From positions 620,001 through 684,000 of the forward strand of contig NZ_WBJR01000001.1 in assembly GCF_009296185.1 (NCBI RefSeq): 64,000 nt of DNA, written 5' to 3'. The translations under genes and the position numbers were made by a program. Every line of letters begins with the position of its first letter. The stretch's first letter is position 1. A model generated the notes under the pieces. The model made no database searches, had not been told where the DNA came from, and saw only the letters and a list, made by a program, of their open reading frames with translations. Source of the DNA: Hydrogenovibrio sp. JE_KL2 (GTDB taxonomy: Bacteria > Pseudomonadota > Gammaproteobacteria > Thiomicrospirales > Thiomicrospiraceae). This document shows positions 1-64,000 of the stretch, piece by piece.

Positions 1-189
1 ATTTCGGTTGTTGGTCGAAACACCCAAGGTGTTAAATTGATCAATGTCGGTAAAGGTGAGTGGGTCGTTGGTCTAGCCGTGGTTGATGTCAATGATGAAA
101 TCGACGAGGAAGGTTTGGAAGAAGGGGAAGTAGAAGCTGTTTCATCCGAAACACCAATCTCTGACGACACACCCGAAAGTGAAGAATAA
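1..189 (+). CDS. gyrA: DNA gyrase subunit A, C-terminal end (partial)
   Basis: Only the last 62 codons are in the window; the gene begins upstream. The segment starts ISVVGRNTQGVKLINV, matching the last blade of the GyrA C-terminal beta-pinwheel, which wraps DNA for negative supercoiling. It ends in the acidic tail (rich in E, D and S) usual for gammaproteobacterial GyrA. A clear hairpin terminator follows 18 bp after the stop, separating it from serC. gyrA directly before serC is a common order in Pseudomonas-like gammaproteobacteria. Confidence 0.93.
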   Translation: MSVVGRNTQGVKLINVGKGEWVVGLAVVDVNDEIDEEGLEEGEVEAVSSETPISDDTPESEE

Positions 190-207
190 TTAAAAGACCA
201 CACCAAG

Positions 208-235
208 ACAGGCGCCGCATTAGCGCCTGTTTTTG
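208..235 (+). terminator. Rho-independent terminator after gyrA
   Basis: ACAGGCGC and GCGCCTGT form an 8-bp GC-rich stem around a 7-nt loop, followed by five T. It lies just downstream of the gyrA stop codon. Confidence 0.9.
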
Positions 236-311
236 GTTGTTGATATCCGAACGCTAACTTAATACGTTTACACTTCGCTATTCAAAATTTTTTATAGGAA
301 ACACGCAATAA

Positions 312-1376
312 ATGAGAGCATTTAACTTTAGCGCTGGGCCAGCGATGCTGCCAGAAGAGGTTATGAGAAAAGCGCAAACAGAGTTCTTGGATTGGAAGAA
401 TACTGGTATGTCGGTTATGGAAGTCAGCCATAGAAGCAAGGAATTTATGGAACTGGCACATAAAATGGAAGCCGATTTGCGTGAAGTGATGCATATTCCT
501 GACAACTACAAAGTCTTGTTTGTTCATGGTGGAGCCTCGCTACAGTTTACGGCGATTCCAATGAATTTGACGCAGGAGGGTGACACCGTTGATTACATCA
601 ATACCGGTGTCTGGTCTGCAAAAGCGATTAAGGAAGCGTCTCGTTATGTGAATGTCAATGAAGTGGCGACCTCTGAAACTTCTATTCCAAGTTTTGATGA
701 CATAAGTTTCAGTAAAGACGCCAAATACATTCATATTTGCCAGAATGAAACCATCACAGGGGTTGAATATCAATCACTACCGAAAACAGACAAGATTATT
801 GTTGCTGATTTCTCATCAACCATCTTATCGCGACCAATTAATGTTTCGGATTTCGGTGTTATTTACGCGGGCGCCCAAAAGAACATTGGGCCAGCCGGTT
901 TAGCGATCGTTATCGTTAGAGAAGATTTGATTGGTAATGCGCGCTCAGATACGCCAACATTGATGAATTGGCAGACCTATAACGATAACGAATCTATGTT
1001 TAACACACCATCCACTTATGCGTGGTATTTGGCCAGTCTTGTGTTTGAGTGGATCAAAGACCAAGGCGGTGTTGAGAAGATGGCTGAAATTAATCAGCGC
1101 AAAGCGAATAAGCTTTATGAGTTAGTTGATGCTTCTGACTTTTACTATAACGAAATCGAGCCTTCAGTACGTTCTTGGATGAACGTAACTTTTAAGCTTA
1201 AAAACCCAGACTTGGATACCTTGTTTTTGGAAGAATCCAAAAAGGCTGGCTTGTTAAGTCTGAAAGGGCATAAAGTTTACGGCGGTATGAGAGCGAGTAT
1301 CTACAACGCTATGCCTGAAGCTGGAATTGATGCGCTTGTAGCATTCATGAAAGATTTTGAAGAGAAACACGCGTAA
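312..1376 (+). CDS. serC: Phosphoserine aminotransferase SerC
   Basis: PLP-dependent class V aminotransferase, 354 aa (family about 360), converting 3-phosphohydroxypyruvate to phosphoserine for serine synthesis; the family also acts in pyridoxal phosphate synthesis. The N-terminus NFSAGPAMLPEEV and the segment GAQKNIGPAGLA (PLP lysine near residue 195) are diagnostic. The start is preceded by TAGGAA about 12 bp upstream. It is first in a long same-strand run through cmk, with 31 bp to pheA. Confidence 0.96.
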   Translation: MRAFNFSAGPAMLPEEVMRKAQTEFLDWKNTGMSVMEVSHRSKEFMELAHKMEADLREVMHIPDNYKVLFVHGGASLQFTAIPMNLTQEGDTVDYINTGVWSAKAIKEASRYVNVNEVATSETSIPSFDDISFSKDAKYIHICQNETITGVEYQSLPKTDKIIVADFSSTILSRPINVSDFGVIYAGAQKNIGPAGLAIVIVREDLIGNARSDTPTLMNWQTYNDNESMFNTPSTYAWYLASLVFEWIKDQGGVEKMAEINQRKANKLYELVDASDFYYNEIEPSVRSWMNVTFKLKNPDLDTLFLEESKKAGLLSLKGHKVYGGMRASIYNAMPEAGIDALVAFMKDFEEKHA

Positions 1377-1407
1377 CCCAGATTAAATAGAGAAACGAAT
1401 CGGATAT

Positions 1408-2511
1408 ATGGAAATTTCACAGGCAGAAAAGGAAAGACTACTCGAAATTCGCAATGAGATCGACTCAATCGATGCGGAAATCCAAACATTGATTGCCAGA
1501 CGTGCTGAATGTGCTCAACAGGTTGCACATGCCAAGACACAAGGCGGTCAGGTTGATGTGGTTTTTTATCGTCCTGAACGGGAAGCTCAAGTCTTGAGAG
1601 CTGTGAAAGAACACAATAAGAGTTTGATTTCTGACAATGAAATGATGCGCCTGTTTCGCGAAATCATGTCTGTATGTCTGGCGCTGGAACAGCCCATTAA
1701 AATCGCCTATTTAGGGCCTGAAGGAAGCTATTCTCACGCCAGTGTTATCAAGCAGTTTGGTGCGTCGGCGCATACCTTGGCGGTTTCTTCAATCGAAGAT
1801 GTGTTTTCTGCGGTAGAAAAAGGAGATGCCAACTATGGTTTGGTGCCTGTTGAAAATTCATCTGAAGGGGCGGTAAAACAAACACAACAAGCCTTGATGA
1901 AAACCTCTCTCAAGGTCACTGGTGAAATTGAGTTGGTGATTCATCATTGCATCATGTCTCAGAATGAGAAGCTGGAAAACATCAAAAAAGTCGTCGCCCA
2001 TGCGCAAGCCTTAGGGCAGTGTGAACACTGGTTGAAGAATAATATGCCTTGGGTCGAAATCGAGCCTGTTGCGTCAAACGCATTAGCGGCTCAAATGGCA
2101 AGTCAAGACGATACTCTAGGGGCAATTGCTTCGGAACAGGCGGCACAGCTTTATGGTTTACGCGTGCTGGAATCACACATTGAAGATAGCCATGAAAACA
2201 GTACAAAATTCTGGGCAATCGGTTCTGAAGAAACCGAGCCAAGCGGTGATGATAAGACCGCTATGATTGTTTCCATGTCAAATAAATCAGGCGCTTTGAT
2301 GGATGTGTTATCCAGCTTTGCCAGTCGAAAAATTTCTATGACACGCATTATTTCGGTACCCTCAACTGATACCAAGTGGGATTATTTATTCTTCATTGAT
2401 ATTTTGGGGCATAAAAAAGATGCTTCCGTTGCCGAGGCGCTTGAAGAGGTAAAACAAAAGACATCCTACTTCAAACTACTTGGATCTTTTCCTACTTCAC
2501 CATTCAGCTGA
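1408..2511 (+). CDS. pheA: Bifunctional chorismate mutase/prephenate dehydratase (P-protein)
   Basis: 367 aa with three domains: AroQ chorismate mutase (about 8-95), prephenate dehydratase (about 97-275; GPEGSYSHAS, PVENSSEGAV) and a C-terminal ACT domain (about 283-360). It makes phenylpyruvate from chorismate for phenylalanine. Two family motifs are altered. The dehydratase motif usually written TRF reads STKFW. The ACT segment usually carrying ESRP reads RIISVPS, although GAL of the GALV motif is kept. These changes bear on catalysis or phenylalanine feedback and are discussed in the findings. hisC follows after 18 bp. Confidence 0.95.
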   Translation: MEISQAEKERLLEIRNEIDSIDAEIQTLIARRAECAQQVAHAKTQGGQVDVVFYRPEREAQVLRAVKEHNKSLISDNEMMRLFREIMSVCLALEQPIKIAYLGPEGSYSHASVIKQFGASAHTLAVSSIEDVFSAVEKGDANYGLVPVENSSEGAVKQTQQALMKTSLKVTGEIELVIHHCIMSQNEKLENIKKVVAHAQALGQCEHWLKNNMPWVEIEPVASNALAAQMASQDDTLGAIASEQAAQLYGLRVLESHIEDSHENSTKFWAIGSEETEPSGDDKTAMIVSMSNKSGALMDVLSSFASRKISMTRIISVPSTDTKWDYLFFIDILGHKKDASVAEALEEVKQKTSYFKLLGSFPTSPFS

Positions 2512-2529
2512 TATTTGAGCTTATAAAAC

Positions 2530-3630
2530 ATGACAAAACTTTTCGAAAAGCTGTTACAACCACAAGTCGCAGGCATTCAAACTTACGTGCCTGGAAAGCC
2601 TATCTCTGAGCTTCAACGCGAATACAACCTTTCACGTGTTTCCAAACTTGCATCGAATGAAAACCCGTTGGGAGCCAGTCCAAAGGTATTGCAGGCTATT
2701 CGCGATCAATTGGTGGATATCGGGCGTTACCCAGATGGCAGTGCGTATTATCTGACGCATGAAATGGCAAAATTTCTGAACAGAGCGCCAGAGGAAGTTG
2801 CTTTTGGAAATGGTTCAAATGAAATGCTGGAGCTGGTAGCAAGACTTTTTGCTGGGCCAGGTGATGAAATCGTTTACTCGCAATATGCATTTGCCATTTA
2901 CGCTATCAGTGCACAGATAGTCGGAGCAACCGGCGTTGAAGTACCGGCGAAAGGGTGGGGGCATGATTTGCCCGCCATGTTGAAAGCAATTACGCCAAAA
3001 ACCAAGATTGTGTATCTGGCTAACCCAAATAATCCGACCGGAACCATGTTTTCCAAGGATGAATGGGAAGCTTTCATTTCAAAAGTACCCTCGGATGTTA
3101 TCGTGGTGCTTGACGAGGCTTATTTCGAGTATGTGAACGATTCAGCCTATGCAAACGGTTTGGATTATATCGATGACTATCCAAACTTATTGGTTTCAAG
3201 AACCTTTTCTAAAGCTTATGGGTTAGCGTCTTTGCGCTTAGGTTATTTGGTAGGGAACAAGGAGCTGATTGGCTATATCAACAAGCTTCGTGCACCGTTT
3301 AATGTTAACCACTATGCGCAAGTTGCTGCAGTAGCTGCGATTAAAGACCAGAGCTTTGTTAAAAAGACAGTGGACTTCAACTTGTCTGGTATGGCACAGT
3401 TTCTGGCTGTTTTTGACAAGCTAAACATTAATTACATTCCTTCTCATGGTAATTTCGTGTGTGCTTCCTTCGGTAAGAAAACCAGTGAAGTGAATCAGGA
3501 ATTGTTAAAAAAAGGCGTAATCACCAGGCCTTTAGCTGGGTACGCTATGCCTGAGTACCTACGTATATCTATTGGCAGCTCAAACGAGAACCAACACTTT
3601 ATCAGTGTTATTACCTCTCTGATGAAGTAG
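2530..3630 (+). CDS. hisC: Histidinol-phosphate/aromatic aminotransferase HisC-type
   Basis: 366-aa class I/II PLP aminotransferase. SNENPLGASP near the N-terminus, NPNNPTGT and SRTFSKAYGLASLRLGY (PLP lysine near residue 232) identify the HisC family. It lies between pheA and tyrA, the position of the second HisC paralogue (hisC2) in many gammaproteobacteria. It may therefore mainly transaminate phenylpyruvate and hydroxyphenylpyruvate (inference from context). The gap to tyrA is 6 bp, so the two are probably translated from one message. Confidence 0.92.
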   Translation: MTKLFEKLLQPQVAGIQTYVPGKPISELQREYNLSRVSKLASNENPLGASPKVLQAIRDQLVDIGRYPDGSAYYLTHEMAKFLNRAPEEVAFGNGSNEMLELVARLFAGPGDEIVYSQYAFAIYAISAQIVGATGVEVPAKGWGHDLPAMLKAITPKTKIVYLANPNNPTGTMFSKDEWEAFISKVPSDVIVVLDEAYFEYVNDSAYANGLDYIDDYPNLLVSRTFSKAYGLASLRLGYLVGNKELIGYINKLRAPFNVNHYAQVAAVAAIKDQSFVKKTVDFNLSGMAQFLAVFDKLNINYIPSHGNFVCASFGKKTSEVNQELLKKGVITRPLAGYAMPEYLRISIGSSNENQHFISVITSLMK

Positions 3631-3636
3631 CACGAA

Positions 3637-4524
3637 ATGATGAATATAAAAAAAATTACCATTATCGGCGTGGGCTTAATTGGAGGATCCTTTGCCAAAG
3701 GGTTGAAGGAAAGTTCAGAAAAGAACAACCTTGGTTACGAGATAACTGGCTATGAACCGAATGTCGATAATCTGAAGAAAGCCGTTGATTTAGGGGTTGT
3801 TGATCGCTACGAAGTAGAATTAGCAAATGCAGTTCAAGATGCGGATTTGATTCTTTTAGGTGTTCCGCTTGGTGCGATGGCGATGGTTTTGAACGAAATT
3901 CGCGCTAGTATCAAACCTAATGCAATTATTACGGATGTTGGCAGTGCCAAAATGTCGGTTATTTCAGCGGTCAAGGAAGCATTTGGTGAAGTGTTGCCAA
4001 ACTTTGTTGCCGGTCATCCAATTGCAGGAAAGGAGAAGAGTGGGGTAGAGGCAGCCTGTTCGGACTTGTTTATAGATCATAGGGTGGTGCTAACGCCGAC
4101 ACAGGAAACCTCTGCTGGAGCAATGGCAACCGTTAGAGCTTTGTGGGAAAGCTTGGGGGCTTGTATTACTGAGATGGCGCCTGAGTTTCATGATGAAGTT
4201 TTCGCCGCAACCAGCCACTTACCGCATTTATTGGCGTTTAGTTTGGTTGACTTACTTAACGAGCACGAAGAGCTGGGGAATGTTTTTCAATATACCGCTG
4301 GTGGATTCCGTGACTTTACCCGTATCGCTTCAAGTGATGCCACCATGTGGCGAGACATTTCACTCAGTAACGCTCAAGCGATTGTGAAGTGGCTTAGAAA
4401 CTACCAAGCAGAAATAGATAATTTAATCGGCTTAATCGAAGGGCAACAGTCTGACGCTTTATATGAGTTGTTTCATGACGCCAAGGTTGCTCGCGACAAA
4501 CATATTGTAAAAGACACGCTTTAA
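3637..4524 (+). CDS. tyrA: Prephenate (arogenate) dehydrogenase TyrA
   Basis: 295 aa, monofunctional (no chorismate mutase domain). The N-terminal Rossmann motif IIGVGLIGGSFAKGL binds NAD(P). GHPIAGKEKSG and TSHLPHL are conserved in prephenate dehydrogenases. It oxidatively decarboxylates prephenate towards tyrosine. The start is ATGATG; either Met could be used. It sits between hisC and aroA in the aromatic cluster. Confidence 0.95.
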   Translation: MMNIKKITIIGVGLIGGSFAKGLKESSEKNNLGYEITGYEPNVDNLKKAVDLGVVDRYEVELANAVQDADLILLGVPLGAMAMVLNEIRASIKPNAIITDVGSAKMSVISAVKEAFGEVLPNFVAGHPIAGKEKSGVEAACSDLFIDHRVVLTPTQETSAGAMATVRALWESLGACITEMAPEFHDEVFAATSHLPHLLAFSLVDLLNEHEELGNVFQYTAGGFRDFTRIASSDATMWRDISLSNAQAIVKWLRNYQAEIDNLIGLIEGQQSDALYELFHDAKVARDKHIVKDTL

Positions 4525-4580
4525 AGTCAGCAGTCGAATGATTTACACAAAATTTTCATAGATTAGGGTTTTAAAAAGTA

Positions 4581-5927
4581 ATGGCTAAAAATGTACAGTT
4601 TCATGTCAAACCTGGAGGGGTTTTAAAGGGGCGTATTCGTGTTCCTGGCGACAAGTCGGTATCGCATAGAAGTATTATGCTTGGGTCAATAGCAGAAGGA
4701 ACAACCCGTGTAACCGGGTTTCTGGAAGGTGAAGACAGTTTGGCCACCTTGCAGGCATTTAAAGATATGGGTGTCCAAATTGAAGGCCCTGATCAAGGAA
4801 ATGTCACTATCCATGGTGTGGGTTTACGTGGGCTGAAAAAACCATCAAATCCTTTGGATATGGGGAACTCAGGAACCGCTATGAGATTGATGGCAGGGAT
4901 TCTTGCAGGACAAGACTTTGAGTGTACTTTGATTGGTGATGCTTCTTTATCCAAACGTCCTATGAAACGTGTGACCCAACCGCTTGGCGAAATGGGCGCT
5001 GATATTGACACAGCAGAAGGTGGCATGCCTCCTTTACATCTCAAGCCTACTAAAACAGGTTTAAGCGCTATTGATTACACACTACCGATGGCTAGTGCTC
5101 AGGTTAAGTCTTGTGTATTGCTTGCCGGTCTTTATGCCAATGGAACGACCTCTGTCGTTGAGCCTGCACCGACTCGCGATCACACGGAACGTATGTTGAA
5201 AGGTTTTGGTTACGATGTGAAAACCCATAAGCTTGATAGTATGCAAACTCGTGTTGAGCTAACGGGTGGTGGTGCATTAAAGGCTATGGATATTGACGTG
5301 CCTTCAGATATCTCTTCTGCAGCATTCTTTATGGTAGCAGCCGCCATCGCACCGGAAGCAGACTTGGTGATTGAACATGTCGGTATCAATCCGACAAGAA
5401 CTGGTGTTATAGATATTCTAAAGCTGATGGGCGCAGATATTACTTTGGAAAATGAATCTACGGTTGGCGGTGAGCCTGTTGCAGATATTCATGTGAAGTC
5501 TTCTAAATTAAAAGGAATCGAGATTCCAGAAGCCTTGGTTCCACTTGCGATTGATGAGTTTCCAGTGTTGTTCGTAGCAGCCTCTGCCGCAGAAGGACGA
5601 ACGGTTTTGACAGGTGCTGAAGAGTTACGAGTCAAAGAGTCTGATCGTATCCAAGTGATGGCGGATGCATTAATTGCGGTTGGTATTGATGCGCAACCGA
5701 CACCTGATGGAATGGTGATTAATGGCGGGCAACAAAAACGCCAGGTTGGGGGTATCAACAGTCATCACGACCATAGAATCTCAATGGCAATGACTGTTGC
5801 CGGATTGAATGCTGTAGACGATATTGTGATTGACGATTGCGCTAACGTGAATACATCATTCCCGACATTTGTCCAATTAGTTAATCATATCGGAATGACA
5901 GTAAATGTCGTTAAGGAAGGGGTGTGA
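4581..5927 (+). CDS. aroA: 3-phosphoshikimate 1-carboxyvinyltransferase (EPSP synthase)
   Basis: 448 aa, catalysing the sixth shikimate step (shikimate 3-phosphate plus PEP to EPSP). Family motifs are GDKSVSHRSIML (residues about 23-34), the LDMGNSGTAMRLM glycine/serine motif, RVKESDRIQVMA and HDHRISMA. The stop codon TGA overlaps the cmk ATG by one base (TGATG), indicating translational coupling. The coding sequence contains a copy of the dispersed repeat core at 5741-5750, read as codons for RQVGG. Confidence 0.97.
   Translation: MAKNVQFHVKPGGVLKGRIRVPGDKSVSHRSIMLGSIAEGTTRVTGFLEGEDSLATLQAFKDMGVQIEGPDQGNVTIHGVGLRGLKKPSNPLDMGNSGTAMRLMAGILAGQDFECTLIGDASLSKRPMKRVTQPLGEMGADIDTAEGGMPPLHLKPTKTGLSAIDYTLPMASAQVKSCVLLAGLYANGTTSVVEPAPTRDHTERMLKGFGYDVKTHKLDSMQTRVELTGGGALKAMDIDVPSDISSAAFFMVAAAIAPEADLVIEHVGINPTRTGVIDILKLMGADITLENESTVGGEPVADIHVKSSKLKGIEIPEALVPLAIDEFPVLFVAASAAEGRTVLTGAEELRVKESDRIQVMADALIAVGIDAQPTPDGMVINGGQQKRQVGGINSHHDHRISMAMTVAGLNAVDDIVIDDCANVNTSFPTFVQLVNHIGMTVNVVKEGV
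5733..5750 (+). repeat. Dispersed repeat copy 1 (inside aroA)
   Basis: Exact core CCAGGTTGGG at 5741-5750 with a degenerate A-rich left part (CAAAAACG). It lies within aroA, read in frame as CAG-GTT-GGG. Confidence 0.6.
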
Positions 5928-6592
5928 TGTTATCTCCAGTAGTCGCAATTGATGGCCCTAGTGGCGTAGGTAAAGGTACGCTGGCGCAGTGGCTTTGTTG
6001 TAAAACCGGGTTTCACTTGTTGGACAGTGGCGCTATTTATCGCGCACTGGCTTATGGCGTGTCTAAAGAAGGTGTTGATATTGCCGACGTTGACAGCTTG
6101 GTGAAATTGGCGGAATCTCTTCCGGTTGAGTTTAAGGCAACCAGTATTATTTATGCAGGTGAAGACGTGACGTCAACTATTCGCACGGAAGAGGTTGCCG
6201 CAGTTGCATCGAAAGTGGCCGCAATTCCTGAAGTTAGACAGTCATTATTGAAGCGTCAAAAAGATTTTGCACAGGCACCAGGTTTGATCGCTGATGGACG
6301 AGATATGGGAACGGTTGTTTTCCCAAATGCCAATGTTAAGTTGTTTTTAACTGCTTCCGCAGAAGAAAGAGCAAAAAGACGTGTTAACCAGTTGAAAAAT
6401 CAAGGGGTTAGTGCTAACATTGCGCAAATTACTCAGGACATCATGGAAAGAGATGAAAGAGATCGAACTCGAAGCTCTTCTCCTCTGATCCCTGCAGACG
6501 ATGCTTTGATTATTGATACGACGAGTTTAACGATTCAAGAAGTATGCGATAAAGCACAAAGCGCGTTAGTTGAAGCAGGAATTGATTTCTGA
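5927..6592 (+). CDS. cmk: Cytidylate kinase
   Basis: 221 aa. It phosphorylates CMP/dCMP to the diphosphate with ATP. The P-loop is GPSGVGKGT near the N-terminus; LLDSGAIYRALA, DGRDMGTVVFP and RDERDRTRSSSPL are typical Cmk motifs. I take ATG 5927 as the start because AAGGAAGGGG lies at the right distance (5912-5921); GTG 5924 is possible but too close to it. The gene is coupled to aroA and followed by a terminator, so rpsA is transcribed separately. Confidence 0.95.
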   Translation: MLSPVVAIDGPSGVGKGTLAQWLCCKTGFHLLDSGAIYRALAYGVSKEGVDIADVDSLVKLAESLPVEFKATSIIYAGEDVTSTIRTEEVAAVASKVAAIPEVRQSLLKRQKDFAQAPGLIADGRDMGTVVFPNANVKLFLTASAEERAKRRVNQLKNQGVSANIAQITQDIMERDERDRTRSSSPLIPADDALIIDTTSLTIQEVCDKAQSALVEAGIDF

Positions 6593-6629
6593 TAAATCTA
6601 CGTAACTTATTGTTATGTAAAAAGAATTT

Positions 6630-6668
6630 AATCTTTATTCGTTTTTTCGAATAAAGATTTTTGTTTTT
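6630..6668 (+). terminator. Rho-independent terminator after cmk
   Basis: AATCTTTATTCG (6630-6641) pairs perfectly with CGAATAAAGATT (6648-6659), followed by a T-rich run. It separates the aromatic/cmk operon from rpsA. Confidence 0.85.
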
Positions 6669-6718
6669 GTAGTGATTTAAAACTACAGAGCGATTCAGTC
6701 AGACGTTTGGGAGTCTGA
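6669..6718 (+). promoter_or_regulatory. rpsA leader hairpins, probable S1 autoregulation site
   Basis: Two hairpins lie upstream of rpsA: GTAGT/ACTAC (6669-6673 with 6682-6686) and TCAGAC/GTCTGA (6699-6704 with 6713-6718), the second with GGGA in its loop. The bases before the rpsA ATG contain no good Shine-Dalgarno sequence. In E. coli, rpsA also lacks a strong SD and uses leader hairpins with GGA loops for S1-dependent initiation and autorepression. Equivalence here is an inference from these shared traits. Confidence 0.5.
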
Positions 6719-6800
6719 TATTTAATTAACTGACCCGATTATTTCTTTTACATCCCAATCAAGAGATATAAACGGCTTTTTAAAATTTTGGTATAACCCC

Positions 6801-8474
6801 ATGAGTGAATTATCTTTCGCTGAATTATTTGAACAGTCTTTACAAGAAGACAAATTCCAAACTGGTTCCCTAATCCTAGGGACTGTAGTAGCAATCGACA
6901 AAGAAGCTGTTTTAGTCGATGCTGGTATGAAATCTGAATCTGCTATTCCTAAAGCACAATTTGAAAACGCTAACGGCGAACTAGAAGTTGCTGTTGGTGA
7001 TCAAGTTGAAGTGTACTTAGAAACGCTAGAAGACGGCTTTGGTGAGACGCGTTTGTCTCGTGAAAAAGCTAAGCGTGCTAAGACTTGGGATCGTTTGGAA
7101 ACTGCTCTTGAAAATAACGAAACTGTTGTGGGTCTTGTTACCGGTAAAGTTAAAGGTGGCTTAACAGTTGACGTTGAAGGTGTTCGTGGTTTCTTGCCTG
7201 GTTCACTTGTGGACGTTCGTCCGATTCGCGACTTTGGCTTCCTTGAAGGTAAAGAGATCGAACTTAAACTTGTTAAACTAGATCGTAAGCGTAACAACGT
7301 TGTTGTTTCTCGTCGTGCTGTGATTGAAGCTGAAAACTCTGTAGAAAGAGAAGCGCTTCTTGCAAACATGGAAGAAGGTTCTACGCTTAAAGGTATCGTT
7401 AAAAACCTTACTGACTACGGTGCGTTTATCGACCTTGGTGGTATTGACGGTCTACTTCACATTACTGATATGGCTTGGCGTCGTGTTAACCATCCATCAG
7501 AAGTTATCCAAGTGGGTGATGAGATTGAAGTTAAAGTTCTTAAGTTCGACAAAGACAAGAACCGTGTTTCTCTAGGTATGAAACAACTTCAAGAAGATCC
7601 TTGGGCTGATATGGTTGCTCGTTACCCAATCGGTGCGGAAATCATGGGGAAAGTTGCCAATATTACTGATTACGGCGCATTCATCGAAATCGAAGATGGT
7701 ATTGAAGGTTTGGTTCACACTTCTGAGTTGGATTGGACTAACCGTAACATCCACCCATCGAAAGTTGTTCACCTAGGACAAGAAGTTAAAGTTAAGATTT
7801 TGGATGTTGACCAAGAGCGTCGTCGTATTTCATTGTCTATCAAGCAATGTACGGTTAACCCATGGGAAGCATTCTCTGCGACGCATGCTAAAGGTGACAA
7901 AATCTCTGGTAGCATCAAATCTATTACTGACTTTGGTATCTTCATCGGTCTAGATGGTAACATCGATGGTTTGGTTCACTTGACAGACATTTCTTGGTCT
8001 CAACCAGGTGAAGAAGCTGTTCGTGACTTCAAAAAAGGTGATGAACTAGAAACTGTTATCCTTTCAATCGATCCAGAGCGTGAAAGAATCTCTCTAGGCC
8101 TTAAGCAACTTGAACAAGATCCTTTCGGTGAATTCGTTGCTGAAAACGGTAAAAACAGCATCGTAACGGGTACTGTTAAGTCTGTTGATGAAAAAGGTGC
8201 TGTTATTGATCTAGCTGATGACGTTGAAGGTTATTTGCGAGCTTCTGAACTTGCTGAAGATACTCGTGATGCAAGCTCAGTTCTTAAAGTTGGTGATACT
8301 GTCGAAGCGAAAGTGATGAATGTCGATCGCAAAAACCGTACGCTTTCTCTTTCTGTAAAAGAAAAAGAAGCGCAGGAAGAAGCGAATGCGATTAAAGACT
8401 ATTCAGCATCACAACCGCAAGCAGCAAGCACTATCGGTGACTTGCTAAAAGGTCAGCTTTCTACTGACGAGTAA
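6801..8474 (+). CDS. rpsA: 30S ribosomal protein S1
   Basis: 557 aa, the length of gammaproteobacterial S1, with six S1 RNA-binding OB-fold repeats at about residues 20-90, 105-171, 190-260, 275-347, 362-434 and 449-518. Repeated phrases such as [20 protein letters not shown] and [10 protein letters not shown] mark the four central repeats. S1 holds mRNA on the 30S subunit. There is no strong SD before the ATG. Codon use is strongly biased, as expected for a highly expressed gene. ihfB follows, as in most gammaproteobacteria. Confidence 0.97.
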
Positions 8475-8608
8475 AATGCAACAAGCTGCTCTATCTCTTC
8501 TTGTTTAAGAAATGGAGCAGTGCCTAGTCTTAATAGACTTATGGGGGATGGATATCCCATTTTACTCTTAAGTAATTAAGAGACTTTTTACAGAAAGAGA
8601 CAGTAAAA

Positions 8609-8914
8609 ATGACTAAGTCAGAATTGATCGAATTGATTGCTAGACGTCAAACTCAATTTAGTCAAAAAGACGTTGAGTTAGCGGTGAATCAAATTATTGA
8701 CTCTATGATAGAAAGCCTATCAGAGGGGGATAGAATCGAGATTCGCGGCTTTGGAAGTTTTAGTCTTCATCATCGGCAAGCTCGTGTTGGGAGAAATCCT
8801 AAAACCGGTGAGAATGTTGAGTTGGGAGAAAAGAGGGTTCCTCATTTCAAACCTGGAAAGACTTTAAGAGATGAGGTCGACGAATCCAAGGATATGTACG
8901 ACATTATTTCTTAA
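8609..8914 (+). CDS. ihfB: Integration host factor subunit beta
   Basis: 101 aa HU/IHF family. [13 protein letters not shown] at the N-terminus, the [13 protein letters not shown] arm base and [24 protein letters not shown], the DNA-clamping beta arm with its intercalating proline, fit IHF-beta. It bends DNA as a heterodimer with IHF-alpha (not in the window). The gene is preceded by an AAAGAGA-type SD and followed by a strong terminator at 8945. Confidence 0.95.
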
Positions 8915-8944
8915 CGATAAAAACTCACATTCTAATTTTCCAAA

Positions 8945-8981
8945 GGGGTACAATATTTTAAAAAATTGTACCCCTTTTTTT
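8945..8981 (+). terminator. Strong terminator between ihfB and lapA, ending at the lapA start codon
   Basis: GGGGTACAAT (8945-8954) pairs with ATTGTACCCC (8965-8974), followed by seven T (8975-8981). The next base is the A of the lapA ATG. This leaves no room for an SD upstream of lapA other than the hairpin itself. Confidence 0.9.
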
Positions 8982-9314
8982 ATGTTCAAAGCATTCTCAA
9001 TCATTATCACTATCCTGTTTTTGGCCTTCGGAATATTTCTAGGTGTTCTGAATCCGGGCAATGTTAAATTTGATTTAATTTTTCAGCAAATTGATATCCC
9101 GTTATCCATTCTGTTAGCGATTACGTTTTCTATAGGCATGTTATTGTCTGGCATTTATTTCACGTTTATTTTACTGAGCAAGCAGTGGCAATTAAGAAAA
9201 GCCAATAAGCAAAATACAAAGCTATCCGGTGAGATAGTCCAGCTTCAGAAGCAGATTGCTGACTATGAGAATTCCAAAGAGATTGAAGCTAAGAACGAAA
9301 TTGCAAACTTGTAA
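8982..9314 (+). CDS. lapA: LapA-family inner membrane protein
   Basis: 110 aa with two hydrophobic segments (about 4-22 and 40-63), the conserved NPGNVKFD between them, and a C-terminal coiled coil (about 68-105). This is the LapA (DUF1049, YciS) layout, a partner of LapB in control of lipopolysaccharide synthesis in E. coli. I chose ATG 8982 because the conserved domain begins there; the reading frame runs further upstream into ihfB. No SD is present, and a terminator hairpin abuts the start codon. The usual neighbour lapB is not next; pyrF follows after 14 bp. Confidence 0.85.
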   Translation: MFKAFSIIITILFLAFGIFLGVLNPGNVKFDLIFQQIDIPLSILLAITFSIGMLLSGIYFTFILLSKQWQLRKANKQNTKLSGEIVQLQKQIADYENSKEIEAKNEIANL

Positions 9315-9328
9315 GTAAAGAGAGATAT

Positions 9329-10045
9329 ATGCACAAAAAATCAGGTATTCCAGACCCTAAAGTCGTAGTGGCTTTAGATTTTCCATCCGTCGCAAGAGCA
9401 ACATCTTTCATCAATCAGATGAAGCCAAATCTGTGTCGCCTAAAAATAGGCAAAGAGTTGTTTGCAATAGGTGGGCCTGCTTTTGTCGAAAGTTGTATCG
9501 ACAAAGGGTTTGATGTTTTCCTGGATTTAAAATATCACGACATTCCGAACACGGTTGCAAAAGCCTGTCAGGCTGCTGCAAAAATGGGCGTTTGGATGAT
9601 TAATGTTCATGCTCTGGGTGGGCGCAAAATGATGGAAGCCGCAAAAGAAGCCGTCTTGCAGAACTCTCATCAACCGATTCTGATTGGGGTGACTATCTTA
9701 ACGAGTATGGAAGAGTCAGACCTTAAAGAAGTTGGACTGGTTGGAACGCCGCATGACAATGTGATTCGTTTAGCAAAATTGGCATCAGATTCTGGATTAG
9801 ACGGTGTTGTCTGCTCGGCACAGGAGGCTGCCGCAATTCGTGAAACGGTAGGAAAGGATTTCTGTTTGGTAACACCTGGTATCAGGCCAGAAACAGCAGA
9901 TGCAAACGATCAAAAACGTATTATGACGCCTGAAGCAGCTCTGGCAGCCGGATCAAGCTACTTGGTTATTGGAAGACCTATTACACAAGCCAAAGATCCT
10001 ATTCAAGCTTTGATTGATATCAATGATTCCATCAAGGGTCTATAG
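9329..10045 (+). CDS. pyrF: Orotidine 5'-phosphate decarboxylase
   Basis: 238 aa TIM barrel making UMP from OMP. VVALDFPS at strand 1, the catalytic DLKYHDIPNT (K and D charge network) near residue 70 and VTPGIRPE near the phosphate site are diagnostic. AAAGAGAG precedes the ATG. It follows lapA in the rpsA-ihfB-lapA-pyrF order common in gammaproteobacteria. It is convergent with the histidine kinase gene 9 bp downstream, with no obvious terminator between them. Confidence 0.96.
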   Translation: MHKKSGIPDPKVVVALDFPSVARATSFINQMKPNLCRLKIGKELFAIGGPAFVESCIDKGFDVFLDLKYHDIPNTVAKACQAAAKMGVWMINVHALGGRKMMEAAKEAVLQNSHQPILIGVTILTSMEESDLKEVGLVGTPHDNVIRLAKLASDSGLDGVVCSAQEAAAIRETVGKDFCLVTPGIRPETADANDQKRIMTPEAALAAGSSYLVIGRPITQAKDPIQALIDINDSIKGL

Positions 10046-10054
10046 CCTAACTTC

Positions 10055-11593
10055 TTAAATAGTGGGTAGCGTGATTTTTATCACTACACCGATTGGCTGA
10101 TTACCTAAATCCATATAGTTAAAAGCTTCGGCCTTACCGTTATGGAAATCAGTAATCAGCTTAACAATATAAAGCCCTAACCCTAGGTGAGCCTGGTTAT
10201 CAGCATTAGTTTCCCTGATAGAGGTCATGCCGTCGAATATCTGTTTCTCAATTGACTGGGGTAGTGCTTTACCTGTATTTTGTACAAGAATTTCTACCTC
10301 ATTTTGAGCATTTAATGCCGCACTAATGGTGATTGGTTCTTTGCCATTATCAAAATCCTTGGCATTACTAATCAACTTGTCCATAAGTTGCTCAAGCATA
10401 AAGCCGTCACCAATGACTTGTGTTTCCGAAGGCATATTGATTTGAATATTGAAGCGGTGATCAGGATTCAATGCAATCACATTCTCTAGATAATGAGTTA
10501 ACATCTCGGAGATGTAGAAGGGTTCTGGTTCCTGCATCGACAAACTTTCTTCAATGCTGTTAGCTTCTGACAAGGAGCTGATGATTTGTTTCAGCTGTTC
10601 TAATGCATGTTTTGAATAGCGAACTTGCTTATGATCAATGTCTTGCTCCAATAATGAGAGAGACATAGACAGGCGATTCATAGGGTTGTGCAACTCATGA
10701 CGCAATGCTTTAGGTAACTGTTTCAAATAGCGTTCATAGGCTGAAAGCTGGCTCAACATATCATGGATATGGTGGCGTAAATCTGAAATTTCATCATAGT
10801 AATAGCGAGGCATAATATCTGGGAAATTAAGTTTATTGACCTTGCCATGCGCATCAAAAGTATTGCGAACATCGTAGTCTAAGCGAGCAATTCGTTTTGA
10901 GAGTGAGGCTATGTAAAATACTGCACCAAAGAAAACAAAAATGAAAATCAATGCGCCCATTCCGATTAAGCGATAAAAACGCTTTAAAGAATCGGTCAGT
11001 AGGCTATTCATAGTTTGTTCTAAAACGATTGCGCCAATAATGTGTCCTCTAAGCTTTAGCGGTGTAGCAGACATTAAAGAAATCGGGTTGTCTTTATACA
11101 TTCGGTATTGCTGGAATGTATGTCCGGAAATTGCCTGGCGAATAAGTGCGACCTCTGGATTGGTGCTTTGAGGGTAGGGATACGGCAGAGTAAAGGGAAT
11201 GACATTGGAAAGTGTTTTGATCAGAAAGTAGCCAACACGGGCAAACCAATCCTTATTCAAATCACTCGGTTGCTGGGAAAGTCGACCCACTACGTAAGTT
11301 ACTTGGCCAAACTCATTGACTATCCATAGTACGGACTTATCCAAGTTCAAATGGCTGAGTTGGTTTGTTGGTGTGCCTGACAGAATTTGCTGTGCCCATA
11401 AATCTGTACGATTTTCAAGGACATAGGATAGGTTTATAACAGTTTGCTGCTGAATGATCGCTTGGTTTTCGAGCAACATTCTGTGAAGATCAATTGCAAA
11501 TCGGTAAGCAAGTGCAGGCAGGAGAGTCAACATCAGAAGCAGTATGTAAAACCGCGTTCTGATGGTTAACCGCATTTTAAAAGAGGGCTTCAT
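10055..11593 (-). CDS. Membrane sensor histidine kinase
   Basis: 512 aa. A first membrane helix (about 13-32), a periplasmic sensor region of about 170 residues with no recognised domain, and a second helix (about 207-230) precede a HAMP-like linker and a HisKA domain with H-box RHELHNPMNRL. A HATPase domain follows (N-box LISNAKDF, G-box GLGLYIVKLI). It overlaps the response regulator gene by ATGA, so the two form a cognate pair. The signal is unknown; the genes lie downstream of rpoN and a cupin gene on the same strand. Confidence 0.88.
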   Translation of the reverse strand: MKPSFKMRLTIRTRFYILLLMLTLLPALAYRFAIDLHRMLLENQAIIQQQTVINLSYVLENRTDLWAQQILSGTPTNQLSHLNLDKSVLWIVNEFGQVTYVVGRLSQQPSDLNKDWFARVGYFLIKTLSNVIPFTLPYPYPQSTNPEVALIRQAISGHTFQQYRMYKDNPISLMSATPLKLRGHIIGAIVLEQTMNSLLTDSLKRFYRLIGMGALIFIFVFFGAVFYIASLSKRIARLDYDVRNTFDAHGKVNKLNFPDIMPRYYYDEISDLRHHIHDMLSQLSAYERYLKQLPKALRHELHNPMNRLSMSLSLLEQDIDHKQVRYSKHALEQLKQIISSLSEANSIEESLSMQEPEPFYISEMLTHYLENVIALNPDHRFNIQINMPSETQVIGDGFMLEQLMDKLISNAKDFDNGKEPITISAALNAQNEVEILVQNTGKALPQSIEKQIFDGMTSIRETNADNQAHLGLGLYIVKLITDFHNGKAEAFNYMDLGNQPIGVVIKITLPTI

Positions 11594-12297
11594 TTTTGTC
11601 GCCAGCTGTAGCCTCGTCCATATTCGTTGTGAATAAGATTAAAGTCGTTATCAACTTTCTTAAATGCGTTTCTAATACGGCAGATGTGGGTATTAATTGT
11701 GTTTCGCTCAACAACACCTTGTGTCGATTCCTGAAGCTTGTCATAAGTGACAACACCTTTCTCGCCAGTTAATGCAAACTGCTTCAGCATTTCAAACTCA
11801 GTTGCAGTCAGGTCTAACACTTGACTATGCCAATAGGCTTTAAATTCATTGTTTGCCAACACCAAACCATCAATTAATGACTTATCACCTTCATCGTTGG
11901 TTTGAATTGAGCCTGTAATGCGTAAAAGATTTTTAACTTTTGCAGTTAATACACCAAGGCTGATGGGTTTTGGCAAGTAGTCGATAGCCCCTAAAGCATG
12001 ACCGGTGTATATATCGAACTCGGATTGACGTTCAGAAAGGAAAATCACAGGAATAGCGGTTTCAAACGATAGCAGGTGTTTAGCAAGCTCAAAACCACCA
12101 TCAATTTCATTTCCCAAAATAATATCGGAAATAACCAAATCAGGCAGGCTCTCTTCAAAGCTAGATTCTGCTGAAGCCCTATCGCTAAAGGTTTTGATTT
12201 TGAAACCTTGTTCTGAAAGTGCCGTTCCTAGGTTTTCCAACTGTAATGGGTCGTCTTCAACAATTGTAATGGTGTAATCATTGTTTAGCATTGCCAT
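11590..12297 (-). CDS. OmpR-family response regulator
   Basis: 235 aa: N-terminal receiver (acidic pair EDD, phospho-acceptor Asp in LVISDIILG, Lys in LPKP) and a C-terminal winged helix (LDLTATEFEMLKQFAL, ending in YGRGYSW). CAGGAAA lies 8 bp before the ATG. It is translationally coupled (ATGA) to the histidine kinase gene. It probably controls transcription; target genes cannot be read from the sequence. The 43-bp gap to the cupin gene suggests cotranscription with rpoN-cupin. Confidence 0.9.
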   Translation of the reverse strand: MAMLNNDYTITIVEDDPLQLENLGTALSEQGFKIKTFSDRASAESSFEESLPDLVISDIILGNEIDGGFELAKHLLSFETAIPVIFLSERQSEFDIYTGHALGAIDYLPKPISLGVLTAKVKNLLRITGSIQTNDEGDKSLIDGLVLANNEFKAYWHSQVLDLTATEFEMLKQFALTGEKGVVTYDKLQESTQGVVERNTINTHICRIRNAFKKVDNDFNLIHNEYGRGYSWRQK

Positions 12298-12339
12298 GAA
12301 TTTTTCCTGTTGTAATTAGGTTTTATAAGATTTTACAAC

Positions 12340-13272
12340 TTAACTGATGTACTGGAAGTCCAAAACTTGCATATTCATAATTAATCCAGCATCTTGAATA
12401 GGCAGTACGATGGCATCTTCGCTTGAATGGTTATGGTGCGAATGCCACCAGCCAGGAGGTGTAACAAATACAGCACCTGGTTCCCACATTGCTTTGATTG
12501 GTTCAACCAAGTTGCCTTCTTCATCAATTTCTTTGCTGATTAAAGTATAGGTATCAGGGCCCGCAGCAACACAGTAATCGATCGCTACAGAGTTGTGTCT
12601 ATGCGGTTTTTGGACAACACCAGCAGGTAGGGCATTATATAAAGACCAGAGTGTATGGGTAAGTGTCATGGTTTTTGGGAAATTAGGGTTCGCCAAAAGA
12701 ATACCGGTTCTATTTCTACCTTCACCTTCACTTCTTACTTTTGCGAGCTCGTTATCCAAACGTTCTTTAGTGTAAAGAACAGGACTAAAACGTTGTTGAG
12801 TAGGCTGTACGCCTAAATACTTCAATAGCGGGGCATCATTTACCCAATAGATAGCAGTGTCTTCCGAGGCAGTGTGCAAAGCACTTTCAATGGATGGTAG
12901 CGTGAAAAGATCACCTGTCTTCCACTCGATAGTGCCTTCAGACATTTGTGTCTTGCCTTGTCCGTTAATGACATAGAACATTTGCGAGGTTACTTTCGCT
13001 GACGTTTTGATGGACTCGCCTTTGCAAATACGAACAAAGTTCGCCAACAAGTTTGGTGAAGTCGCAGGATAGTCAATCTCGAGTGATTTGGATAAATCAA
13101 AAGGAATGATTCGAGTTGGTCCTGATTGATGTAAAGAAGCCGCAAAACTTGCTACATCAATTTTAGGCATTGGCGGGTTCACAGCAGACATGTACTCTTT
13201 AAAGTCTGCCTGTGTTTGCCATTGCTGTTGAGAAACCTCTTGACGTAATTCAACGGATTGATTTGGAATCAT
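12340..13272 (-). CDS. Bicupin-fold protein, gentisate dioxygenase-like
   Basis: 310 aa with two cupin domains. The first (about 95-150) has the fold but no metal-binding histidines in its motif. The second (about 215-300) has PHRHNSVAIDY and PPGWWHSHHNH, giving the His set expected for a metal site. The arrangement resembles gentisate 1,2-dioxygenase and related bicupins, but no aromatic-degradation genes lie nearby, so the substrate is unknown. It sits 31 bp after rpoN and 43 bp before the response regulator, all on the minus strand. Confidence 0.7.
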   Translation of the reverse strand: MIPNQSVELRQEVSQQQWQTQADFKEYMSAVNPPMPKIDVASFAASLHQSGPTRIIPFDLSKSLEIDYPATSPNLLANFVRICKGESIKTSAKVTSQMFYVINGQGKTQMSEGTIEWKTGDLFTLPSIESALHTASEDTAIYWVNDAPLLKYLGVQPTQQRFSPVLYTKERLDNELAKVRSEGEGRNRTGILLANPNFPKTMTLTHTLWSLYNALPAGVVQKPHRHNSVAIDYCVAAGPDTYTLISKEIDEEGNLVEPIKAMWEPGAVFVTPPGWWHSHHNHSSEDAIVLPIQDAGLIMNMQVLDFQYIS

Positions 13273-13303
13273 TGTTAATACTCTTGTTTAATTTTTTATA
13301 AAA

Positions 13304-14794
13304 CTATTTGAATTTGTTTAGTTTTTTGCGATCACTAGAAGAGGGGATACCCATAGATTCGCGATATTTGGCGATGGTGCGTCTAGCCACATTGATTTCT
13401 TTTTCTTCTAGAAGTGACATTAACTTGTTATCGCTCAAAGGCTTGTTTGGATCTTCAGCCTCAATCAGTTGTTTGATGTGCGATTTAATCGCAATGGCCG
13501 ATTGGTCTTCACTACCGTACTGAGAAACCCCTGTCGAGAAGAAATACTTCAGCTCAAATGTTCCTCTGGGGGTTTGCATGTATTTTTGGTTGGTTGCTCG
13601 TGAGATGGTGGACTCATGTAGCTCAAGCGATTCTGCGACGTCTCTCAGCACCATTGGTTGCATGGCTTGTTCGCCCTCGTCAAAGAATCGGGCCTGCCTT
13701 TCGATAATATATTTACCTACTCGCAGTAGTGTCTCACCGCGGCTTTGAATGCTCTTAATAAGGCCTTTTGCCTCAACCAGCTGTTCTTTTATTTTCTTGG
13801 ATTCATCCGACTGTCCTGACAATCCCGACGCCATATTTAAGTAAGCTGAATTAATGGTTAGGCGAGGAAAGGCGTCTTGATTTAATTCAATCAGGAAACC
13901 ATTTTTGGTACGCGAAAGAATTAAATCCGGTGTAATCATTTCACCTTGAGAAGGGGAGTACTCACGCCCAGGTCTTGGGTTAAGTGATTGAATAACCTGA
14001 ATAACTTGATGCAATTCTTCATCATCCAAGAAATAAATCTTCTTGAGGCGCTTGTAGTCTCGCACTGTCAAAAGCTCGAAGTTTTCTTGAATCATTTTTG
14101 TTGCAGTGACAACAAAAGGGTTTTGGTGTAGAGATTTCAGCTGAATTACTAAGCTCTCTGATAAGTCTCGTGCCGCGACGCCAGTAGGTTCAAAGTCTTG
14201 AATAATAGCCAAAACTTCTTCAACATCAGCAAGGCTGATGTCTAGATCGGGCTCTTTATCAAGGATGTCTTGTAGGATTTCATCTAAAGAAACGGTTAAA
14301 AAACCTTCATCAGTAACTTCGTCAATAATGAAAGAGGAAATAAGTTCTTGATTATCTTGCCAAGGATAAATATCTGACTGCCAATAGAGCTTATCTTTCA
14401 AAGTAAGTTCGGCAGAGGTATAAGTATCAGGAGAATTATAGTCATCTAAAGACTGAGCCTTGGAAATTTGAGAGGCACCGTAATCGCTGTAAACTTCGTC
14501 CCATTCACAGTCTATTTCCATGTTGTCGGAAATGGCATCAGCTTGCTCAATATCAATTTCAGACTCGGATGCATCAGGTTGATCTTCGGAAGAAGACTCA
14601 ATTTCAGGAGAAATATCGTCCATATCCTCTTGAAGGTCTTCAACCTCAAGCATAAAGTTACTTTCAAGCGTAGTAGCGATGGTTTGCTGGACTTCAAGTG
14701 CAGAGTATTGCAATATTTTGATAGACTGCTGCAGCTGGGGGGTAAGCTTAAGCTGTTGACCAATATTGATTTGTAATCCAGGCATTAATGCCAT
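13304..14794 (-). CDS. rpoN: RNA polymerase sigma-54 factor
   Basis: 496 aa. Region I is the Gln/Leu-rich N-terminus (LKLTPQLQQSIKILQYS), followed by an acidic region II (about 50-115), the core-binding domain, and the RpoN box ARRTIAKYRESMGI near the C-terminus (standard ARRTVAKYREMLGI). It directs transcription from -24/-12 promoters with AAA+ activators. GGAGAAA precedes the ATG. Unlike the usual lptB-rpoN-hpf-ptsN order, none of those genes is adjacent here. Confidence 0.96.
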   Translation of the reverse strand: MALMPGLQINIGQQLKLTPQLQQSIKILQYSALEVQQTIATTLESNFMLEVEDLQEDMDDISPEIESSSEDQPDASESEIDIEQADAISDNMEIDCEWDEVYSDYGASQISKAQSLDDYNSPDTYTSAELTLKDKLYWQSDIYPWQDNQELISSFIIDEVTDEGFLTVSLDEILQDILDKEPDLDISLADVEEVLAIIQDFEPTGVAARDLSESLVIQLKSLHQNPFVVTATKMIQENFELLTVRDYKRLKKIYFLDDEELHQVIQVIQSLNPRPGREYSPSQGEMITPDLILSRTKNGFLIELNQDAFPRLTINSAYLNMASGLSGQSDESKKIKEQLVEAKGLIKSIQSRGETLLRVGKYIIERQARFFDEGEQAMQPMVLRDVAESLELHESTISRATNQKYMQTPRGTFELKYFFSTGVSQYGSEDQSAIAIKSHIKQLIEAEDPNKPLSDNKLMSLLEEKEINVARRTIAKYRESMGIPSSSDRKKLNKFK

Positions 14795-14980
14795 TGCACG
14801 TTTCTCCTTGAAACCCGAAATTCGCTTTTAAAACTGATTTAACACTATAATAATCGAAAATCTTAAAAATCGGTATGTTTCTTGTTCGAGTTTTTTACAT
14901 GTATATTACAAAAAAAGACGCTAGAATAAGGACGCAAACGCAAATTAGACATTATCAAATGGCATAGATGGAGGGTTATC

Positions 14981-15427
14981 GTGTCAATTAAAGAAGAAGC
15001 AATCAAACTTGTAGAACAGCTTCCTGAAGAAGCCAGTTGGAATGATCTTGTAAAAAGCCTGATTCGTGAACGCAAAATCACTCTTGGATTGACGGATATT
15101 GAAGTGGTTCAGGATCAACTGACAGAAGAAGAATTATCTGCAGTCATCGCAAGGCTTGAATCGGCAAGTTCTGCACACGATGACATGAGAAATACACGTA
15201 AATACAATCCTGATAACGCGCTAACGATTAGCTGGGTTTTGGTGTCATTAGCGCCTTTGCTGTTTATTTCAATTCTTATTGCGCCTGCGGCATATCTATT
15301 ATCTGCGCTTGGAATTGTTTTTGGCGCGAAAGCCTGTATGTCAAAAATTAAAGGCGCATGGTTGCCAACAGTCGTTGGTGTGATTGAGCTTATTTTGTTT
15401 GTGGCATTACCAACAGCTGTTGGTTAA
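14981..15427 (+). CDS. Membrane protein with antitoxin-like N-terminal segment
   Basis: 148 aa, GTG start preceded by GGAGGGTT. Residues 1-60 (LVEQLPEEASWNDLVKSL, then IRERKITLGL) look like small antitoxin proteins of type II addiction modules. Residues about 82-145 form two or three membrane helices. I do not recognise the full-length family. It is divergent from rpoN, and is followed by a repeat-containing hairpin, a terminator and the dif site. No toxin gene is adjacent. Confidence 0.7.
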   Translation: MSIKEEAIKLVEQLPEEASWNDLVKSLIRERKITLGLTDIEVVQDQLTEEELSAVIARLESASSAHDDMRNTRKYNPDNALTISWVLVSLAPLLFISILIAPAAYLLSALGIVFGAKACMSKIKGAWLPTVVGVIELILFVALPTAVG

Positions 15428-15436
15428 TCGTGTAAA

Positions 15437-15454
15437 CCCAACCTGGCAGATTTT
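15437..15454 (-). repeat. Dispersed repeat copy 2 (exact 18-mer)
   Basis: The minus strand reads AAAATCTGCCAGGTTGGG exactly. It lies 9 bp after the stop codon of the upstream gene. AACCTGGC (15440-15447) pairs with GCCAGGTT (15458-15465), so the repeat and a partial inverted copy form a hairpin. Confidence 0.8.
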
Positions 15455-15477
15455 GAAGCCAGGTTGAAAAGAATTTA

Positions 15478-15506
15478 AAAAGCGGCTTAGATGGCCGCTT
15501 TTTTAT
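15478..15506 (+). terminator. Rho-independent terminator upstream of dif
   Basis: AAGCGGC pairs with GCCGCTT around a 7-nt loop, followed by a T run. It comes soon after the repeat-containing hairpin at 15440-15465. Confidence 0.85.
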
Positions 15507-15524
15507 TATTTGAATTCTTATATA

Positions 15525-15552
15525 ACTTCGCATAATGTATATTATGTTAAAT
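15525..15552 (+). other. dif: Chromosome dimer resolution site dif (XerC/XerD)
   Basis: A 28-bp match to E. coli dif: the central hexamer TGTATA and the XerD arm TTATGTTAAAT are identical. The XerC arm ACTTCGCATAA differs from E. coli only at three of its four outermost bases, giving 25 of 28 identical. The site is intergenic, 19 bp after a terminator. dif is where XerC/XerD, activated by FtsK, resolves chromosome dimers, and it marks the terminus region. The match was found by eye. Confidence 0.93.
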
Positions 15553-15624
15553 TCAATGTTTTGTATTGTTGAGCCACCCTTGTATGAAAGAAACTGATGA
15601 TTAGTCAGTCCCCTTCATGAAGTT

Positions 15625-16827
15625 CTAGTCATCTGCAGAAATAGCGTTTTTATGGAAGTAGTTTCTCAATGCATTTTCAAAATGCAGTTGATAGTCCAAT
15701 GAGATGTGACCTTTTTGAAATGGTTCGTCTGGCTTAAGATTTCTGAAATAATGCATCTTCTCAATTTCAGTTTTACCTTTTGGGATTTTGGCTAGCGGTT
15801 CTGGCCATTGTGCCATGCTGTGACAACCTAGACACGAGAACCCGTAGAAATCAAGCGGCCCATTTAATCGACCGCCATAACCCAATCTGCGTCGCGCATA
15901 ACTGGGAATACTATCCATGACGACTGTTTCTTTCAACTTGGCACCGTTTTTCACCATGGTTGGCGTTATTGCAGGGTCATTTCCCCACTGAACACCTAGC
16001 GGCACCATTTTATCCCAGGCACCGTTTTTACCTTCTTTGGCATCTTTATCATAAACAAAGGCGCCCATCACCCAGCTAGTTGTATCATCCGCACGTTTAT
16101 CGCGAATGGAAAAGTCAATTTGAACCAACCTGACCGGCAATACTTTTTTAGGGCTTTTTCTATTGATGGTTTCGTTTATGTTGGCAAGTACGGTTGGCGC
16201 GCCTTGCATAAAAGGTAGTTGCTTGTCGGAACCTGTTATAAAGACGAATTTGGCAATAAAACTGCCTTCTGGAAACTCGGTTTTTGAAAGGTCTGGCGCA
16301 CCTTTTTTTAGGTTTGGCTTGTCGCCATGACACCATATTTGCCCAATTTGATAGGCAGCGTAATCATTATAGAAGCTCAGCTCCCATTTTTGCTGTGGCT
16401 CGGTTTGCGTTGGTGCCAGTTCAAATGGTTTTGCATCCGCATTTCGGTTAAGTCCCCTAACCCCTTCTCTAGCGCGTCTTCCCATGGTAACCCATGGCAT
16501 GTGATACCAGTGATGTACTTTATTTTGTCCTGGGCGCCAATCAGCTTGCTGCATGCCCGCAAAGAGATAGGCTTTGATTTTCTCAAGGTATTCCGAGGGA
16601 TCTTTTTTGAAGTTCCAATCTTCCCAAGGTTTTTGTGTTGAAGGGAGTGTTTTAGGGTAATGGTCATTAAGCTGAAACAATTGCCCTTTGTACTGGCTAC
16701 TAACTTTATCTTGATAGTCAGGAAAGCTACAACTGGACTCGCCAGCGGCCACGCTGCCGGCAGAATAGATCAACGAAAGAACAAGCGTCGTCATTGTTCG
16801 GCGATTTAAACAGTACTTATCAACCAT
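15625..16827 (-). CDS. Exported monoheme c-type protein of unknown function
   Basis: 400 aa from ATG 16827, which has TAAGG just upstream; the open frame extends a further 15 codons into arsC. A signal peptide ends near SAGSVAAGES. A single heme-binding motif CLGCH lies near residue 345. The protein is otherwise rich in W, Y and P, with no second heme motif. The size is large for a monoheme cytochrome, and I do not recognise the N-terminal 300 residues. It is predicted to be periplasmic. It follows arsC-like with a 13-bp gap. Confidence 0.7.
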   Translation of the reverse strand: MVDKYCLNRRTMTTLVLSLIYSAGSVAAGESSCSFPDYQDKVSSQYKGQLFQLNDHYPKTLPSTQKPWEDWNFKKDPSEYLEKIKAYLFAGMQQADWRPGQNKVHHWYHMPWVTMGRRAREGVRGLNRNADAKPFELAPTQTEPQQKWELSFYNDYAAYQIGQIWCHGDKPNLKKGAPDLSKTEFPEGSFIAKFVFITGSDKQLPFMQGAPTVLANINETINRKSPKKVLPVRLVQIDFSIRDKRADDTTSWVMGAFVYDKDAKEGKNGAWDKMVPLGVQWGNDPAITPTMVKNGAKLKETVVMDSIPSYARRRLGYGGRLNGPLDFYGFSCLGCHSMAQWPEPLAKIPKGKTEIEKMHYFRNLKPDEPFQKGHISLDYQLHFENALRNYFHKNAISADD

Positions 16828-16840
16828 CCTTACCAAAGAC

Positions 16841-17209
16841 CTAGTCCATATCATCCAGTAATAAAGCAACATTTTCTGGTGGGCGCCCTATTGCGTATCG
16901 ACCATTGATGTTTACAATCGGACGCTCGATGAGTTTAGGGTTTTGTTGCAGAATCGCCAACCATTCCTCACGTGTTTTATTATCGTCAATGGATAACCCC
17001 AACTCTTTGAAAAGGTCTTCTTTTGTTCTTATCAACTGTTGTGGTTCAATGCCTAATCCCGTACAAATTTCATCAAGTGTGGCAACATCAAGCGGCGTTT
17101 TTTGATAGTCGATAATCTCAATGTCTGGTGTAGCATCACTGCTTTCCAATAATTGTAAAGTTTGTCTGCTTTTTGAGCATCTAGGGTTGTGATAAATCGT
17201 TGCCTTCAT
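16841..17209 (-). CDS. ArsC-family (glutaredoxin-type) reductase
   Basis: 122 aa thioredoxin-fold protein. YHNPRCSKSRQT holds the single catalytic Cys, and RPIV and GRPPE carry the arginines of the arsenate site in ArsC. The nearest family is glutaredoxin-dependent arsenate reductase (ArsC/YfgD type). No arsenic operon genes are adjacent, so the physiological substrate is uncertain. I use ATG 17209, with GAGG upstream; a TTG at 17218 overlapping the xseB end is less likely. Confidence 0.82.
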   Translation of the reverse strand: MKATIYHNPRCSKSRQTLQLLESSDATPDIEIIDYQKTPLDVATLDEICTGLGIEPQQLIRTKEDLFKELGLSIDDNKTREEWLAILQQNPKLIERPIVNINGRYAIGRPPENVALLLDDMD

Positions 17210-17214
17210 TTGCC

Positions 17215-17433
17215 TCAACCTTCGCTATCTTCGTCCACTTTATCTAGTCGCTTATTCAATGCAGATTCCACTGCTTCAATACGTGACTGACACAAGGTGT
17301 AAGCTCTGGTGGCTTCATCAACCATTGGCACCAATTCATCTATGTCAATATTGTCGGACTGAGAGAGTTTTTGCGCAATTTCCTGCAATTTCTCATAGTT
17401 TTTTTGGTAGCTGTTTTCTGTGTTCTGAGCCAT
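17215..17433 (-). CDS. xseB: Exodeoxyribonuclease VII small subunit
   Basis: 72 aa, two helices. NYEKLQEIAQKLSQSDNID and TRAYTLCQSRIEAVE match the XseB hairpin. It associates with XseA to form the single-strand DNA exonuclease VII. It lies 34 bp after xseA on the same strand and 5 bp before arsC-like, so xseA-xseB-arsC is probably one transcript. Confidence 0.9.
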   Translation of the reverse strand: MAQNTENSYQKNYEKLQEIAQKLSQSDNIDIDELVPMVDEATRAYTLCQSRIEAVESALNKRLDKVDEDSEG

Positions 17434-17467
17434 CGTTTAAAACTCCGTTTTGTTCAATTCTGAATAT

Positions 17468-19054
17468 CTAATCTTTAATGACTGTCACATCAATAGACCC
17501 GTCTGAAAATTGTATTTCCAGAGTGCCTTGTTGCGTCGCTTGATCTCTAGTGGTAATTGGCTTCTGGCTGTCTTTTGCTTTAACCATTGCAAATCCCCTG
17601 TTCAACTGGGTTTTGGGGCCCGAACTCAAGATAAAGCCAATCAGTTGTTGTGCATTTTGCTTGGCGGACTCCAGTAACTTTGCAGGTCGTGACAACAAAA
17701 TCTCACGATAGTGAGACAAGTTTTGCTTTTGTAGTTGCACCTGGTTGGTTGCCTGATGAAAAATAGCATCAAAACACTGTTCCAAAAGGTGTTGTTGCTG
17801 ATTTAACTTACGAATGCTCTGTTGTTGAATATGGATCATCAATGGCGTCAGGTTTTGTTTATGCATATGTAAGGACTGCAAACTCTTGGTTTGAATTCTG
17901 GACTCCATTTCCTGTAGCTGTTGCTTTTGCCTTTGTACATACAACAAACTCGCCTTTTCAATAAAAAGCCAATTTTGTTTTGCTGTTTGCGCAGATGTAA
18001 CAATAGCACGGTGTACTGCACCAATGACTTTACTCGGCGTGTCAAACCTGACAGCGCACACTTCATCTAAAAGCGTATTGTCTCTTTCATGCCCTATCCC
18101 GGTAAGTACGGGGAGTTGCATGTTTGCAATGGCTTTTGCCAATGCATAATTATTGAGTGGTTGTAAATCAAGCTTAGCACCACCGCCGCGAATAATAATC
18201 AGGGCATCAAAATGATTGGATTGATGCAGCGCCAGGAAAGCTTCAAAAGCCAGCAGCATTTCTTTCTCGACGTTTTCACCTTGAAATGCCGAATAGAAAT
18301 ATTTGAATTCGCATAACTTGTGCTTAACCAGCAAGTCAGCATCGGCTCGAAAATCACCAAGCCCAGCCGCAGATGGCGGTGCGATAACCGCAACACGATA
18401 AAAGTCTTTCGGCATAGAGAAGGTTTTGTTTTTATCGTAAAGCTTTTCGCTGATCAGTTGTTTCCGGATAGTCTGTAGAGCAGCTTCCAACTCACCTAAT
18501 GTGAAGCTTGGGTCAAGGTCTTGAATAACCAATGAAAAACCGAATTTCTCATGGAATGTCGGTTCAACCATCAACAAAACTTTTTGACCAGGTGCCAGTT
18601 CTGATCCTGTTTCGTCTGCAAACTTTCTTAAAAGCCTTTCTGCTTGGCTTTGCCAAATCATCGCACGACAAGTCGCCAGTTGAGCACCCTCTTCGGTCGT
18701 CTCGGTCAACTCAAAATACCAGTGCCCTCTTCGCTCATTCATATTGGCAACTTCTGCCGTTACCCATACTGCGCCAGTAAATTGTTTACGAATCGCCAAT
18801 TGAACCTGAGACATTAACTGACTCAGCGGAATGCCCTTTTCTTTTTCATTCGAAGACGTTGCTTCATTACTACCCGGAAGGACTATTTGCTGAGTTGATT
18901 CATGTGTGGCATCTTGAGGTAGCCAACGCTCAAATGGCGAAAGATCAGATGACAAGTCATCAGGAACATACCATTTTTTTTCAACCGGATTCCAGCGAGC
19001 GCCGACAGACTTGGCAATATCTTTTTCGGCAAATGGCACTTCAAGCAGAATCAT
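17468..19054 (-). CDS. xseA: Exodeoxyribonuclease VII large subunit with extra N-terminal domain
   Basis: 528 aa (E. coli 456). Residues about 2-46 (LEVPFAEKDIAKSVGARWN, then KKWYVPD) form a DUF5710-type module not found in standard XseA. An OB-fold follows (about 75-180), then the catalytic domain and long coiled-coil helices. The catalytic segments RGGGAKLDLQPLNN and GIGHERDNTLLDEV keep the GxxHExD pattern but differ from the common RGGGSLEDL and GHETDFT forms, so this is a divergent XseA. It is coupled to dusA by ATGA. Confidence 0.9.
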   Translation of the reverse strand: MILLEVPFAEKDIAKSVGARWNPVEKKWYVPDDLSSDLSPFERWLPQDATHESTQQIVLPGSNEATSSNEKEKGIPLSQLMSQVQLAIRKQFTGAVWVTAEVANMNERRGHWYFELTETTEEGAQLATCRAMIWQSQAERLLRKFADETGSELAPGQKVLLMVEPTFHEKFGFSLVIQDLDPSFTLGELEAALQTIRKQLISEKLYDKNKTFSMPKDFYRVAVIAPPSAAGLGDFRADADLLVKHKLCEFKYFYSAFQGENVEKEMLLAFEAFLALHQSNHFDALIIIRGGGAKLDLQPLNNYALAKAIANMQLPVLTGIGHERDNTLLDEVCAVRFDTPSKVIGAVHRAIVTSAQTAKQNWLFIEKASLLYVQRQKQQLQEMESRIQTKSLQSLHMHKQNLTPLMIHIQQQSIRKLNQQQHLLEQCFDAIFHQATNQVQLQKQNLSHYREILLSRPAKLLESAKQNAQQLIGFILSSGPKTQLNRGFAMVKAKDSQKPITTRDQATQQGTLEIQFSDGSIDVTVIKD

Positions 19055-20118
19055 GACGCTTGTTCCATTCGGTAGATTTCATCATTGACCTTCTGTAACG
19101 CAGTTTGCAGTACTTCAATGCCCGCGCCCGCTTTAAATGCGTTTTCAGAAAGATAGCGGCGCCAAATACGTCCACCTGGCATACCATGAAACAATCCGAG
19201 GATATGCCGTGAAATCTGGTGTAGCTTACCATCATGTGCCAAGTGGTTTTCTATATAAGGATAAAGTGATTCCAGCACTTCTTGTCGAGTAGGTGTATTC
19301 GCATTATCTCGATAATACAGCGGGTCGACACTGGTCAATAAGTAAGGATTTTCGTAAATAGCTCGACCTAGCATTACTCCATCAACCGCTGGAAGTGATT
19401 GATCCGGGACTAAGAAATCCACTCCGGCTTCGGGCGTTGCAATGCCGCCATTAATAGCAATAGAAAAGGTTGGAAATGTTTGTTTGATTTGGCGAACCCA
19501 GTCGTATTTCAAAGGAGGAACATCCCTATTCTCTTTTGGCGATAAACCCTGTAGCCAGGCATTTCTAGCATGCAAAATCACACCATCGCCACCGGCATCA
19601 ATAATGCCACCGACAAAATCGACCAGTTTGTCAAAGTCTTCATTATCATCCAACCCGATTCTCGACTTCACTGTAACCGGAATTGAAATTTTTTGCTTCA
19701 TGGCATCAACACCTTCTGCCACCAACTTCGGGTGGTTCATCAGGCAGGCACCAATCATATTGTTCTGAACACGGTCAGAGGGGCAACCCACATTTAAGTT
19801 GATTTCATCATATCCCCACTCTTCGCCTAATTTGGCGCAATGCGCTAATTCAAGCGGATCAGAACCGCCGAGCTGTAAAACCACTGGCTGATCTTGCTCA
19901 TGCCCTAAAAAACGAGGTAGATTATTTCCATAAATAATCGCACCGGTGGTCACCATTTCACTGTATAGCCAAGCGTGCTTTGTCAGCTTTCTATGGAAGA
20001 CACGACAGTGACGGTCAGTCCAGTCTAGCATTGGCGCAACAGAAAAGCCTTGGGCGCTGTTTTGCTGAATGGGGGCGCGAGTTGTAGTGCTTTGAAACAT
20101 ACTATCTTGTGAGTTCAT
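19051..20118 (-). CDS. dusA: tRNA-dihydrouridine(20/20a) synthase DusA
   Basis: 355-aa FMN TIM-barrel enzyme reducing uridines in the tRNA D-loop. VAPMLDWTDRHCR near the N-terminus, NLNVGCPSDRVQNNMIGACLM with the catalytic Cys, and HARNAWLQGLSPKENR are DusA signatures. The first Met gives a 20-residue leader; Met7 is an alternative start. It is divergent from relA and coupled to xseA downstream. Confidence 0.93.
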   Translation of the reverse strand: MNSQDSMFQSTTTRAPIQQNSAQGFSVAPMLDWTDRHCRVFHRKLTKHAWLYSEMVTTGAIIYGNNLPRFLGHEQDQPVVLQLGGSDPLELAHCAKLGEEWGYDEINLNVGCPSDRVQNNMIGACLMNHPKLVAEGVDAMKQKISIPVTVKSRIGLDDNEDFDKLVDFVGGIIDAGGDGVILHARNAWLQGLSPKENRDVPPLKYDWVRQIKQTFPTFSIAINGGIATPEAGVDFLVPDQSLPAVDGVMLGRAIYENPYLLTSVDPLYYRDNANTPTRQEVLESLYPYIENHLAHDGKLHQISRHILGLFHGMPGGRIWRRYLSENAFKAGAGIEVLQTALQKVNDEIYRMEQAS

Positions 20119-20311
20119 AAAGTGAGTTCATAAAGTTCATAATCTTGGCATTATCGCATTTTCTCAAGTTGATGAACATTGCCAATGGCTTTTTCACCAC
20201 TATATCCAGATTTATCGCGCATAAATAGGTATAAATTCGGTAAACTACACGGTGACCTAATACCTAAGAAACAAAATAAGAAAAGATTTCAGAGGCGGAA
20301 AAACAATAAAA

Positions 20312-22483
20312 ATGACTCCCCAAGAACTTTATCTACAAGTCTTTAAAAAAGAATTCAATGACCAAGAAGACGATGCTCTCAGCTTTAAAGCCTGTGAAAT
20401 CGCGGTTGAAGCAGAAGAATTACCTAAAGTTGCCAACGTAAGAAGCGCCGATGTCGCCGTTGTTTTGGCTGGACTAAATCTCGATAGGGATACCTTAATC
20501 GCGACACTTTTGAGCGACGGTAATTTGGATGAAGCTTATCCCATTGAAAAACTGAAATCGCTCTTCAGTCCGAACATCGTTCAAATGGTTTCGGAAATTC
20601 GCCGCTTGAACGCCATCAAAGAATTCAACGCAGCTTCCGCTACCAACGAAGTTCAAACCGAACGCCTAAGGCAAATGCTATTGGCGATGACTTCGGACAT
20701 TCGCATTATGATTGTCAAGTTGGCTTATCGAGTGGTTCGGCTGCGTAATCTGAAAAATGAACCTGATAATGTTAAAGAACAAATAGCCAACGAAACGCAG
20801 TTGATTTTCGCTCCCCTTGCCAATCGCTTGGGGATTGCTCAACTCAAATGGGAGTTGGAAGATTTATCCTTCCGTTATCTGAATCCTGAGTTGTATAAGT
20901 CTATCGCTCAGCAACTGGATTCAAAACGTGCGGGAAGAGAAGCCTTTATCAATAGCGTGATTGATACTTTGAAAGACATGTTTAATGAAAAGAATATGGA
21001 CTTCAAGATATCCGGGCGCCCGAAACACATTTATAGCATCTGGAAAAAGATGTCGAAAAAGAACCTTCCGATCGACGAGCTTTATGATCTCCGAGCGGTT
21101 CGCATCTACGTGGATTCTATTGAGCAGTGCTATGAAGCATTAGGGATGGTTCACAGTCGTTGGAACTATATCAAGGGTGAGTTCGACGATTACATTGCAA
21201 GTCCTAAGGAAAACGGTTACCAATCTATTCACACCGTTATTATCGGTGCAGAAAACAAAACCGTTGAAATTCAAATTCGTACCTATGAAATGCATCGCCA
21301 CGCAGAATATGGTGTAGCGGCACATTGGCGCTACAAAGAAGGCGGCAAAAAGCTGGATGCACGTCTTGAACAAAGCATCAACCTCGTTCGACAAATGTTG
21401 GAGTACAACGATAATCCGGATTTGTTGAATGAAATCAGTACAGAACTTTTGTCTGAGCATATCTATGCAATGACGCCAACGGATGAAATCATTACCCTAA
21501 GTAAAGGCTCTACACCGCTGGACTTTGCCTATTATATCCATACCGAGCTTGGGCATCGTTGTCGTGGCGCAAAAGTTAATGGCAGAATTGTTCCCCTAAC
21601 CTATCAGCTAAAAACCGGCGATAAGGTCGAAGTGCTTACCGTCAAGTCAGGTGAACCGAGTCGTAATTGGCTAAACCCTAACTTAAATTATTTGGGAAGC
21701 AGTCGTGCACGTGCCAAAGTACGTCATTGGTTCAATCATCAAAACAAAGAAGCCAACCGAGATGCCGGTGAAGCAATCTTCAATAAAGAATTGCGCCGTT
21801 TGCACGCGCAAGATATTCATATCGATCAGTTGGTTCAGCAATTTAAATCAGAATCCGTATCAGACTTCTTTGAGGCGTTAGGTCGAGGTCAAATCAACGA
21901 CCGCCAACTGAACAGCGCGATTCAAAAACAACTGAAACCGCAACAAAAACACATTACCTCTCAAGATCCGACTAAAACCAAGGTGACTGATTCAATTCAT
22001 TTGACCGACAACCGCCATGAGCCGGCAAGAGCTTATGTCATCGGTTCACCTCAACTAAAAACACAGTTGGCGCCTTGTTGTCACCCGACTGAACAGGATG
22101 AGATTATCGGTTATGTCACCCGTGGTAGAGGGATTACTGTCCATAAAAAAGACTGTAATAATATTCTGAATCTCAACTACGAAGAGCAAAAACGCTTGAT
22201 TGGCGTGTCTTGGACACGCCATCAAGAAGAGCTAGTGGAGACCTATGAGGCTGAGCTAAGCGTGCTGTGCTTTGACAGAAAAGGTCTACTGAGGGATATC
22301 ATGACTTTGTTGACATCAATGGACATCAACATCCTTCGTTCAGATACGTCATCGGATAAATCCGATGGTACCGTTACCATGCAGTTCGTTCTGGAGCTGG
22401 ACTCGCATATCAGTGTGGGGAATCTACTTGACCAACTGGAACAGATAGACAACGTAGAAACCGCTTCAATAAACTTAAACTAA
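20312..22483 (+). CDS. relA: GTP pyrophosphokinase RelA
   Basis: 723 aa RSH protein (E. coli RelA 744). The N-terminal domain lacks the HD metal motif, so ppGpp hydrolysis is not expected. The synthetase domain holds ELYDLRAVRIYVD and GEFDDYIASPKENGYQSIHT; EFDD matches the ExDD motif of monofunctional RelA rather than RxKD of SpoT/Rel. TGS (about 385-445) and C-terminal ACT (about 645-720) domains follow. It makes (p)ppGpp during amino acid starvation. The stop codon overlaps a copy of the dispersed repeat. Confidence 0.93.
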   Translation: MTPQELYLQVFKKEFNDQEDDALSFKACEIAVEAEELPKVANVRSADVAVVLAGLNLDRDTLIATLLSDGNLDEAYPIEKLKSLFSPNIVQMVSEIRRLNAIKEFNAASATNEVQTERLRQMLLAMTSDIRIMIVKLAYRVVRLRNLKNEPDNVKEQIANETQLIFAPLANRLGIAQLKWELEDLSFRYLNPELYKSIAQQLDSKRAGREAFINSVIDTLKDMFNEKNMDFKISGRPKHIYSIWKKMSKKNLPIDELYDLRAVRIYVDSIEQCYEALGMVHSRWNYIKGEFDDYIASPKENGYQSIHTVIIGAENKTVEIQIRTYEMHRHAEYGVAAHWRYKEGGKKLDARLEQSINLVRQMLEYNDNPDLLNEISTELLSEHIYAMTPTDEIITLSKGSTPLDFAYYIHTELGHRCRGAKVNGRIVPLTYQLKTGDKVEVLTVKSGEPSRNWLNPNLNYLGSSRARAKVRHWFNHQNKEANRDAGEAIFNKELRRLHAQDIHIDQLVQQFKSESVSDFFEALGRGQINDRQLNSAIQKQLKPQQKHITSQDPTKTKVTDSIHLTDNRHEPARAYVIGSPQLKTQLAPCCHPTEQDEIIGYVTRGRGITVHKKDCNNILNLNYEEQKRLIGVSWTRHQEELVETYEAELSVLCFDRKGLLRDIMTLLTSMDINILRSDTSSDKSDGTVTMQFVLELDSHISVGNLLDQLEQIDNVETASINLN

Positions 22484-22499
22484 AATCTACCAGGTTGGG
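22482..22499 (+). repeat. Dispersed repeat copy 3 (after relA)
   Basis: AAAATCTACCAGGTTGGG, one base from the consensus. It overlaps the relA TAA and fills much of the gap to the convergent pgl gene. Confidence 0.75.
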
Positions 22500-22548
22500 G
22501 TATTTATCTTAAATATCAACCACTTGATTTATTTTGTAAAGGTGAATA

Positions 22549-23256
22549 CTATAAGGGCTTAAGAGCATCTTCACTCAGGTAAGTGAATGTGTTTTCTAAG
22601 CCATAGATGTTTGAAATAGGGAGGTTCTCCCCTTTTAGCCATTGTTGAATGGCCGGATGCTTTGAAGCACCTGTCACAACTTTTATAACGGTTTTGCTGT
22701 TGCAAAGCGTTTCGAAAGACAAGCTTAAACGCTCATTTGGCGGTTTAGGAGATTGACGTTCTAATACAGTATATTGGTCTTCGATATAAAAATGCCCCGG
22801 AAACAAACTGGCAGTATGTCCATCCTCCCCCATTCCCAGCAAGCACAAATCAAAACAGCCAACAGAACCAACCACGGCATGAACAATGTCATTGTAAGCC
22901 CGAGAAGCGGCTTCTAAGCCTAACTCAGTTGGCATGAAATGAATCTGGTTGTTTGGAATTTGTTTCTGTTTACCTAGCCAATGCTGAGTTAAGGCGAAAC
23001 TATTCCTTTCTGCATTTGTTGCTGGATAGCAGCGCTCATCCCCCATATAGATATGCCAACGTTTCCAGTCAGCCTCAGCCTCGCAAAGCAGTTCATAGCA
23101 ACGATTGGGGGTCGTCCCCCCTGCCGTAATAAAATGAAAACTTCCCTTTTGTGAAATGGACTCATCAGCAATGAGTAAAACCTGCTCAGTGACTTTTTGA
23201 GCAACCTCTTCAGCGGTTTGCAGGGCAATCCAGTTATTTGGTAAGGATGTATTCAT
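22549..23256 (-). CDS. pgl: 6-phosphogluconolactonase
   Basis: 235 aa from ATG 23256; the open frame extends upstream into zwf. HFITAGGTTPNRCYELL, IYMGDERCYP and LGMGEDGHTASLFPG are DevB/Pgl motifs. It hydrolyses 6-phosphogluconolactone in the oxidative pentose phosphate pathway. It is last in gnd-zwf-pgl, 11 bp after zwf. The SD is weak, so it may rely on coupling with zwf. Confidence 0.93.
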   Translation of the reverse strand: MNTSLPNNWIALQTAEEVAQKVTEQVLLIADESISQKGSFHFITAGGTTPNRCYELLCEAEADWKRWHIYMGDERCYPATNAERNSFALTQHWLGKQKQIPNNQIHFMPTELGLEAASRAYNDIVHAVVGSVGCFDLCLLGMGEDGHTASLFPGHFYIEDQYTVLERQSPKPPNERLSLSFETLCNSKTVIKVVTGASKHPAIQQWLKGENLPISNIYGLENTFTYLSEDALKPL

Positions 23257-23267
23257 TTGAGCATCTT

Positions 23268-24758
23268 TTATGGATTTGTGGCGCACTCTGGGTTGATATG
23301 ACGGCGCCAACCTTGATCAGGATGATCAAAGAGTTTTTCAGCGCCTTGTGGCCCCCAACTTCCTGATGGGTAGGTATCAATATAACTGGTATCAGAAGCC
23401 CAAACCTCTAATACAGGATCCACGACTTTCCAAGCCGCTTTGACTTCGTCGTAACGCAAGAATAGCGAACGATCACCTTTGATAACATCCAACAAGAGTT
23501 CTTCATAGGCATCTATTGAGTCCTCACCCTCCAGTCTCATGGCGGCATCCAAACTAATCTGCTGGGTTGAAATTTCCAATCCAGGCTCTTTGGCCGTCAT
23601 TTCTACTTTAATGGATTCGCGAGGCTGTATTCCAAAAATAATCCAGTTAGGATCCATTTTTTTCACCTGAGAATCGCGGAAAAACTGCTTTGGTGGATGT
23701 TTAAAGCAAATGGAAACCAATGTTTTCGATGTAGCCATATTCTTACCCGTTTGAATGTAAAACGGCACACCAGCCCAACGCCAGTTGTCGATATAAAGTT
23801 TAAGGGCTGCATAAGTTTCGGTTACGCTGTCTTCGGCAACGCCAGGCTCTTCAAGATAGCTTGGCACCTGCTGTCCATTCACTTCCCCAGCGGCATACTG
23901 CGCACGGTAGGCTTGAGACTTAACATTATTCTTGGAAATGGAGCGAATCGACTTGAGCAGTTTTACCTTCTCATCACGTAAATCTTCGGCATCCATGGAT
24001 GCCGGAGGTTCCATGGCGACAAGTGCTAAAAGCTGCAACAAATGACTTTGAATCATGTCTCGCATCGCACCGCTGGTATCGTAATAACCTGCACGACTCC
24101 CTATGGGTTTGTCTTCGGCATGGGTGATTTGAATGTGGTCGATATAGTTTCGGTTCCAGAGTGGTTCCATCAACAAGTTGGCGAAGCGAAAAACCATCAC
24201 GTTCTGCACCATACCTTTTCCTAAGTAATGGTCAATCCGATAGGTTTGCGATTCACTAATGTACTTATTTAGCTCCAGTTGCAGAGCTTTTGCACTGGCT
24301 GTATCATAGCCAAATGGCTTTTCAAGCACCACTCTTCGCCACCCTGTACTTTCGTCAAGCAACCCAGTTTTATTTAGGTTTCTAACAACCTTGGCAAAGT
24401 GGTCCGGCCCCAAAGAAAGATAAAATGCCATATTGGATGGCATGTTTTCAGCATTCAGTAAGTTTTCTAATTCATGGTAAGAGCTAATTTCATCCGCATC
24501 CATCGAAAAATACTGCATACGCTTTGCAAAGCGTTCAAAAACATCATCTTTCAGTCCACCACGTGCTTTAGGCGAAACGGCTTTTTTGATGATCTCCAAC
24601 CATTCTTCTTGCGTATAGTTTTTACGTCCTAGGGTGATCAGACGCATGCCGTCACTTAAACGGTTCATTTCATCCAAGTGATAGAAAGCAGGCATCAACT
24701 TGGTTAAAGATAAATTTCCCGTCGCACCAAAAACAACAAATGAACAATCCTGTGGCAT
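23268..24758 (-). CDS. zwf: Glucose-6-phosphate 1-dehydrogenase
   Basis: 496 aa. The Rossmann motif reads [11 protein letters not shown] (common form GASGDLAxRK). [13 protein letters not shown] carries the substrate-binding and catalytic residues. It oxidises glucose 6-phosphate to the lactone with NAD(P). It lies 3 bp downstream of gnd, indicating one operon with gnd and pgl. In an autotroph this route supplies NADPH and pentose phosphate from stored hexose (inference). Confidence 0.95.
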
Positions 24759-24761
24759 TCA

Positions 24762-26210
24762 TTACACCTCGTAAGTTGTGGAGCTAACATTTCCGCCGGA
24801 TTGAATCCAGTCGGTGTGGAAAAATTCACCACGAGGTTTATCGACACGCTCATAAGTATGAGCACCAAAATAATCACGCTGTGCCTGTAGAAGATTGGCT
24901 GGTAAGGTCGCACTGCGATAACCATCAAAGAAAGCCAGTGCTGAGCTTAATGCAGGTGTTGGTATCTGGCTTTGAATACCGAAAATAATGGCTTTACGCC
25001 AATTTGACTCTGCCCCATTTATGGCAGACTCAAAGAAGTTTGCATGCAGAAGGTTCTGTAAATCTGGCTGCTTATCATAGGCTGCCTTAATTTCGCCCAG
25101 GAAGGTGCTACGGATAATACAACCGCCACGCCACATCAACGCAATGCCACCATAATTTAATTCCCAACCAAACTCTTTGGCAGCTTCGGACATCAACATA
25201 TAGCCTTGTGTGTAGGAAATGATTTTTGAGGCATATAGTGCATCATGAATGGCCGTCAAGGTTTCCTGCTTGTCTACAGATAATGCAACTGGTTGTTTCG
25301 GAAAAATCCCTGCAGCTTTTTGCCTTTCGGTTTTTAATGACGACAAACATCGGCTATAAACTGATTCGGTAATCAAGGTTAGAGGAATCCCCAAATCCAG
25401 TGAACTGATTCCTGTCCACTTTCCGGTTCCCTTTTGTCCTGCGGCATCCAGAATCTTATCGACTAACGGCTCACCATCCTCATCTTTAAATGAAAGGATG
25501 TTTGCCGTAATCTCAATCAAGTAAGAATCCAGAACACCTTGGTTCCACTCTGCAAAAATTTGCTGGCACTCGTCTGCACTGAGTCCAAGCCCTTCTCTCA
25601 TGAGTTGGTAGGCTTCGGTAATCAACTGCATATCACCGTATTCAATACCATTGTGAACCATTTTGACATAGTGTCCGGCACCACCTTGCCCAACCCAGTC
25701 ACAACAGGCTTCTCCATGACTTTTCGCTGCAATATCCTGAAAAATAGGTTTAACGGATGTCCAGGCTTTTGGGTTGCCTCCAGGCATGATGGAAGGCCCT
25801 GATCTAGCACCCTCTTCACCACCGGAAACGCCTGTTCCAATAAACAGTATGCCTTTTTCTTCTAGGTATTTGGTACGGCGGTCTGAATCGGTGTATAGCG
25901 AGTTTCCGCCATCGATAATAATGTCACCTTTTTCCAGAAGCGGTAATAGCAACTCAATAAAGTGATCAACCACTTCACCTGCCTTAACCATTAGCATGAC
26001 TTTTCTAGGAACACTAAGGCTATCAACAAACTCTTCTAGGGAGTAAGCCCCTACAATCGGACGATCTTCAACGCGCTGTTGTAAAAAGGTTTCTGTCTTA
26101 TCCGCAGATCGGTTATAAACCGTTACGCGATAACCGTGATCAGCCATATTCAGAACAAGGTTCTGCCCCATGACTGCTAAACCAATTAGACCGATATCCG
26201 ATTTTGACAT
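24762..26210 (-). CDS. gnd: 6-phosphogluconate dehydrogenase, decarboxylating
   Basis: 482 aa from ATG 26210 (MSKSDIGLIGLAVMGQNL), with TAGGAG about 7 bp upstream; the open frame extends 13 codons further but without support. VYNRSADKTE follows the second strand of the dinucleotide fold. GVSGGEEGARSGPSIMPGG and KMVHNGIEYGDMQL are family signatures. It converts 6-phosphogluconate to ribulose 5-phosphate and CO2. It is first of the gnd-zwf-pgl operon. Confidence 0.96.
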   Translation of the reverse strand: MSKSDIGLIGLAVMGQNLVLNMADHGYRVTVYNRSADKTETFLQQRVEDRPIVGAYSLEEFVDSLSVPRKVMLMVKAGEVVDHFIELLLPLLEKGDIIIDGGNSLYTDSDRRTKYLEEKGILFIGTGVSGGEEGARSGPSIMPGGNPKAWTSVKPIFQDIAAKSHGEACCDWVGQGGAGHYVKMVHNGIEYGDMQLITEAYQLMREGLGLSADECQQIFAEWNQGVLDSYLIEITANILSFKDEDGEPLVDKILDAAGQKGTGKWTGISSLDLGIPLTLITESVYSRCLSSLKTERQKAAGIFPKQPVALSVDKQETLTAIHDALYASKIISYTQGYMLMSEAAKEFGWELNYGGIALMWRGGCIIRSTFLGEIKAAYDKQPDLQNLLHANFFESAINGAESNWRKAIIFGIQSQIPTPALSSALAFFDGYRSATLPANLLQAQRDYFGAHTYERVDKPRGEFFHTDWIQSGGNVSSTTYEV

Positions 26211-26406
26211 AGAGCAACTCCTACCTAGACGTATTTGCACACTAAACATTGAGATGAAGCTTTAGCTTAGCGAGGAAATACATTATCAATATGAAATAAA
26301 TTTTAAGAAAAGCGAATGTGTGCTGATAGGCACCTAGACACGACGATGTGCTTGAATTTCAGTTTAACAGGAAAAATAAAATCGAGAAAGCGGAAAAGCG
26401 AGAAAT

Positions 26407-26444
26407 AAAAAAGCCCAGCATAACTCGCATTATGCCAGGCTTTT
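26407..26444 (-). terminator. Rho-independent terminator of the tRNA operon
   Basis: On the minus strand an interrupted stem of about 15 bp (26409-26423 with 26430-26444) closes a 6-nt loop and ends in a T run at 26412-26407, just after the last tRNA-Glu. Confidence 0.85.
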
Positions 26445-26451
26445 AGCAATG

Positions 26452-26527
26452 TGGCGTCCCGTAGGGGAGTCGAACCCCTGTTACAGCCGTGAAAGGGCCG
26501 TGTCCTAGGCCTCTAGACGAACGGGAC
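26452..26527 (-). tRNA. tRNA-Glu (anticodon TTC), copy 2
   Basis: 76 nt with encoded CCA. The acceptor GTCCCGT/ACGGGAC, anticodon loop CTTTCAC and T-loop GTTCGAC are all present. It is identical to the copy at 26705-26780 and is last in the four-tRNA operon. Confidence 0.95.
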
Positions 26528-26625
26528 AGATTTGAGCGTCCGCTCGGTGCCTGTATTTCAACAAGCGATAAGCTGAAAAGGTTTATGTACGGGCCTAGTC
26601 GTACCCTATTCAACTTACCTAAAAA

Positions 26626-26700
26626 TGGAGCGGGAAACGAGGATCGAACTCGCGACCCCAACCTTGGCAAGGTTGTGCTCTACCGCTGAGCTATTCCCGC
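26626..26700 (-). tRNA. tRNA-Gly (anticodon GCC)
   Basis: 75 nt with encoded CCA. The acceptor GCGGGAA and its partner TTCCCGC, anticodon loop TTGCCAA and T-loop GTTCGATC are intact. It lies 4 bp from the upstream tRNA-Glu. Confidence 0.95.
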
Positions 26701-26704
26701 ATAG

Positions 26705-26780
26705 TGGCGTCCCGTAGGGGAGTCGAACCCCTGTTACAGCCGTGAAAGGGCCGTGTCCTAGGCCTCTAGACGAACGGGAC
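26705..26780 (-). tRNA. tRNA-Glu (anticodon TTC), copy 1
   Basis: 76 nt with encoded CCA, identical to the copy at 26452-26527. It lies between tRNA-Ala and tRNA-Gly in the operon. Confidence 0.95.
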
Positions 26781-26852
26781 ACTTTGAAAAGTGTCATCTC
26801 TAAAGTATGACGCGATTATGGCCTAGTATAATCGTGTTTATCAGTTCAAATT

Positions 26853-26928
26853 TGGTGGAGCTAAGCGGGATCGAACCGCTGACCTCAACACTGCCAGTGT
26901 TGCGCTCTCCCAGCTGAGCTATAGCCCC
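26853..26928 (-). tRNA. tRNA-Ala (anticodon GGC)
   Basis: 76 nt with encoded CCA. The acceptor GGGGCTA pairs with TAGCTCC (G-T allowed), the anticodon loop is CTGGCAG and the T-loop GTTCGATC. It is first of the operon, 64 bp from the promoter -10. Confidence 0.95.
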
Positions 26929-26991
26929 AAATTTCCACTCTAGTTAAGATTGTGAAATCTTAGTCAGGAGCCATGTAACTGATAGGCGCGT

Positions 26992-27019
26992 ATTATAAAG
27001 ATATGCCGTCTTGGGTCAA
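26992..27019 (-). promoter_or_regulatory. Sigma-70 promoter of the tRNA operon
   Basis: The minus strand has -35 TTGACC (27019-27014), a 16-bp spacer and a perfect -10 TATAAT (26997-26992). ACGCGCC follows, a GC-rich discriminator typical of stringently controlled stable-RNA promoters. Confidence 0.85.
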
Positions 27020-27078
27020 GGCATTTTTTCATAAATCTGTAAATATTTTTTGTTTCGATAACCGCTGTGGTGGCAGCC

Positions 27079-27117
27079 AAAAAACAAACGGGCGAACTTC
27101 ATTACAAAGTCGCCCGT
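27079..27117 (-). terminator. Rho-independent terminator after gltX
   Basis: ACGGGCGA and TCGCCCGT (27088-27095, 27110-27117) form an 8-bp GC-rich stem; on the minus strand it is followed by TTTGTTTTTT. It lies 24 bp after the gltX stop. Confidence 0.85.
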
Positions 27118-27141
27118 CGTATTTCTTTTTTTATCAATATA

Positions 27142-28554
27142 TTAAGCGTCTTTCATTCGCTGCTGAATATATTCGATCGCTAGGGTAATACGATCCACAC
27201 AACGTTGTTGCCCGATCAGCTCTGCCGTTGCATCAATTGATGGAGACTGTCCGCCTCCAGTAATCGCAACGCGTAAAGGCATCCCGACTTTCCCCATACC
27301 TACTTCCAGTTCAGCAGCCGTAGCTTCAATCGCATGGTGAATGGCTTCTTTGCTCCAGTCAGACAGAGCGGCAAATTTTTCCTGAACTTTTCTGAGTGGT
27401 TCTTCCGCGACTCCTCTTAGGTGCTTTTTGGCTGCATCTTCATCAAAGGTTTCATAGTCCTGATAGAAATACACGGCACCATTAGCCATTTCTACAAGGG
27501 TTTTGGCTCTTTCTCGCAGTAGGTCTACTACTTTTGAAATATCCGGTCCTTGTGTGATATCCAAGCCCTTCGCTTCCATAAAAGGTGTTAGGTTTTTAAC
27601 TAGATTGTCTACCGGAGTATTTTGGATGTGCTGCTGATTGATCCATAACAGTTTTTCAGCGTTGAACGTAGAAGGTGCTGAATTAACTTTTTCCAAATCA
27701 AAGTATTCAACCATCTCGTCAATAGTGAAAATTTCCTGGTCCTTGTAAGACCAACCAAGGCGAACCAAATAATTCAACAACGCTTCAGGGAGAAACCCTT
27801 CTTCCTTGTATTGCAATACGGAAACGGCCCCATGACGCTTGGACAAACGACTTCCATCAGGCCCCAATACCATTGGAATATGAGCGAATCTTGGTAAGGA
27901 CGCACCCAGTGCATGGTACAGGTTGATTTGTCTTGGCGTATTGTTCAAATGGTCATCACCACGAATGACATGTGTGACATTCATATCCCAGTCATCCACA
28001 ACAACTGTTAGGTTGTAAGTAGGCGTGCCGTCCGAGCGCGCAATAATCAAATCGTCCAGCTCTTTGTTGGAAACCGTTACTTTTCCTTTGACGATGTCAT
28101 CAATCACGACATCACCATCCAACGGATTCTTGAAACGAATCACTGGCTTAACACCTTCCGGTGGTGTCCCTTTAAAGTCACGGTAACGACCGTCATAGCG
28201 TGGTTTTTCACCACGTTCACGTTGTTGTTCACGCATTGCATCCAACTCTTCTGGTGTTGCATAGCAGTAATAAGCCAAGTCATTATCAAGAAGCTGTTGA
28301 ATAACCGCTTTATAGCGATCGAACCTTTGCGTTTGGTAATAAGGGCCTTCTGAATGTGACAATCCAAGCCACTCCATCCCTTCCATAATGACATCTACAG
28401 ATTCCTGAGTGGAGCGTTCCAAGTCAGTATCTTCAATTCGTAAAATAAAATCGCCGCCCTTTTGCTTGGCATATAACCAAGAATAAAGTGCCGTTCTAAC
28501 ACCGCCGATATGTAAATAACCTGTTGGACTGGGCGCAAAGCGAGTTTTTACCAC
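27142..28554 (-). CDS. gltX: Glutamyl-tRNA synthetase
   Basis: 470 aa class I synthetase starting with GTG; TAGGAG lies upstream. [14 protein letters not shown] contains the HIGH motif and GSRLSKRHG the KMSKS motif. It charges tRNA-Glu, two copies of whose gene lie immediately downstream. The segment that holds a zinc site in E. coli GltX (Cys-rich, near residue 100) has only one Cys here, so that zinc site is probably absent. Confidence 0.95.
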
Positions 28555-28636
28555 GAAGTTCTCCTAGAAAAAGTGAATCGAAAATGGCGTCTATTATAAA
28601 ACATCTTGGGGCAGCAATGATGAGACATCGTGACAG

Positions 28637-29635
28637 TTATTGTTCTTCTACGATGCTTCTTGTCAGAAAGGTACGCGTCATGTGGTAGAGCAAAATGCTC
28701 GATAGCGTGATATTGGTCGCCATAACAATAAATGCCAGACTGAGAATCACAGGATTTCCTGTTAGGTCATAAATAAACTGTAGCGAAACATCATAGGATG
28801 CTAAAGGATATATGAACGCCCAACCAATCATGGTCAAACGAATCTTCCTGAAAAAGCGCTGCATCAAGAACCACATACCCAAAAAGAAGGTTGCGAAGCT
28901 GAACAAAGCCCAAGTTACCGCACTCATTGCTGTCGCATGAGATAACAATGCATAAGCAATCAATCCCAGTGATGGCGGTGACAAGATAATAAACAAGCTT
29001 GGTCTTAAGGTGTCTTGGATACTGACTTCAAAAATCAGACGGTAAAATAAGATGAAAACAAACGTAAACCATAAAAACAAGCTGACCGAAAAGTAGAACC
29101 ATAAGAATTCATCATAGGATTTAGGCAGATAGAAATCCCCTACGATCACCACCATGAAATTACCGGACAACAGAATGAAAAAAGTTGGCCGTATATCTTG
29201 AAGCTGAAGATTAGTATCATTTAGCCAACGGGTCAGAATCTCAATATTCAAAAAAGTATGAGCAATCACGACCAGTGCAAAAGCAATTAACCATAAATCC
29301 TGCCCGTCATTGAAGTCTTCAAGAGAAAGCAGCAGCAAGAGCGACGTAAGCGTGAGAATGGGAAAGTCTAGTAAACTGATAGAGTTCTGCCACTGAGCTT
29401 TGAAAAATTGTCGCCCTTCTGCTTTTAATAGGTTGGCAAACGAAAACACGGCCATTGCAGCGAGAATCAACCAGGCAAGATGCATTATCCACGCACTAAA
29501 AGTGGTGCCAGAAGCAATGATTCTTTCAAAATGATGTACTTCAATACCCAAACCGATAAGCCCCATCGGCATCGAAAAATAGCTGACCGGTAACTTAAAG
29601 AAGTCACGCTTTTCAAACATGGGGCTTTTTTCCAT
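28637..29635 (-). CDS. TDT/SLAC1-family membrane protein A
   Basis: 332 aa with about ten membrane helices. The N-terminus KLPVSYFSMPMGLIGLGIE, SGNFMVVIVGDFY and RPSLFIILSPPSLGL are typical of the TehA/SLAC1 fold (TDT family), whose members include TehA, a C4-dicarboxylate transporter and plant anion channels. The substrate is unknown. It is divergent from a paralogue at 29855 with 219 bp between them. Alternative Met starts exist within the first 6 residues. Confidence 0.8.
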   Translation of the reverse strand: MEKSPMFEKRDFFKLPVSYFSMPMGLIGLGIEVHHFERIIASGTTFSAWIMHLAWLILAAMAVFSFANLLKAEGRQFFKAQWQNSISLLDFPILTLTSLLLLLSLEDFNDGQDLWLIAFALVVIAHTFLNIEILTRWLNDTNLQLQDIRPTFFILLSGNFMVVIVGDFYLPKSYDEFLWFYFSVSLFLWFTFVFILFYRLIFEVSIQDTLRPSLFIILSPPSLGLIAYALLSHATAMSAVTWALFSFATFFLGMWFLMQRFFRKIRLTMIGWAFIYPLASYDVSLQFIYDLTGNPVILSLAFIVMATNITLSSILLYHMTRTFLTRSIVEEQ

Positions 29636-29854
29636 CGGTTTAGGGGGATCCTTTCGTGTTTTGCTGTCTGGAGTGAATATTCATTTGTTAAAAGTATGGT
29701 GAAGTTACTGAAAATATTCAATCATTTCTTCACGACACCTTAGAGGCTAAACAAGGATTATGCAAACTTGAAGGATAACAATTTTTCGACAAGTCATTAT
29801 AATAGCCGTAAATTTGATCTTTCTTTGTAACATCGCTTATCGCTTGGGGACACC

Positions 29855-30895
29855 ATGACTGAACAGCAAACTTTATCTAACGAAACGCCACCTAACCGTT
29901 TGAGTTTTTTCCCGATTACGCTTTTCGGCGCCATTATGGGCTATGCCGGTTTAACTATAGGCTTTCATAATGCTCATACTATTTTGGGACTGTCACAGAC
30001 CATTGCGTTGACCTTAACGGCAATCACAACGTTGTTTTTTGTTTTAGTGGCATTGACTTATGGGGTGAAGTTACTGAAGTATAAGGATGCGGTAACCAAA
30101 GAAATCAACCATCCAATCGCCGTCAACTTCTTTCCAACTGCCAGCATCAGTCTATTGCTTTTATCGATTCTTTATAAAGATATCGCGCCAGCGCTTTCAG
30201 AAATCATGTTTGTCATAGGTGCACTTGCTCAGTTGATGCTGACCTTTTATGTCGTGCAGTCTTGGATTTTGCATGAAAAGTGGCAAATTAACCAAATGAC
30301 ACCTGCTTGGTTTATCCCCATTGTCGGTAACATTGTTGCACCGCTACCGGCAATGCAATTCGGCCTCCATGAAATTGCATGGTTCTATTTCAGTATTGGT
30401 TTGGTATTCTGGCTGATTCTACTAGCCATTGTTATGTATCGATTGTTTTTCCATCCTCCTATGCTCAAGCTGATGGAACCAACCTTGTTTATTTTAATTG
30501 CACCACCCGCGATGGGCTTTTTGTCCTACTTGGCAATTCAGGATGGCGATTCAATTGATAACTTTGGTCGGGTACTTTATTACACCGCTTTATTCTTTTC
30601 TCTTCTGTTGTTCACACAAATTTGGCGTTTTATTAAAGTTCCATTTTCTTTGTCTTGGTGGGCATACACCTTCCCGATTGCAACCATTGCTAATGCTAGC
30701 TTTATGATGTACGAAAAGCTACACATGAACGCATTTGGCTTTTTTGCCGCGTTCTTTTTATCGGTGCTTTCCGCATTGATTTTGCATCTAACGCTAAAAA
30801 CATTTATCGCAATCAAGAACAAAAAACTTTGTGTGCCACCACCTGCTGAACCCAAACCAGCAGAACCTACTGAAACAGAACAAGCCCAAGGTTAA
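29855..30895 (+). CDS. TDT/SLAC1-family membrane protein B
   Basis: 346 aa with about ten membrane helices, paralogous to the divergent protein at 28637. Shared segments include AWFYFSIGLVFW against LWFYFSVSLFLW, and EPTLFILIAPPAMG against RPSLFIILSPPSLG. It has a proline- and glutamate-rich tail. TATAAT at 29798-29803 may be its -10 box. The M61 peptidase ATG follows the stop by one base, so the two are probably cotranscribed. Substrate unknown. Confidence 0.8.
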   Translation: MTEQQTLSNETPPNRLSFFPITLFGAIMGYAGLTIGFHNAHTILGLSQTIALTLTAITTLFFVLVALTYGVKLLKYKDAVTKEINHPIAVNFFPTASISLLLLSILYKDIAPALSEIMFVIGALAQLMLTFYVVQSWILHEKWQINQMTPAWFIPIVGNIVAPLPAMQFGLHEIAWFYFSIGLVFWLILLAIVMYRLFFHPPMLKLMEPTLFILIAPPAMGFLSYLAIQDGDSIDNFGRVLYYTALFFSLLLFTQIWRFIKVPFSLSWWAYTFPIATIANASFMMYEKLHMNAFGFFAAFFLSVLSALILHLTLKTFIAIKNKKLCVPPPAEPKPAEPTETEQAQG

Positions 30896-30896
30896 T

Positions 30897-32708
30897 ATGA
30901 CCATTCATTACACCGTCACCCTAGAAAATGCACATGCCCATTTAATAGATGTGCATCTTCGTATTGAGAACGTTCACCAAACAACGCTGAATTTAAGTTT
31001 GCCTAACTGGATTCCTGGCAGTTACCTGATTCGCGACTTTGCTAAAAACCTCATAGACATGAGCGCAAAAGATGGTAACGGTAATACCTTGGAGATTCGG
31101 ATGCTCGACAAATCTCATTGGCAGGTTTTGAGCACTGATGAAAACGTGCTTGGAAGCGTTCAAGTCAGTTATCAAGTCTATGCCTGGGATTTATCGGTAC
31201 GCACCGCACATTTTGATCAAACGCATGCCTTCTTTAATGGCACCTCTGTATTTCTACGTGTTGATGATTTTGCCGACGCGCCTTACGAAATTTCTTTACC
31301 GAAAACAAAGCTAACCGAACAGCAAGGTTGGCGTGTTGCCTCCACGCTACCAAAGGTAAGTACGGATGCATTTGGCTTTGGCGACTACCGTGCAGCAAAC
31401 TACCGTGACTTGATTGAATATCCGGTAGAAGTCAGTGATTTTGTCGAGGTTGAGTTTGTCGCCAATGGTGTTCCGCATCGTATTGCTTTCACAGGAAAGT
31501 TTGAAAGACACAAACTGAATAAAGAACAATTAATCAAAGACTTAACGGCTATTTGCGAGACTGAATTGAGCTTATTTGGTGCCCCCTATCCTTTTGTTGA
31601 GTACCTATTTCAAGTGATGGTGACGGATAACGGTTACGGCGGATTGGAGCACACCAATTCTACTGCCCTCCTGTGTTCTAGAAGTGACCTGCCTTACACA
31701 ACTGATGCGAAACGCACTGATGGTTATATTCAATTCCTAGAGTTGTGCGCGCATGAATACTTCCATAGTTGGAACGTAAAGCGAATTCAACCAGCAGTGT
31801 ATCAGGCATCCAACCTGTCTGAGCCTGTCTACACCAACCAATTATGGTGGTTTGAAGGCATTACCTCTTACTTTGATGGTCTGTTTTTGAACATGGCAGG
31901 CTTGGTCGATTCAGATACTTACCTCAAGCGTCTGTCAAAAGAAATGACGCGTGTCTATCGCATGCCGGGGCGCTTCAAACAGTCCGTGGCAGAATCCAGC
32001 ATAACGACTTGGACCAAGTTCTACCAGCAGGATGAAAATGCCCCCAATGCCATTATCAGCTACTACACAAAAGGCAGCTTAATCGGCTTGGGTTTAGACC
32101 TGCTTATTCGTCAACAAACGCAAAACCAAAAGACCCTTGTAGATGTTCTCAAGGCACTTTGGCAAAAGCATGGGTTGCCTCGAAAAGGGTTGCTTGAAGG
32201 TGAAATAGAACAGCTTTGCGAGGAAGTTTCAGGTATTGACCTGACTGATTTCTTCAAACAACATCTGTTTGATAAAGAAGACTTGCCGTTTGAAGGCCTA
32301 TTCTCACCTTTCGGTGTTGATTTCACACTACGTCCTGCAACAGGTTTGAAAGATACCGGCGGGAGCACCGAGGAAACCAACTTTCCTGTACAACTCGGCG
32401 CAAACCTACAAACCACAGAGCACCAAACTGTGCGGGTAACGCACGTTTGGAATGACATGGCACTTCACAATGCTGGCGTTGCCACGTCGGATGAAATCAT
32501 TGCTTTGAATGGCTATAAAATGGCATCGACCGATGCCGTGGAAAGCTTCTTGAAAGGCTGTGAGCTGGGTGACAAAGTTATTTGTCATTATTTCAGACGT
32601 GATGAACTCATGAAAACGGAAATACAATTCAATCATCTAGTATCGGATCGAGTCGTTTTGGAAAAAAACAATCAATATGGAGAGGCTTTGTCATGGCTGA
32701 AGAACTAG
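30897..32708 (+). CDS. M61-family glycyl aminopeptidase-like protein with PDZ domain
   Basis: 603 aa from ATG 30897 (MTIHYTVTLE). The N-terminal beta domain carries NLSLPNWIPGSYLIRDFAK. The zinc site HEYFH (in ELCAHEYFHSWNVKR) and the downstream WWFEGITSYFDGL with the third ligand Glu define family M61. A PDZ domain lies at about 505-590. No signal peptide is evident, so it is probably cytoplasmic. It overlaps slyX at its 3' end. Confidence 0.9.
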   Translation: MTIHYTVTLENAHAHLIDVHLRIENVHQTTLNLSLPNWIPGSYLIRDFAKNLIDMSAKDGNGNTLEIRMLDKSHWQVLSTDENVLGSVQVSYQVYAWDLSVRTAHFDQTHAFFNGTSVFLRVDDFADAPYEISLPKTKLTEQQGWRVASTLPKVSTDAFGFGDYRAANYRDLIEYPVEVSDFVEVEFVANGVPHRIAFTGKFERHKLNKEQLIKDLTAICETELSLFGAPYPFVEYLFQVMVTDNGYGGLEHTNSTALLCSRSDLPYTTDAKRTDGYIQFLELCAHEYFHSWNVKRIQPAVYQASNLSEPVYTNQLWWFEGITSYFDGLFLNMAGLVDSDTYLKRLSKEMTRVYRMPGRFKQSVAESSITTWTKFYQQDENAPNAIISYYTKGSLIGLGLDLLIRQQTQNQKTLVDVLKALWQKHGLPRKGLLEGEIEQLCEEVSGIDLTDFFKQHLFDKEDLPFEGLFSPFGVDFTLRPATGLKDTGGSTEETNFPVQLGANLQTTEHQTVRVTHVWNDMALHNAGVATSDEIIALNGYKMASTDAVESFLKGCELGDKVICHYFRRDELMKTEIQFNHLVSDRVVLEKNNQYGEALSWLKN

Positions 32709-32938
32709 ACGTGCGCGTTTCTGAACAGGAAGCCAAAATCCACCAGTTGGAAATTCATCAAGCCTATCAAGATGAAACGGTCGATCAACTCAGTCACTTG
32801 GTTGCCAAGCAGCAGCAAGACATTGTGGAGTTAAAACATCAATTAAAGGTGCTTTCGGAATTCTTAAAGAACATGAAATCCGAAATGGGTAGCCAAATCA
32901 AACTACCAAGTGAGGAAAGCCCGCCGCCGCATTATTGA
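32693..32938 (+). CDS. slyX: SlyX family protein
   Basis: 81 aa, mostly coiled coil (about 3-65), with the terminal PPPHY that marks SlyX proteins. Function unknown. It overlaps the end of the M61 gene by 16 bp; GGAGAGG lies upstream of the ATG. Convergent with the BASS transporter gene. Confidence 0.88.
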   Translation: MAEELDVRVSEQEAKIHQLEIHQAYQDETVDQLSHLVAKQQQDIVELKHQLKVLSEFLKNMKSEMGSQIKLPSEESPPPHY

Positions 32939-32950
32939 GTGTTTTTGCCG

Positions 32951-33853
32951 TTATTTGTGTCGCCAAAAAGCGGCTAATAATGAACCTGACAAATTGTGCC
33001 AGATGCTGAACAATGCCCCTGGCAATGCACTGACTGGGCTAAAATACTTTAACGCCAACGCAACGCTTAGACCTGAGTTTTGCATACCGACTTCTATCGC
33101 CACCGTACGGCTGGTTTGAACATCATAACCCAACAATCTTGTAATACTGTACCCCGAAGCCAGGCCTATCAAGTTATGCAATATAACCGCAAAGATAACC
33201 GCCATACCCATCGTTGACATTCTGTCGTGATTCAACGCAACGACGATGGCAATAATCAACACGATTGATGTCATGGAAACCAAAGGCAAGAATGGTTGAA
33301 CCGGTAGCAGTTTGGTTTTCAAAAAATGCATTACCAACATTCCCAACACAACCGGCAGCAGTACAATCATCAACAAGCTGGACAACATTTTACCGGCAGG
33401 TACCGTAATCATCTGGTTCAGATATAGCCAGGTCAGCAAAGGCATCAGCGCAACCGCCAAGAGGGTTGAAACCAGTGTCATGCTGATAGAGAGCGCAACA
33501 CGTCCACCGATTAAGTAAACAATGACATTCGAGGCAGTACCGCCTGCCGTTGTGCCGACCAACATCATCCCGGCAGCCAGTTCAGGTGAGAAATTCATGG
33601 CTTTGGAAAGTAGCAATGCAGCAAGCGGCATCACAATAAATTGAATGGCAACGCCGAGCATGACCAAGCGTTTTTCAGAGAGAACACGTTGAAAGTCCTG
33701 CCAATGAAGCGTCAATCCCATGCTGAACATGATGAGTGCCAGAAGCGGCGTAATCCAAGGTCTTAGCTCGGTGAATTCAGCGGGTTGCTGATATGCCCAA
33801 AAACAGGCTAGCAAAACCCAAAGTGGAAACAGTCTAGTGACAAGGTTCAACAT
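32951..33853 (-). CDS. Bile acid:sodium symporter (BASS) family transporter
   Basis: 300 aa with nine or ten membrane helices. FSMGLTL and the repeated segments GTTAGGTASNVIVYL and EVGMQNSGLSVALA are the crossing-helix motifs of the SBF/BASS family. Bacterial members move organic anions such as 2-oxo acids with sodium; the substrate here is unknown. A dispersed repeat copy lies 43 bp upstream. Confidence 0.87.
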   Translation of the reverse strand: MLNLVTRLFPLWVLLACFWAYQQPAEFTELRPWITPLLALIMFSMGLTLHWQDFQRVLSEKRLVMLGVAIQFIVMPLAALLLSKAMNFSPELAAGMMLVGTTAGGTASNVIVYLIGGRVALSISMTLVSTLLAVALMPLLTWLYLNQMITVPAGKMLSSLLMIVLLPVVLGMLVMHFLKTKLLPVQPFLPLVSMTSIVLIIAIVVALNHDRMSTMGMAVIFAVILHNLIGLASGYSITRLLGYDVQTSRTVAIEVGMQNSGLSVALALKYFSPVSALPGALFSIWHNLSGSLLAAFWRHK

Positions 33854-33896
33854 AAATACTCAAATATCATGTTTATTGTTCAAATTCAGTCACGCC

Positions 33897-33914
33897 CCCA
33901 ACCTGGCAGATTTT
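33897..33914 (-). repeat. Dispersed repeat copy 4 (exact 18-mer)
   Basis: The minus strand reads AAAATCTGCCAGGTTGGG exactly. It lies between the DUF445 stop and the BASS gene start, 26 bp after the DUF445 stop. Confidence 0.8.
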
Positions 33915-33940
33915 GGTTGCAGATTTATTCTGTAAGACAC

Positions 33941-34654
33941 TTAAACGACTTGAGATATCCAGGCGGAAATCAGACCGATAACACCACCAAACACCCCGCC
34001 CCAAACCACAAGCCAACCCAGGTGCTCTTTGATGATTTGTTGGACCATTTGTTTAACCAGCTGCGGTGTTAATTCTTCCAAACGGGATTCGATGATAGAT
34101 TCGACTTGCTGACGGATCTCTGAAATGACGCTAGGCTGGTCGATTTCATCTTGCAGCAACGCCACAAACTCTTCTTTTTGCGTCATTTCAATTAACGCTT
34201 CTTTCATATTGATAATAAAAGGATTTTTAAGCGGCGTTAGCGCGCTAGCGCCACCAAACATGCCCAGCATACTGCCAAAGCTCGATTGCATGATGACATC
34301 AACCAACTTATCAAATGCAGGCGTTAAATCCACCTTTTCGATAACCGGTGCCAGCTTCAACTGAGGCGATGCGGTTTCAGCCTGAACAAAACGATCAATA
34401 TTTTCTTGAGTAAAAAACTGTTCCATCATCAAATTTTTGATGGCGGTTTTAAACTGTTCAAACTGATTGGGAATAACCCCGGAGCCAACCAGTCCCGGAA
34501 CCCGCTCAAACAACATATAGATTGCCAACCAGTTGGTCAATGCGCCAGACAAAGCAAACGCACCTGCCATCATAATCCAGTGATTATGAAGAGCGATACC
34601 AATCAAAACAATAATCAGGCTGATGCCATTGGTTAACAGGTTCTTATCCAACAT
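33941..34654 (-). CDS. DUF445 family membrane protein
   Basis: 237 aa with a hydrophobic N-terminus (about 5-50: helix pair then NWLAIYMLFERVPG, as in the DUF445 segment TNxxAIxMLF) and a C-terminal membrane helix (about 212-235). The helical middle domain is probably soluble. Function unknown for the family. Repeat copies flank the gene on both sides. Confidence 0.8.
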   Translation of the reverse strand: MLDKNLLTNGISLIIVLIGIALHNHWIMMAGAFALSGALTNWLAIYMLFERVPGLVGSGVIPNQFEQFKTAIKNLMMEQFFTQENIDRFVQAETASPQLKLAPVIEKVDLTPAFDKLVDVIMQSSFGSMLGMFGGASALTPLKNPFIINMKEALIEMTQKEEFVALLQDEIDQPSVISEIRQQVESIIESRLEELTPQLVKQMVQQIIKEHLGWLVVWGGVFGGVIGLISAWISQVV

Positions 34655-34666
34655 AATTTCTCACTC

Positions 34667-34684
34667 AAAATCTGCCAGGTTGGG
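34667..34684 (+). repeat. Dispersed repeat copy 5 (exact 18-mer)
   Basis: AAAATCTGCCAGGTTGGG exactly, plus a further G. It ends next to the rluB stop codon (34686-34688) and lies in the 31-bp gap between rluB and DUF445. Confidence 0.8.
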
Positions 34685-34685
34685 G

Positions 34686-35645
34686 TTACTGGTTCTCTCC
34701 GCGCTGTCTGCCTTTATAAGGGCTGGAAGAAGGTCTTCCTTTTAAGTTGCCAGTAGGCGTGCTTCGTTTGCTATGGCTTTTTGAAGATGTTTTAGAGTAA
34801 TCCGGCGCTGCCTTCGGTGTTAAATCCGGCCTTGGATCAAGCGGTAAGCCAACACTCTTTAGTAGCTGGTTGACTTGTTTCCAGGTTAGGGTTTCAACCT
34901 TGCCGCGTCGTAAGGTTCTTGGCAAACTAAACTCACCATATCGGGTACGAATCAGTCGACTGACCTGCACGCCTTGAGATTCCCAAATGCGTCGAACTTC
35001 ACGATTTTTACCCTCTTTGAGCACAACTCGGAACCATTGGTTAACGGAGTCTTCCTCTTGTAATTTCAGGTGTTCAACCTTGTCAAACTTTGCCCAACCA
35101 TCTTCAAGCTTAACCCCTTTTTTCAAGGTTTTGATCATCGCATCAGTCACCTCGCCAAAAATTCGTACTGAATACTCGCGCTCGATTTCATAAGATGGAT
35201 GCATCATGCGGTTGGCCAACTCACCATTGTTGGTAAACATCAATAAACCGGATGTATTCAAATCCAGGCGCCCGATACTCACCCAGCGGCTGTTAATGAT
35301 GCGCGGCAAATGTGCAAATACCGTATCTCTACCCTTTTCATCCTTGCGGGAACAAACTTGCCCTTCAGGCTTGTTGTACAAGATTACTTGCGTTGATTGC
35401 TTCGCTAGACGGGTTTCTTTAACGGGTTGATCTTTCACCTTGATGGTATCCGTTGTTAAGGCTCTTTCACCCAGTGTCGCGACACGGTTGTTGACCTTGA
35501 CCAAACCGGCTTCAATCAGTTTTTCAACTTCTCGGCGTGATCCGAAACCCGCTCGAGCCAAAATTTTCTGCAATTTTTCGCCGGCAGGATTTGCTGCGAC
35601 CTTTGCAGTTTTCGGCGATGCCGATTTATTTGGTGTTTTATTCAT
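34686..35645 (-). CDS. rluB: 23S rRNA pseudouridine synthase RluB
   Basis: 319 aa. An N-terminal S4 domain (about 27-75: EKLQKILARAGFGSRREVEK) is followed by the RsuA-type catalytic domain with GRLDLNTSGLLMFTNNGEL, including the catalytic Asp. A basic, low-complexity tail (about 265-319, rich in S, K, P and R) is typical of RluB. It modifies a uridine of 23S rRNA (U2605 in E. coli). Its ATG overlaps the M50 protease stop (TAATG). Confidence 0.9.
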   Translation of the reverse strand: MNKTPNKSASPKTAKVAANPAGEKLQKILARAGFGSRREVEKLIEAGLVKVNNRVATLGERALTTDTIKVKDQPVKETRLAKQSTQVILYNKPEGQVCSRKDEKGRDTVFAHLPRIINSRWVSIGRLDLNTSGLLMFTNNGELANRMMHPSYEIEREYSVRIFGEVTDAMIKTLKKGVKLEDGWAKFDKVEHLKLQEEDSVNQWFRVVLKEGKNREVRRIWESQGVQVSRLIRTRYGEFSLPRTLRRGKVETLTWKQVNQLLKSVGLPLDPRPDLTPKAAPDYSKTSSKSHSKRSTPTGNLKGRPSSSPYKGRQRGENQ

Positions 35646-36298
35646 TATGCGAGTCCGACTATTTGATAAATAAGCTGCTGAAATGCCTGATAAGGTCCGG
35701 AAATAATCGGCCCAAGAAATCCTAGCAACATCATGCCCAGTAAGATAAAGAAACCATAAGGCTCTATTCGATTGTAATTGTACGCTAAACGAGGCGATAA
35801 AAATGCCGACAATACTCTACTACCGTCCAACGGCGGGATTGGGATCATGTTCAGTACCATCAACACCAGGTTAATGGCAATACCTGCAGCACCGGTATAC
35901 GTCATGAACTGGCCGATATCCGGCTGGGAGTCCAATCCATAACCGATTCGCGCGATAATCGCCCAGAAAATCGCCATCAAAAAGTTAGACACTGGCCCTG
36001 CAACCGCCACCCAAGCCATATCTCTTCGAGGATTCTTAAAATTACCCGGATTGACCGGAACGGCTTTTGCCCAACCGAAAATGAAGCCACCCATGATCAA
36101 TAAGGCAATTGGTACAACGACTGTACCGATGGGATCAATATGCTTCAAAGGGTTGATGGTTAAACGACCTTGCAATTCTGCGGTACGATCGCCGAACTTC
36201 ATTGCTACCCAGCCGTGTGCGACTTCATGGAGGGTAATGGCAAAAATCACGGGGATAGACCACACCGCAATTTTTTGCATAATCGTTAATTCATCCAT
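35645..36298 (-). CDS. M50-family site-2 protease-like membrane protein
   Basis: 217 aa with about six membrane helices. ITLHEVAHGWVAMKFGD has the HExxH zinc motif, and MIPIPPLDGSRVL carries the third-ligand Asp. There is no PDZ domain, so it belongs to the short M50B group rather than RseP. It presumably cleaves membrane substrates; none is known. Cotranscribed with rluB. Confidence 0.87.
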   Translation of the reverse strand: MDELTIMQKIAVWSIPVIFAITLHEVAHGWVAMKFGDRTAELQGRLTINPLKHIDPIGTVVVPIALLIMGGFIFGWAKAVPVNPGNFKNPRRDMAWVAVAGPVSNFLMAIFWAIIARIGYGLDSQPDIGQFMTYTGAAGIAINLVLMVLNMIPIPPLDGSRVLSAFLSPRLAYNYNRIEPYGFFILLGMMLLGFLGPIISGPYQAFQQLIYQIVGLA

Positions 36299-36349
36299 CT
36301 GGAATCCTTTGTCATTGTGTTATGAAAAGCGAGGTTCAACGTTGAACCT

Positions 36350-36973
36350 TTAGTCGCTAAATTCTCCCTGACCTTGACGTATCAATACTGGAACATCGTC
36401 GGTAAAGTCAATCACGGTCGTCGGTTCAAAACCGCCAAAACCACCATCCAAAACGGCATCCAAAGCGTGGCCGATTTGCTCCTGAATAGACCAGCCATCT
36501 GTCATAGGCAGTTCTTCTCCCGGCAAAATCAATGACACGGAGATCAAGGGTCTGTCAAAATATTCTAGCAAGTGATTTGCGACAATGTTTGGAGTAACCC
36601 TTAATCCTATGCTTTTTTTCTTAGGGGTTTGTAGGCGTCTCGGCACTTCTCGGCTTGCCGTCAAAATAAAGGTGTAAGGACCAGGCAAGTGCGATTTTAA
36701 GTAGCGGAATTGGATGTTGCCGACTTTGGCATACTCCGATAAGTTACTAAGATCCTTACACATAATAGTGAAGTCATGTTTGTCATCCAAGCGGCGAATG
36801 GCACGAATGCGGTCTGCCCCTTCTTTGTTATCCAGCAAGCAACCAAGCGCGTAACCCGATTCCGTCGGATAAGCGATGACACCACCTGAATTAAGAATTT
36901 CAACCACTTGCTTGAGTTGTCGCTCCTGAGGGTTATCAGGATGAACGGAAATATATTGACAGTCTTTTCGCAC
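36350..36973 (-). CDS. yciO: Sua5/YciO/YrdC-family protein YciO
   Basis: 207 aa. GGVIAYPTESGYALGC, TIMCKDLSNLSEYA and PGPYTFILTASREVPRR match YciO more closely than TsaC or Sua5. The start is GTG. The fold binds RNA and nucleotides, but YciO does not replace TsaC in E. coli. Neighbouring rnm and rluB recall the E. coli yciV-yciO-rluB neighbourhood. Confidence 0.88.
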   Translation of the reverse strand: MRKDCQYISVHPDNPQERQLKQVVEILNSGGVIAYPTESGYALGCLLDNKEGADRIRAIRRLDDKHDFTIMCKDLSNLSEYAKVGNIQFRYLKSHLPGPYTFILTASREVPRRLQTPKKKSIGLRVTPNIVANHLLEYFDRPLISVSLILPGEELPMTDGWSIQEQIGHALDAVLDGGFGGFEPTTVIDFTDDVPVLIRQGQGEFSD

Positions 36974-37075
36974 AGCTTTTACCGATATAGCCTATTTTCA
37001 ATGACATTAAAGTTGCTGCGTATTATATGAAAAAGCACAATGTATGTGCAGCGTATTGAGGACTATTTGAGCGGC

Positions 37076-37918
37076 TTATACTGGCGTTTTGAAGTGATTC
37101 CATACCGGGTCGACGCCGTTAGGCATAGGAGACAACCACCCCAAGCCTCTCCATGATTGCTCAGGACGGTGAAAATCACTCCCTAGAGAAGCATAAAGAC
37201 CGAAGCGTTTTGCTCGATCTGCCATCCCCATCTGATCAGAGCAAACTCTTGGTTGATTGACCACTTCAATCGCCTGCCCTCCCGCATCTCGGAAAGTCTC
37301 AATCATTTTGTTGAGCTTGTTAGCCCCCATTTTATAAATGTGAGGGTGCGCAATGACCGCAATACCCCCAGCACTTAAAATCCACTCAACCACTTCCGTG
37401 ATGTCAGGCCAATCAACTGGTACATACAATGGACGACCTTTCTTCAAATAACGGTCAAACGCCTTTGGCTGATCATTAACAATACCGCGCTCAATCAACG
37501 CATGTGCAAAATGGTTGCGTCCAATCATGCCGGACTCCAGTTTTGGCAAAATGTCAGTTAACAAACTTGGAAAACGCTTTTGTGCCTTGGTATCCATTTC
37601 AAATGCACGCAACCAACGCTTGACGCGATTCATTTTCAAGCCATTTTGTAAGTCGCTGTTGCTAACATCGACATCAAGACCTACAACATGAATAGTATGA
37701 CCTTGCCACTGACAAGAAATTTCCGTTCCTGAAATCAACGTTATGCCCTGCTCATCGGCAAAAGGTTTTGCCAGTTCATATCCGAGTGTCGTATCGTGAT
37801 CGGTGATGGATAAGTGCGTGACTTGCCTTTCTTTCGCCAACGTAATCAGGGCTTCAGGAGACAGTGAACCATCGGAAATGTGTGTGTGGCAATGAAAGTC
37901 GGCTTTGAAATCGGACAT
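37076..37918 (-). CDS. rnm: PHP-domain phosphoesterase RNase AM (YciV/TrpH)
   Basis: 280 aa. FHCHTHISDGSLSPEALI, LSITDHDTTLG and VIAHPHIY are PHP metal-binding motifs, and GSDFHRPEQSWRGLG lies near the C-terminus. The E. coli homologue is a 5'-3' exonuclease that trims rRNA 5' ends and removes 5' phosphates from oligonucleotides. yciO follows in the same direction after a 102-bp gap. Confidence 0.88.
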   Translation of the reverse strand: MSDFKADFHCHTHISDGSLSPEALITLAKERQVTHLSITDHDTTLGYELAKPFADEQGITLISGTEISCQWQGHTIHVVGLDVDVSNSDLQNGLKMNRVKRWLRAFEMDTKAQKRFPSLLTDILPKLESGMIGRNHFAHALIERGIVNDQPKAFDRYLKKGRPLYVPVDWPDITEVVEWILSAGGIAVIAHPHIYKMGANKLNKMIETFRDAGGQAIEVVNQPRVCSDQMGMADRAKRFGLYASLGSDFHRPEQSWRGLGWLSPMPNGVDPVWNHFKTPV

Positions 37919-38073
37919 GTGAGCAAAAATTCTTCAAAAGTAAGTTGATGTAACTGTGGCAGCAACACCAAGTTTCCACCTTTTCTACAGCATTTTAACT
38001 TTATTTAGCCTGATAACCCAGATAAAATGCAGGAACTAAACAAATAAGACTCTAACAAGACTGCCTCAAAAAC

Positions 38074-38739
38074 ATGAAATTATTATTCGATTTTTTTCCG
38101 ATCCTCCTCTTTTTTATCGCCTTTAAACTTTTTGGAATTTATGTTGCGACGGCTGTTGCTATTGCTGCTTCCGTTTTGCAGGTAGGCTATGTCTACTTGA
38201 AAAACAAGCGTGTCGAAAACATGCACCTGATTACACTTGCTTTAATCATCATCCTTGGGGGCGCCACCCTTATTTTCCACGATGAAACTTTTATTAAGTG
38301 GAAGCCCACCATTGTTAACTGGGGCTTTGCACTTGTTTTCCTAGGCAGTCACTTCATCGGCAAAAAGCCAATCGTCAGACGCTTGATGGATCAGGCGCTA
38401 TACCTGCCTGAAAAAGTATGGAATCGTCTGAGCTATATGTGGGTGGTCTTCTTTATCTTTTCTGGGGTAGCCAACCTTTATGTCGCTTTCAACTATGACA
38501 CGGACACTTGGGTTAACTTTAAACTTTTCGGATTAATGGGCTTAACCTTGGCCTTTATTTTGGTTCAAGGAGTCTATATTTCCCGTTATATTCAAGATGA
38601 CAACGTTGCCAATGAGGTGAATGAAAAAGCCATGGAAACCCTTGCAGACGTTGAAATGGACTCTGTTGTCGTTGCCAAACACCAGCAAGAAGGGAAAGAC
38701 GACGAGCGACAACCGCCGACTTCACCAGATACCAAATAA
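38074..38739 (+). CDS. yciB: Inner membrane-spanning protein YciB (septation protein A)
   Basis: 221 aa with five or six membrane helices. KLLFDFFPILLFFIAFKLFG at the N-terminus, KPTIVNWGFALVFLGSH and the VWNRLSYMW segment are conserved in YciB/IspZ. It links cell envelope synthesis and septation in enterobacteria. A hydrophilic C-terminal tail of about 35 residues is longer than usual. yciI follows after 24 bp. Confidence 0.92.
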   Translation: MKLLFDFFPILLFFIAFKLFGIYVATAVAIAASVLQVGYVYLKNKRVENMHLITLALIIILGGATLIFHDETFIKWKPTIVNWGFALVFLGSHFIGKKPIVRRLMDQALYLPEKVWNRLSYMWVVFFIFSGVANLYVAFNYDTDTWVNFKLFGLMGLTLAFILVQGVYISRYIQDDNVANEVNEKAMETLADVEMDSVVVAKHQQEGKDDERQPPTSPDTK

Positions 38740-38763
38740 CTACGATTCAGAACAGGAAAAACC

Positions 38764-39063
38764 ATGTACTACTCTATTTTTGCCTACGATGTTCCAAACA
38801 GTTTGCCGTTGAGAGCGAGTGCTCGCCCTGACCATATCGCACGCTTAAAAGCGTTGTCAGAAAGTGGCAAATTACTGCTTGCAGGTCCAAACCCTGCCAT
38901 CGACAGTGAAGAGCCTGGAGAGGCAGGTTTTACTGGCAGTCTGATTGTCGCTGAATTTGATTCCTTGGAAGCGGCGCAGACTTGGGCTAACGCCGATCCT
39001 TACCTTTCTGCTGGGGTTTATGAAAAGGTAGAAGTAAAACCTTTCAAAAAAGTGTTACCTTAA
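38764..39063 (+). CDS. yciI: YciI family protein
   Basis: 99 aa ferredoxin-like alpha/beta fold. [17 protein letters not shown] and [26 protein letters not shown] match YciI, with the conserved His and Asp pair. It is a putative small enzyme of unknown substrate. It lies directly after yciB, as in enterobacteria. Confidence 0.9.
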
Positions 39064-39119
39064 TCAAGTTTAGTCGTTAGAATAAAACCTAATTGGACAA
39101 ACATAACCAGAGGTGTGCA

Positions 39120-39581
39120 ATGTCGAATGTAGCTTACTTGATTCCAAAACGTAATCAGAAACTCCAATTGGCTGAAGCTGACCCACTAGAAATGGTGGAT
39201 GTCGATTTCGTTCAAATTCCTTTGCTTGGTTGGACATCAGCCGGTCAACCAATTCAAATGGAAATGGACTACGACACCATCGCTGTTCCCAAAACCATGG
39301 TTAAAAAAGAAACCTTTGCACTACGTGTTAAAGGGAACTCCATGATTGAAGAAAATATTGAAGATGGTGATATTGTCATTATCGAAAGGCGCTCAAATGC
39401 AGAAAATGGTGAATCGGTTGTTGTTCGTATCAACAATGAAGAAGTCACCATGAAAAAGTTCTACATTGAAAAAAACGGTATTCGCTTACAGCCTGCAAAC
39501 AGTGAAATGGAACCTATCTATATCACCAACGATCAAATTGAAATTTTAGGAATCGTTACGGGAATCCTACGTCAACCATGA
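39120..39581 (+). CDS. LexA/UmuD-like S24 protein lacking a DNA-binding domain
   Basis: 153 aa from ATG 39120 (AGAGG upstream); the frame extends 9 codons further but without an SD. GWTSAGQPIQM has the Ala-Gly cleavage-type pair; LRVKGNSMIEENIEDGDIVI holds the catalytic Ser and VRINNEEVTMKKFY the Lys of the Ser-Lys dyad. The C-terminus ILGIVTGILR is LexA-like. The N-terminal 30 residues are too short for the LexA winged helix. It overlaps the asparaginase-domain gene by ATGA. It could be a UmuD-like polymerase accessory, a decoy of LexA, or something else. Confidence 0.8.
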   Translation: MSNVAYLIPKRNQKLQLAEADPLEMVDVDFVQIPLLGWTSAGQPIQMEMDYDTIAVPKTMVKKETFALRVKGNSMIEENIEDGDIVIIERRSNAENGESVVVRINNEEVTMKKFYIEKNGIRLQPANSEMEPIYITNDQIEILGIVTGILRQP

Positions 39582-40111
39582 AAGACCAGCCTCCGTCATC
39601 CGTTACTGACAACACATCCGAGTTACTCCTACTGGTAACAGGCGGCACTCTGGATAAAGATTACAATGCCCTTTCAGGCGAACTTGAGTTCTCGTCTACA
39701 CATACGCCACATATCCTGTCTCAAGCCAATGTATCCTTTCACTCGATTCAAACCTTAATGCTAAAAGATAGCTTAGACATGGCACAAGCAGACAGAGAGG
39801 CTATTGCTAACGCCTGCATTAATGCATCACAGCAAAAAATCGTTATCACTCATGGTACCGATACCATGACAGACACCGCTTGCTATTTGAAGGCTTGTCC
39901 GGAACTGGCTGACAAAGTTATTGTGCTGACGGGAGCTATGCGCCCTTTCATGTTAGGAAACTCAGACGCCAGCTTCAACTTGGGTGCAGCAATGATGGCA
40001 GCCGATCTATCTCCAAATGGGATCTACATCACAATGAATGGCATGCGCTTTGAGGCGGATGACGTTCGCAAAAACAAATCGCTTGGTATTTTTGAACGAC
40101 TTCGACGCTAA
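39578..40111 (+). CDS. Single-domain asparaginase-like protein
   Basis: 177 aa, covering only the N-terminal domain of L-asparaginase (full enzymes about 330 aa). Both conserved Thr motifs are present: LLLVTGGTLDKDY and VITHGTDTMTDTA, then VVLTGAMRPF. Short asparaginase-domain proteins of this length are known as a group. Without the C-terminal domain normal activity is uncertain. ATGA overlap with the LexA-like gene implies coupled translation. Confidence 0.82.
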   Translation: MKDQPPSSVTDNTSELLLLVTGGTLDKDYNALSGELEFSSTHTPHILSQANVSFHSIQTLMLKDSLDMAQADREAIANACINASQQKIVITHGTDTMTDTACYLKACPELADKVIVLTGAMRPFMLGNSDASFNLGAAMMAADLSPNGIYITMNGMRFEADDVRKNKSLGIFERLRR

Positions 40112-40167
40112 CGTTCAATAAATCACTTCTTTTATTTTCGATAAATTTAAATCTAAAGAGACCAAGC

Positions 40168-41054
40168 ATGAATGTATCCGTCGCCTATTTTCTAGTTATC
40201 CTTATTTGGGCCACCACGCCCTTAGCAATCCAGTGGAGTGGCCACCTGGATTGGTTTTTTGGTGTTGCCGCACGTATTTTGATTAGTGCAATCATCGTCA
40301 TCCCTTTGGTTTTTGTATTCAGTAAAACACCATTTTCACTTAAACCTTCCGCGCTTAAAGTTTATGCCGCAGCATGCTTGGCGGGATGACGCCTATCTAT
40401 TTTGCGGCACAAACCATGCCCTCTGGTTGGATTTCCATTATTTTTGGACTGACACCGATTCTGACAGGTATTTTTTCTTATTTCCTGTTGAAAAACTTCA
40501 GACTGACATCCAATAAGGTGTTAGGCATTTTTGTCAGTTTTAGTGGGTTAATCGTGGTTTTTAGCCCGCATTTGAATTGGCATTCATCACTGGCTCTGCA
40601 TGGTTTACTGCTGGCTTTATTAGGAAGCAGCTTTCATTCTCTAAGCACCGTTTTGGTCAAACGCTACAATCATGAAGTGCCTCACACACATGTAGTGGCA
40701 GGTACAGTTTGGATAAGCTCCGTAGTCTATACGGTTTTACACCCAAGCTATCTATTGTCATTTCCTGACATGGACATGAAAGCACTTGGCTCTATCCTCT
40801 ATTTAGGCAGTGTCGGCTCGGTATTTGGTTTTATTTTGTACTATTACATTTTGAAAAGGCTAGATGCAGTAAGAATTGGCTTGATTACTCTGATTACGCC
40901 CATTGTCGCAGTATTTCTAGGACATTTCTTAAACAAAGAACCGCTTGATAGCATGATTCTGTTAGGGGTGGCATTGGTTATATTGGGATTAATCGTTTAC
41001 GAATTCGGACACAAAATCCGTAAACCTCATCAGAAAATGGAAGCTAATGGGTGA
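40168..41054 (+). pseudogene. EamA/DMT-family transporter, frameshifted
   Basis: Two open frames together encode one ten-helix EamA transporter of about 295 aa. The first (40168-40389) ends CLAG then TGA. The second (40374-41054) continues with GGMTPIYFAAQTMPSG. One extra G in the GGG at 40383-40385 would join them in a single frame, so a one-base deletion (or a sequencing error) is the simplest explanation. No slippery heptamer for programmed frameshifting is visible. If expressed, both halves are probably non-functional. Confidence 0.75.
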
Positions 41055-41080
41055 AAGTGAGTTTGTTTTAACTCACTTTT

Positions 41081-41626
41081 CTACCACTCAAGCCCTCTAA
41101 GGTATTTGAAGATAGCGCGTGAGGATTTAGGCGGTTTGTTCTGCTCGGCTTCTTTCTGTGCATTTCGAATCGATTGACGTAAGAGCGTTCTATCCGCTTG
41201 CGGGTAAGATTCCAAAAATTCATTTAGCGCATCATCCCCCTCTTCAATCAAACGGTCACGCCATTTCTCCAAACGGTGGAAGTGGGCATTTTGCTGCTGC
41301 GCTTTTTGTTCTTCTTCCTGGAATTTTTCTTTGATTTCAACAATTAAATCTTCATTCTTACGAAGCAACTTCCCGATAAAAGCCTTTTGTCTTTTAAGTG
41401 CAGGTCCTTTATCCATGCGCTTTAATAACAAAATCGCATTTAACAGCTCATCCGTTAAACCTAAGGATTTAATCTTGGATTCGGACAGTTCCGCCAACTT
41501 CTCACCTAAATCAGTGACAGCCTGAGCAGCCTTTTTAATATCGGTTCGGCTCTCGAACTCTTCTTGTTCCCAGTCAGGAATTTCTTTAGGCGTCTTGGCG
41601 CGGTTTACATTACGTGGTCTAACCAT
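41081..41626 (-). CDS. darP: Ribosome biogenesis factor DarP (YjgA, DUF615)
   Basis: 181 aa, highly charged and helical. SRTDIKKAAQAVTDLGEKL, KRQKAFIGKLLR, RLEKWRDRLIEEGDDALNEFL and NKPPKSSRAIFKYLR match YjgA. In E. coli it binds late 50S precursors and promotes peptidyl transferase centre maturation. It is followed at the far side by the convergent EamA remnant. Confidence 0.92.
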   Translation of the reverse strand: MVRPRNVNRAKTPKEIPDWEQEEFESRTDIKKAAQAVTDLGEKLAELSESKIKSLGLTDELLNAILLLKRMDKGPALKRQKAFIGKLLRKNEDLIVEIKEKFQEEEQKAQQQNAHFHRLEKWRDRLIEEGDDALNEFLESYPQADRTLLRQSIRNAQKEAEQNKPPKSSRAIFKYLRGLEW

Positions 41627-41651
41627 CTTCTTATCCTTTTCTTAGCCGAAA

Positions 41652-43694
<2,043 letters not shown>

Positions 43695-44636
43695 TTACTT
43701 TAATGCTTGTGATTCATAGGCGACAGCGGTATCGCGCATTTGTTGCAAATCTGATTCTTTAATTAGGTGACGTTCTGCATTGTATAAACGACCGTTCAGG
43801 CGCTGAGAAATCTTTCTAGCCATCATAATCATGTCATGCATAACGGCTGGCGCTTTAACAGTAGTTGGTAACTCTAAGATAAGTACAACGCCTGGCGTTT
43901 GATAATCATTATTTGTTGGTTCTTCAATCGGGAAAGTACCTGGTTCCAAAAGGTTGGCGACTCGGATAATTTCATTTCCCATTGAATCTTTTTTGACGAA
44001 AATCTGATTTACATTGGAAACCAACCCAACGCCTTGAAGGGTTTGATTCACCTTTGGCCATAGAAAGTCTTCTGTCCCCATTACAATCAGTGCAAAAACC
44101 TGTGGTTCCGTTTTTTCGACATTGCTTTTTTGTTGGGCAATTTCTGCCGCGACTTTTGACGGTTCAGTAGGGACTCCAAAGTCAGGAAGGTCGTCTTTGT
44201 CAGCCGCAAAACCATCAATTGCAACCATGGTTTCATCCTTAATGACAATATGCTTTGGTTTCTTTGGCTCAGCTTTGCCATCAGTATATTTAACGTCTGC
44301 AGCAGCAATCTCTGGAACGGTCTCTTCTGGTTCTTTTTTAGGGGGTTCAAACCCTTCTCCGAAAGATAGACCAAGTTGGTTCTCAGGAATATCTTCTTCA
44401 TCTACATGGAGTCTATGCTGTGTTTGAGAAGAAACCGTAATATGCGGTTCGCCTAGGTCATTAAGTGCCTTATCCGCTTTCTTTTTGGTGGCGTCTATTG
44501 ATGTGCCAGAAGACGTTGCTTCTGTTTCAGAGTCAGATTGGTGAGACGACGAGGTAAACTTTTTCTTTTGTAGAAAATAAAGGCCGACAATGACAATAAT
44601 TGCAAATATGATTAAAACCTGTTGCAATTCATTCAT
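43695..44636 (-). CDS. zipA: Cell division protein ZipA
   Basis: 313 aa. An N-terminal membrane helix (about 6-23) with short periplasmic tail, a charged, Pro/Glu-rich linker (about 30-175) and a C-terminal FtsZ-binding domain (about 180-310: FALIVMGTEDFLWPKVNQTL, GVVLILELPTTVKAP). It anchors FtsZ to the membrane at the septum. It precedes ligA, as in E. coli. Confidence 0.92.
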   Translation of the reverse strand: MNELQQVLIIFAIIVIVGLYFLQKKKFTSSSHQSDSETEATSSGTSIDATKKKADKALNDLGEPHITVSSQTQHRLHVDEEDIPENQLGLSFGEGFEPPKKEPEETVPEIAAADVKYTDGKAEPKKPKHIVIKDETMVAIDGFAADKDDLPDFGVPTEPSKVAAEIAQQKSNVEKTEPQVFALIVMGTEDFLWPKVNQTLQGVGLVSNVNQIFVKKDSMGNEIIRVANLLEPGTFPIEEPTNNDYQTPGVVLILELPTTVKAPAVMHDMIMMARKISQRLNGRLYNAERHLIKESDLQQMRDTAVAYESQALK

Positions 44637-44789
44637 TTAACTGTACCCTCTGTTTTTACGACCGACTAAACTTCGGTCTTAATTTTGTCTCACATTGTCC
44701 TAGGTCTTAGTCGCATCAAAAAACGCCGCACTTAATGCAAAATTTAATGACCAACATATCCGCTCAAATTCTACTTGAAATCATCGACA

Positions 44790-46154
44790 ATGAAAAGGCA
44801 AGATACCCCCAGTTTGACAGAAACAGAGAAAAATAGATTCATGGATAAAGTCATGGACATTAACGGTTCGCTTATCGGAAACATTTTAGGATTGGACGTA
44901 GGGACATCTGGCATTCGCGCAACCGTGGTATCACCAACAAATGTCTTATTGCATACCGATCAAGAAGAAATGCCCTTTCCCACCCGTGACAATACCATTA
45001 GTGAGCAATCACCTGCAGTATGGGAGGATAGCCTGAAGCGCTTGTTGAAGAGATTGCAGCTAAATTCTGTTTTACCCGAAATAAAGTATATCGTTGCTGA
45101 TGCCACCTCATCTACTGTCTTGTTAATGGACGACCATTTAACACCACTAACCCCTGCCCTTATGTATGACGATAAAAGAGCCGTTGAACAGGCAACTAAA
45201 ATTACCGAATACGCACCAACTAATAGTGCTGCTCATGGCTCCTCTTCAACATTGGCAAAAGTAATGTGGCTGGAAGAGTCTCTTCAACAAAAACCGTCTC
45301 AAAAAGGTTACAAAATTGCACACCAAATTGACTGGGTGAATAGTTTTTTTACTCAAGCGTCATGCCCTACTGATGCCAACAATGCTCTAAAACTAGGGTT
45401 TGATCCAGTTGAAAATAAATGGCCCGACTGGGTTCAGCAACTTGTAAACTCCCCTCTTCCAGAAGTTGTCATGCCGGGAACGGTTATCGGCAAACTTTCA
45501 CCAGCCATTGCTGATACCTACGGGTTTTCGAATGAGGTTCAAGTGCTTGCCGGCACAACGGACTCGATTGCTGCCTTTTTGGCTTCCGGTGCAAAAAAAC
45601 TTGGCGATGCAACGACTTCACTTGGCTCAACTTTGTGTTTAAAACTCTTAACGGATAAACCTATATTCAGTCCTGAGCATGGCATCTACAGTCATATTTT
45701 AGGTGACCTGTGGCTGGTTGGTGGCGCATCTAATACTGGTGGCGCCGTATTATTGAAATACTTTACACTCCCTGAAATCATTCAGCTTCTGGATGAAATT
45801 GATATCAATCAGCCAACAAATTTAGATTACTACCCACTTCTGACGCCAGGCGAACGTTTCCCCATAGCAAACAGCGACCTACAACCCAAAGTATCGCCTC
45901 GTCCATCAGACGATCAGAACTTTCTTCTGGCACTCATTGAAGGGCTGGTTGGTATTGAAAAACTGGGTTATGAACTCCTTGAACAGTTGAGTTCGACTCA
46001 GATACAAACGATTTATACCGCTGGTGGCGGCACAAAAAATACAGCCTGGATGGCTTTGCGAGCAAACCGTCTCGGCTATAAAACAAAAAAAGCGGCTCAA
46101 ACAGATGCCGCTTTTGGCGTAACTCAGCTTCTTTTTAGAAGCTTTGGTCAATAA
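44790..46154 (+). CDS. FGGY-family pentulose kinase (D-ribulokinase-like)
   Basis: 454 aa if started at ATG 44790; ATG 44841 or 44853 may be the true start since none has a clear SD. GLDVGTSGIRATVV is the N-terminal phosphate motif; AGTTDSIAAFLASG, TSLGSTLCLK and TAGGGTKNTAWMALRAN follow the FGGY fold. The best guess is a kinase of D-ribulose or a similar pentulose. It is convergent with cbbY. Its last codons contain the probable cbbY terminator. Confidence 0.82.
   Translation: MKRQDTPSLTETEKNRFMDKVMDINGSLIGNILGLDVGTSGIRATVVSPTNVLLHTDQEEMPFPTRDNTISEQSPAVWEDSLKRLLKRLQLNSVLPEIKYIVADATSSTVLLMDDHLTPLTPALMYDDKRAVEQATKITEYAPTNSAAHGSSSTLAKVMWLEESLQQKPSQKGYKIAHQIDWVNSFFTQASCPTDANNALKLGFDPVENKWPDWVQQLVNSPLPEVVMPGTVIGKLSPAIADTYGFSNEVQVLAGTTDSIAAFLASGAKKLGDATTSLGSTLCLKLLTDKPIFSPEHGIYSHILGDLWLVGGASNTGGAVLLKYFTLPEIIQLLDEIDINQPTNLDYYPLLTPGERFPIANSDLQPKVSPRPSDDQNFLLALIEGLVGIEKLGYELLEQLSSTQIQTIYTAGGGTKNTAWMALRANRLGYKTKKAAQTDAAFGVTQLLFRSFGQ
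46085..46115 (-). terminator. Terminator for cbbY embedded in the FGGY kinase gene
   Basis: AAAAGCGGC (46088-46096) pairs with GCCGCTTTT (46107-46115). On the minus strand the stem ends in seven T (46091-46085), the expected form for ending transcripts from cbbY, whose stop is at 46164. On the plus strand it is coding sequence (KKAAQTDAAFG). Confidence 0.7.
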
Positions 46155-46163
46155 ACCTTGGTT

Positions 46164-46925
46164 TTAGGCATTGGCGATTTTATGCACCAATGCTAGATCC
46201 AAATAATCCTGCCCGAATGTTTCACCAGACAGCAAAGTGAATGGCTCTCCTGGTTCTCCCATGTGATCCAAAACGACTACAGCATCAGAGAAGTCATCAT
46301 CCTTAGTGTATTCGTTGATTGTGACGATAGTCTTCAAGTTGGCTGCTGCAGAAGACTGAATACCATTTGAAGAATCTTCAAAGGCAATCGCATCTTCTGA
46401 GGTTAGGTTCATTTGCTCCAGTGCCCAATGATAGATATCCGGCGCAGGCTTTTTAGCTGGTACGATATCTCCAGCGGCAATAACCTCAAACCAAGATTCT
46501 GAATCTGGACCTAAAGTACTTTCCAATAGTGCCGTAACGTTAGCGGGTGTCGTTGTCGTTACAACAGCCATACGCATACCTGCTTCTCTTGCTTCTTTGA
46601 TTAAACGCTCAACGCCCGTACGTAATGGAATCTTTCCTTCTGCCATCAATTGCGTGTAAAAGTTTGTTTTAGATTCATGAAGCCCCTTAACGAAATCATC
46701 AAAGTTTTCTGGCTTTTCAAAATCGGTATTGAACTTGTCAAGGTAAAAACGAATACGCTCTTTACCACCCGTTACTGCCAGCAACTCTCCATACAATGCT
46801 TCATCCCAGCTCCAATCCAATCCAGCGTCTTCAAACGCCATATTAAAGGCAACTCGGTGCCCATCTCTTTCCGTGTCCGCTAGGGTTCCATCAACGTCAA
46901 ACAACAGTGCTTGCAATTTAGACAT
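46164..46925 (-). CDS. cbbY: CbbY-type HAD phosphatase
   Basis: 253 aa HAD hydrolase. LLFDVDGTLADTERDGHRVAFN has the nucleophile Asp and the DGTLADTE cap entry; VVTTTTPANV, KKPAPDIYHWAL and AFEDSSNGIQSS are motifs II-IV. The size and cap match CbbY, which in autotrophs dephosphorylates xylulose 1,5-bisphosphate, a Rubisco inhibitor made by misfire. No other Calvin-cycle genes lie in the window. Confidence 0.85.
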   Translation of the reverse strand: MSKLQALLFDVDGTLADTERDGHRVAFNMAFEDAGLDWSWDEALYGELLAVTGGKERIRFYLDKFNTDFEKPENFDDFVKGLHESKTNFYTQLMAEGKIPLRTGVERLIKEAREAGMRMAVVTTTTPANVTALLESTLGPDSESWFEVIAAGDIVPAKKPAPDIYHWALEQMNLTSEDAIAFEDSSNGIQSSAAANLKTIVTINEYTKDDDFSDAVVVLDHMGEPGEPFTLLSGETFGQDYLDLALVHKIANA

Positions 46926-47064
46926 ACCTTACTCTCCAAGTCGTAATTTCAATACAAAAAGTATTGCTATTTAATTCAATTAGTTAGCGCGGTATTATCC
47001 TTTGTTTATTAATTTTTTCAATCATTTGCTCAAATAATTTTATAGGGTTTTAGGTGCATAAATA

Positions 47065-47094
47065 TTGTCTCGTCTGATTTTTATATGGTATAAA
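47065..47094 (+). promoter_or_regulatory. Probable sigma-70 promoter of dksA
   Basis: -35 TTGTCT (47065-47070), an 18-bp spacer and -10 TATAAA (47089-47094). Transcription would begin near 47102, about 35 bp before the chosen dksA ATG, which also argues against a longer dksA frame starting at 47065. Confidence 0.6.
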
Positions 47095-47136
47095 TCCCGG
47101 TTAGTAAATTTTTTCAACTACAAGAAGAAAACAGAA

Positions 47137-47565
47137 ATGAACATTGAGACTGATTTCATTGAAGACTATCCAACTTATGTGCCTGAAAAAGGCGAAGAAT
47201 ACATGAGCCCAAAAATGCGTGAGCACTTCAAGAACAAACTGCTTGCTTGGAAAAAACAGCTAATGGATGAAGCTTCGAGTACTGTCGATCACCTAAAATC
47301 TGACTCAAGCACGCCTGCCGACCCTAATGATCGAGCTTCGCAAGAGGAAGAATTTGCACTTGAATTGCGTACACGTGATCGTGAAAGAAAGTTGATTGCA
47401 AAAATCGATAAATCCCTAAAAGACATTGAAACGGGTGAATACGGTTACTGCAAAATGTCTGGTGAAGAAATTGGGCTTGCTAGAATGGAAGCGCGTCCAA
47501 CAGCAACCTTAACGGTTGAAATGAAAACCAAACAAGAGATGCGCGAGAAGCAAGGTATTGCCTAA
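47137..47565 (+). CDS. dksA: RNA polymerase-binding factor DksA, zinc-ligand-depleted
   Basis: 142 aa from ATG 47137 (AAGAAG upstream). The coiled-coil tip keeps the functional acidic residues and Ala (DPNDRASQEEEFALELRTRD). GYCKMSGEEIGLARMEARPTA aligns with the zinc-finger region, but only the first of four zinc Cys remains: the others read Ser, Thr and Met (CKMS, then TLTVEM). DksA acts with ppGpp on RNA polymerase at rRNA and amino acid promoters. Loss of zinc binding recalls zinc-independent DksA2 proteins of Pseudomonas. Confidence 0.93.
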   Translation: MNIETDFIEDYPTYVPEKGEEYMSPKMREHFKNKLLAWKKQLMDEASSTVDHLKSDSSTPADPNDRASQEEEFALELRTRDRERKLIAKIDKSLKDIETGEYGYCKMSGEEIGLARMEARPTATLTVEMKTKQEMREKQGIA

Positions 47566-47590
47566 TCCTTGCTGTTTTCTCTCGTATTGA

Positions 47591-47619
47591 GTTCAACCTG
47601 AATGGCATTCAGGTTGAAC
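47591..47619 (+). terminator. Perfect hairpin after dksA
   Basis: GTTCAACCTGAAT and ATTCAGGTTGAAC form a perfect 13-bp stem with a 3-nt loop, 25 bp after the dksA stop. There is no long T run, so it may be a weak terminator or RNA stabiliser. The arms contain CAACCTG/CAGGTTG, part of the dispersed repeat core. Confidence 0.6.
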
Positions 47620-47653
47620 AAAACCCAACCTTATTCTTTTTGTATCTGACTCA

Positions 47654-49219
47654 ATGGATTTAATCCCCCTCATTGATCAGCTCTCCGCTAGCGATCTCTA
47701 CCCTCACCCTGTAGAAGTAATCACTACAATCGAAACACACATATCCATTGTATTTTTAACAGGTCAATTCGCTTACAAACTAAAAAAACCAGTTAACTTC
47801 GGGTTTCTAGATTTCTCTACGCTTGAACAGCGTAAAAACTTCTGCCGTCTTGAGTTAGCACTTAACAAAAGAACCGCTCCCGAAATCTACTTAGAAGTTG
47901 TGCCACTCTATGCACACCATGATCGCTTGAGCTTTACGCAATTTAACGATAGCGAACCAGTGGAGTACCTTGTAAAAATGAACCAGTTTGACCCCAACTA
48001 TGTATTAGGCCGTTTTTTACGAGAAAACACTTTAGCGTTCGAACAAATCGAAAATCTGGCTACACAAATATCAAATTTTCACCAACAGGCCGAAACCTGC
48101 CCGACTGATCTGATATATGGACACCCTGACGATGCCGTCCACCCCATGTTGGAAAATTTCCCCTCTTTGATTCAAACTTTTGAACATCCTGAGGTTCGTT
48201 ACCGCTTAACGCAGCTGGCGCAATGGACGCACTTCAAGCAAAAACAGCTTTATACGGTACTTGAAGAACGCAAACAAGATGGTTTTGTGAAAGCTTGCCA
48301 TGGTGACATGCACTTGGATAACATCACCCTTATCAATGAAAAACCTGTGCTGTTTGATGGTATTGAATTCAATGATCAATTTCGTTGGATAGACACCATC
48401 AACGACCTAGCATTCCTATTGATTGACCTCGATTATAGGCAACAAATAGCTTTAAGAAGACAGCTTCTTTCGCTATACATGAACCAAACTTCTGATTATA
48501 AAGCATTGGAATTGTTGCGTTTTTACCAAACCTACCGAGCAATGGTTCGTGCCAAAATCACTGCTTTGCGTTACCACCAACTGGATAAAAACAGTCGTGA
48601 AGCTGAAGATTGCTGGCAAATGGCACTAGACTATATCAAACAAGCGGAAGGCTACGCTTATGATGTTCCCGAAACTAAAATTATCCTGATGCAAGGTATT
48701 GCGGGTTCTGGCAAAAGCCATTATGCACAACAACTACTAAATGAAGTAGATGCTATCATTATCAGCTCCGACATTGAGCGCAAACGCCTGTATGGTGTTT
48801 CGCCATTACATCGTGTTGCCGAAGAAGAAAAATCGGAACTCTACTCTGCCGAAATGAACCAGCGCACCTACGAAACGCTCTATGACTTAACCGAAACCAT
48901 TGTTAAGGCTGGTTATAGTGTTATCGTCGATGCAACCTTTCTAAAATATCAGCACCGGGAAGTTTTTATGGAGCTTGCCGAAAAATTGAATGCCGATTAC
49001 CGAGTGGTATATATTGAGCCGGAAATTGATTTGATTGAACAGAATATCGAGCAACGACTCCATAAGAACAACAGCCCTTCCGATGCGACTATCGACATTA
49101 TGCACCGACATTTGGAACAGCTTGAACCGCCATCACTCGATGAAGATGTTTTTAAACTAACGCCACACGAAAACATTTGCCCGGAAACTTTCAAGTCTTG
49201 GCTAAACCGGCCGATATAA
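47654..49219 (+). CDS. Two-domain protein: phosphotransferase-like plus P-loop kinase
   Basis: 521 aa. Residues about 30-320 resemble aminoglycoside phosphotransferase/choline kinase folds, with CHGDMHLDNI (catalytic HGDxHxxN) and FDGIEFND. Residues about 345-500 are a P-loop kinase with MQGIAGSGKSHYAQQL and a DATFLKYQHR motif. The same fusion is widespread in proteobacteria, but its substrate is unknown. Resistance to antibiotics should not be inferred. It stands 88 bp after dksA. Confidence 0.83.
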   Translation: MDLIPLIDQLSASDLYPHPVEVITTIETHISIVFLTGQFAYKLKKPVNFGFLDFSTLEQRKNFCRLELALNKRTAPEIYLEVVPLYAHHDRLSFTQFNDSEPVEYLVKMNQFDPNYVLGRFLRENTLAFEQIENLATQISNFHQQAETCPTDLIYGHPDDAVHPMLENFPSLIQTFEHPEVRYRLTQLAQWTHFKQKQLYTVLEERKQDGFVKACHGDMHLDNITLINEKPVLFDGIEFNDQFRWIDTINDLAFLLIDLDYRQQIALRRQLLSLYMNQTSDYKALELLRFYQTYRAMVRAKITALRYHQLDKNSREAEDCWQMALDYIKQAEGYAYDVPETKIILMQGIAGSGKSHYAQQLLNEVDAIIISSDIERKRLYGVSPLHRVAEEEKSELYSAEMNQRTYETLYDLTETIVKAGYSVIVDATFLKYQHREVFMELAEKLNADYRVVYIEPEIDLIEQNIEQRLHKNNSPSDATIDIMHRHLEQLEPPSLDEDVFKLTPHENICPETFKSWLNRPI

Positions 49220-49261
49220 TTCGTATCCTACTTAACAAGCTGTATTTTGTCGGTATTTATT

Positions 49262-49876
49262 ATGAAAAAATGGCTAGTCATTCCTTTTCTGCTATTTTGC
49301 TGTTTGCCTCAGACAGTCAATGCCGAAGACAATCCGGACGCACCGCCTAAACCGAAATTCAAGGCACCGCCACCACCGCCAGCTGGCACGCAAGGAACAC
49401 CTGATGGCGCAACCCTATTTGGCGTTGCATTGAACGGTGCTGTGCGAGACCTGATTAATACACAAATTAAAGACATTGGTGGCTTCACCGAGGCTAGATC
49501 AACCCAACCAGAGCACAATTTCGACAAATACTTTCCAACCTTTAGAAAACGCGAACTCTATTACGTTGAGTTTCACTACACGCCAGATGGACAGTTCTAT
49601 TCCGCCAAAGAGGTTTACCGTCCAGTTTCGACTCGCTTCGAGAACAAGCTCTCCCCGATTCAAACCAGAGAAGTTGCGCGTCAGTTAGTAGAAAAAATCG
49701 GGCAACCAACTAAAATCGAAAGAAAGTCTGCCGATGGTACGCCCAGTTATAACGCCTATATTTGGGATGGTAAGAACCTTACCATCACCGTAGATCGTAT
49801 CGGCAGTGAAATTTATGGTGAGGTATTCGTGCTTTACCAAATGAAAATCAACCCTTATTTGGTTGCATCCTACTGA
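49262..49876 (+). CDS. Exported protein of unknown function
   Basis: 204 aa from ATG 49262. A clear signal peptide ends at LPQTVNA, followed by an acidic stretch and a proline-rich segment (about 30-45, repeated APPPPP-like). The rest is a mixed alpha/beta domain with no recognised motif. There is no lipobox, so it is predicted to be periplasmic or secreted. It lies 42 bp after the two-domain kinase gene. Confidence 0.65.
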   Translation: MKKWLVIPFLLFCCLPQTVNAEDNPDAPPKPKFKAPPPPPAGTQGTPDGATLFGVALNGAVRDLINTQIKDIGGFTEARSTQPEHNFDKYFPTFRKRELYYVEFHYTPDGQFYSAKEVYRPVSTRFENKLSPIQTREVARQLVEKIGQPTKIERKSADGTPSYNAYIWDGKNLTITVDRIGSEIYGEVFVLYQMKINPYLVASY

Positions 49877-49917
49877 TTGCAGCGTTATGATTTAAGAAAA
49901 GCAAAGGGTTAAAGAAG

Positions 49918-50145
49918 ATGGATGTTTCAAGCATAGGGTCAGCGACTCAAAACTCGATTCAAGGCATGCAAAAGGGTTTTGAACAACTTGATCAAGCAAG
50001 TAAAGACATTGCAAATCCAAATCAGCCGGATAAGGCAAGTGGTCTAGTGCAAACAAAATTCAGCGAGACACAAGTTGAAGCTTCTACCAAAAGCTTAAAG
50101 GCAGCCGATGATCGTATCGGTACCTTACTGGACATCATGGCGTAA
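49918..50145 (+). CDS. Small protein resembling flagellar rod/hook protein ends
   Basis: 75 aa. The N-terminal 33 residues (SATQNSIQGMQKGFEQLD, then ASKDIANPNQ) resemble the D0 helix and NNIANANT motif of rod/hook proteins. The C-terminal 25 (VEASTKSLKAADDRIGTLLDIM) resemble the closing D0 helix (NAKVIKTADEMLGTLLDM-like). The large middle domain of such proteins is missing. AAAGAAG precedes the ATG. Its 3' end overlaps the convergent esterase gene by 21 bp. No other flagellar genes are nearby. Confidence 0.72.
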   Translation: MDVSSIGSATQNSIQGMQKGFEQLDQASKDIANPNQPDKASGLVQTKFSETQVEASTKSLKAADDRIGTLLDIMA

Positions 50146-50739
50146 CGACTCGTTACACTCCTCGATAAAACGTCTGACGTCTTCCCAAGACGCTTCTAAA
50201 TGCTGAAAAGCATGGTCCCCACCTTCAAAAGCCAATACTTTTGAGGAACTAACTTCTTGATATTTATCATAAGCAACCCCATACGGGATCACCTCATCCC
50301 CTTTGTCCAGCAATAGTAGGCTTGGGGTCGTTATGGCGCTAGGCGTTATGTACTGTTTTAACGATTCAATATAGGCTTTATCAATAACAATATGCTCGCC
50401 TGTTACCGGATGATCATATGCGCCAATGTTTTGTTCAGAAATAGGAACCGGGTCAAGTGCCGGATTAATCATCACTAAAGGGACGCCGTACAACTTTGCC
50501 AAATACTCCCCGTAGAATCCACCCATAGACGAACCGAAAATCTGCCAGGTTGGGGGGACAGGCTTTGACAACAACTCACGCTCAATTATCATTTTTAAAT
50601 AGGCAATGGTCGCTTCAGGTGAGCCTAATGGATAAGTCGGCGTCAAAACCTCAATACCCAAGTTGGCAAACGCGTTTTTATACCACTGAGCTTTATGACT
50701 TGCTCCACTGCTTAAAAAACCATGCAAATAAAGAATCAT
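50125..50739 (-). CDS. YqiA-family alpha/beta-hydrolase esterase
   Basis: 204 aa. YLHGFLSSGASHKAQWY, the nucleophile elbow GSSMGGFYGEYLA, NPALDP, acid DKGDEVI and GGDHAFQH (catalytic His) match the YqiA/UPF0227 group. It is a predicted cytoplasmic esterase; the natural substrate is unknown. The coding sequence contains an exact copy of the dispersed repeat (50537-50554) encoding PTWQIF just before the nucleophile. Confidence 0.88.
   Translation of the reverse strand: MILYLHGFLSSGASHKAQWYKNAFANLGIEVLTPTYPLGSPEATIAYLKMIIERELLSKPVPPTWQIFGSSMGGFYGEYLAKLYGVPLVMINPALDPVPISEQNIGAYDHPVTGEHIVIDKAYIESLKQYITPSAITTPSLLLLDKGDEVIPYGVAYDKYQEVSSSKVLAFEGGDHAFQHLEASWEDVRRFIEECNESLRHDVQ
50537..50554 (+). repeat. 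Dispersed repeat copy 6 (exact 18-mer, inside esterase gene)
   Basis: AAAATCTGCCAGGTTGGG exactly on the plus strand, opposite to the gene, which reads it as codons CCA-ACC-TGG-CAG-ATT. Confidence 0.8.
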
Positions 50740-50756
50740 GCTAAAATTTATTTCCT

Positions 50757-52580
50757 ATGCTAATGAATGCCAACGCCGAATCACTCAAAAAAACAGAACC
50801 GCAACAACCTGAAATTGTTGAGCGCCCTTTTTCTCAAAAAATATTTGATGCTGCATTAAAATTGGGGCTCACTCCACTTCAAGCCCGGCTCGTTGCTATG
50901 CGTTTAACAGACGCTGATTTTGAAGATGATAACATGGCGGAAATGCTGGAAAAAATCGTTTTTCCGAAACTCAAATACCTGCAACACCCTCACGAACTTA
51001 AAAACGCGGAACAAGCAGCTAAACATATTGCCGATGCCATTCAATCAGACGGACAAATTGTTTTAGCCACCGACTACGACACTGATGGCGTCACCTCAGC
51101 ATGGGTAGCCACTCGCGCTCTTGTAGATTATTTCCACGTTAAACCAGAGCGCATCACACATATCCTAGGTGAGCGAAAATCCGGCTATGGTATCACTGAT
51201 GATGTGGTTGATCGCATTCTCGCCATCGATAAAAAAATCGATTTGGTGATTTCAGCCGACCAAGGTTCCAGTGATGAAGCAAGAATTCAACGATTGGCTC
51301 AACATGGCATTTCGGTTTGCGTCACTGACCACCACCAAATACCTGCTGATGGCACACCCAAAAGTGCGATCTGCACAATCAACCCTCAACAGGAAGGCTG
51401 CGAATACGACAAAACGGTGGCTGGCTGTTTCGTTATTTTCCTGGTGATGGGGCAAACCCGCAAAGAATTGATTGATCGCGGCGTCCTGCCCTCCTCCTCG
51501 CCCTCACTTAAAGACTTGGTCATGAATGTTGCCTTGGGGACGGTCGCCGACAGCGTTAGCTTAAAAGGCGTCAACAATCGTGCAGTGGTGCAAGCGGGTC
51601 TTGCGATGATGAATGAATTGAAACACCCTAGCTGGCAAGCCATGCACGCGCTGAATGACAATAACCAACAACCCTTCACGGCTGAATACCTTGGCTTTCA
51701 AGTAGCGACCCGCATCAACGCGGCAAGCCGCGTGAGTGATGTCACCACAGCCTTTCATTTCTTGAATGCCGAAGATTTTCATCAGGCGCAACAGATGTTG
51801 GATCAGCTGGAAATGGACAATCTCAACCGTCGGGAACAGCAGGAAGCCATGCTGTTACAGGCCAGACAAACTGCAGATGCACAGTATTATCCAGGCAAGT
51901 TCACCATGGTCATCAAAATGCAGGGAAATGCTGGAATTCAAGGCATTATCGCTTCTCGAATCGGCGAGCAGTATGGCTTGCCGACCATTGCAATGACGGA
52001 TTTGGAAGATGGCTTTCTCGCAGGCAGCGGACGCGGCATCATTTCCAACATTGATTTACGCGAAGCCTTTCAGTGGATGTCCGAACAAGATAGCGACCTG
52101 TTTGAATCCATGGGTGGTCATAAAGGCGCCGCTGGCTGCATGATTCCGATTGAAAAGTTTGAAATATTTTCAGACTTGTTCGAACAGGCAATTCGCCATC
52201 AACTTGATCATAAAGTTCCAATCTTCCAAATCGAAACCGATGGTCAACTGGAACCTTATCAGCTGACACCAAGCCTGCTAGATGAGCTAAATGTGCTGGA
52301 ACCTTATGGAAGAGATTGGGCTAAGCCTATGTTTTACGGGGATTTCTGGGTTCAATCATGCAGAACCGTCGGACAATCGCAAACCCATCTTTCCTTTAAC
52401 CTAAAAGCGTCAGATGGACGTCCGATTTCAGCGATTTTCTTTAATGCACTGGATTCAAGTGATGAAGCAGTTCCATACCACATGGGTCAGGAAATCCGCT
52501 GTGTTTATCAACCGGCATTGAACCGGTATATGGGATCAACCAGTCTGCAACTCAGACTGGTTCATGCCGAGGTGATTTAA
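50757..52580 (+). CDS. recJ: Single-stranded-DNA-specific exonuclease RecJ (DHH family)
   Basis: 607 aa (E. coli 577). Metal motifs: ATDYDTDGVTSA (motif I), SADQGSSDEA, VCVTDHHQIP (DHH) and GTVADSV; the DHHA1 part has SGRG and ESMGGHKGAAG. The C-terminal OB-fold is present. It degrades single-stranded DNA 5' to 3' in recombination and repair. The segment GERKSGYG replaces the usual EGYG form, so it is somewhat divergent. It ends overlapping the convergent thrC by 4 bp. recJ near thrC and hom is typical. Confidence 0.88.
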   Translation: MLMNANAESLKKTEPQQPEIVERPFSQKIFDAALKLGLTPLQARLVAMRLTDADFEDDNMAEMLEKIVFPKLKYLQHPHELKNAEQAAKHIADAIQSDGQIVLATDYDTDGVTSAWVATRALVDYFHVKPERITHILGERKSGYGITDDVVDRILAIDKKIDLVISADQGSSDEARIQRLAQHGISVCVTDHHQIPADGTPKSAICTINPQQEGCEYDKTVAGCFVIFLVMGQTRKELIDRGVLPSSSPSLKDLVMNVALGTVADSVSLKGVNNRAVVQAGLAMMNELKHPSWQAMHALNDNNQQPFTAEYLGFQVATRINAASRVSDVTTAFHFLNAEDFHQAQQMLDQLEMDNLNRREQQEAMLLQARQTADAQYYPGKFTMVIKMQGNAGIQGIIASRIGEQYGLPTIAMTDLEDGFLAGSGRGIISNIDLREAFQWMSEQDSDLFESMGGHKGAAGCMIPIEKFEIFSDLFEQAIRHQLDHKVPIFQIETDGQLEPYQLTPSLLDELNVLEPYGRDWAKPMFYGDFWVQSCRTVGQSQTHLSFNLKASDGRPISAIFFNALDSSDEAVPYHMGQEIRCVYQPALNRYMGSTSLQLRLVHAEVI

Positions 52581-54052
52581 GCCAAGAACTTTAAGATTTC
52601 ACTCTCAATATATTGCTTATCAATAACCGTTTTTTGCGCAATCGGTTTTGAGAACAGTGCTTCAATTTGTGACGGAATGGATATTCCGGCTTTATCCGCA
52701 ATCATTTTCAACGCATCACGATCATGCTCATAAATATCTCCCGTCAGCGCCTTGGCAATAACAGGTGAAAACTTCGTCCATTCTGCAGTTGAATAAGCAA
52801 TGGTTTTCAATGTTTTATCTTCACGACAAGTATCATACGCCTTAAAACAGGTTGCCGTATGTGGACACATCAAGTAACCAACAGAGAACGCCTGCTGAAT
52901 GTAGTTCAAGCCCTCTTCATCTGTACAGAAGTCTGCGGCGAAAATCGCTTGCACTTGAGACAACTCGGCTTCAGTCAACTCATAGAACTTATTGTTATCC
53001 AACTCAAACATCAACTCTTTCGTACGTTCTGCGCCAAACAAATCGAACAATACGCGCTCAATGTTAGAGGACTTTAAAATATCCATTGCCGGTGACGTGG
53101 TTGGAATCACCGAAATCTCACGCAAATCATAACGTCCCGTGTTGATGAACTTGGTTAGAACATTGTTCATGTTGGATGCAATGTGGATTTGCTTGACCGG
53201 CAAGCCCATCTTCAACGCATAGTAGCCGCCCAAAGCATTACCAAAGTTTCCACTGGGTACATTTAGGTAAACCTGATCCCCCATTTGGATTGCATTCTGA
53301 CGAACCAACTCTAAATAGCTGTAGATATGGTAAATGGTTTGGAAAATAATACGTCCGAAATTAACGGAATTGGCCGCTGAAAGCGAGATGTTGTGTTCTT
53401 TCAGTGCGTCGCGGAATTTTTCGGAAACCAACAGGCTTTTTAGTGCTGTTTGCGCATCATCGAAATCACCATGAATGCCAATCACTTTCAAATTGGCAGC
53501 ATCTTCTGTCACCATTTGCAGGCGTTGAACATCTGAAGTTCCACCATCTGGATACAAACAAGCTACTTGGACGTTATCGCGGTTCTTGAAAGTTTCCAGT
53601 GCCGCTGGCCCAGTATCGCCACTGGTCGCTGCTAGGATCAAATACTTCTCATCGCGCGCTTGTGCAATAGCTGACAGTACTTTTCCGAAAGGCTGCAACG
53701 CCATATCTTTAAATGCACGAGTAGGCCCGTGGTAAAGCTCACTCACGTAAAGGTCGTCATATACTTTTACGACTGGCACCGGATTGTTTGGATCGTCAAA
53801 CTCGTCATATAGCGCTAGCGCTTCATCAATAATCTTTTCTTCGATATCAATTTCAAACGCCTTCAAGACGTCTTTTGCCAATGTCTTATAACTGGAATTT
53901 ACATGAGACAGGAAAAAAGCTTCATCAAAGCTTGGCAAAGACTCCGGGGAATAAATGCCACCAAAAGAAGACATCGGGCTCAAGATCGCTTGAGCAAAAG
54001 AAATATGAGTTGGGCGTTGGCCATCATTGCCACGGGTTTCGATAAATTTCAT
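52577..54052 (-). CDS. thrC: Threonine synthase
   Basis: 491 aa, the long type. HGPTRAFKDMALQPF holds the PLP Lys (near residue 112); LAATSGDTGPAALE and VPSGNFGNALGGYYA bind phosphate and cofactor. It converts O-phosphohomoserine to threonine. hom lies upstream on the same strand, but the RpfE-like gene and a terminator are between them. Confidence 0.96.
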   Translation of the reverse strand: MKFIETRGNDGQRPTHISFAQAILSPMSSFGGIYSPESLPSFDEAFFLSHVNSSYKTLAKDVLKAFEIDIEEKIIDEALALYDEFDDPNNPVPVVKVYDDLYVSELYHGPTRAFKDMALQPFGKVLSAIAQARDEKYLILAATSGDTGPAALETFKNRDNVQVACLYPDGGTSDVQRLQMVTEDAANLKVIGIHGDFDDAQTALKSLLVSEKFRDALKEHNISLSAANSVNFGRIIFQTIYHIYSYLELVRQNAIQMGDQVYLNVPSGNFGNALGGYYALKMGLPVKQIHIASNMNNVLTKFINTGRYDLREISVIPTTSPAMDILKSSNIERVLFDLFGAERTKELMFELDNNKFYELTEAELSQVQAIFAADFCTDEEGLNYIQQAFSVGYLMCPHTATCFKAYDTCREDKTLKTIAYSTAEWTKFSPVIAKALTGDIYEHDRDALKMIADKAGISIPSQIEALFSKPIAQKTVIDKQYIESEILKFLA

Positions 54053-54182
54053 ATGATCCCTGTTGATAAATTCTCGGTCGATGTTCCATACAATAAACGA
54101 TGGAGTTTCAATTATTTAACTAACGGCGAATTATACCGGAAACATTGGTTTTTTTCGCCCTGAATCTACGGTGATTAAACGG

Positions 54183-55226
54183 TTAATCTGTATATTTCTG
54201 GATGGACTTTTTCCAGCGCCAGAATTTCTTTAAATGATTTGGCGTCAGGTAATAGCGATGATTCATTCCTAAATCCAACAGAAGTGAATGAATGCTGCCA
54301 TTACGAAGTGCTGACAATATGGGAGCAAACCAGTTTTCTTCAAGCTTTCCAATAAGCGAAACCCAATCATCTTCCGTCATATCAGACATGGCTTCATCAA
54401 GTACTAGCATCTGTTCACTAGAAGGATTATCAACCATGAATTTCTGCCAGGTTGGGTAGGTATCCGGCACCTTCATAAAACGTGATTGAGACAGTTTTGC
54501 CAATCCCTTCAGGTAAGCAAAATCTCCTGCCAACACGGCATCCTGCCTTGCATAAATATCTTCCGTGCGAATCAGCCCTTCTCCCCATACCCAAACACCA
54601 TTGATCTCAGGTAGGCCTTTTGAGCGTCGCTCTTCATTGACCGGATGGGTAAAAAACAACATTTGGACTTCATTCATCAGTTGTCGCCAATAGGTAGCAG
54701 CATTCCCCTCCGGCATGGCATCTTGTATAGATTGGTAGTTCACCGCTTCAAGTGAATAGGTCTGTACATCTATAGGTTGAAGGATGCGTATATACCAACG
54801 AAGATTACTTCCCAACTCCAACTCGACTCTATCTTGCTCAAAGTGCTTATTGAAGGCTTCAACCAATGCCTTTGCCTCGTCATCCTGTAATGCCAGTCCT
54901 TTTCCGGGAATCAGTACCAACGTATCCCTATCGGGAATCAAATGAACAGGATCAACCCTTAACCAAAAATAGCTTGGATCAAAGCCCTCCAAATCTACGA
55001 TGGCAGTGGTTGGCGCAACAGGCAGCGTACTTTTTTGGTGAAACAGATAACTGGCATTGTCCGAAAAGGAGATTTGATGCGCTTTATCTTTAGGCAACTT
55101 ATCTGCTTTAGCCAAAAGCGTTTCAAGTGCGGAGAAACGCTTGCCTTCAAGCGCACCACCTGCTTCAGCAATGTGCGCTGGTGTTAGAAGATTGGGAACC
55201 CACAATGTTAAAGCCGACGAGGTCAT
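54183..55226 (-). CDS. RpfE-like/phosphoglycerate-mutase-annotated protein of unknown function
   Basis: 347 aa, soluble. LWVPNLLTPAHIAEAG at the N-terminus, DPVHLIPDRDTLVLIPG (near 95-110) and GLPEINGVWVWGEG (near 208) are the most regular features. I believe it belongs to the group named RpfE type or phosphoglycerate mutase (COG4255), often found near recJ; the recJ-thrC context fits. No catalytic motif of true phosphoglycerate mutase is evident. The gene contains repeat copy 7. Confidence 0.6.
   Translation of the reverse strand: MTSSALTLWVPNLLTPAHIAEAGGALEGKRFSALETLLAKADKLPKDKAHQISFSDNASYLFHQKSTLPVAPTTAIVDLEGFDPSYFWLRVDPVHLIPDRDTLVLIPGKGLALQDDEAKALVEAFNKHFEQDRVELELGSNLRWYIRILQPIDVQTYSLEAVNYQSIQDAMPEGNAATYWRQLMNEVQMLFFTHPVNEERRSKGLPEINGVWVWGEGLIRTEDIYARQDAVLAGDFAYLKGLAKLSQSRFMKVPDTYPTWQKFMVDNPSSEQMLVLDEAMSDMTEDDWVSLIGKLEENWFAPILSALRNGSIHSLLLDLGMNHRYYLTPNHLKKFWRWKKSIQKYTD
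54439..54456 (+). repeat. Dispersed repeat copy 7 (inside RpfE-like gene)
   Basis: AATTTCTGCCAGGTTGGG, two bases from the consensus. The minus-strand gene reads it as CCA-ACC-TGG-CAG, the same frame as the esterase copy but in an unrelated protein. Confidence 0.7.
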
Positions 55227-55277
55227 ACCCTCTCCTAAAGAATTAAATACATAACAATAAGTTATTAAAAATTAAAC

Positions 55278-55305
55278 AAAAAAGCCTTCAATCAGAAGGC
55301 TTTTT
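55278..55305 (-). terminator. Bidirectional-type terminator after hom
   Basis: AAAAAAGCCTT and AAGGCTTTTT (55278-55288, 55296-55305) form an A/T-flanked stem. On the minus strand it closes hom transcription 30 bp after its stop, separating hom from the RpfE-like gene. Confidence 0.85.
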
Positions 55306-55334
55306 CTTTCAAATTTCTTCAAGTAATTTCGAGC

Positions 55335-56651
55335 TTATTTAAACCCAGCCACTCGAATACGCATGATATCACCATCAATCTCTTCCATACTTTCAAGTGC
55401 TGAAATCGCTTGGTTGATTGTCGTTTCTTGAACCTTGTTGGTAATCATCACAATGGTGGCATCATCTTCATTATCAGCGCATGGCTCTTGGTGCAACAGT
55501 TCGATGCTGATATGCGATTGCGCCATAATCGAAGACACTTTTGCCAACACGCCAGCGTGATCTTTTGCATAAAATCTTAAGTAGTAAGCAGATTGAATAT
55601 CATCAATGGCAACCACAGGTGCTGAAGTAAGCTGATCCAAAGCGAATCCTAACCCCGGCACACGATCTTCTTGAGGTTGGTGCAATGCACGGATAACATC
55701 GATAATATCCGCCACAACCGCACTTGCAGTTGGGCCTGCACCGGCGCCAGGACCATAGTAAAGTGTTTGACCAACATGATTACCGGCAACCATAACCGCA
55801 TTCATTACACCATTAACGTTGGCAATCAACACAGAGTCTTTCACCAAAGTAGGATGGACTCTTAATGAAAAGCCACTATCTGCACGTGCGGCAATACCTA
55901 GGTGCTTGATTTGATAACCGAGTTTTTGCGCAAACTGGATATCATCGCCTGTGACTTTTGAAATCCCTTCAGTAAAAACCTTGTCGAACTGTAGTTCAAT
56001 ACCAAATGCGATTGAAGCCATGATTGTCAGTTTGTGTGCAGCATCAATCCCTTCGACATCAAACGTCGGGTCTGCTTCGGCATAGCCCAACTCCTGCGCT
56101 TTTTTCAAAACCTGCGAAAAATCTGCGCCCGGTTTTTTCATCTCTGTCAGAATATAGTTGCCTGTACCGTTGATGATACCCGCCAACCATTCGATTTGGT
56201 TCGCCGCTAAGCCTTCTCTCAACGCCTTAATGATAGGAATACCGCCAGCAACGGCTGATTCATAAGCGATCATCACACCCTGAGCATCGGCAGCCTTAAA
56301 CAGTTCGTTACCATGTTCAGCAATCAACGCTTTGTTTGCGGTAACAATATGCTTTTTGTTTTGGATAGCTTGTTCCAAGCAGGTTTTTGCAAGCGTTGTG
56401 CCTCCCATCAGTTCAACAACAATGTCTACATTTGGATTATTGACAACCGCTAGAGGGTCAGTCGTTATCTCAATGCCGGTTGTATCAACTGATCTTGTGC
56501 GATTAAGGTCTCTAACAGCAATGTGCTCAACTTTAACGGAAACTTTTCCGCCCAATCGTCTTTGAATTTCGGCCTGAGTGGTATTCAAAATATTGACCGT
56601 TCCACCACCAACAGTACCTAACCCTAGAAGACCTAATCTTACTTCTTTCAC
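55335..56651 (-). CDS. hom: Homoserine dehydrogenase
   Basis: 438 aa. LGLLGLGTVGGGTVNIL is the NAD(P) motif; AGGIPIIKALREGL, GIINGTGNYILTEM and EADPTFDVEG are homoserine dehydrogenase signatures. A C-terminal ACT domain (about 355-430) suggests threonine feedback inhibition. It is a monofunctional enzyme without aspartate kinase. The alaC-like gene upstream is 48 bp away. Confidence 0.96.
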   Translation of the reverse strand: MKEVRLGLLGLGTVGGGTVNILNTTQAEIQRRLGGKVSVKVEHIAVRDLNRTRSVDTTGIEITTDPLAVVNNPNVDIVVELMGGTTLAKTCLEQAIQNKKHIVTANKALIAEHGNELFKAADAQGVMIAYESAVAGGIPIIKALREGLAANQIEWLAGIINGTGNYILTEMKKPGADFSQVLKKAQELGYAEADPTFDVEGIDAAHKLTIMASIAFGIELQFDKVFTEGISKVTGDDIQFAQKLGYQIKHLGIAARADSGFSLRVHPTLVKDSVLIANVNGVMNAVMVAGNHVGQTLYYGPGAGAGPTASAVVADIIDVIRALHQPQEDRVPGLGFALDQLTSAPVVAIDDIQSAYYLRFYAKDHAGVLAKVSSIMAQSHISIELLHQEPCADNEDDATIVMITNKVQETTINQAISALESMEEIDGDIMRIRVAGFK

Positions 56652-56699
56652 GAAAACTCCAATTCCTTGCTCAATTTTTAATTTATAAAAAACGATATC

Positions 56700-57893
56700 T
56701 TAGACGTTAATCAATCCGTCTTTACGGAACATATCGCGAATACCTCGAATCGCCTGACGCGTTCTGTGTTCATTCTCAATTAAACCGAAGCGCACATGAT
56801 CATCGCCATAGTCACCGAATCCGATACCCGGTGCCACCGCCACTTTCGCTTCTGTTAAAAGTTTTTTAGAAAACTCCAACGATCCCATTGCTTTGTATTC
56901 TTCTGGAATCGGTGCCCATACAAACATAGTCGCCTTAGGCAGCTCCACATTCCAACCAATGGAGTTCAACCCCTGACACAAAACATCTCGTCGTGATTTG
57001 TACATATCACTGATTTCCTGCACGCAGTCTTGAGGTCCTTCCAAAGCGGTGATTGCCGCAACCTGAATCGGGGTAAAGGTTCCATAGTCTAAATAAGACT
57101 TCATTCGTTTCAAAGCATAAACCAACTCAGGATTCCCTACCATGAAGCCAACCCGCCAACCCGGCATGTTATAGCTTTTAGATAGCGTGTAAAACTCTAC
57201 GGCAATGTCTTTAGCACCTTCTACCTGCATAATAGAGGGTGCAACATAACCGTCAAATGCAATATCTGCATAGGCTAAGTCGTGGATAACCCAAATATTG
57301 TGTTCTTTAGCTATGGCAACTACCTTCTCGAAGAAAGGCAAATCAACCGTTTGTGTCGTCGGGTTGCCAGGGAAGTTCAGAACAAGCATCTTAGGTTTTG
57401 GCCATGACTCTTTGATAGCCTTTTCCAACTCTTCAAAGAAGTCGACATCCGGTGTCATACGCACATGGCGAATATCAGCACCTGCAATGACGAAACCATA
57501 TGGGTGAATAGGATAAGCCGGGTTTGGAACCAAAACCGTGTCCCCTTTATCCACTGTAGCCAAAGCTAAGTGCGCCAAGCCTTCTTTAGAACCGATGGTG
57601 ACTACCGCTTCTGTTTCATAGTCCAAATCAACATCAAACTTAGTTTTGTACCAGTTGCAAATGGCGCGTCTTAAACGAGGAATCCCTTGCGACACTGAAT
57701 AACGATGCGTCCCTTCACGCTGAACAACTTCAATCAACTTATCAACGATATGTTTCGGTGTATCTTGATCTGGGTTCCCCATACCAAAATCAATAATGTC
57801 TTCGCCTCTACGGCGGGCCTCGGCTTTTAACTCACCGGTGATGTTGAATACATAAGGAGGAAGTCGTTTTATTCTCTGAAAGTCGCCAGTCAC
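56700..57893 (-). CDS. alaC: Alanine-synthesising-type transaminase (AlaC-like)
   Basis: 397 aa from GTG 57893, chosen since the family begins just before [14 protein letters not shown], with AAGG about 9 bp upstream; a TTG at 57932 gives a longer frame. [23 protein letters not shown] and [19 protein letters not shown] (PLP Lys) mark this class I aminotransferase. The group makes alanine, glutamate or related amino acids; placement before hom is widespread and may reflect aspartate-family metabolism (inference). Confidence 0.88.
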
Positions 57894-58052
57894 GGAAATG
57901 AACCTTGTAAAAAAACGCACGAAATTGTGCAAATGCTGTGAGATAAGTTTAAGCTGTTAATGATATACAGAAATGCCCGATTCCGTCAATGCATTTGCGC
58001 TATAATTACGGCTAAAATAAGCACTAAACATGAGATTTCAACGAGCTGTTTT

Positions 58053-58421
58053 ATGAAGTTTACCGAACACAGAGATTCCAACATCTTAACAGTGAAAAAC
58101 TACCAGGTTGGGGGCGTCAAAGTAAATAATGATTGGATCAATCACAGTTGCTATCTGAACCAAAAAAATCTGGTCGAAAATTGGGCTTGCACCACACTTG
58201 ATGCCCTCAACGAATCTCGTCTGGATGAGCTATTTCTGCTACAACCGGAAATCATCATTCTTGGCACCGGAGAAAACCAACAATTCCCTGCACCGAAATA
58301 TTTTGCCTATTGTGCACAGAGAGGCATTGGACTTGAAGTGATGGATAACGCGGCTGCTTGTAGAACTTACAATGTTTTGACTACTGAGCAACGAGAAGTC
58401 GTACTAGCGCTGATTATTTAG
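58053..58421 (+). CDS. Mth938-like domain protein (DUF498)
   Basis: 122 aa from ATG 58053; the frame extends upstream without support. YQVGGVKVNNDWINHS and QPEIIILGTGENQQFP with GIGLEVMDNAAACRTYNVL are the Mth938/NDUFAF3 fold motifs. Human NDUFAF3 is a complex I assembly factor; bacterial function is unknown. It is divergent from the alaC-like gene and convergent with nlpD. It contains repeat copy 8. Confidence 0.87.
   Translation: MKFTEHRDSNILTVKNYQVGGVKVNNDWINHSCYLNQKNLVENWACTTLDALNESRLDELFLLQPEIIILGTGENQQFPAPKYFAYCAQRGIGLEVMDNAAACRTYNVLTTEQREVVLALII
58095..58112 (+). repeat. Dispersed repeat copy 8 (inside Mth938-like gene)
   Basis: AAAAACTACCAGGTTGGG; the core at 58103-58112 is exact, and the left part differs at two bases. 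Read as CAG-GTT-GGG, as in aroA. Confidence 0.7.
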
Positions 58422-58431
58422 CCTTGCAACA

Positions 58432-59214
58432 TCAGCGCAGGAATTTTTGATGGAAAAGCGGTTTAGCATCGACTTTTCGTCCATGGTAACGTGCCTCAAA
58501 AAACAGCTGCGGTTCTTGCACATCTCCGGTAGCCCCAACTGTTGCAATCAGAGCGCCCTTCTTTACTTCTTGCCCTTCTTTCACCAATAGACTGTCATTG
58601 TGTGCATAAATCGTAAGATACCCATCATCATGCTTAAGAATGATTAACCTTCCGTAGTGTTCAATGCCACTACCTGAATAAACCACTTCACCCTGCTCTA
58701 CAGCATAAACGGCTTCACCAACTGGCGCCTTAATCACTAAAGCATTGTTCCCTGCGGAATCACTGAGAAATTGGTAGTTATACGGCTTACTCAACGGCCA
58801 GCCAAAACCGGATGTTGCGTCCATTTTGGGTGCCTTATGTTCGCTTTTAGAGAAGTTGTGTACCAAAGGGGCTTTGATAACTTTGCGGGGCAACACCAAC
58901 TCTTGTTTGATGTACAAGGTATAAGGTGGGTGTAACCCATTGACATCCGCCAACTTCATCATGTCTACACCACAACGGTTGGCAATGGTGCTCAGCGTGT
59001 CTCCTGAGCGAACCACATAAGGAGAGGTACAACCTGATCCAGATTGACTTCGAGGTGAAATTCTATCTTCTTGACCAAACATTTTATCTTGGTCATTAAA
59101 GTATTGATCACCGCCATTCCAACCTCTGTATTTGGCTGGTGAGCAAGCATAGAGTGACAGGCAAGAAAGCATCAAAAGCAAATTTCTAACGATGCGAAGG
59201 CTATTTCGTCTCAT
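58432..59214 (-). CDS. nlpD: NlpD-like murein hydrolase activator lipoprotein
   Basis: 260 aa. A lipoprotein signal ends at lipobox LYAC (Cys near 24). A LysM domain (about 64-110: YVVRSGDTLSTIANRCG) precedes an M23 peptidase-like domain (about 135-258). The M23 metal ligands are lost (FFEAR in place of the HxH-bearing motif), so it should activate an amidase rather than cut peptidoglycan. Coupled to yqaA by ATGA. rpoS, usually next, is absent. Confidence 0.88.
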   Translation of the reverse strand: MRRNSLRIVRNLLLMLSCLSLYACSPAKYRGWNGGDQYFNDQDKMFGQEDRISPRSQSGSGCTSPYVVRSGDTLSTIANRCGVDMMKLADVNGLHPPYTLYIKQELVLPRKVIKAPLVHNFSKSEHKAPKMDATSGFGWPLSKPYNYQFLSDSAGNNALVIKAPVGEAVYAVEQGEVVYSGSGIEHYGRLIILKHDDGYLTIYAHNDSLLVKEGQEVKKGALIATVGATGDVQEPQLFFEARYHGRKVDAKPLFHQKFLR

Positions 59215-59795
59215 GAATTCAGGTGTTTGATTAGCAAGTAACCTAATACTAACACAATTGTTCCATAGCCTAAATAATCAACCGAACGTCGAATTTGAGC
59301 CTCATATTTCTCGCCACCTTTTTTCATTAAAAAAGCGACCAGATAAAAACGCGCGCCTCGCCCGACCAGAGAGGCGATGATAAAAGGCAGGATTGCCAAG
59401 TGCATTGCACCTGAAGCAATAGTGAAAAGTTTATAGGGAATAGGACTAAACCCAGCTAAAAACACCACCCAAAAACCATACTGATTGAAAAAACCTTCTA
59501 CCTGATGATATTTATCAAGGTAATACATCGACTCGATAATGGGCAGCACGGCATCCAGCATCAAATAGCCGATTAAGTAACCCAATATCCCGCCAAATAG
59601 CGAGCCTAGCGTGGTAATCAAAGCAAAACGATAGGCTTTTTCAGGTTGGGACAGTGCCATCGGCATGAGCATGACATCCGGCGGAATCGGGAAAAAAGAA
59701 GACTCGGCAAAACTCATTCCAGCAAGGTACCAAGGTGCTTTGGGGTGTTTAGACCAACTAATTGCCTTGTCGTATAGTTTGGTGAATATTCTCAT
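59211..59795 (-). CDS. yqaA: YqaA-family DedA-like membrane protein
   Basis: 194 aa from ATG 59795, five bp after the pcm stop. FAESSFFPIPPDVMLMPMAL, GSLFGGILGYLIGY and FSPIPYKLFTIASGAM with a glycine/arginine pair match YqaA/DedA (SNARE-associated) proteins with about five helices. Members are linked to lipid flipping or envelope homeostasis. It is inserted between pcm and nlpD. Confidence 0.87.
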   Translation of the reverse strand: MRIFTKLYDKAISWSKHPKAPWYLAGMSFAESSFFPIPPDVMLMPMALSQPEKAYRFALITTLGSLFGGILGYLIGYLMLDAVLPIIESMYYLDKYHQVEGFFNQYGFWVVFLAGFSPIPYKLFTIASGAMHLAILPFIIASLVGRGARFYLVAFLMKKGGEKYEAQIRRSVDYLGYGTIVLVLGYLLIKHLNS

Positions 59796-59800
59796 AATGG

Positions 59801-60532
59801 TTATTCTGACTCCGTCACTAGACCTGTTTTCATTGGAACAAACAACACTTCGCCCAAACACTCTTCTTTGACACCGGTCGATGTCTTGATGAAGCCGTAT
59901 AAGTACTGTTTTTCTTCCCCTATCGGCATAATCAAACGACCATTTTCACAGAGTTGTTCAATAAGCTCTTCAGGAACTTTAGCAGGTGATGCCGCTGAAA
60001 TAATACCATCAAAAGGTTTGTGCTTAGGCCAGCCCCAATGTCCATCTGACAAGGTAAAATCTATATTGTGTAGTTCTAGTTTTGCTAGAACATTCTGCGC
60101 ACGGTTCAGTAAAGGTTCAATGCGTTCGACGCTGTAAACGTGTTTTGCCATGAGTGACAAAATTGCCGTTTGATACCCTGAACCCGTCCCGATCTCTAAT
60201 ACCTTATAAAGCGGGCCATTTTGAAAAAGCCAAGAGGTCATTTTGGCAACAACCCAGGGTTGGGAAATGGTTTGACCATAACCGATTGGAAGCGCTGTAT
60301 CCTCATAAGCCCGAGTTGCCATCGCTTCATCCAAAAAAAGATGTCTGGGTGTGACTCGAATGGCATTTAGCACCTCCGCATCATTAACACCATGATCGAT
60401 CAGTCTTTGCACCAAACGATTGCGGGTTCTTTGTGAAGTCATCCCAAGACCTTGGTTGTCTCGAAAAGCTTCATTAGGATAAATAACTTGTTGTTGAGTG
60501 AAGGTAGAAAGTTCTGAAAAGTCGAGTTTCAT
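59801..60532 (-). CDS. pcm: Protein-L-isoaspartate O-methyltransferase
   Basis: 243 aa. ALPIGYGQTISQPWVVAKMT and VLEIGTGSGYQTAIL (SAM motif I) with VPEELIEQL are diagnostic. It methylates isoaspartyl residues in damaged proteins. E. coli Pcm begins at the equivalent of Met31 here (MTSQRTRNRLVQRL), so the first 30 residues may be an overlong start. It lies 6 bp after surE, the standard pair. Confidence 0.95.
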   Translation of the reverse strand: MKLDFSELSTFTQQQVIYPNEAFRDNQGLGMTSQRTRNRLVQRLIDHGVNDAEVLNAIRVTPRHLFLDEAMATRAYEDTALPIGYGQTISQPWVVAKMTSWLFQNGPLYKVLEIGTGSGYQTAILSLMAKHVYSVERIEPLLNRAQNVLAKLELHNIDFTLSDGHWGWPKHKPFDGIISAASPAKVPEELIEQLCENGRLIMPIGEEKQYLYGFIKTSTGVKEECLGEVLFVPMKTGLVTESE

Positions 60533-60538
60533 CGCCGT

Positions 60539-61282
60539 TTAATTAAACCAATCTGAAAGTTTATTAAGCATGTCATAATGCGTTAAATCTATTTTCAACG
60601 GCGTCACAGATGCATAACCGTTTTCGACAGCATAAAAATCTGTCCCTTCACTGGCATCTTCAGCTTCGCCTGCAGGGCCAATCCAAAAAATATGATTCCC
60701 CCTTGGATCTTGGTGCTTAACGACCCGCTCCGAGCAATGACGTTTACCCAACCTGGTCATTTTTATCCCTTTAAGGTCTTCTACCGGAATATCTGGGACG
60801 TTAATGTTCAAGATGGTATCGGCATCCAGAGGCATGTGATGGAAATCTTTCAAGAACAATCTTAAAACTTCACTTGCTGTTTCGAAGTGACGATCACCAC
60901 ACAATGAAATGGCAATAGAAGGTTTTCCTAAAAAGCGCCCCTCTGTCGCCGCAGCAACAGTTCCTGAATATAGAACATCATCGCCCATATTCGCTCCGGC
61001 ATTAATACCGGAAATAACCATATCGGGCTGGTAGTCCAGCGCACCATTAACCGCAAGGTGAACACAATCGGTAGGTGTTCCATTAACGCAGAAGATATGT
61101 TCTTCCTGCTGGGTCATGCGTAAAGGTTCTGTAAGGGTGAGAGAATTGCTGGCAGCACTTCTATTACGATCTGGAGCGACAATCATCATCTCGGAATGAA
61201 AGTCAGTGGCATTTAAACATTCGTATAATGCACGTATACCAGGTGCGTTATAGCCATCATCATTTGAAAGCAGGATTTTCAT
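60539..61282 (-). CDS. surE: 5'/3'-nucleotidase SurE
   Basis: 247 aa. ILLSNDDGYNAPGIRAL (metal-binding Asp pair), APDRNRSAASNSLTL and ISGINAGANMGDDVLYSGTVAAA are SurE motifs. It dephosphorylates nucleotides, probably in stress survival. It is first of surE-pcm-yqaA-nlpD. The gene contains repeat copy 9, in codons for MTRLGK. Confidence 0.95.
   Translation of the reverse strand: MKILLSNDDGYNAPGIRALYECLNATDFHSEMMIVAPDRNRSAASNSLTLTEPLRMTQQEEHIFCVNGTPTDCVHLAVNGALDYQPDMVISGINAGANMGDDVLYSGTVAAATEGRFLGKPSIAISLCGDRHFETASEVLRLFLKDFHHMPLDADTILNINVPDIPVEDLKGIKMTRLGKRHCSERVVKHQDPRGNHIFWIGPAGEAEDASEGTDFYAVENGYASVTPLKIDLTHYDMLNKLSDWFN
60747..60764 (-). repeat. Dispersed repeat copy 9 (inside surE)
   Basis: The minus strand reads AAAAATGACCAGGTTGGG; the core (60747-60756) is exact but the left part is degenerate. 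It is the third reading frame used by coding copies (AGG-TTG-GG). Confidence 0.55.
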
Positions 61283-61440
61283 GTACTTATAATTTTAAAC
61301 AATAAACTGAAAGAGATTACCCGATCACAGCTTAGACTAGAAAGCGTAACCTGCAATAAACGAAATACATTCTACACCATTCATTTTAATGTGAAGCTAA
61401 AATACACATAAGTTCTGATTCAAAACTAAGCCTTCAAAAT

Positions 61441-61995
61441 ATGACTCGAAACAATGACGAAATGAATAGTGATGAAAAAAGTTTGTTTGCGGAAGCAATG
61501 AGTGACGTAACCCCTTTGCAGCTGTCTTCTAATAAGGTTGCGGCGGAAGTAAAGCCTCGCCCTGTCAACGCAAAAAAGTCAATGCGTTCGAGTACACGCT
61601 TTAACGCTACAGACCTCTATAACGAGCCAGCAGACAAAGTTTCAGCGCACGAAACACTGTTTTTTCAACGCTACTCATTGAGCAAAAGTGACTTAAAAGC
61701 ATTGAAAAACGGTAGCTTTCAATATAACTGGTCAACTGATCTTCATGGCTTAACTGAACTTGAAGCTGAAAAACAACTTATCGATTTTCTTAGTGACGCG
61801 TTGTTGCATGAACAAAAACACGTGTTAATTGTTCATGGAAAAGGTTACCACTCAAATACAGAACAGCCTGTTTTAAAGAATCTTGTCAACCAAGTCCTAA
61901 GAAATTGGCCACACATTATTGCGTTCTGCAGTGCAAAGCCAAAAGATGGTGGAACTGGCGCAACCTACGCTTTTCTAAAACTCAAGAAAGTTTAA
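61441..61995 (+). CDS. Smr-domain protein
   Basis: 184 aa. A disordered N-terminal half (about 1-90) is followed by an Smr domain: TDLHGLTELEAEKQLIDFL, VLIVHGKGYHS and CSAKPKDGGTGATYAFLK. The DLHG and HGKG motifs suggest nuclease activity, as in SmrA/SmrB. It is divergent from surE and convergent with ftsB. Confidence 0.88.
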   Translation: MTRNNDEMNSDEKSLFAEAMSDVTPLQLSSNKVAAEVKPRPVNAKKSMRSSTRFNATDLYNEPADKVSAHETLFFQRYSLSKSDLKALKNGSFQYNWSTDLHGLTELEAEKQLIDFLSDALLHEQKHVLIVHGKGYHSNTEQPVLKNLVNQVLRNWPHIIAFCSAKPKDGGTGATYAFLKLKKV

Positions 61996-62015
61996 GACAA
62001 TATCGCAAGAAAGAC

Positions 62016-62369
62016 TTACTTAGCTTTTTCAGCTGTAGATGTAGTTTTTTCTGGATTGTTTTTTTGACTGACATCAGCTGTATTCTTAGCTTCTGGCTGG
62101 AGTTCTATTACCTTAACAAAGGCTTCATCTTTGCCAATCATTCCCAGTTTTTGTCTAGCAATGGTTTCAACTGAATTTTTCTGTGATTGCAGGACATAAA
62201 CTTCTTTTTTTAAGTCTGCATTTCGAGATTCAAGCTGTTGAACTTTATCTTCTAAGGTTCCCAGCTTTTTTTGAAGAGATAGGTAATCGCTTATGCCACC
62301 ATCAGATGACAATAAGCGAATCAGCAACAAAAAAATAACCGTTCCAAGAACAACATAGACCGTTTTCAA
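62016..62369 (-). CDS. ftsB: Cell division protein FtsB
   Basis: 117 aa. A membrane helix (about 3-19) and a coiled coil (about 28-65) with KNSVETIARQKLGMIGKDE match FtsB of the divisome FtsQLB complex. A low-complexity tail of about 30 residues (rich in K, E, T and N) is longer than in E. coli FtsB (103 aa). It follows eno, as in most gammaproteobacteria. Confidence 0.9.
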   Translation of the reverse strand: MKTVYVVLGTVIFLLLIRLLSSDGGISDYLSLQKKLGTLEDKVQQLESRNADLKKEVYVLQSQKNSVETIARQKLGMIGKDEAFVKVIELQPEAKNTADVSQKNNPEKTTSTAEKAK

Positions 62370-62388
62370 AGAACGATTTCCTTTTCGA

Positions 62389-63681
<1,293 letters not shown>

Positions 63682-63754
63682 CTATTTTCGTTAATACTTT
63701 TAAATTCAAATCATTTTACGTAACCAATATGTCACACAAGTGACAACTGGCGTT

Positions 63755-64000
63755 TTACAGTAATTCGTTTTCAATGAAGCCCTGTGTTTTAACAACTTCA
63801 TCAAGTCGCTTCATTGTTTCTAGCAATGGCATTAATTTGCCAAGCGGCCACATGTTAGGCCCATCAGACAACGCATTCGCTGGATCAGGGTGTGTTTCCA
63901 TAAATACACCTGAAATCCCTGCGGCAATTGCTGCGCGTGCCAATACCGGCACCATTTCTCTTTGACCACCAGAGGTCGTTCCTTGACCACCCGGCTGCTG
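63755..64000 (-). CDS. kdsA: 2-dehydro-3-deoxyphosphooctonate aldolase (KDO-8-P synthase), C-terminal part
   Basis: About 80 C-terminal codons; the rest lies beyond the window edge. [23 protein letters not shown] is KdsA up to the barrel end, and the tail [21 protein letters not shown] is diagnostic. It makes KDO 8-phosphate from arabinose 5-phosphate and PEP for lipopolysaccharide. The kdsA-eno order is standard. Confidence 0.93.

Follow-up and report, generated by a model that had tools for sequence, protein, structure and literature searches.

The stretch of DNA analysed here (the window, 64,000 bases) corresponds to positions C1:620001-684000 of a draft genome that comprises 2,438,885 bases in 15 contigs. 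Two convergent ORFs, both 90 aa or longer, terminate at 15427 (+) and 15625 (-); the gap of 197 bases between them contains a 28-base sequence closely resembling dif, the short DNA at which bacteria separate two joined chromosomes. The features of the region are listed in Table 1. The 415-aa protein, whose gene lies between dif and arsC, contains a CxxCH motif (read by eye), and a similar protein is present in 3 of the 3-kb loci retrieved from 29 relatives. The xseA product has an N-terminal DUF5710 domain, and the proteins of a related genus discussed below (g2) appear by eye to begin in the same way. Rfam and tRNA scans of the window returned four tRNAs only. The rpsA gene of the window gives a 92 % match both to Hydrogenovibrio sp. 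SC-1 and to a Piscirickettsiaceae MAG, and on this basis the genome is assigned to Hydrogenovibrio or its vicinity. A family-wide linkage between rpsA and dif was considered and rejected, as a dif sequence with up to four mismatches was found in the flank of 4 of 55 named rpsA loci, many of these flanks being truncated.

Table 1. The dif site, its predicted parts and neighbouring features (window coordinates)
Feature	Position	Strand	Basis or remark
First KOPS octamer to the left of dif, oriented towards it	11172..11179	+	
rpoN (sigma-54), transcribed away from the 148-aa gene	13304..14794	-	Three sigma-54 Pfam domains
148-aa gene, no hit in Pfam or NCBIfam; conserved beside rpoN and dif	14981..15427	+	Within 1.5 kb of dif in 26/29 relatives' loci
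Probable terminator, a hairpin and then a T run, past the end of the 148-aa gene and before dif	15480..15505	+	Read by eye from the sequence, no tool score
dif site, 28 bases	15525..15552	+	25/28 identity with the E. coli site; one copy in the window and in the genome
XerC-binding arm, 11 bases (predicted)	15525..15535	+	11-6-11 layout as given in PMC2731167 (available text); holds all three mismatches to E. coli
Central hexamer TGTATA, predicted place of strand exchange	15536..15541	+	Same as E. coli; positions 13-15 of the 28-mer vary between genera
XerD-binding arm, 11 bases (predicted)	15542..15552	+	Invariant in 30/30 aligned family sites (search with up to 3 mismatches)
415-aa gene, no hit in Pfam or NCBIfam; transcribed towards the 148-aa gene	15625..16872	-	Pfam/NCBIfam search
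arsC-family gene, conserved setting	16841..17218	-	PF03960; adjoins dif in relatives
xseA (exonuclease VII large subunit), conserved setting	17468..19054	-	PF02601; adjoins dif in relatives
First KOPS octamer to the right of dif, oriented towards it	45152..45159	-	

Against what we take to be the reference sequence of E. coli dif, 25 of the 28 bases at 15525-15552 (+) are identical. The three mismatches, at positions 1, 2 and 4, all fall towards the outer end of the XerC arm, and the TGTATA centre and the XerD arm TTATGTTAAAT are the same as in E. coli. A first-pass annotation had reported this degree of identity and had described the site as intergenic and unique; it is borne out on each point, there being no second match with three or fewer mismatches in the window. 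None of 100 dinucleotide-preserving shuffles of the window contained a match at this level, and the uniform chance of one over both strands is about 1.6×10−7. The annotation also expected a genome search to find one site only. When the genome was searched with the last 25 bases of the site, allowing up to three mismatches, a single match (C1:635528-635552) was indeed found in the 15 contigs, between which gaps remain, and a reversed control 25-mer gave no match at the same limit. The near-consensus sequence, its 28 bases arranged as 11-6-11 and its single copy in these 15 contigs (with the gaps between them) are as expected of a proteobacterial XerCD dif site, the arms being defined in this way in the available text of a 2009 survey (PMC2731167). 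The P. aeruginosa dif site, as printed there, is two bases from that of the window, and it is in outer bases of the XerC arm only that the window site differs from the E. coli and P. aeruginosa sites.

The annotation placed the chromosome terminus in the window and predicted that both cumulative GC skew and the polarity of FtsK-orienting octamers would switch near the site. Raw cumulative GC skew reaches its maximum at 15804, 265 bases from the dif centre, and the site thus lies at the skew switch as proteobacterial XerCD dif sites do; the GC change point spans a broad interval (positions 11587-16965 come to within 0.5 of the peak value), and keto skew has its change point at 18164, 2.6 kb from dif. 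The skew at third codon positions was split by gene strand to part the effect of replication from that of transcription. Measured on the + strand, it is +0.099 in + genes and +0.079 in - genes to the left of dif, and -0.128 and -0.098 respectively to the right; since it reverses in genes of both strands, the switch is independent of gene direction. The annotation had further held that dif explains the mixed gene strands around it. Strand use does reverse across the site (11 +/4 - on the left and 13 +/29 - on the right, counting greedily called ORFs of 100 aa or more), but the cause is the place where the replication arms meet and not dif itself.

The octamer prediction held on contig C1, where all 22 occurrences of the KOPS octamer GGGNAGGG converge on dif, 16 of 16 being in forward orientation before it and 6 of 6 in reverse orientation after it, with the flip between C1:631172 and C1:665152. 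On other, unordered contigs the orientations can be mixed (11+/6- on C10 and 6+/5- on C2). A reversed control octamer, GGGANGGG, also flips: without the word common to both patterns, it counts 6+/2- to the left of dif and 1+/5- to the right, less cleanly than KOPS treated in the same way (8+/0- and 0+/5-). The agreement of all 22 octamers is good evidence for a replichore switch and, because the control flips too, weak evidence of FtsK-specific selection; the role of KOPS itself is established work, as described in the available parts of PMC2680272. With skew and octamer polarity both switching at dif, the terminus does lie in the window, and the site fixes it on a draft genome in which dnaA lies on another contig (C2) from dif (C1). 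Replication would probably end near dif and not necessarily exactly at it, in line with the argument of Kono et al. (PMC3025954, available text) that termination occurs near dif rather than at the site.

Four phage-integrase domain matches were found in the genome, two of them of Xer size. Of these two, one is a XerD homologue, scoring 360.9 bits where the cut-off is 329.6, and the other a XerC homologue for which XerC is the best model at 323.1 bits, 12 bits under the cut-off of 335.15. An FtsK gamma homologue (E-value 5.1×10−26) lies on the same contig as dif. XerC and XerD are 35-40 % alike, and both keep, by eye, the R, HxxR and Y motifs that we take to be the expected set. A genome carrying all three genes, XerC, XerD and FtsK gamma, together with a site of the same 11-6-11 form, centre and XerD arm at a skew switch, matches the XerCD/dif system of Proteobacteria such as E. 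coli and P. aeruginosa, as far as the available text of PMC2731167 describes it. The sequence at 15525-15552 is almost certainly the chromosomal dif of a sulfur-oxidising, Hydrogenovibrio-related gammaproteobacterium, with a function read from that of known XerCD/dif systems. On this established model, recombination that joins two sister chromosomes would create a dimer; FtsK, steered by the oriented KOPS, would pair the two dif copies at the septum and activate XerD, and XerC and XerD, each presumably bound to its arm, would recombine the two copies by strand exchange within the central hexamer, splitting the dimer. The site itself is ordinary, expected biology and is well supported. A literature search for the dif site of Thiomicrospira crunogena found no paper, although supplementary tables, which lay outside the search, may include dif sites from this group; one for Hydrogenovibrio XerC returned only a Sulfobacillus paper, by title.

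The dif core, with up to three mismatches, is present in 54 of 62 genomes of the family, and in all 17 of those assembled as one contig its distance from dnaA is 0.44-0.50 of the chromosome length (with genome sizes rounded to 0.1 Mb). Thirty sites were aligned, from those of the 54 dif-bearing genomes that were returned as loci, the present genome included. The XerD arm is invariant in all 30 and the inner XerC arm mostly so, with variation in the centre at positions 13-15; the limit of three mismatches favours such apparent conservation. Position 15553, just past the XerD arm, is T in all 30 sites. Within 1.5 kb of dif, 28 of the 29 relatives' loci carry one or more of rpoN, the 148-aa gene, arsC and xseA, and in the remaining relative (G032) all four are found in the wider stretch. 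Two genomes (G012 and G022) have arsC and xseA adjoining dif, with neither the 148-aa gene nor rpoN in the wider stretch. The setting of rpoN, 148-aa gene, dif, arsC and xseA is largely conserved across genera and offers an anchor for locating dif in the family, whereas the survey cited above describes, in its available text, dif in differing genetic environments. An apparent pair of dif copies in one genome (G037, L157 and L158) was rejected, as these are overlapping contig ends, 97.6 % identical over 421 bases, and represent one locus.

A sequence of this kind could also be the attachment or resolution site of a phage or plasmid that uses XerCD, and the exact 25-base core does occur in 64 viral stretches. 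An element integrated at dif would, however, leave two copies; no pair of dif-like copies flanking an element was found in this genome but a single copy among housekeeping neighbours, and its setting conserved across genera and its place at the skew switch make an origin in a mobile element very improbable. We consider it highly unlikely, too, that the site is a relic on which XerCD no longer act. Such a relic might be suspected from the XerC score slightly under the model cut-off and from the related genus g2, in which neither dif nor XerC/XerD is recognisable, but in the sites aligned, found at up to three mismatches, the XerD arm and the greater part of the inner XerC arm are unchanged, a conservation that needs selection, and XerC and XerD retain their expected motifs. 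We note that 45 of the 64 viral stretches (L162-L225) are on contigs shorter than 13 kb; they are possibly elements that integrate at dif.

No match to the dif core with up to three mismatches was found in 8 of the 62 family genomes. Four of these cases resemble gaps in the assembly at the terminus: in G011 the end of xseA is 391 bases short of a contig end and no rpoN was found, in G035 a contig end cuts rpoN, and in G019 and G057 neither rpoN nor xseA was found. The other four (G001-G004, with completeness of 97, 100, 81 and 99 %) make up the entire genus g2, a sample of four draft genomes that possibly reflects one evolutionary event. Among drafts of about 50 or more contigs, dif is missing from 4 of 25 outside g2, compared with 4 of 4 within it. 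All four g2 genomes keep rpoN adjoining the 148-aa gene and have xseA elsewhere; since the 148-aa gene is beside rpoN here also, where dif was not found, it is linked to rpoN rather than to dif. The g2 stretches around rpoN and xseA contain no dif within seven substitutions, the four xseA flanks have no 14-mer in common, and a loose genome-wide dif pattern gave, among the matches listed, fewer hits in each of the four genomes than its reversed control (14 vs 27, 21 vs 25, 28 vs 48 and 55 vs 56). In G001, G002 and G004 skew does not change sign along the rpoN stretches, and the rpoN position is hence not a clear terminus in these genomes; in G004 skew changes sign near xseA. With the anchor, absence of the system from g2 can be distinguished from assembly gaps, which suggests a natural loss of XerCD/dif in a closely related genus.

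Searches of the four g2 genomes for tyrosine recombinases gave 15 matches (E-values up to 10−15), all of 116 bits or less, whereas XerC and XerD from two g1 genomes reach 137-180 bits. The eight returned as loci, the other seven being weaker matches, are 24-37 % identical to XerC or XerD of the present genome, where the g1 proteins are 67-98 % identical, and no orthologue of XerC or XerD was found among these 15 matches, eight of them compared. Nor do the g2 recombinases form one close orthologous set: those of G001 and G002 are 97 % identical, and other pairs 28-45 %. One of them adjoins genes that we take to resemble parts of a conjugative element. To name these recombinases as the replacement for XerCD would be a guess, given that they are not one orthologous set and that one is located by conjugative-like genes.

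According to PMC2731167, 12.2 % of species have no dif motif, Legionellales included, and XerL, a single recombinase acting with dif, was later described in Legionellales (PMC9765430, available text). By its description the Legionellales dif/XerL system, which is not what the window carries, does the same job in gammaproteobacteria without XerC/XerD and is a possible model for g2. Whether g2 lost dif, XerC and XerD together, kept rpoN and the 148-aa gene as ancestral neighbours, and resolves dimers by another system, perhaps a divergent tyrosine recombinase of 300-326 aa, as an independent XerL-like case, seems to us evenly balanced. If the loss is real, the intact system of the window would represent the ancestral state for comparison. 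The joint absence of dif and XerC/XerD from g2 is the one lead of interest. Among 55 named loci compared, the pyrF genes of three g2 genomes are nearest to that of a MAG labelled Thiomicrospira cyclica SulCav, at 79 %.
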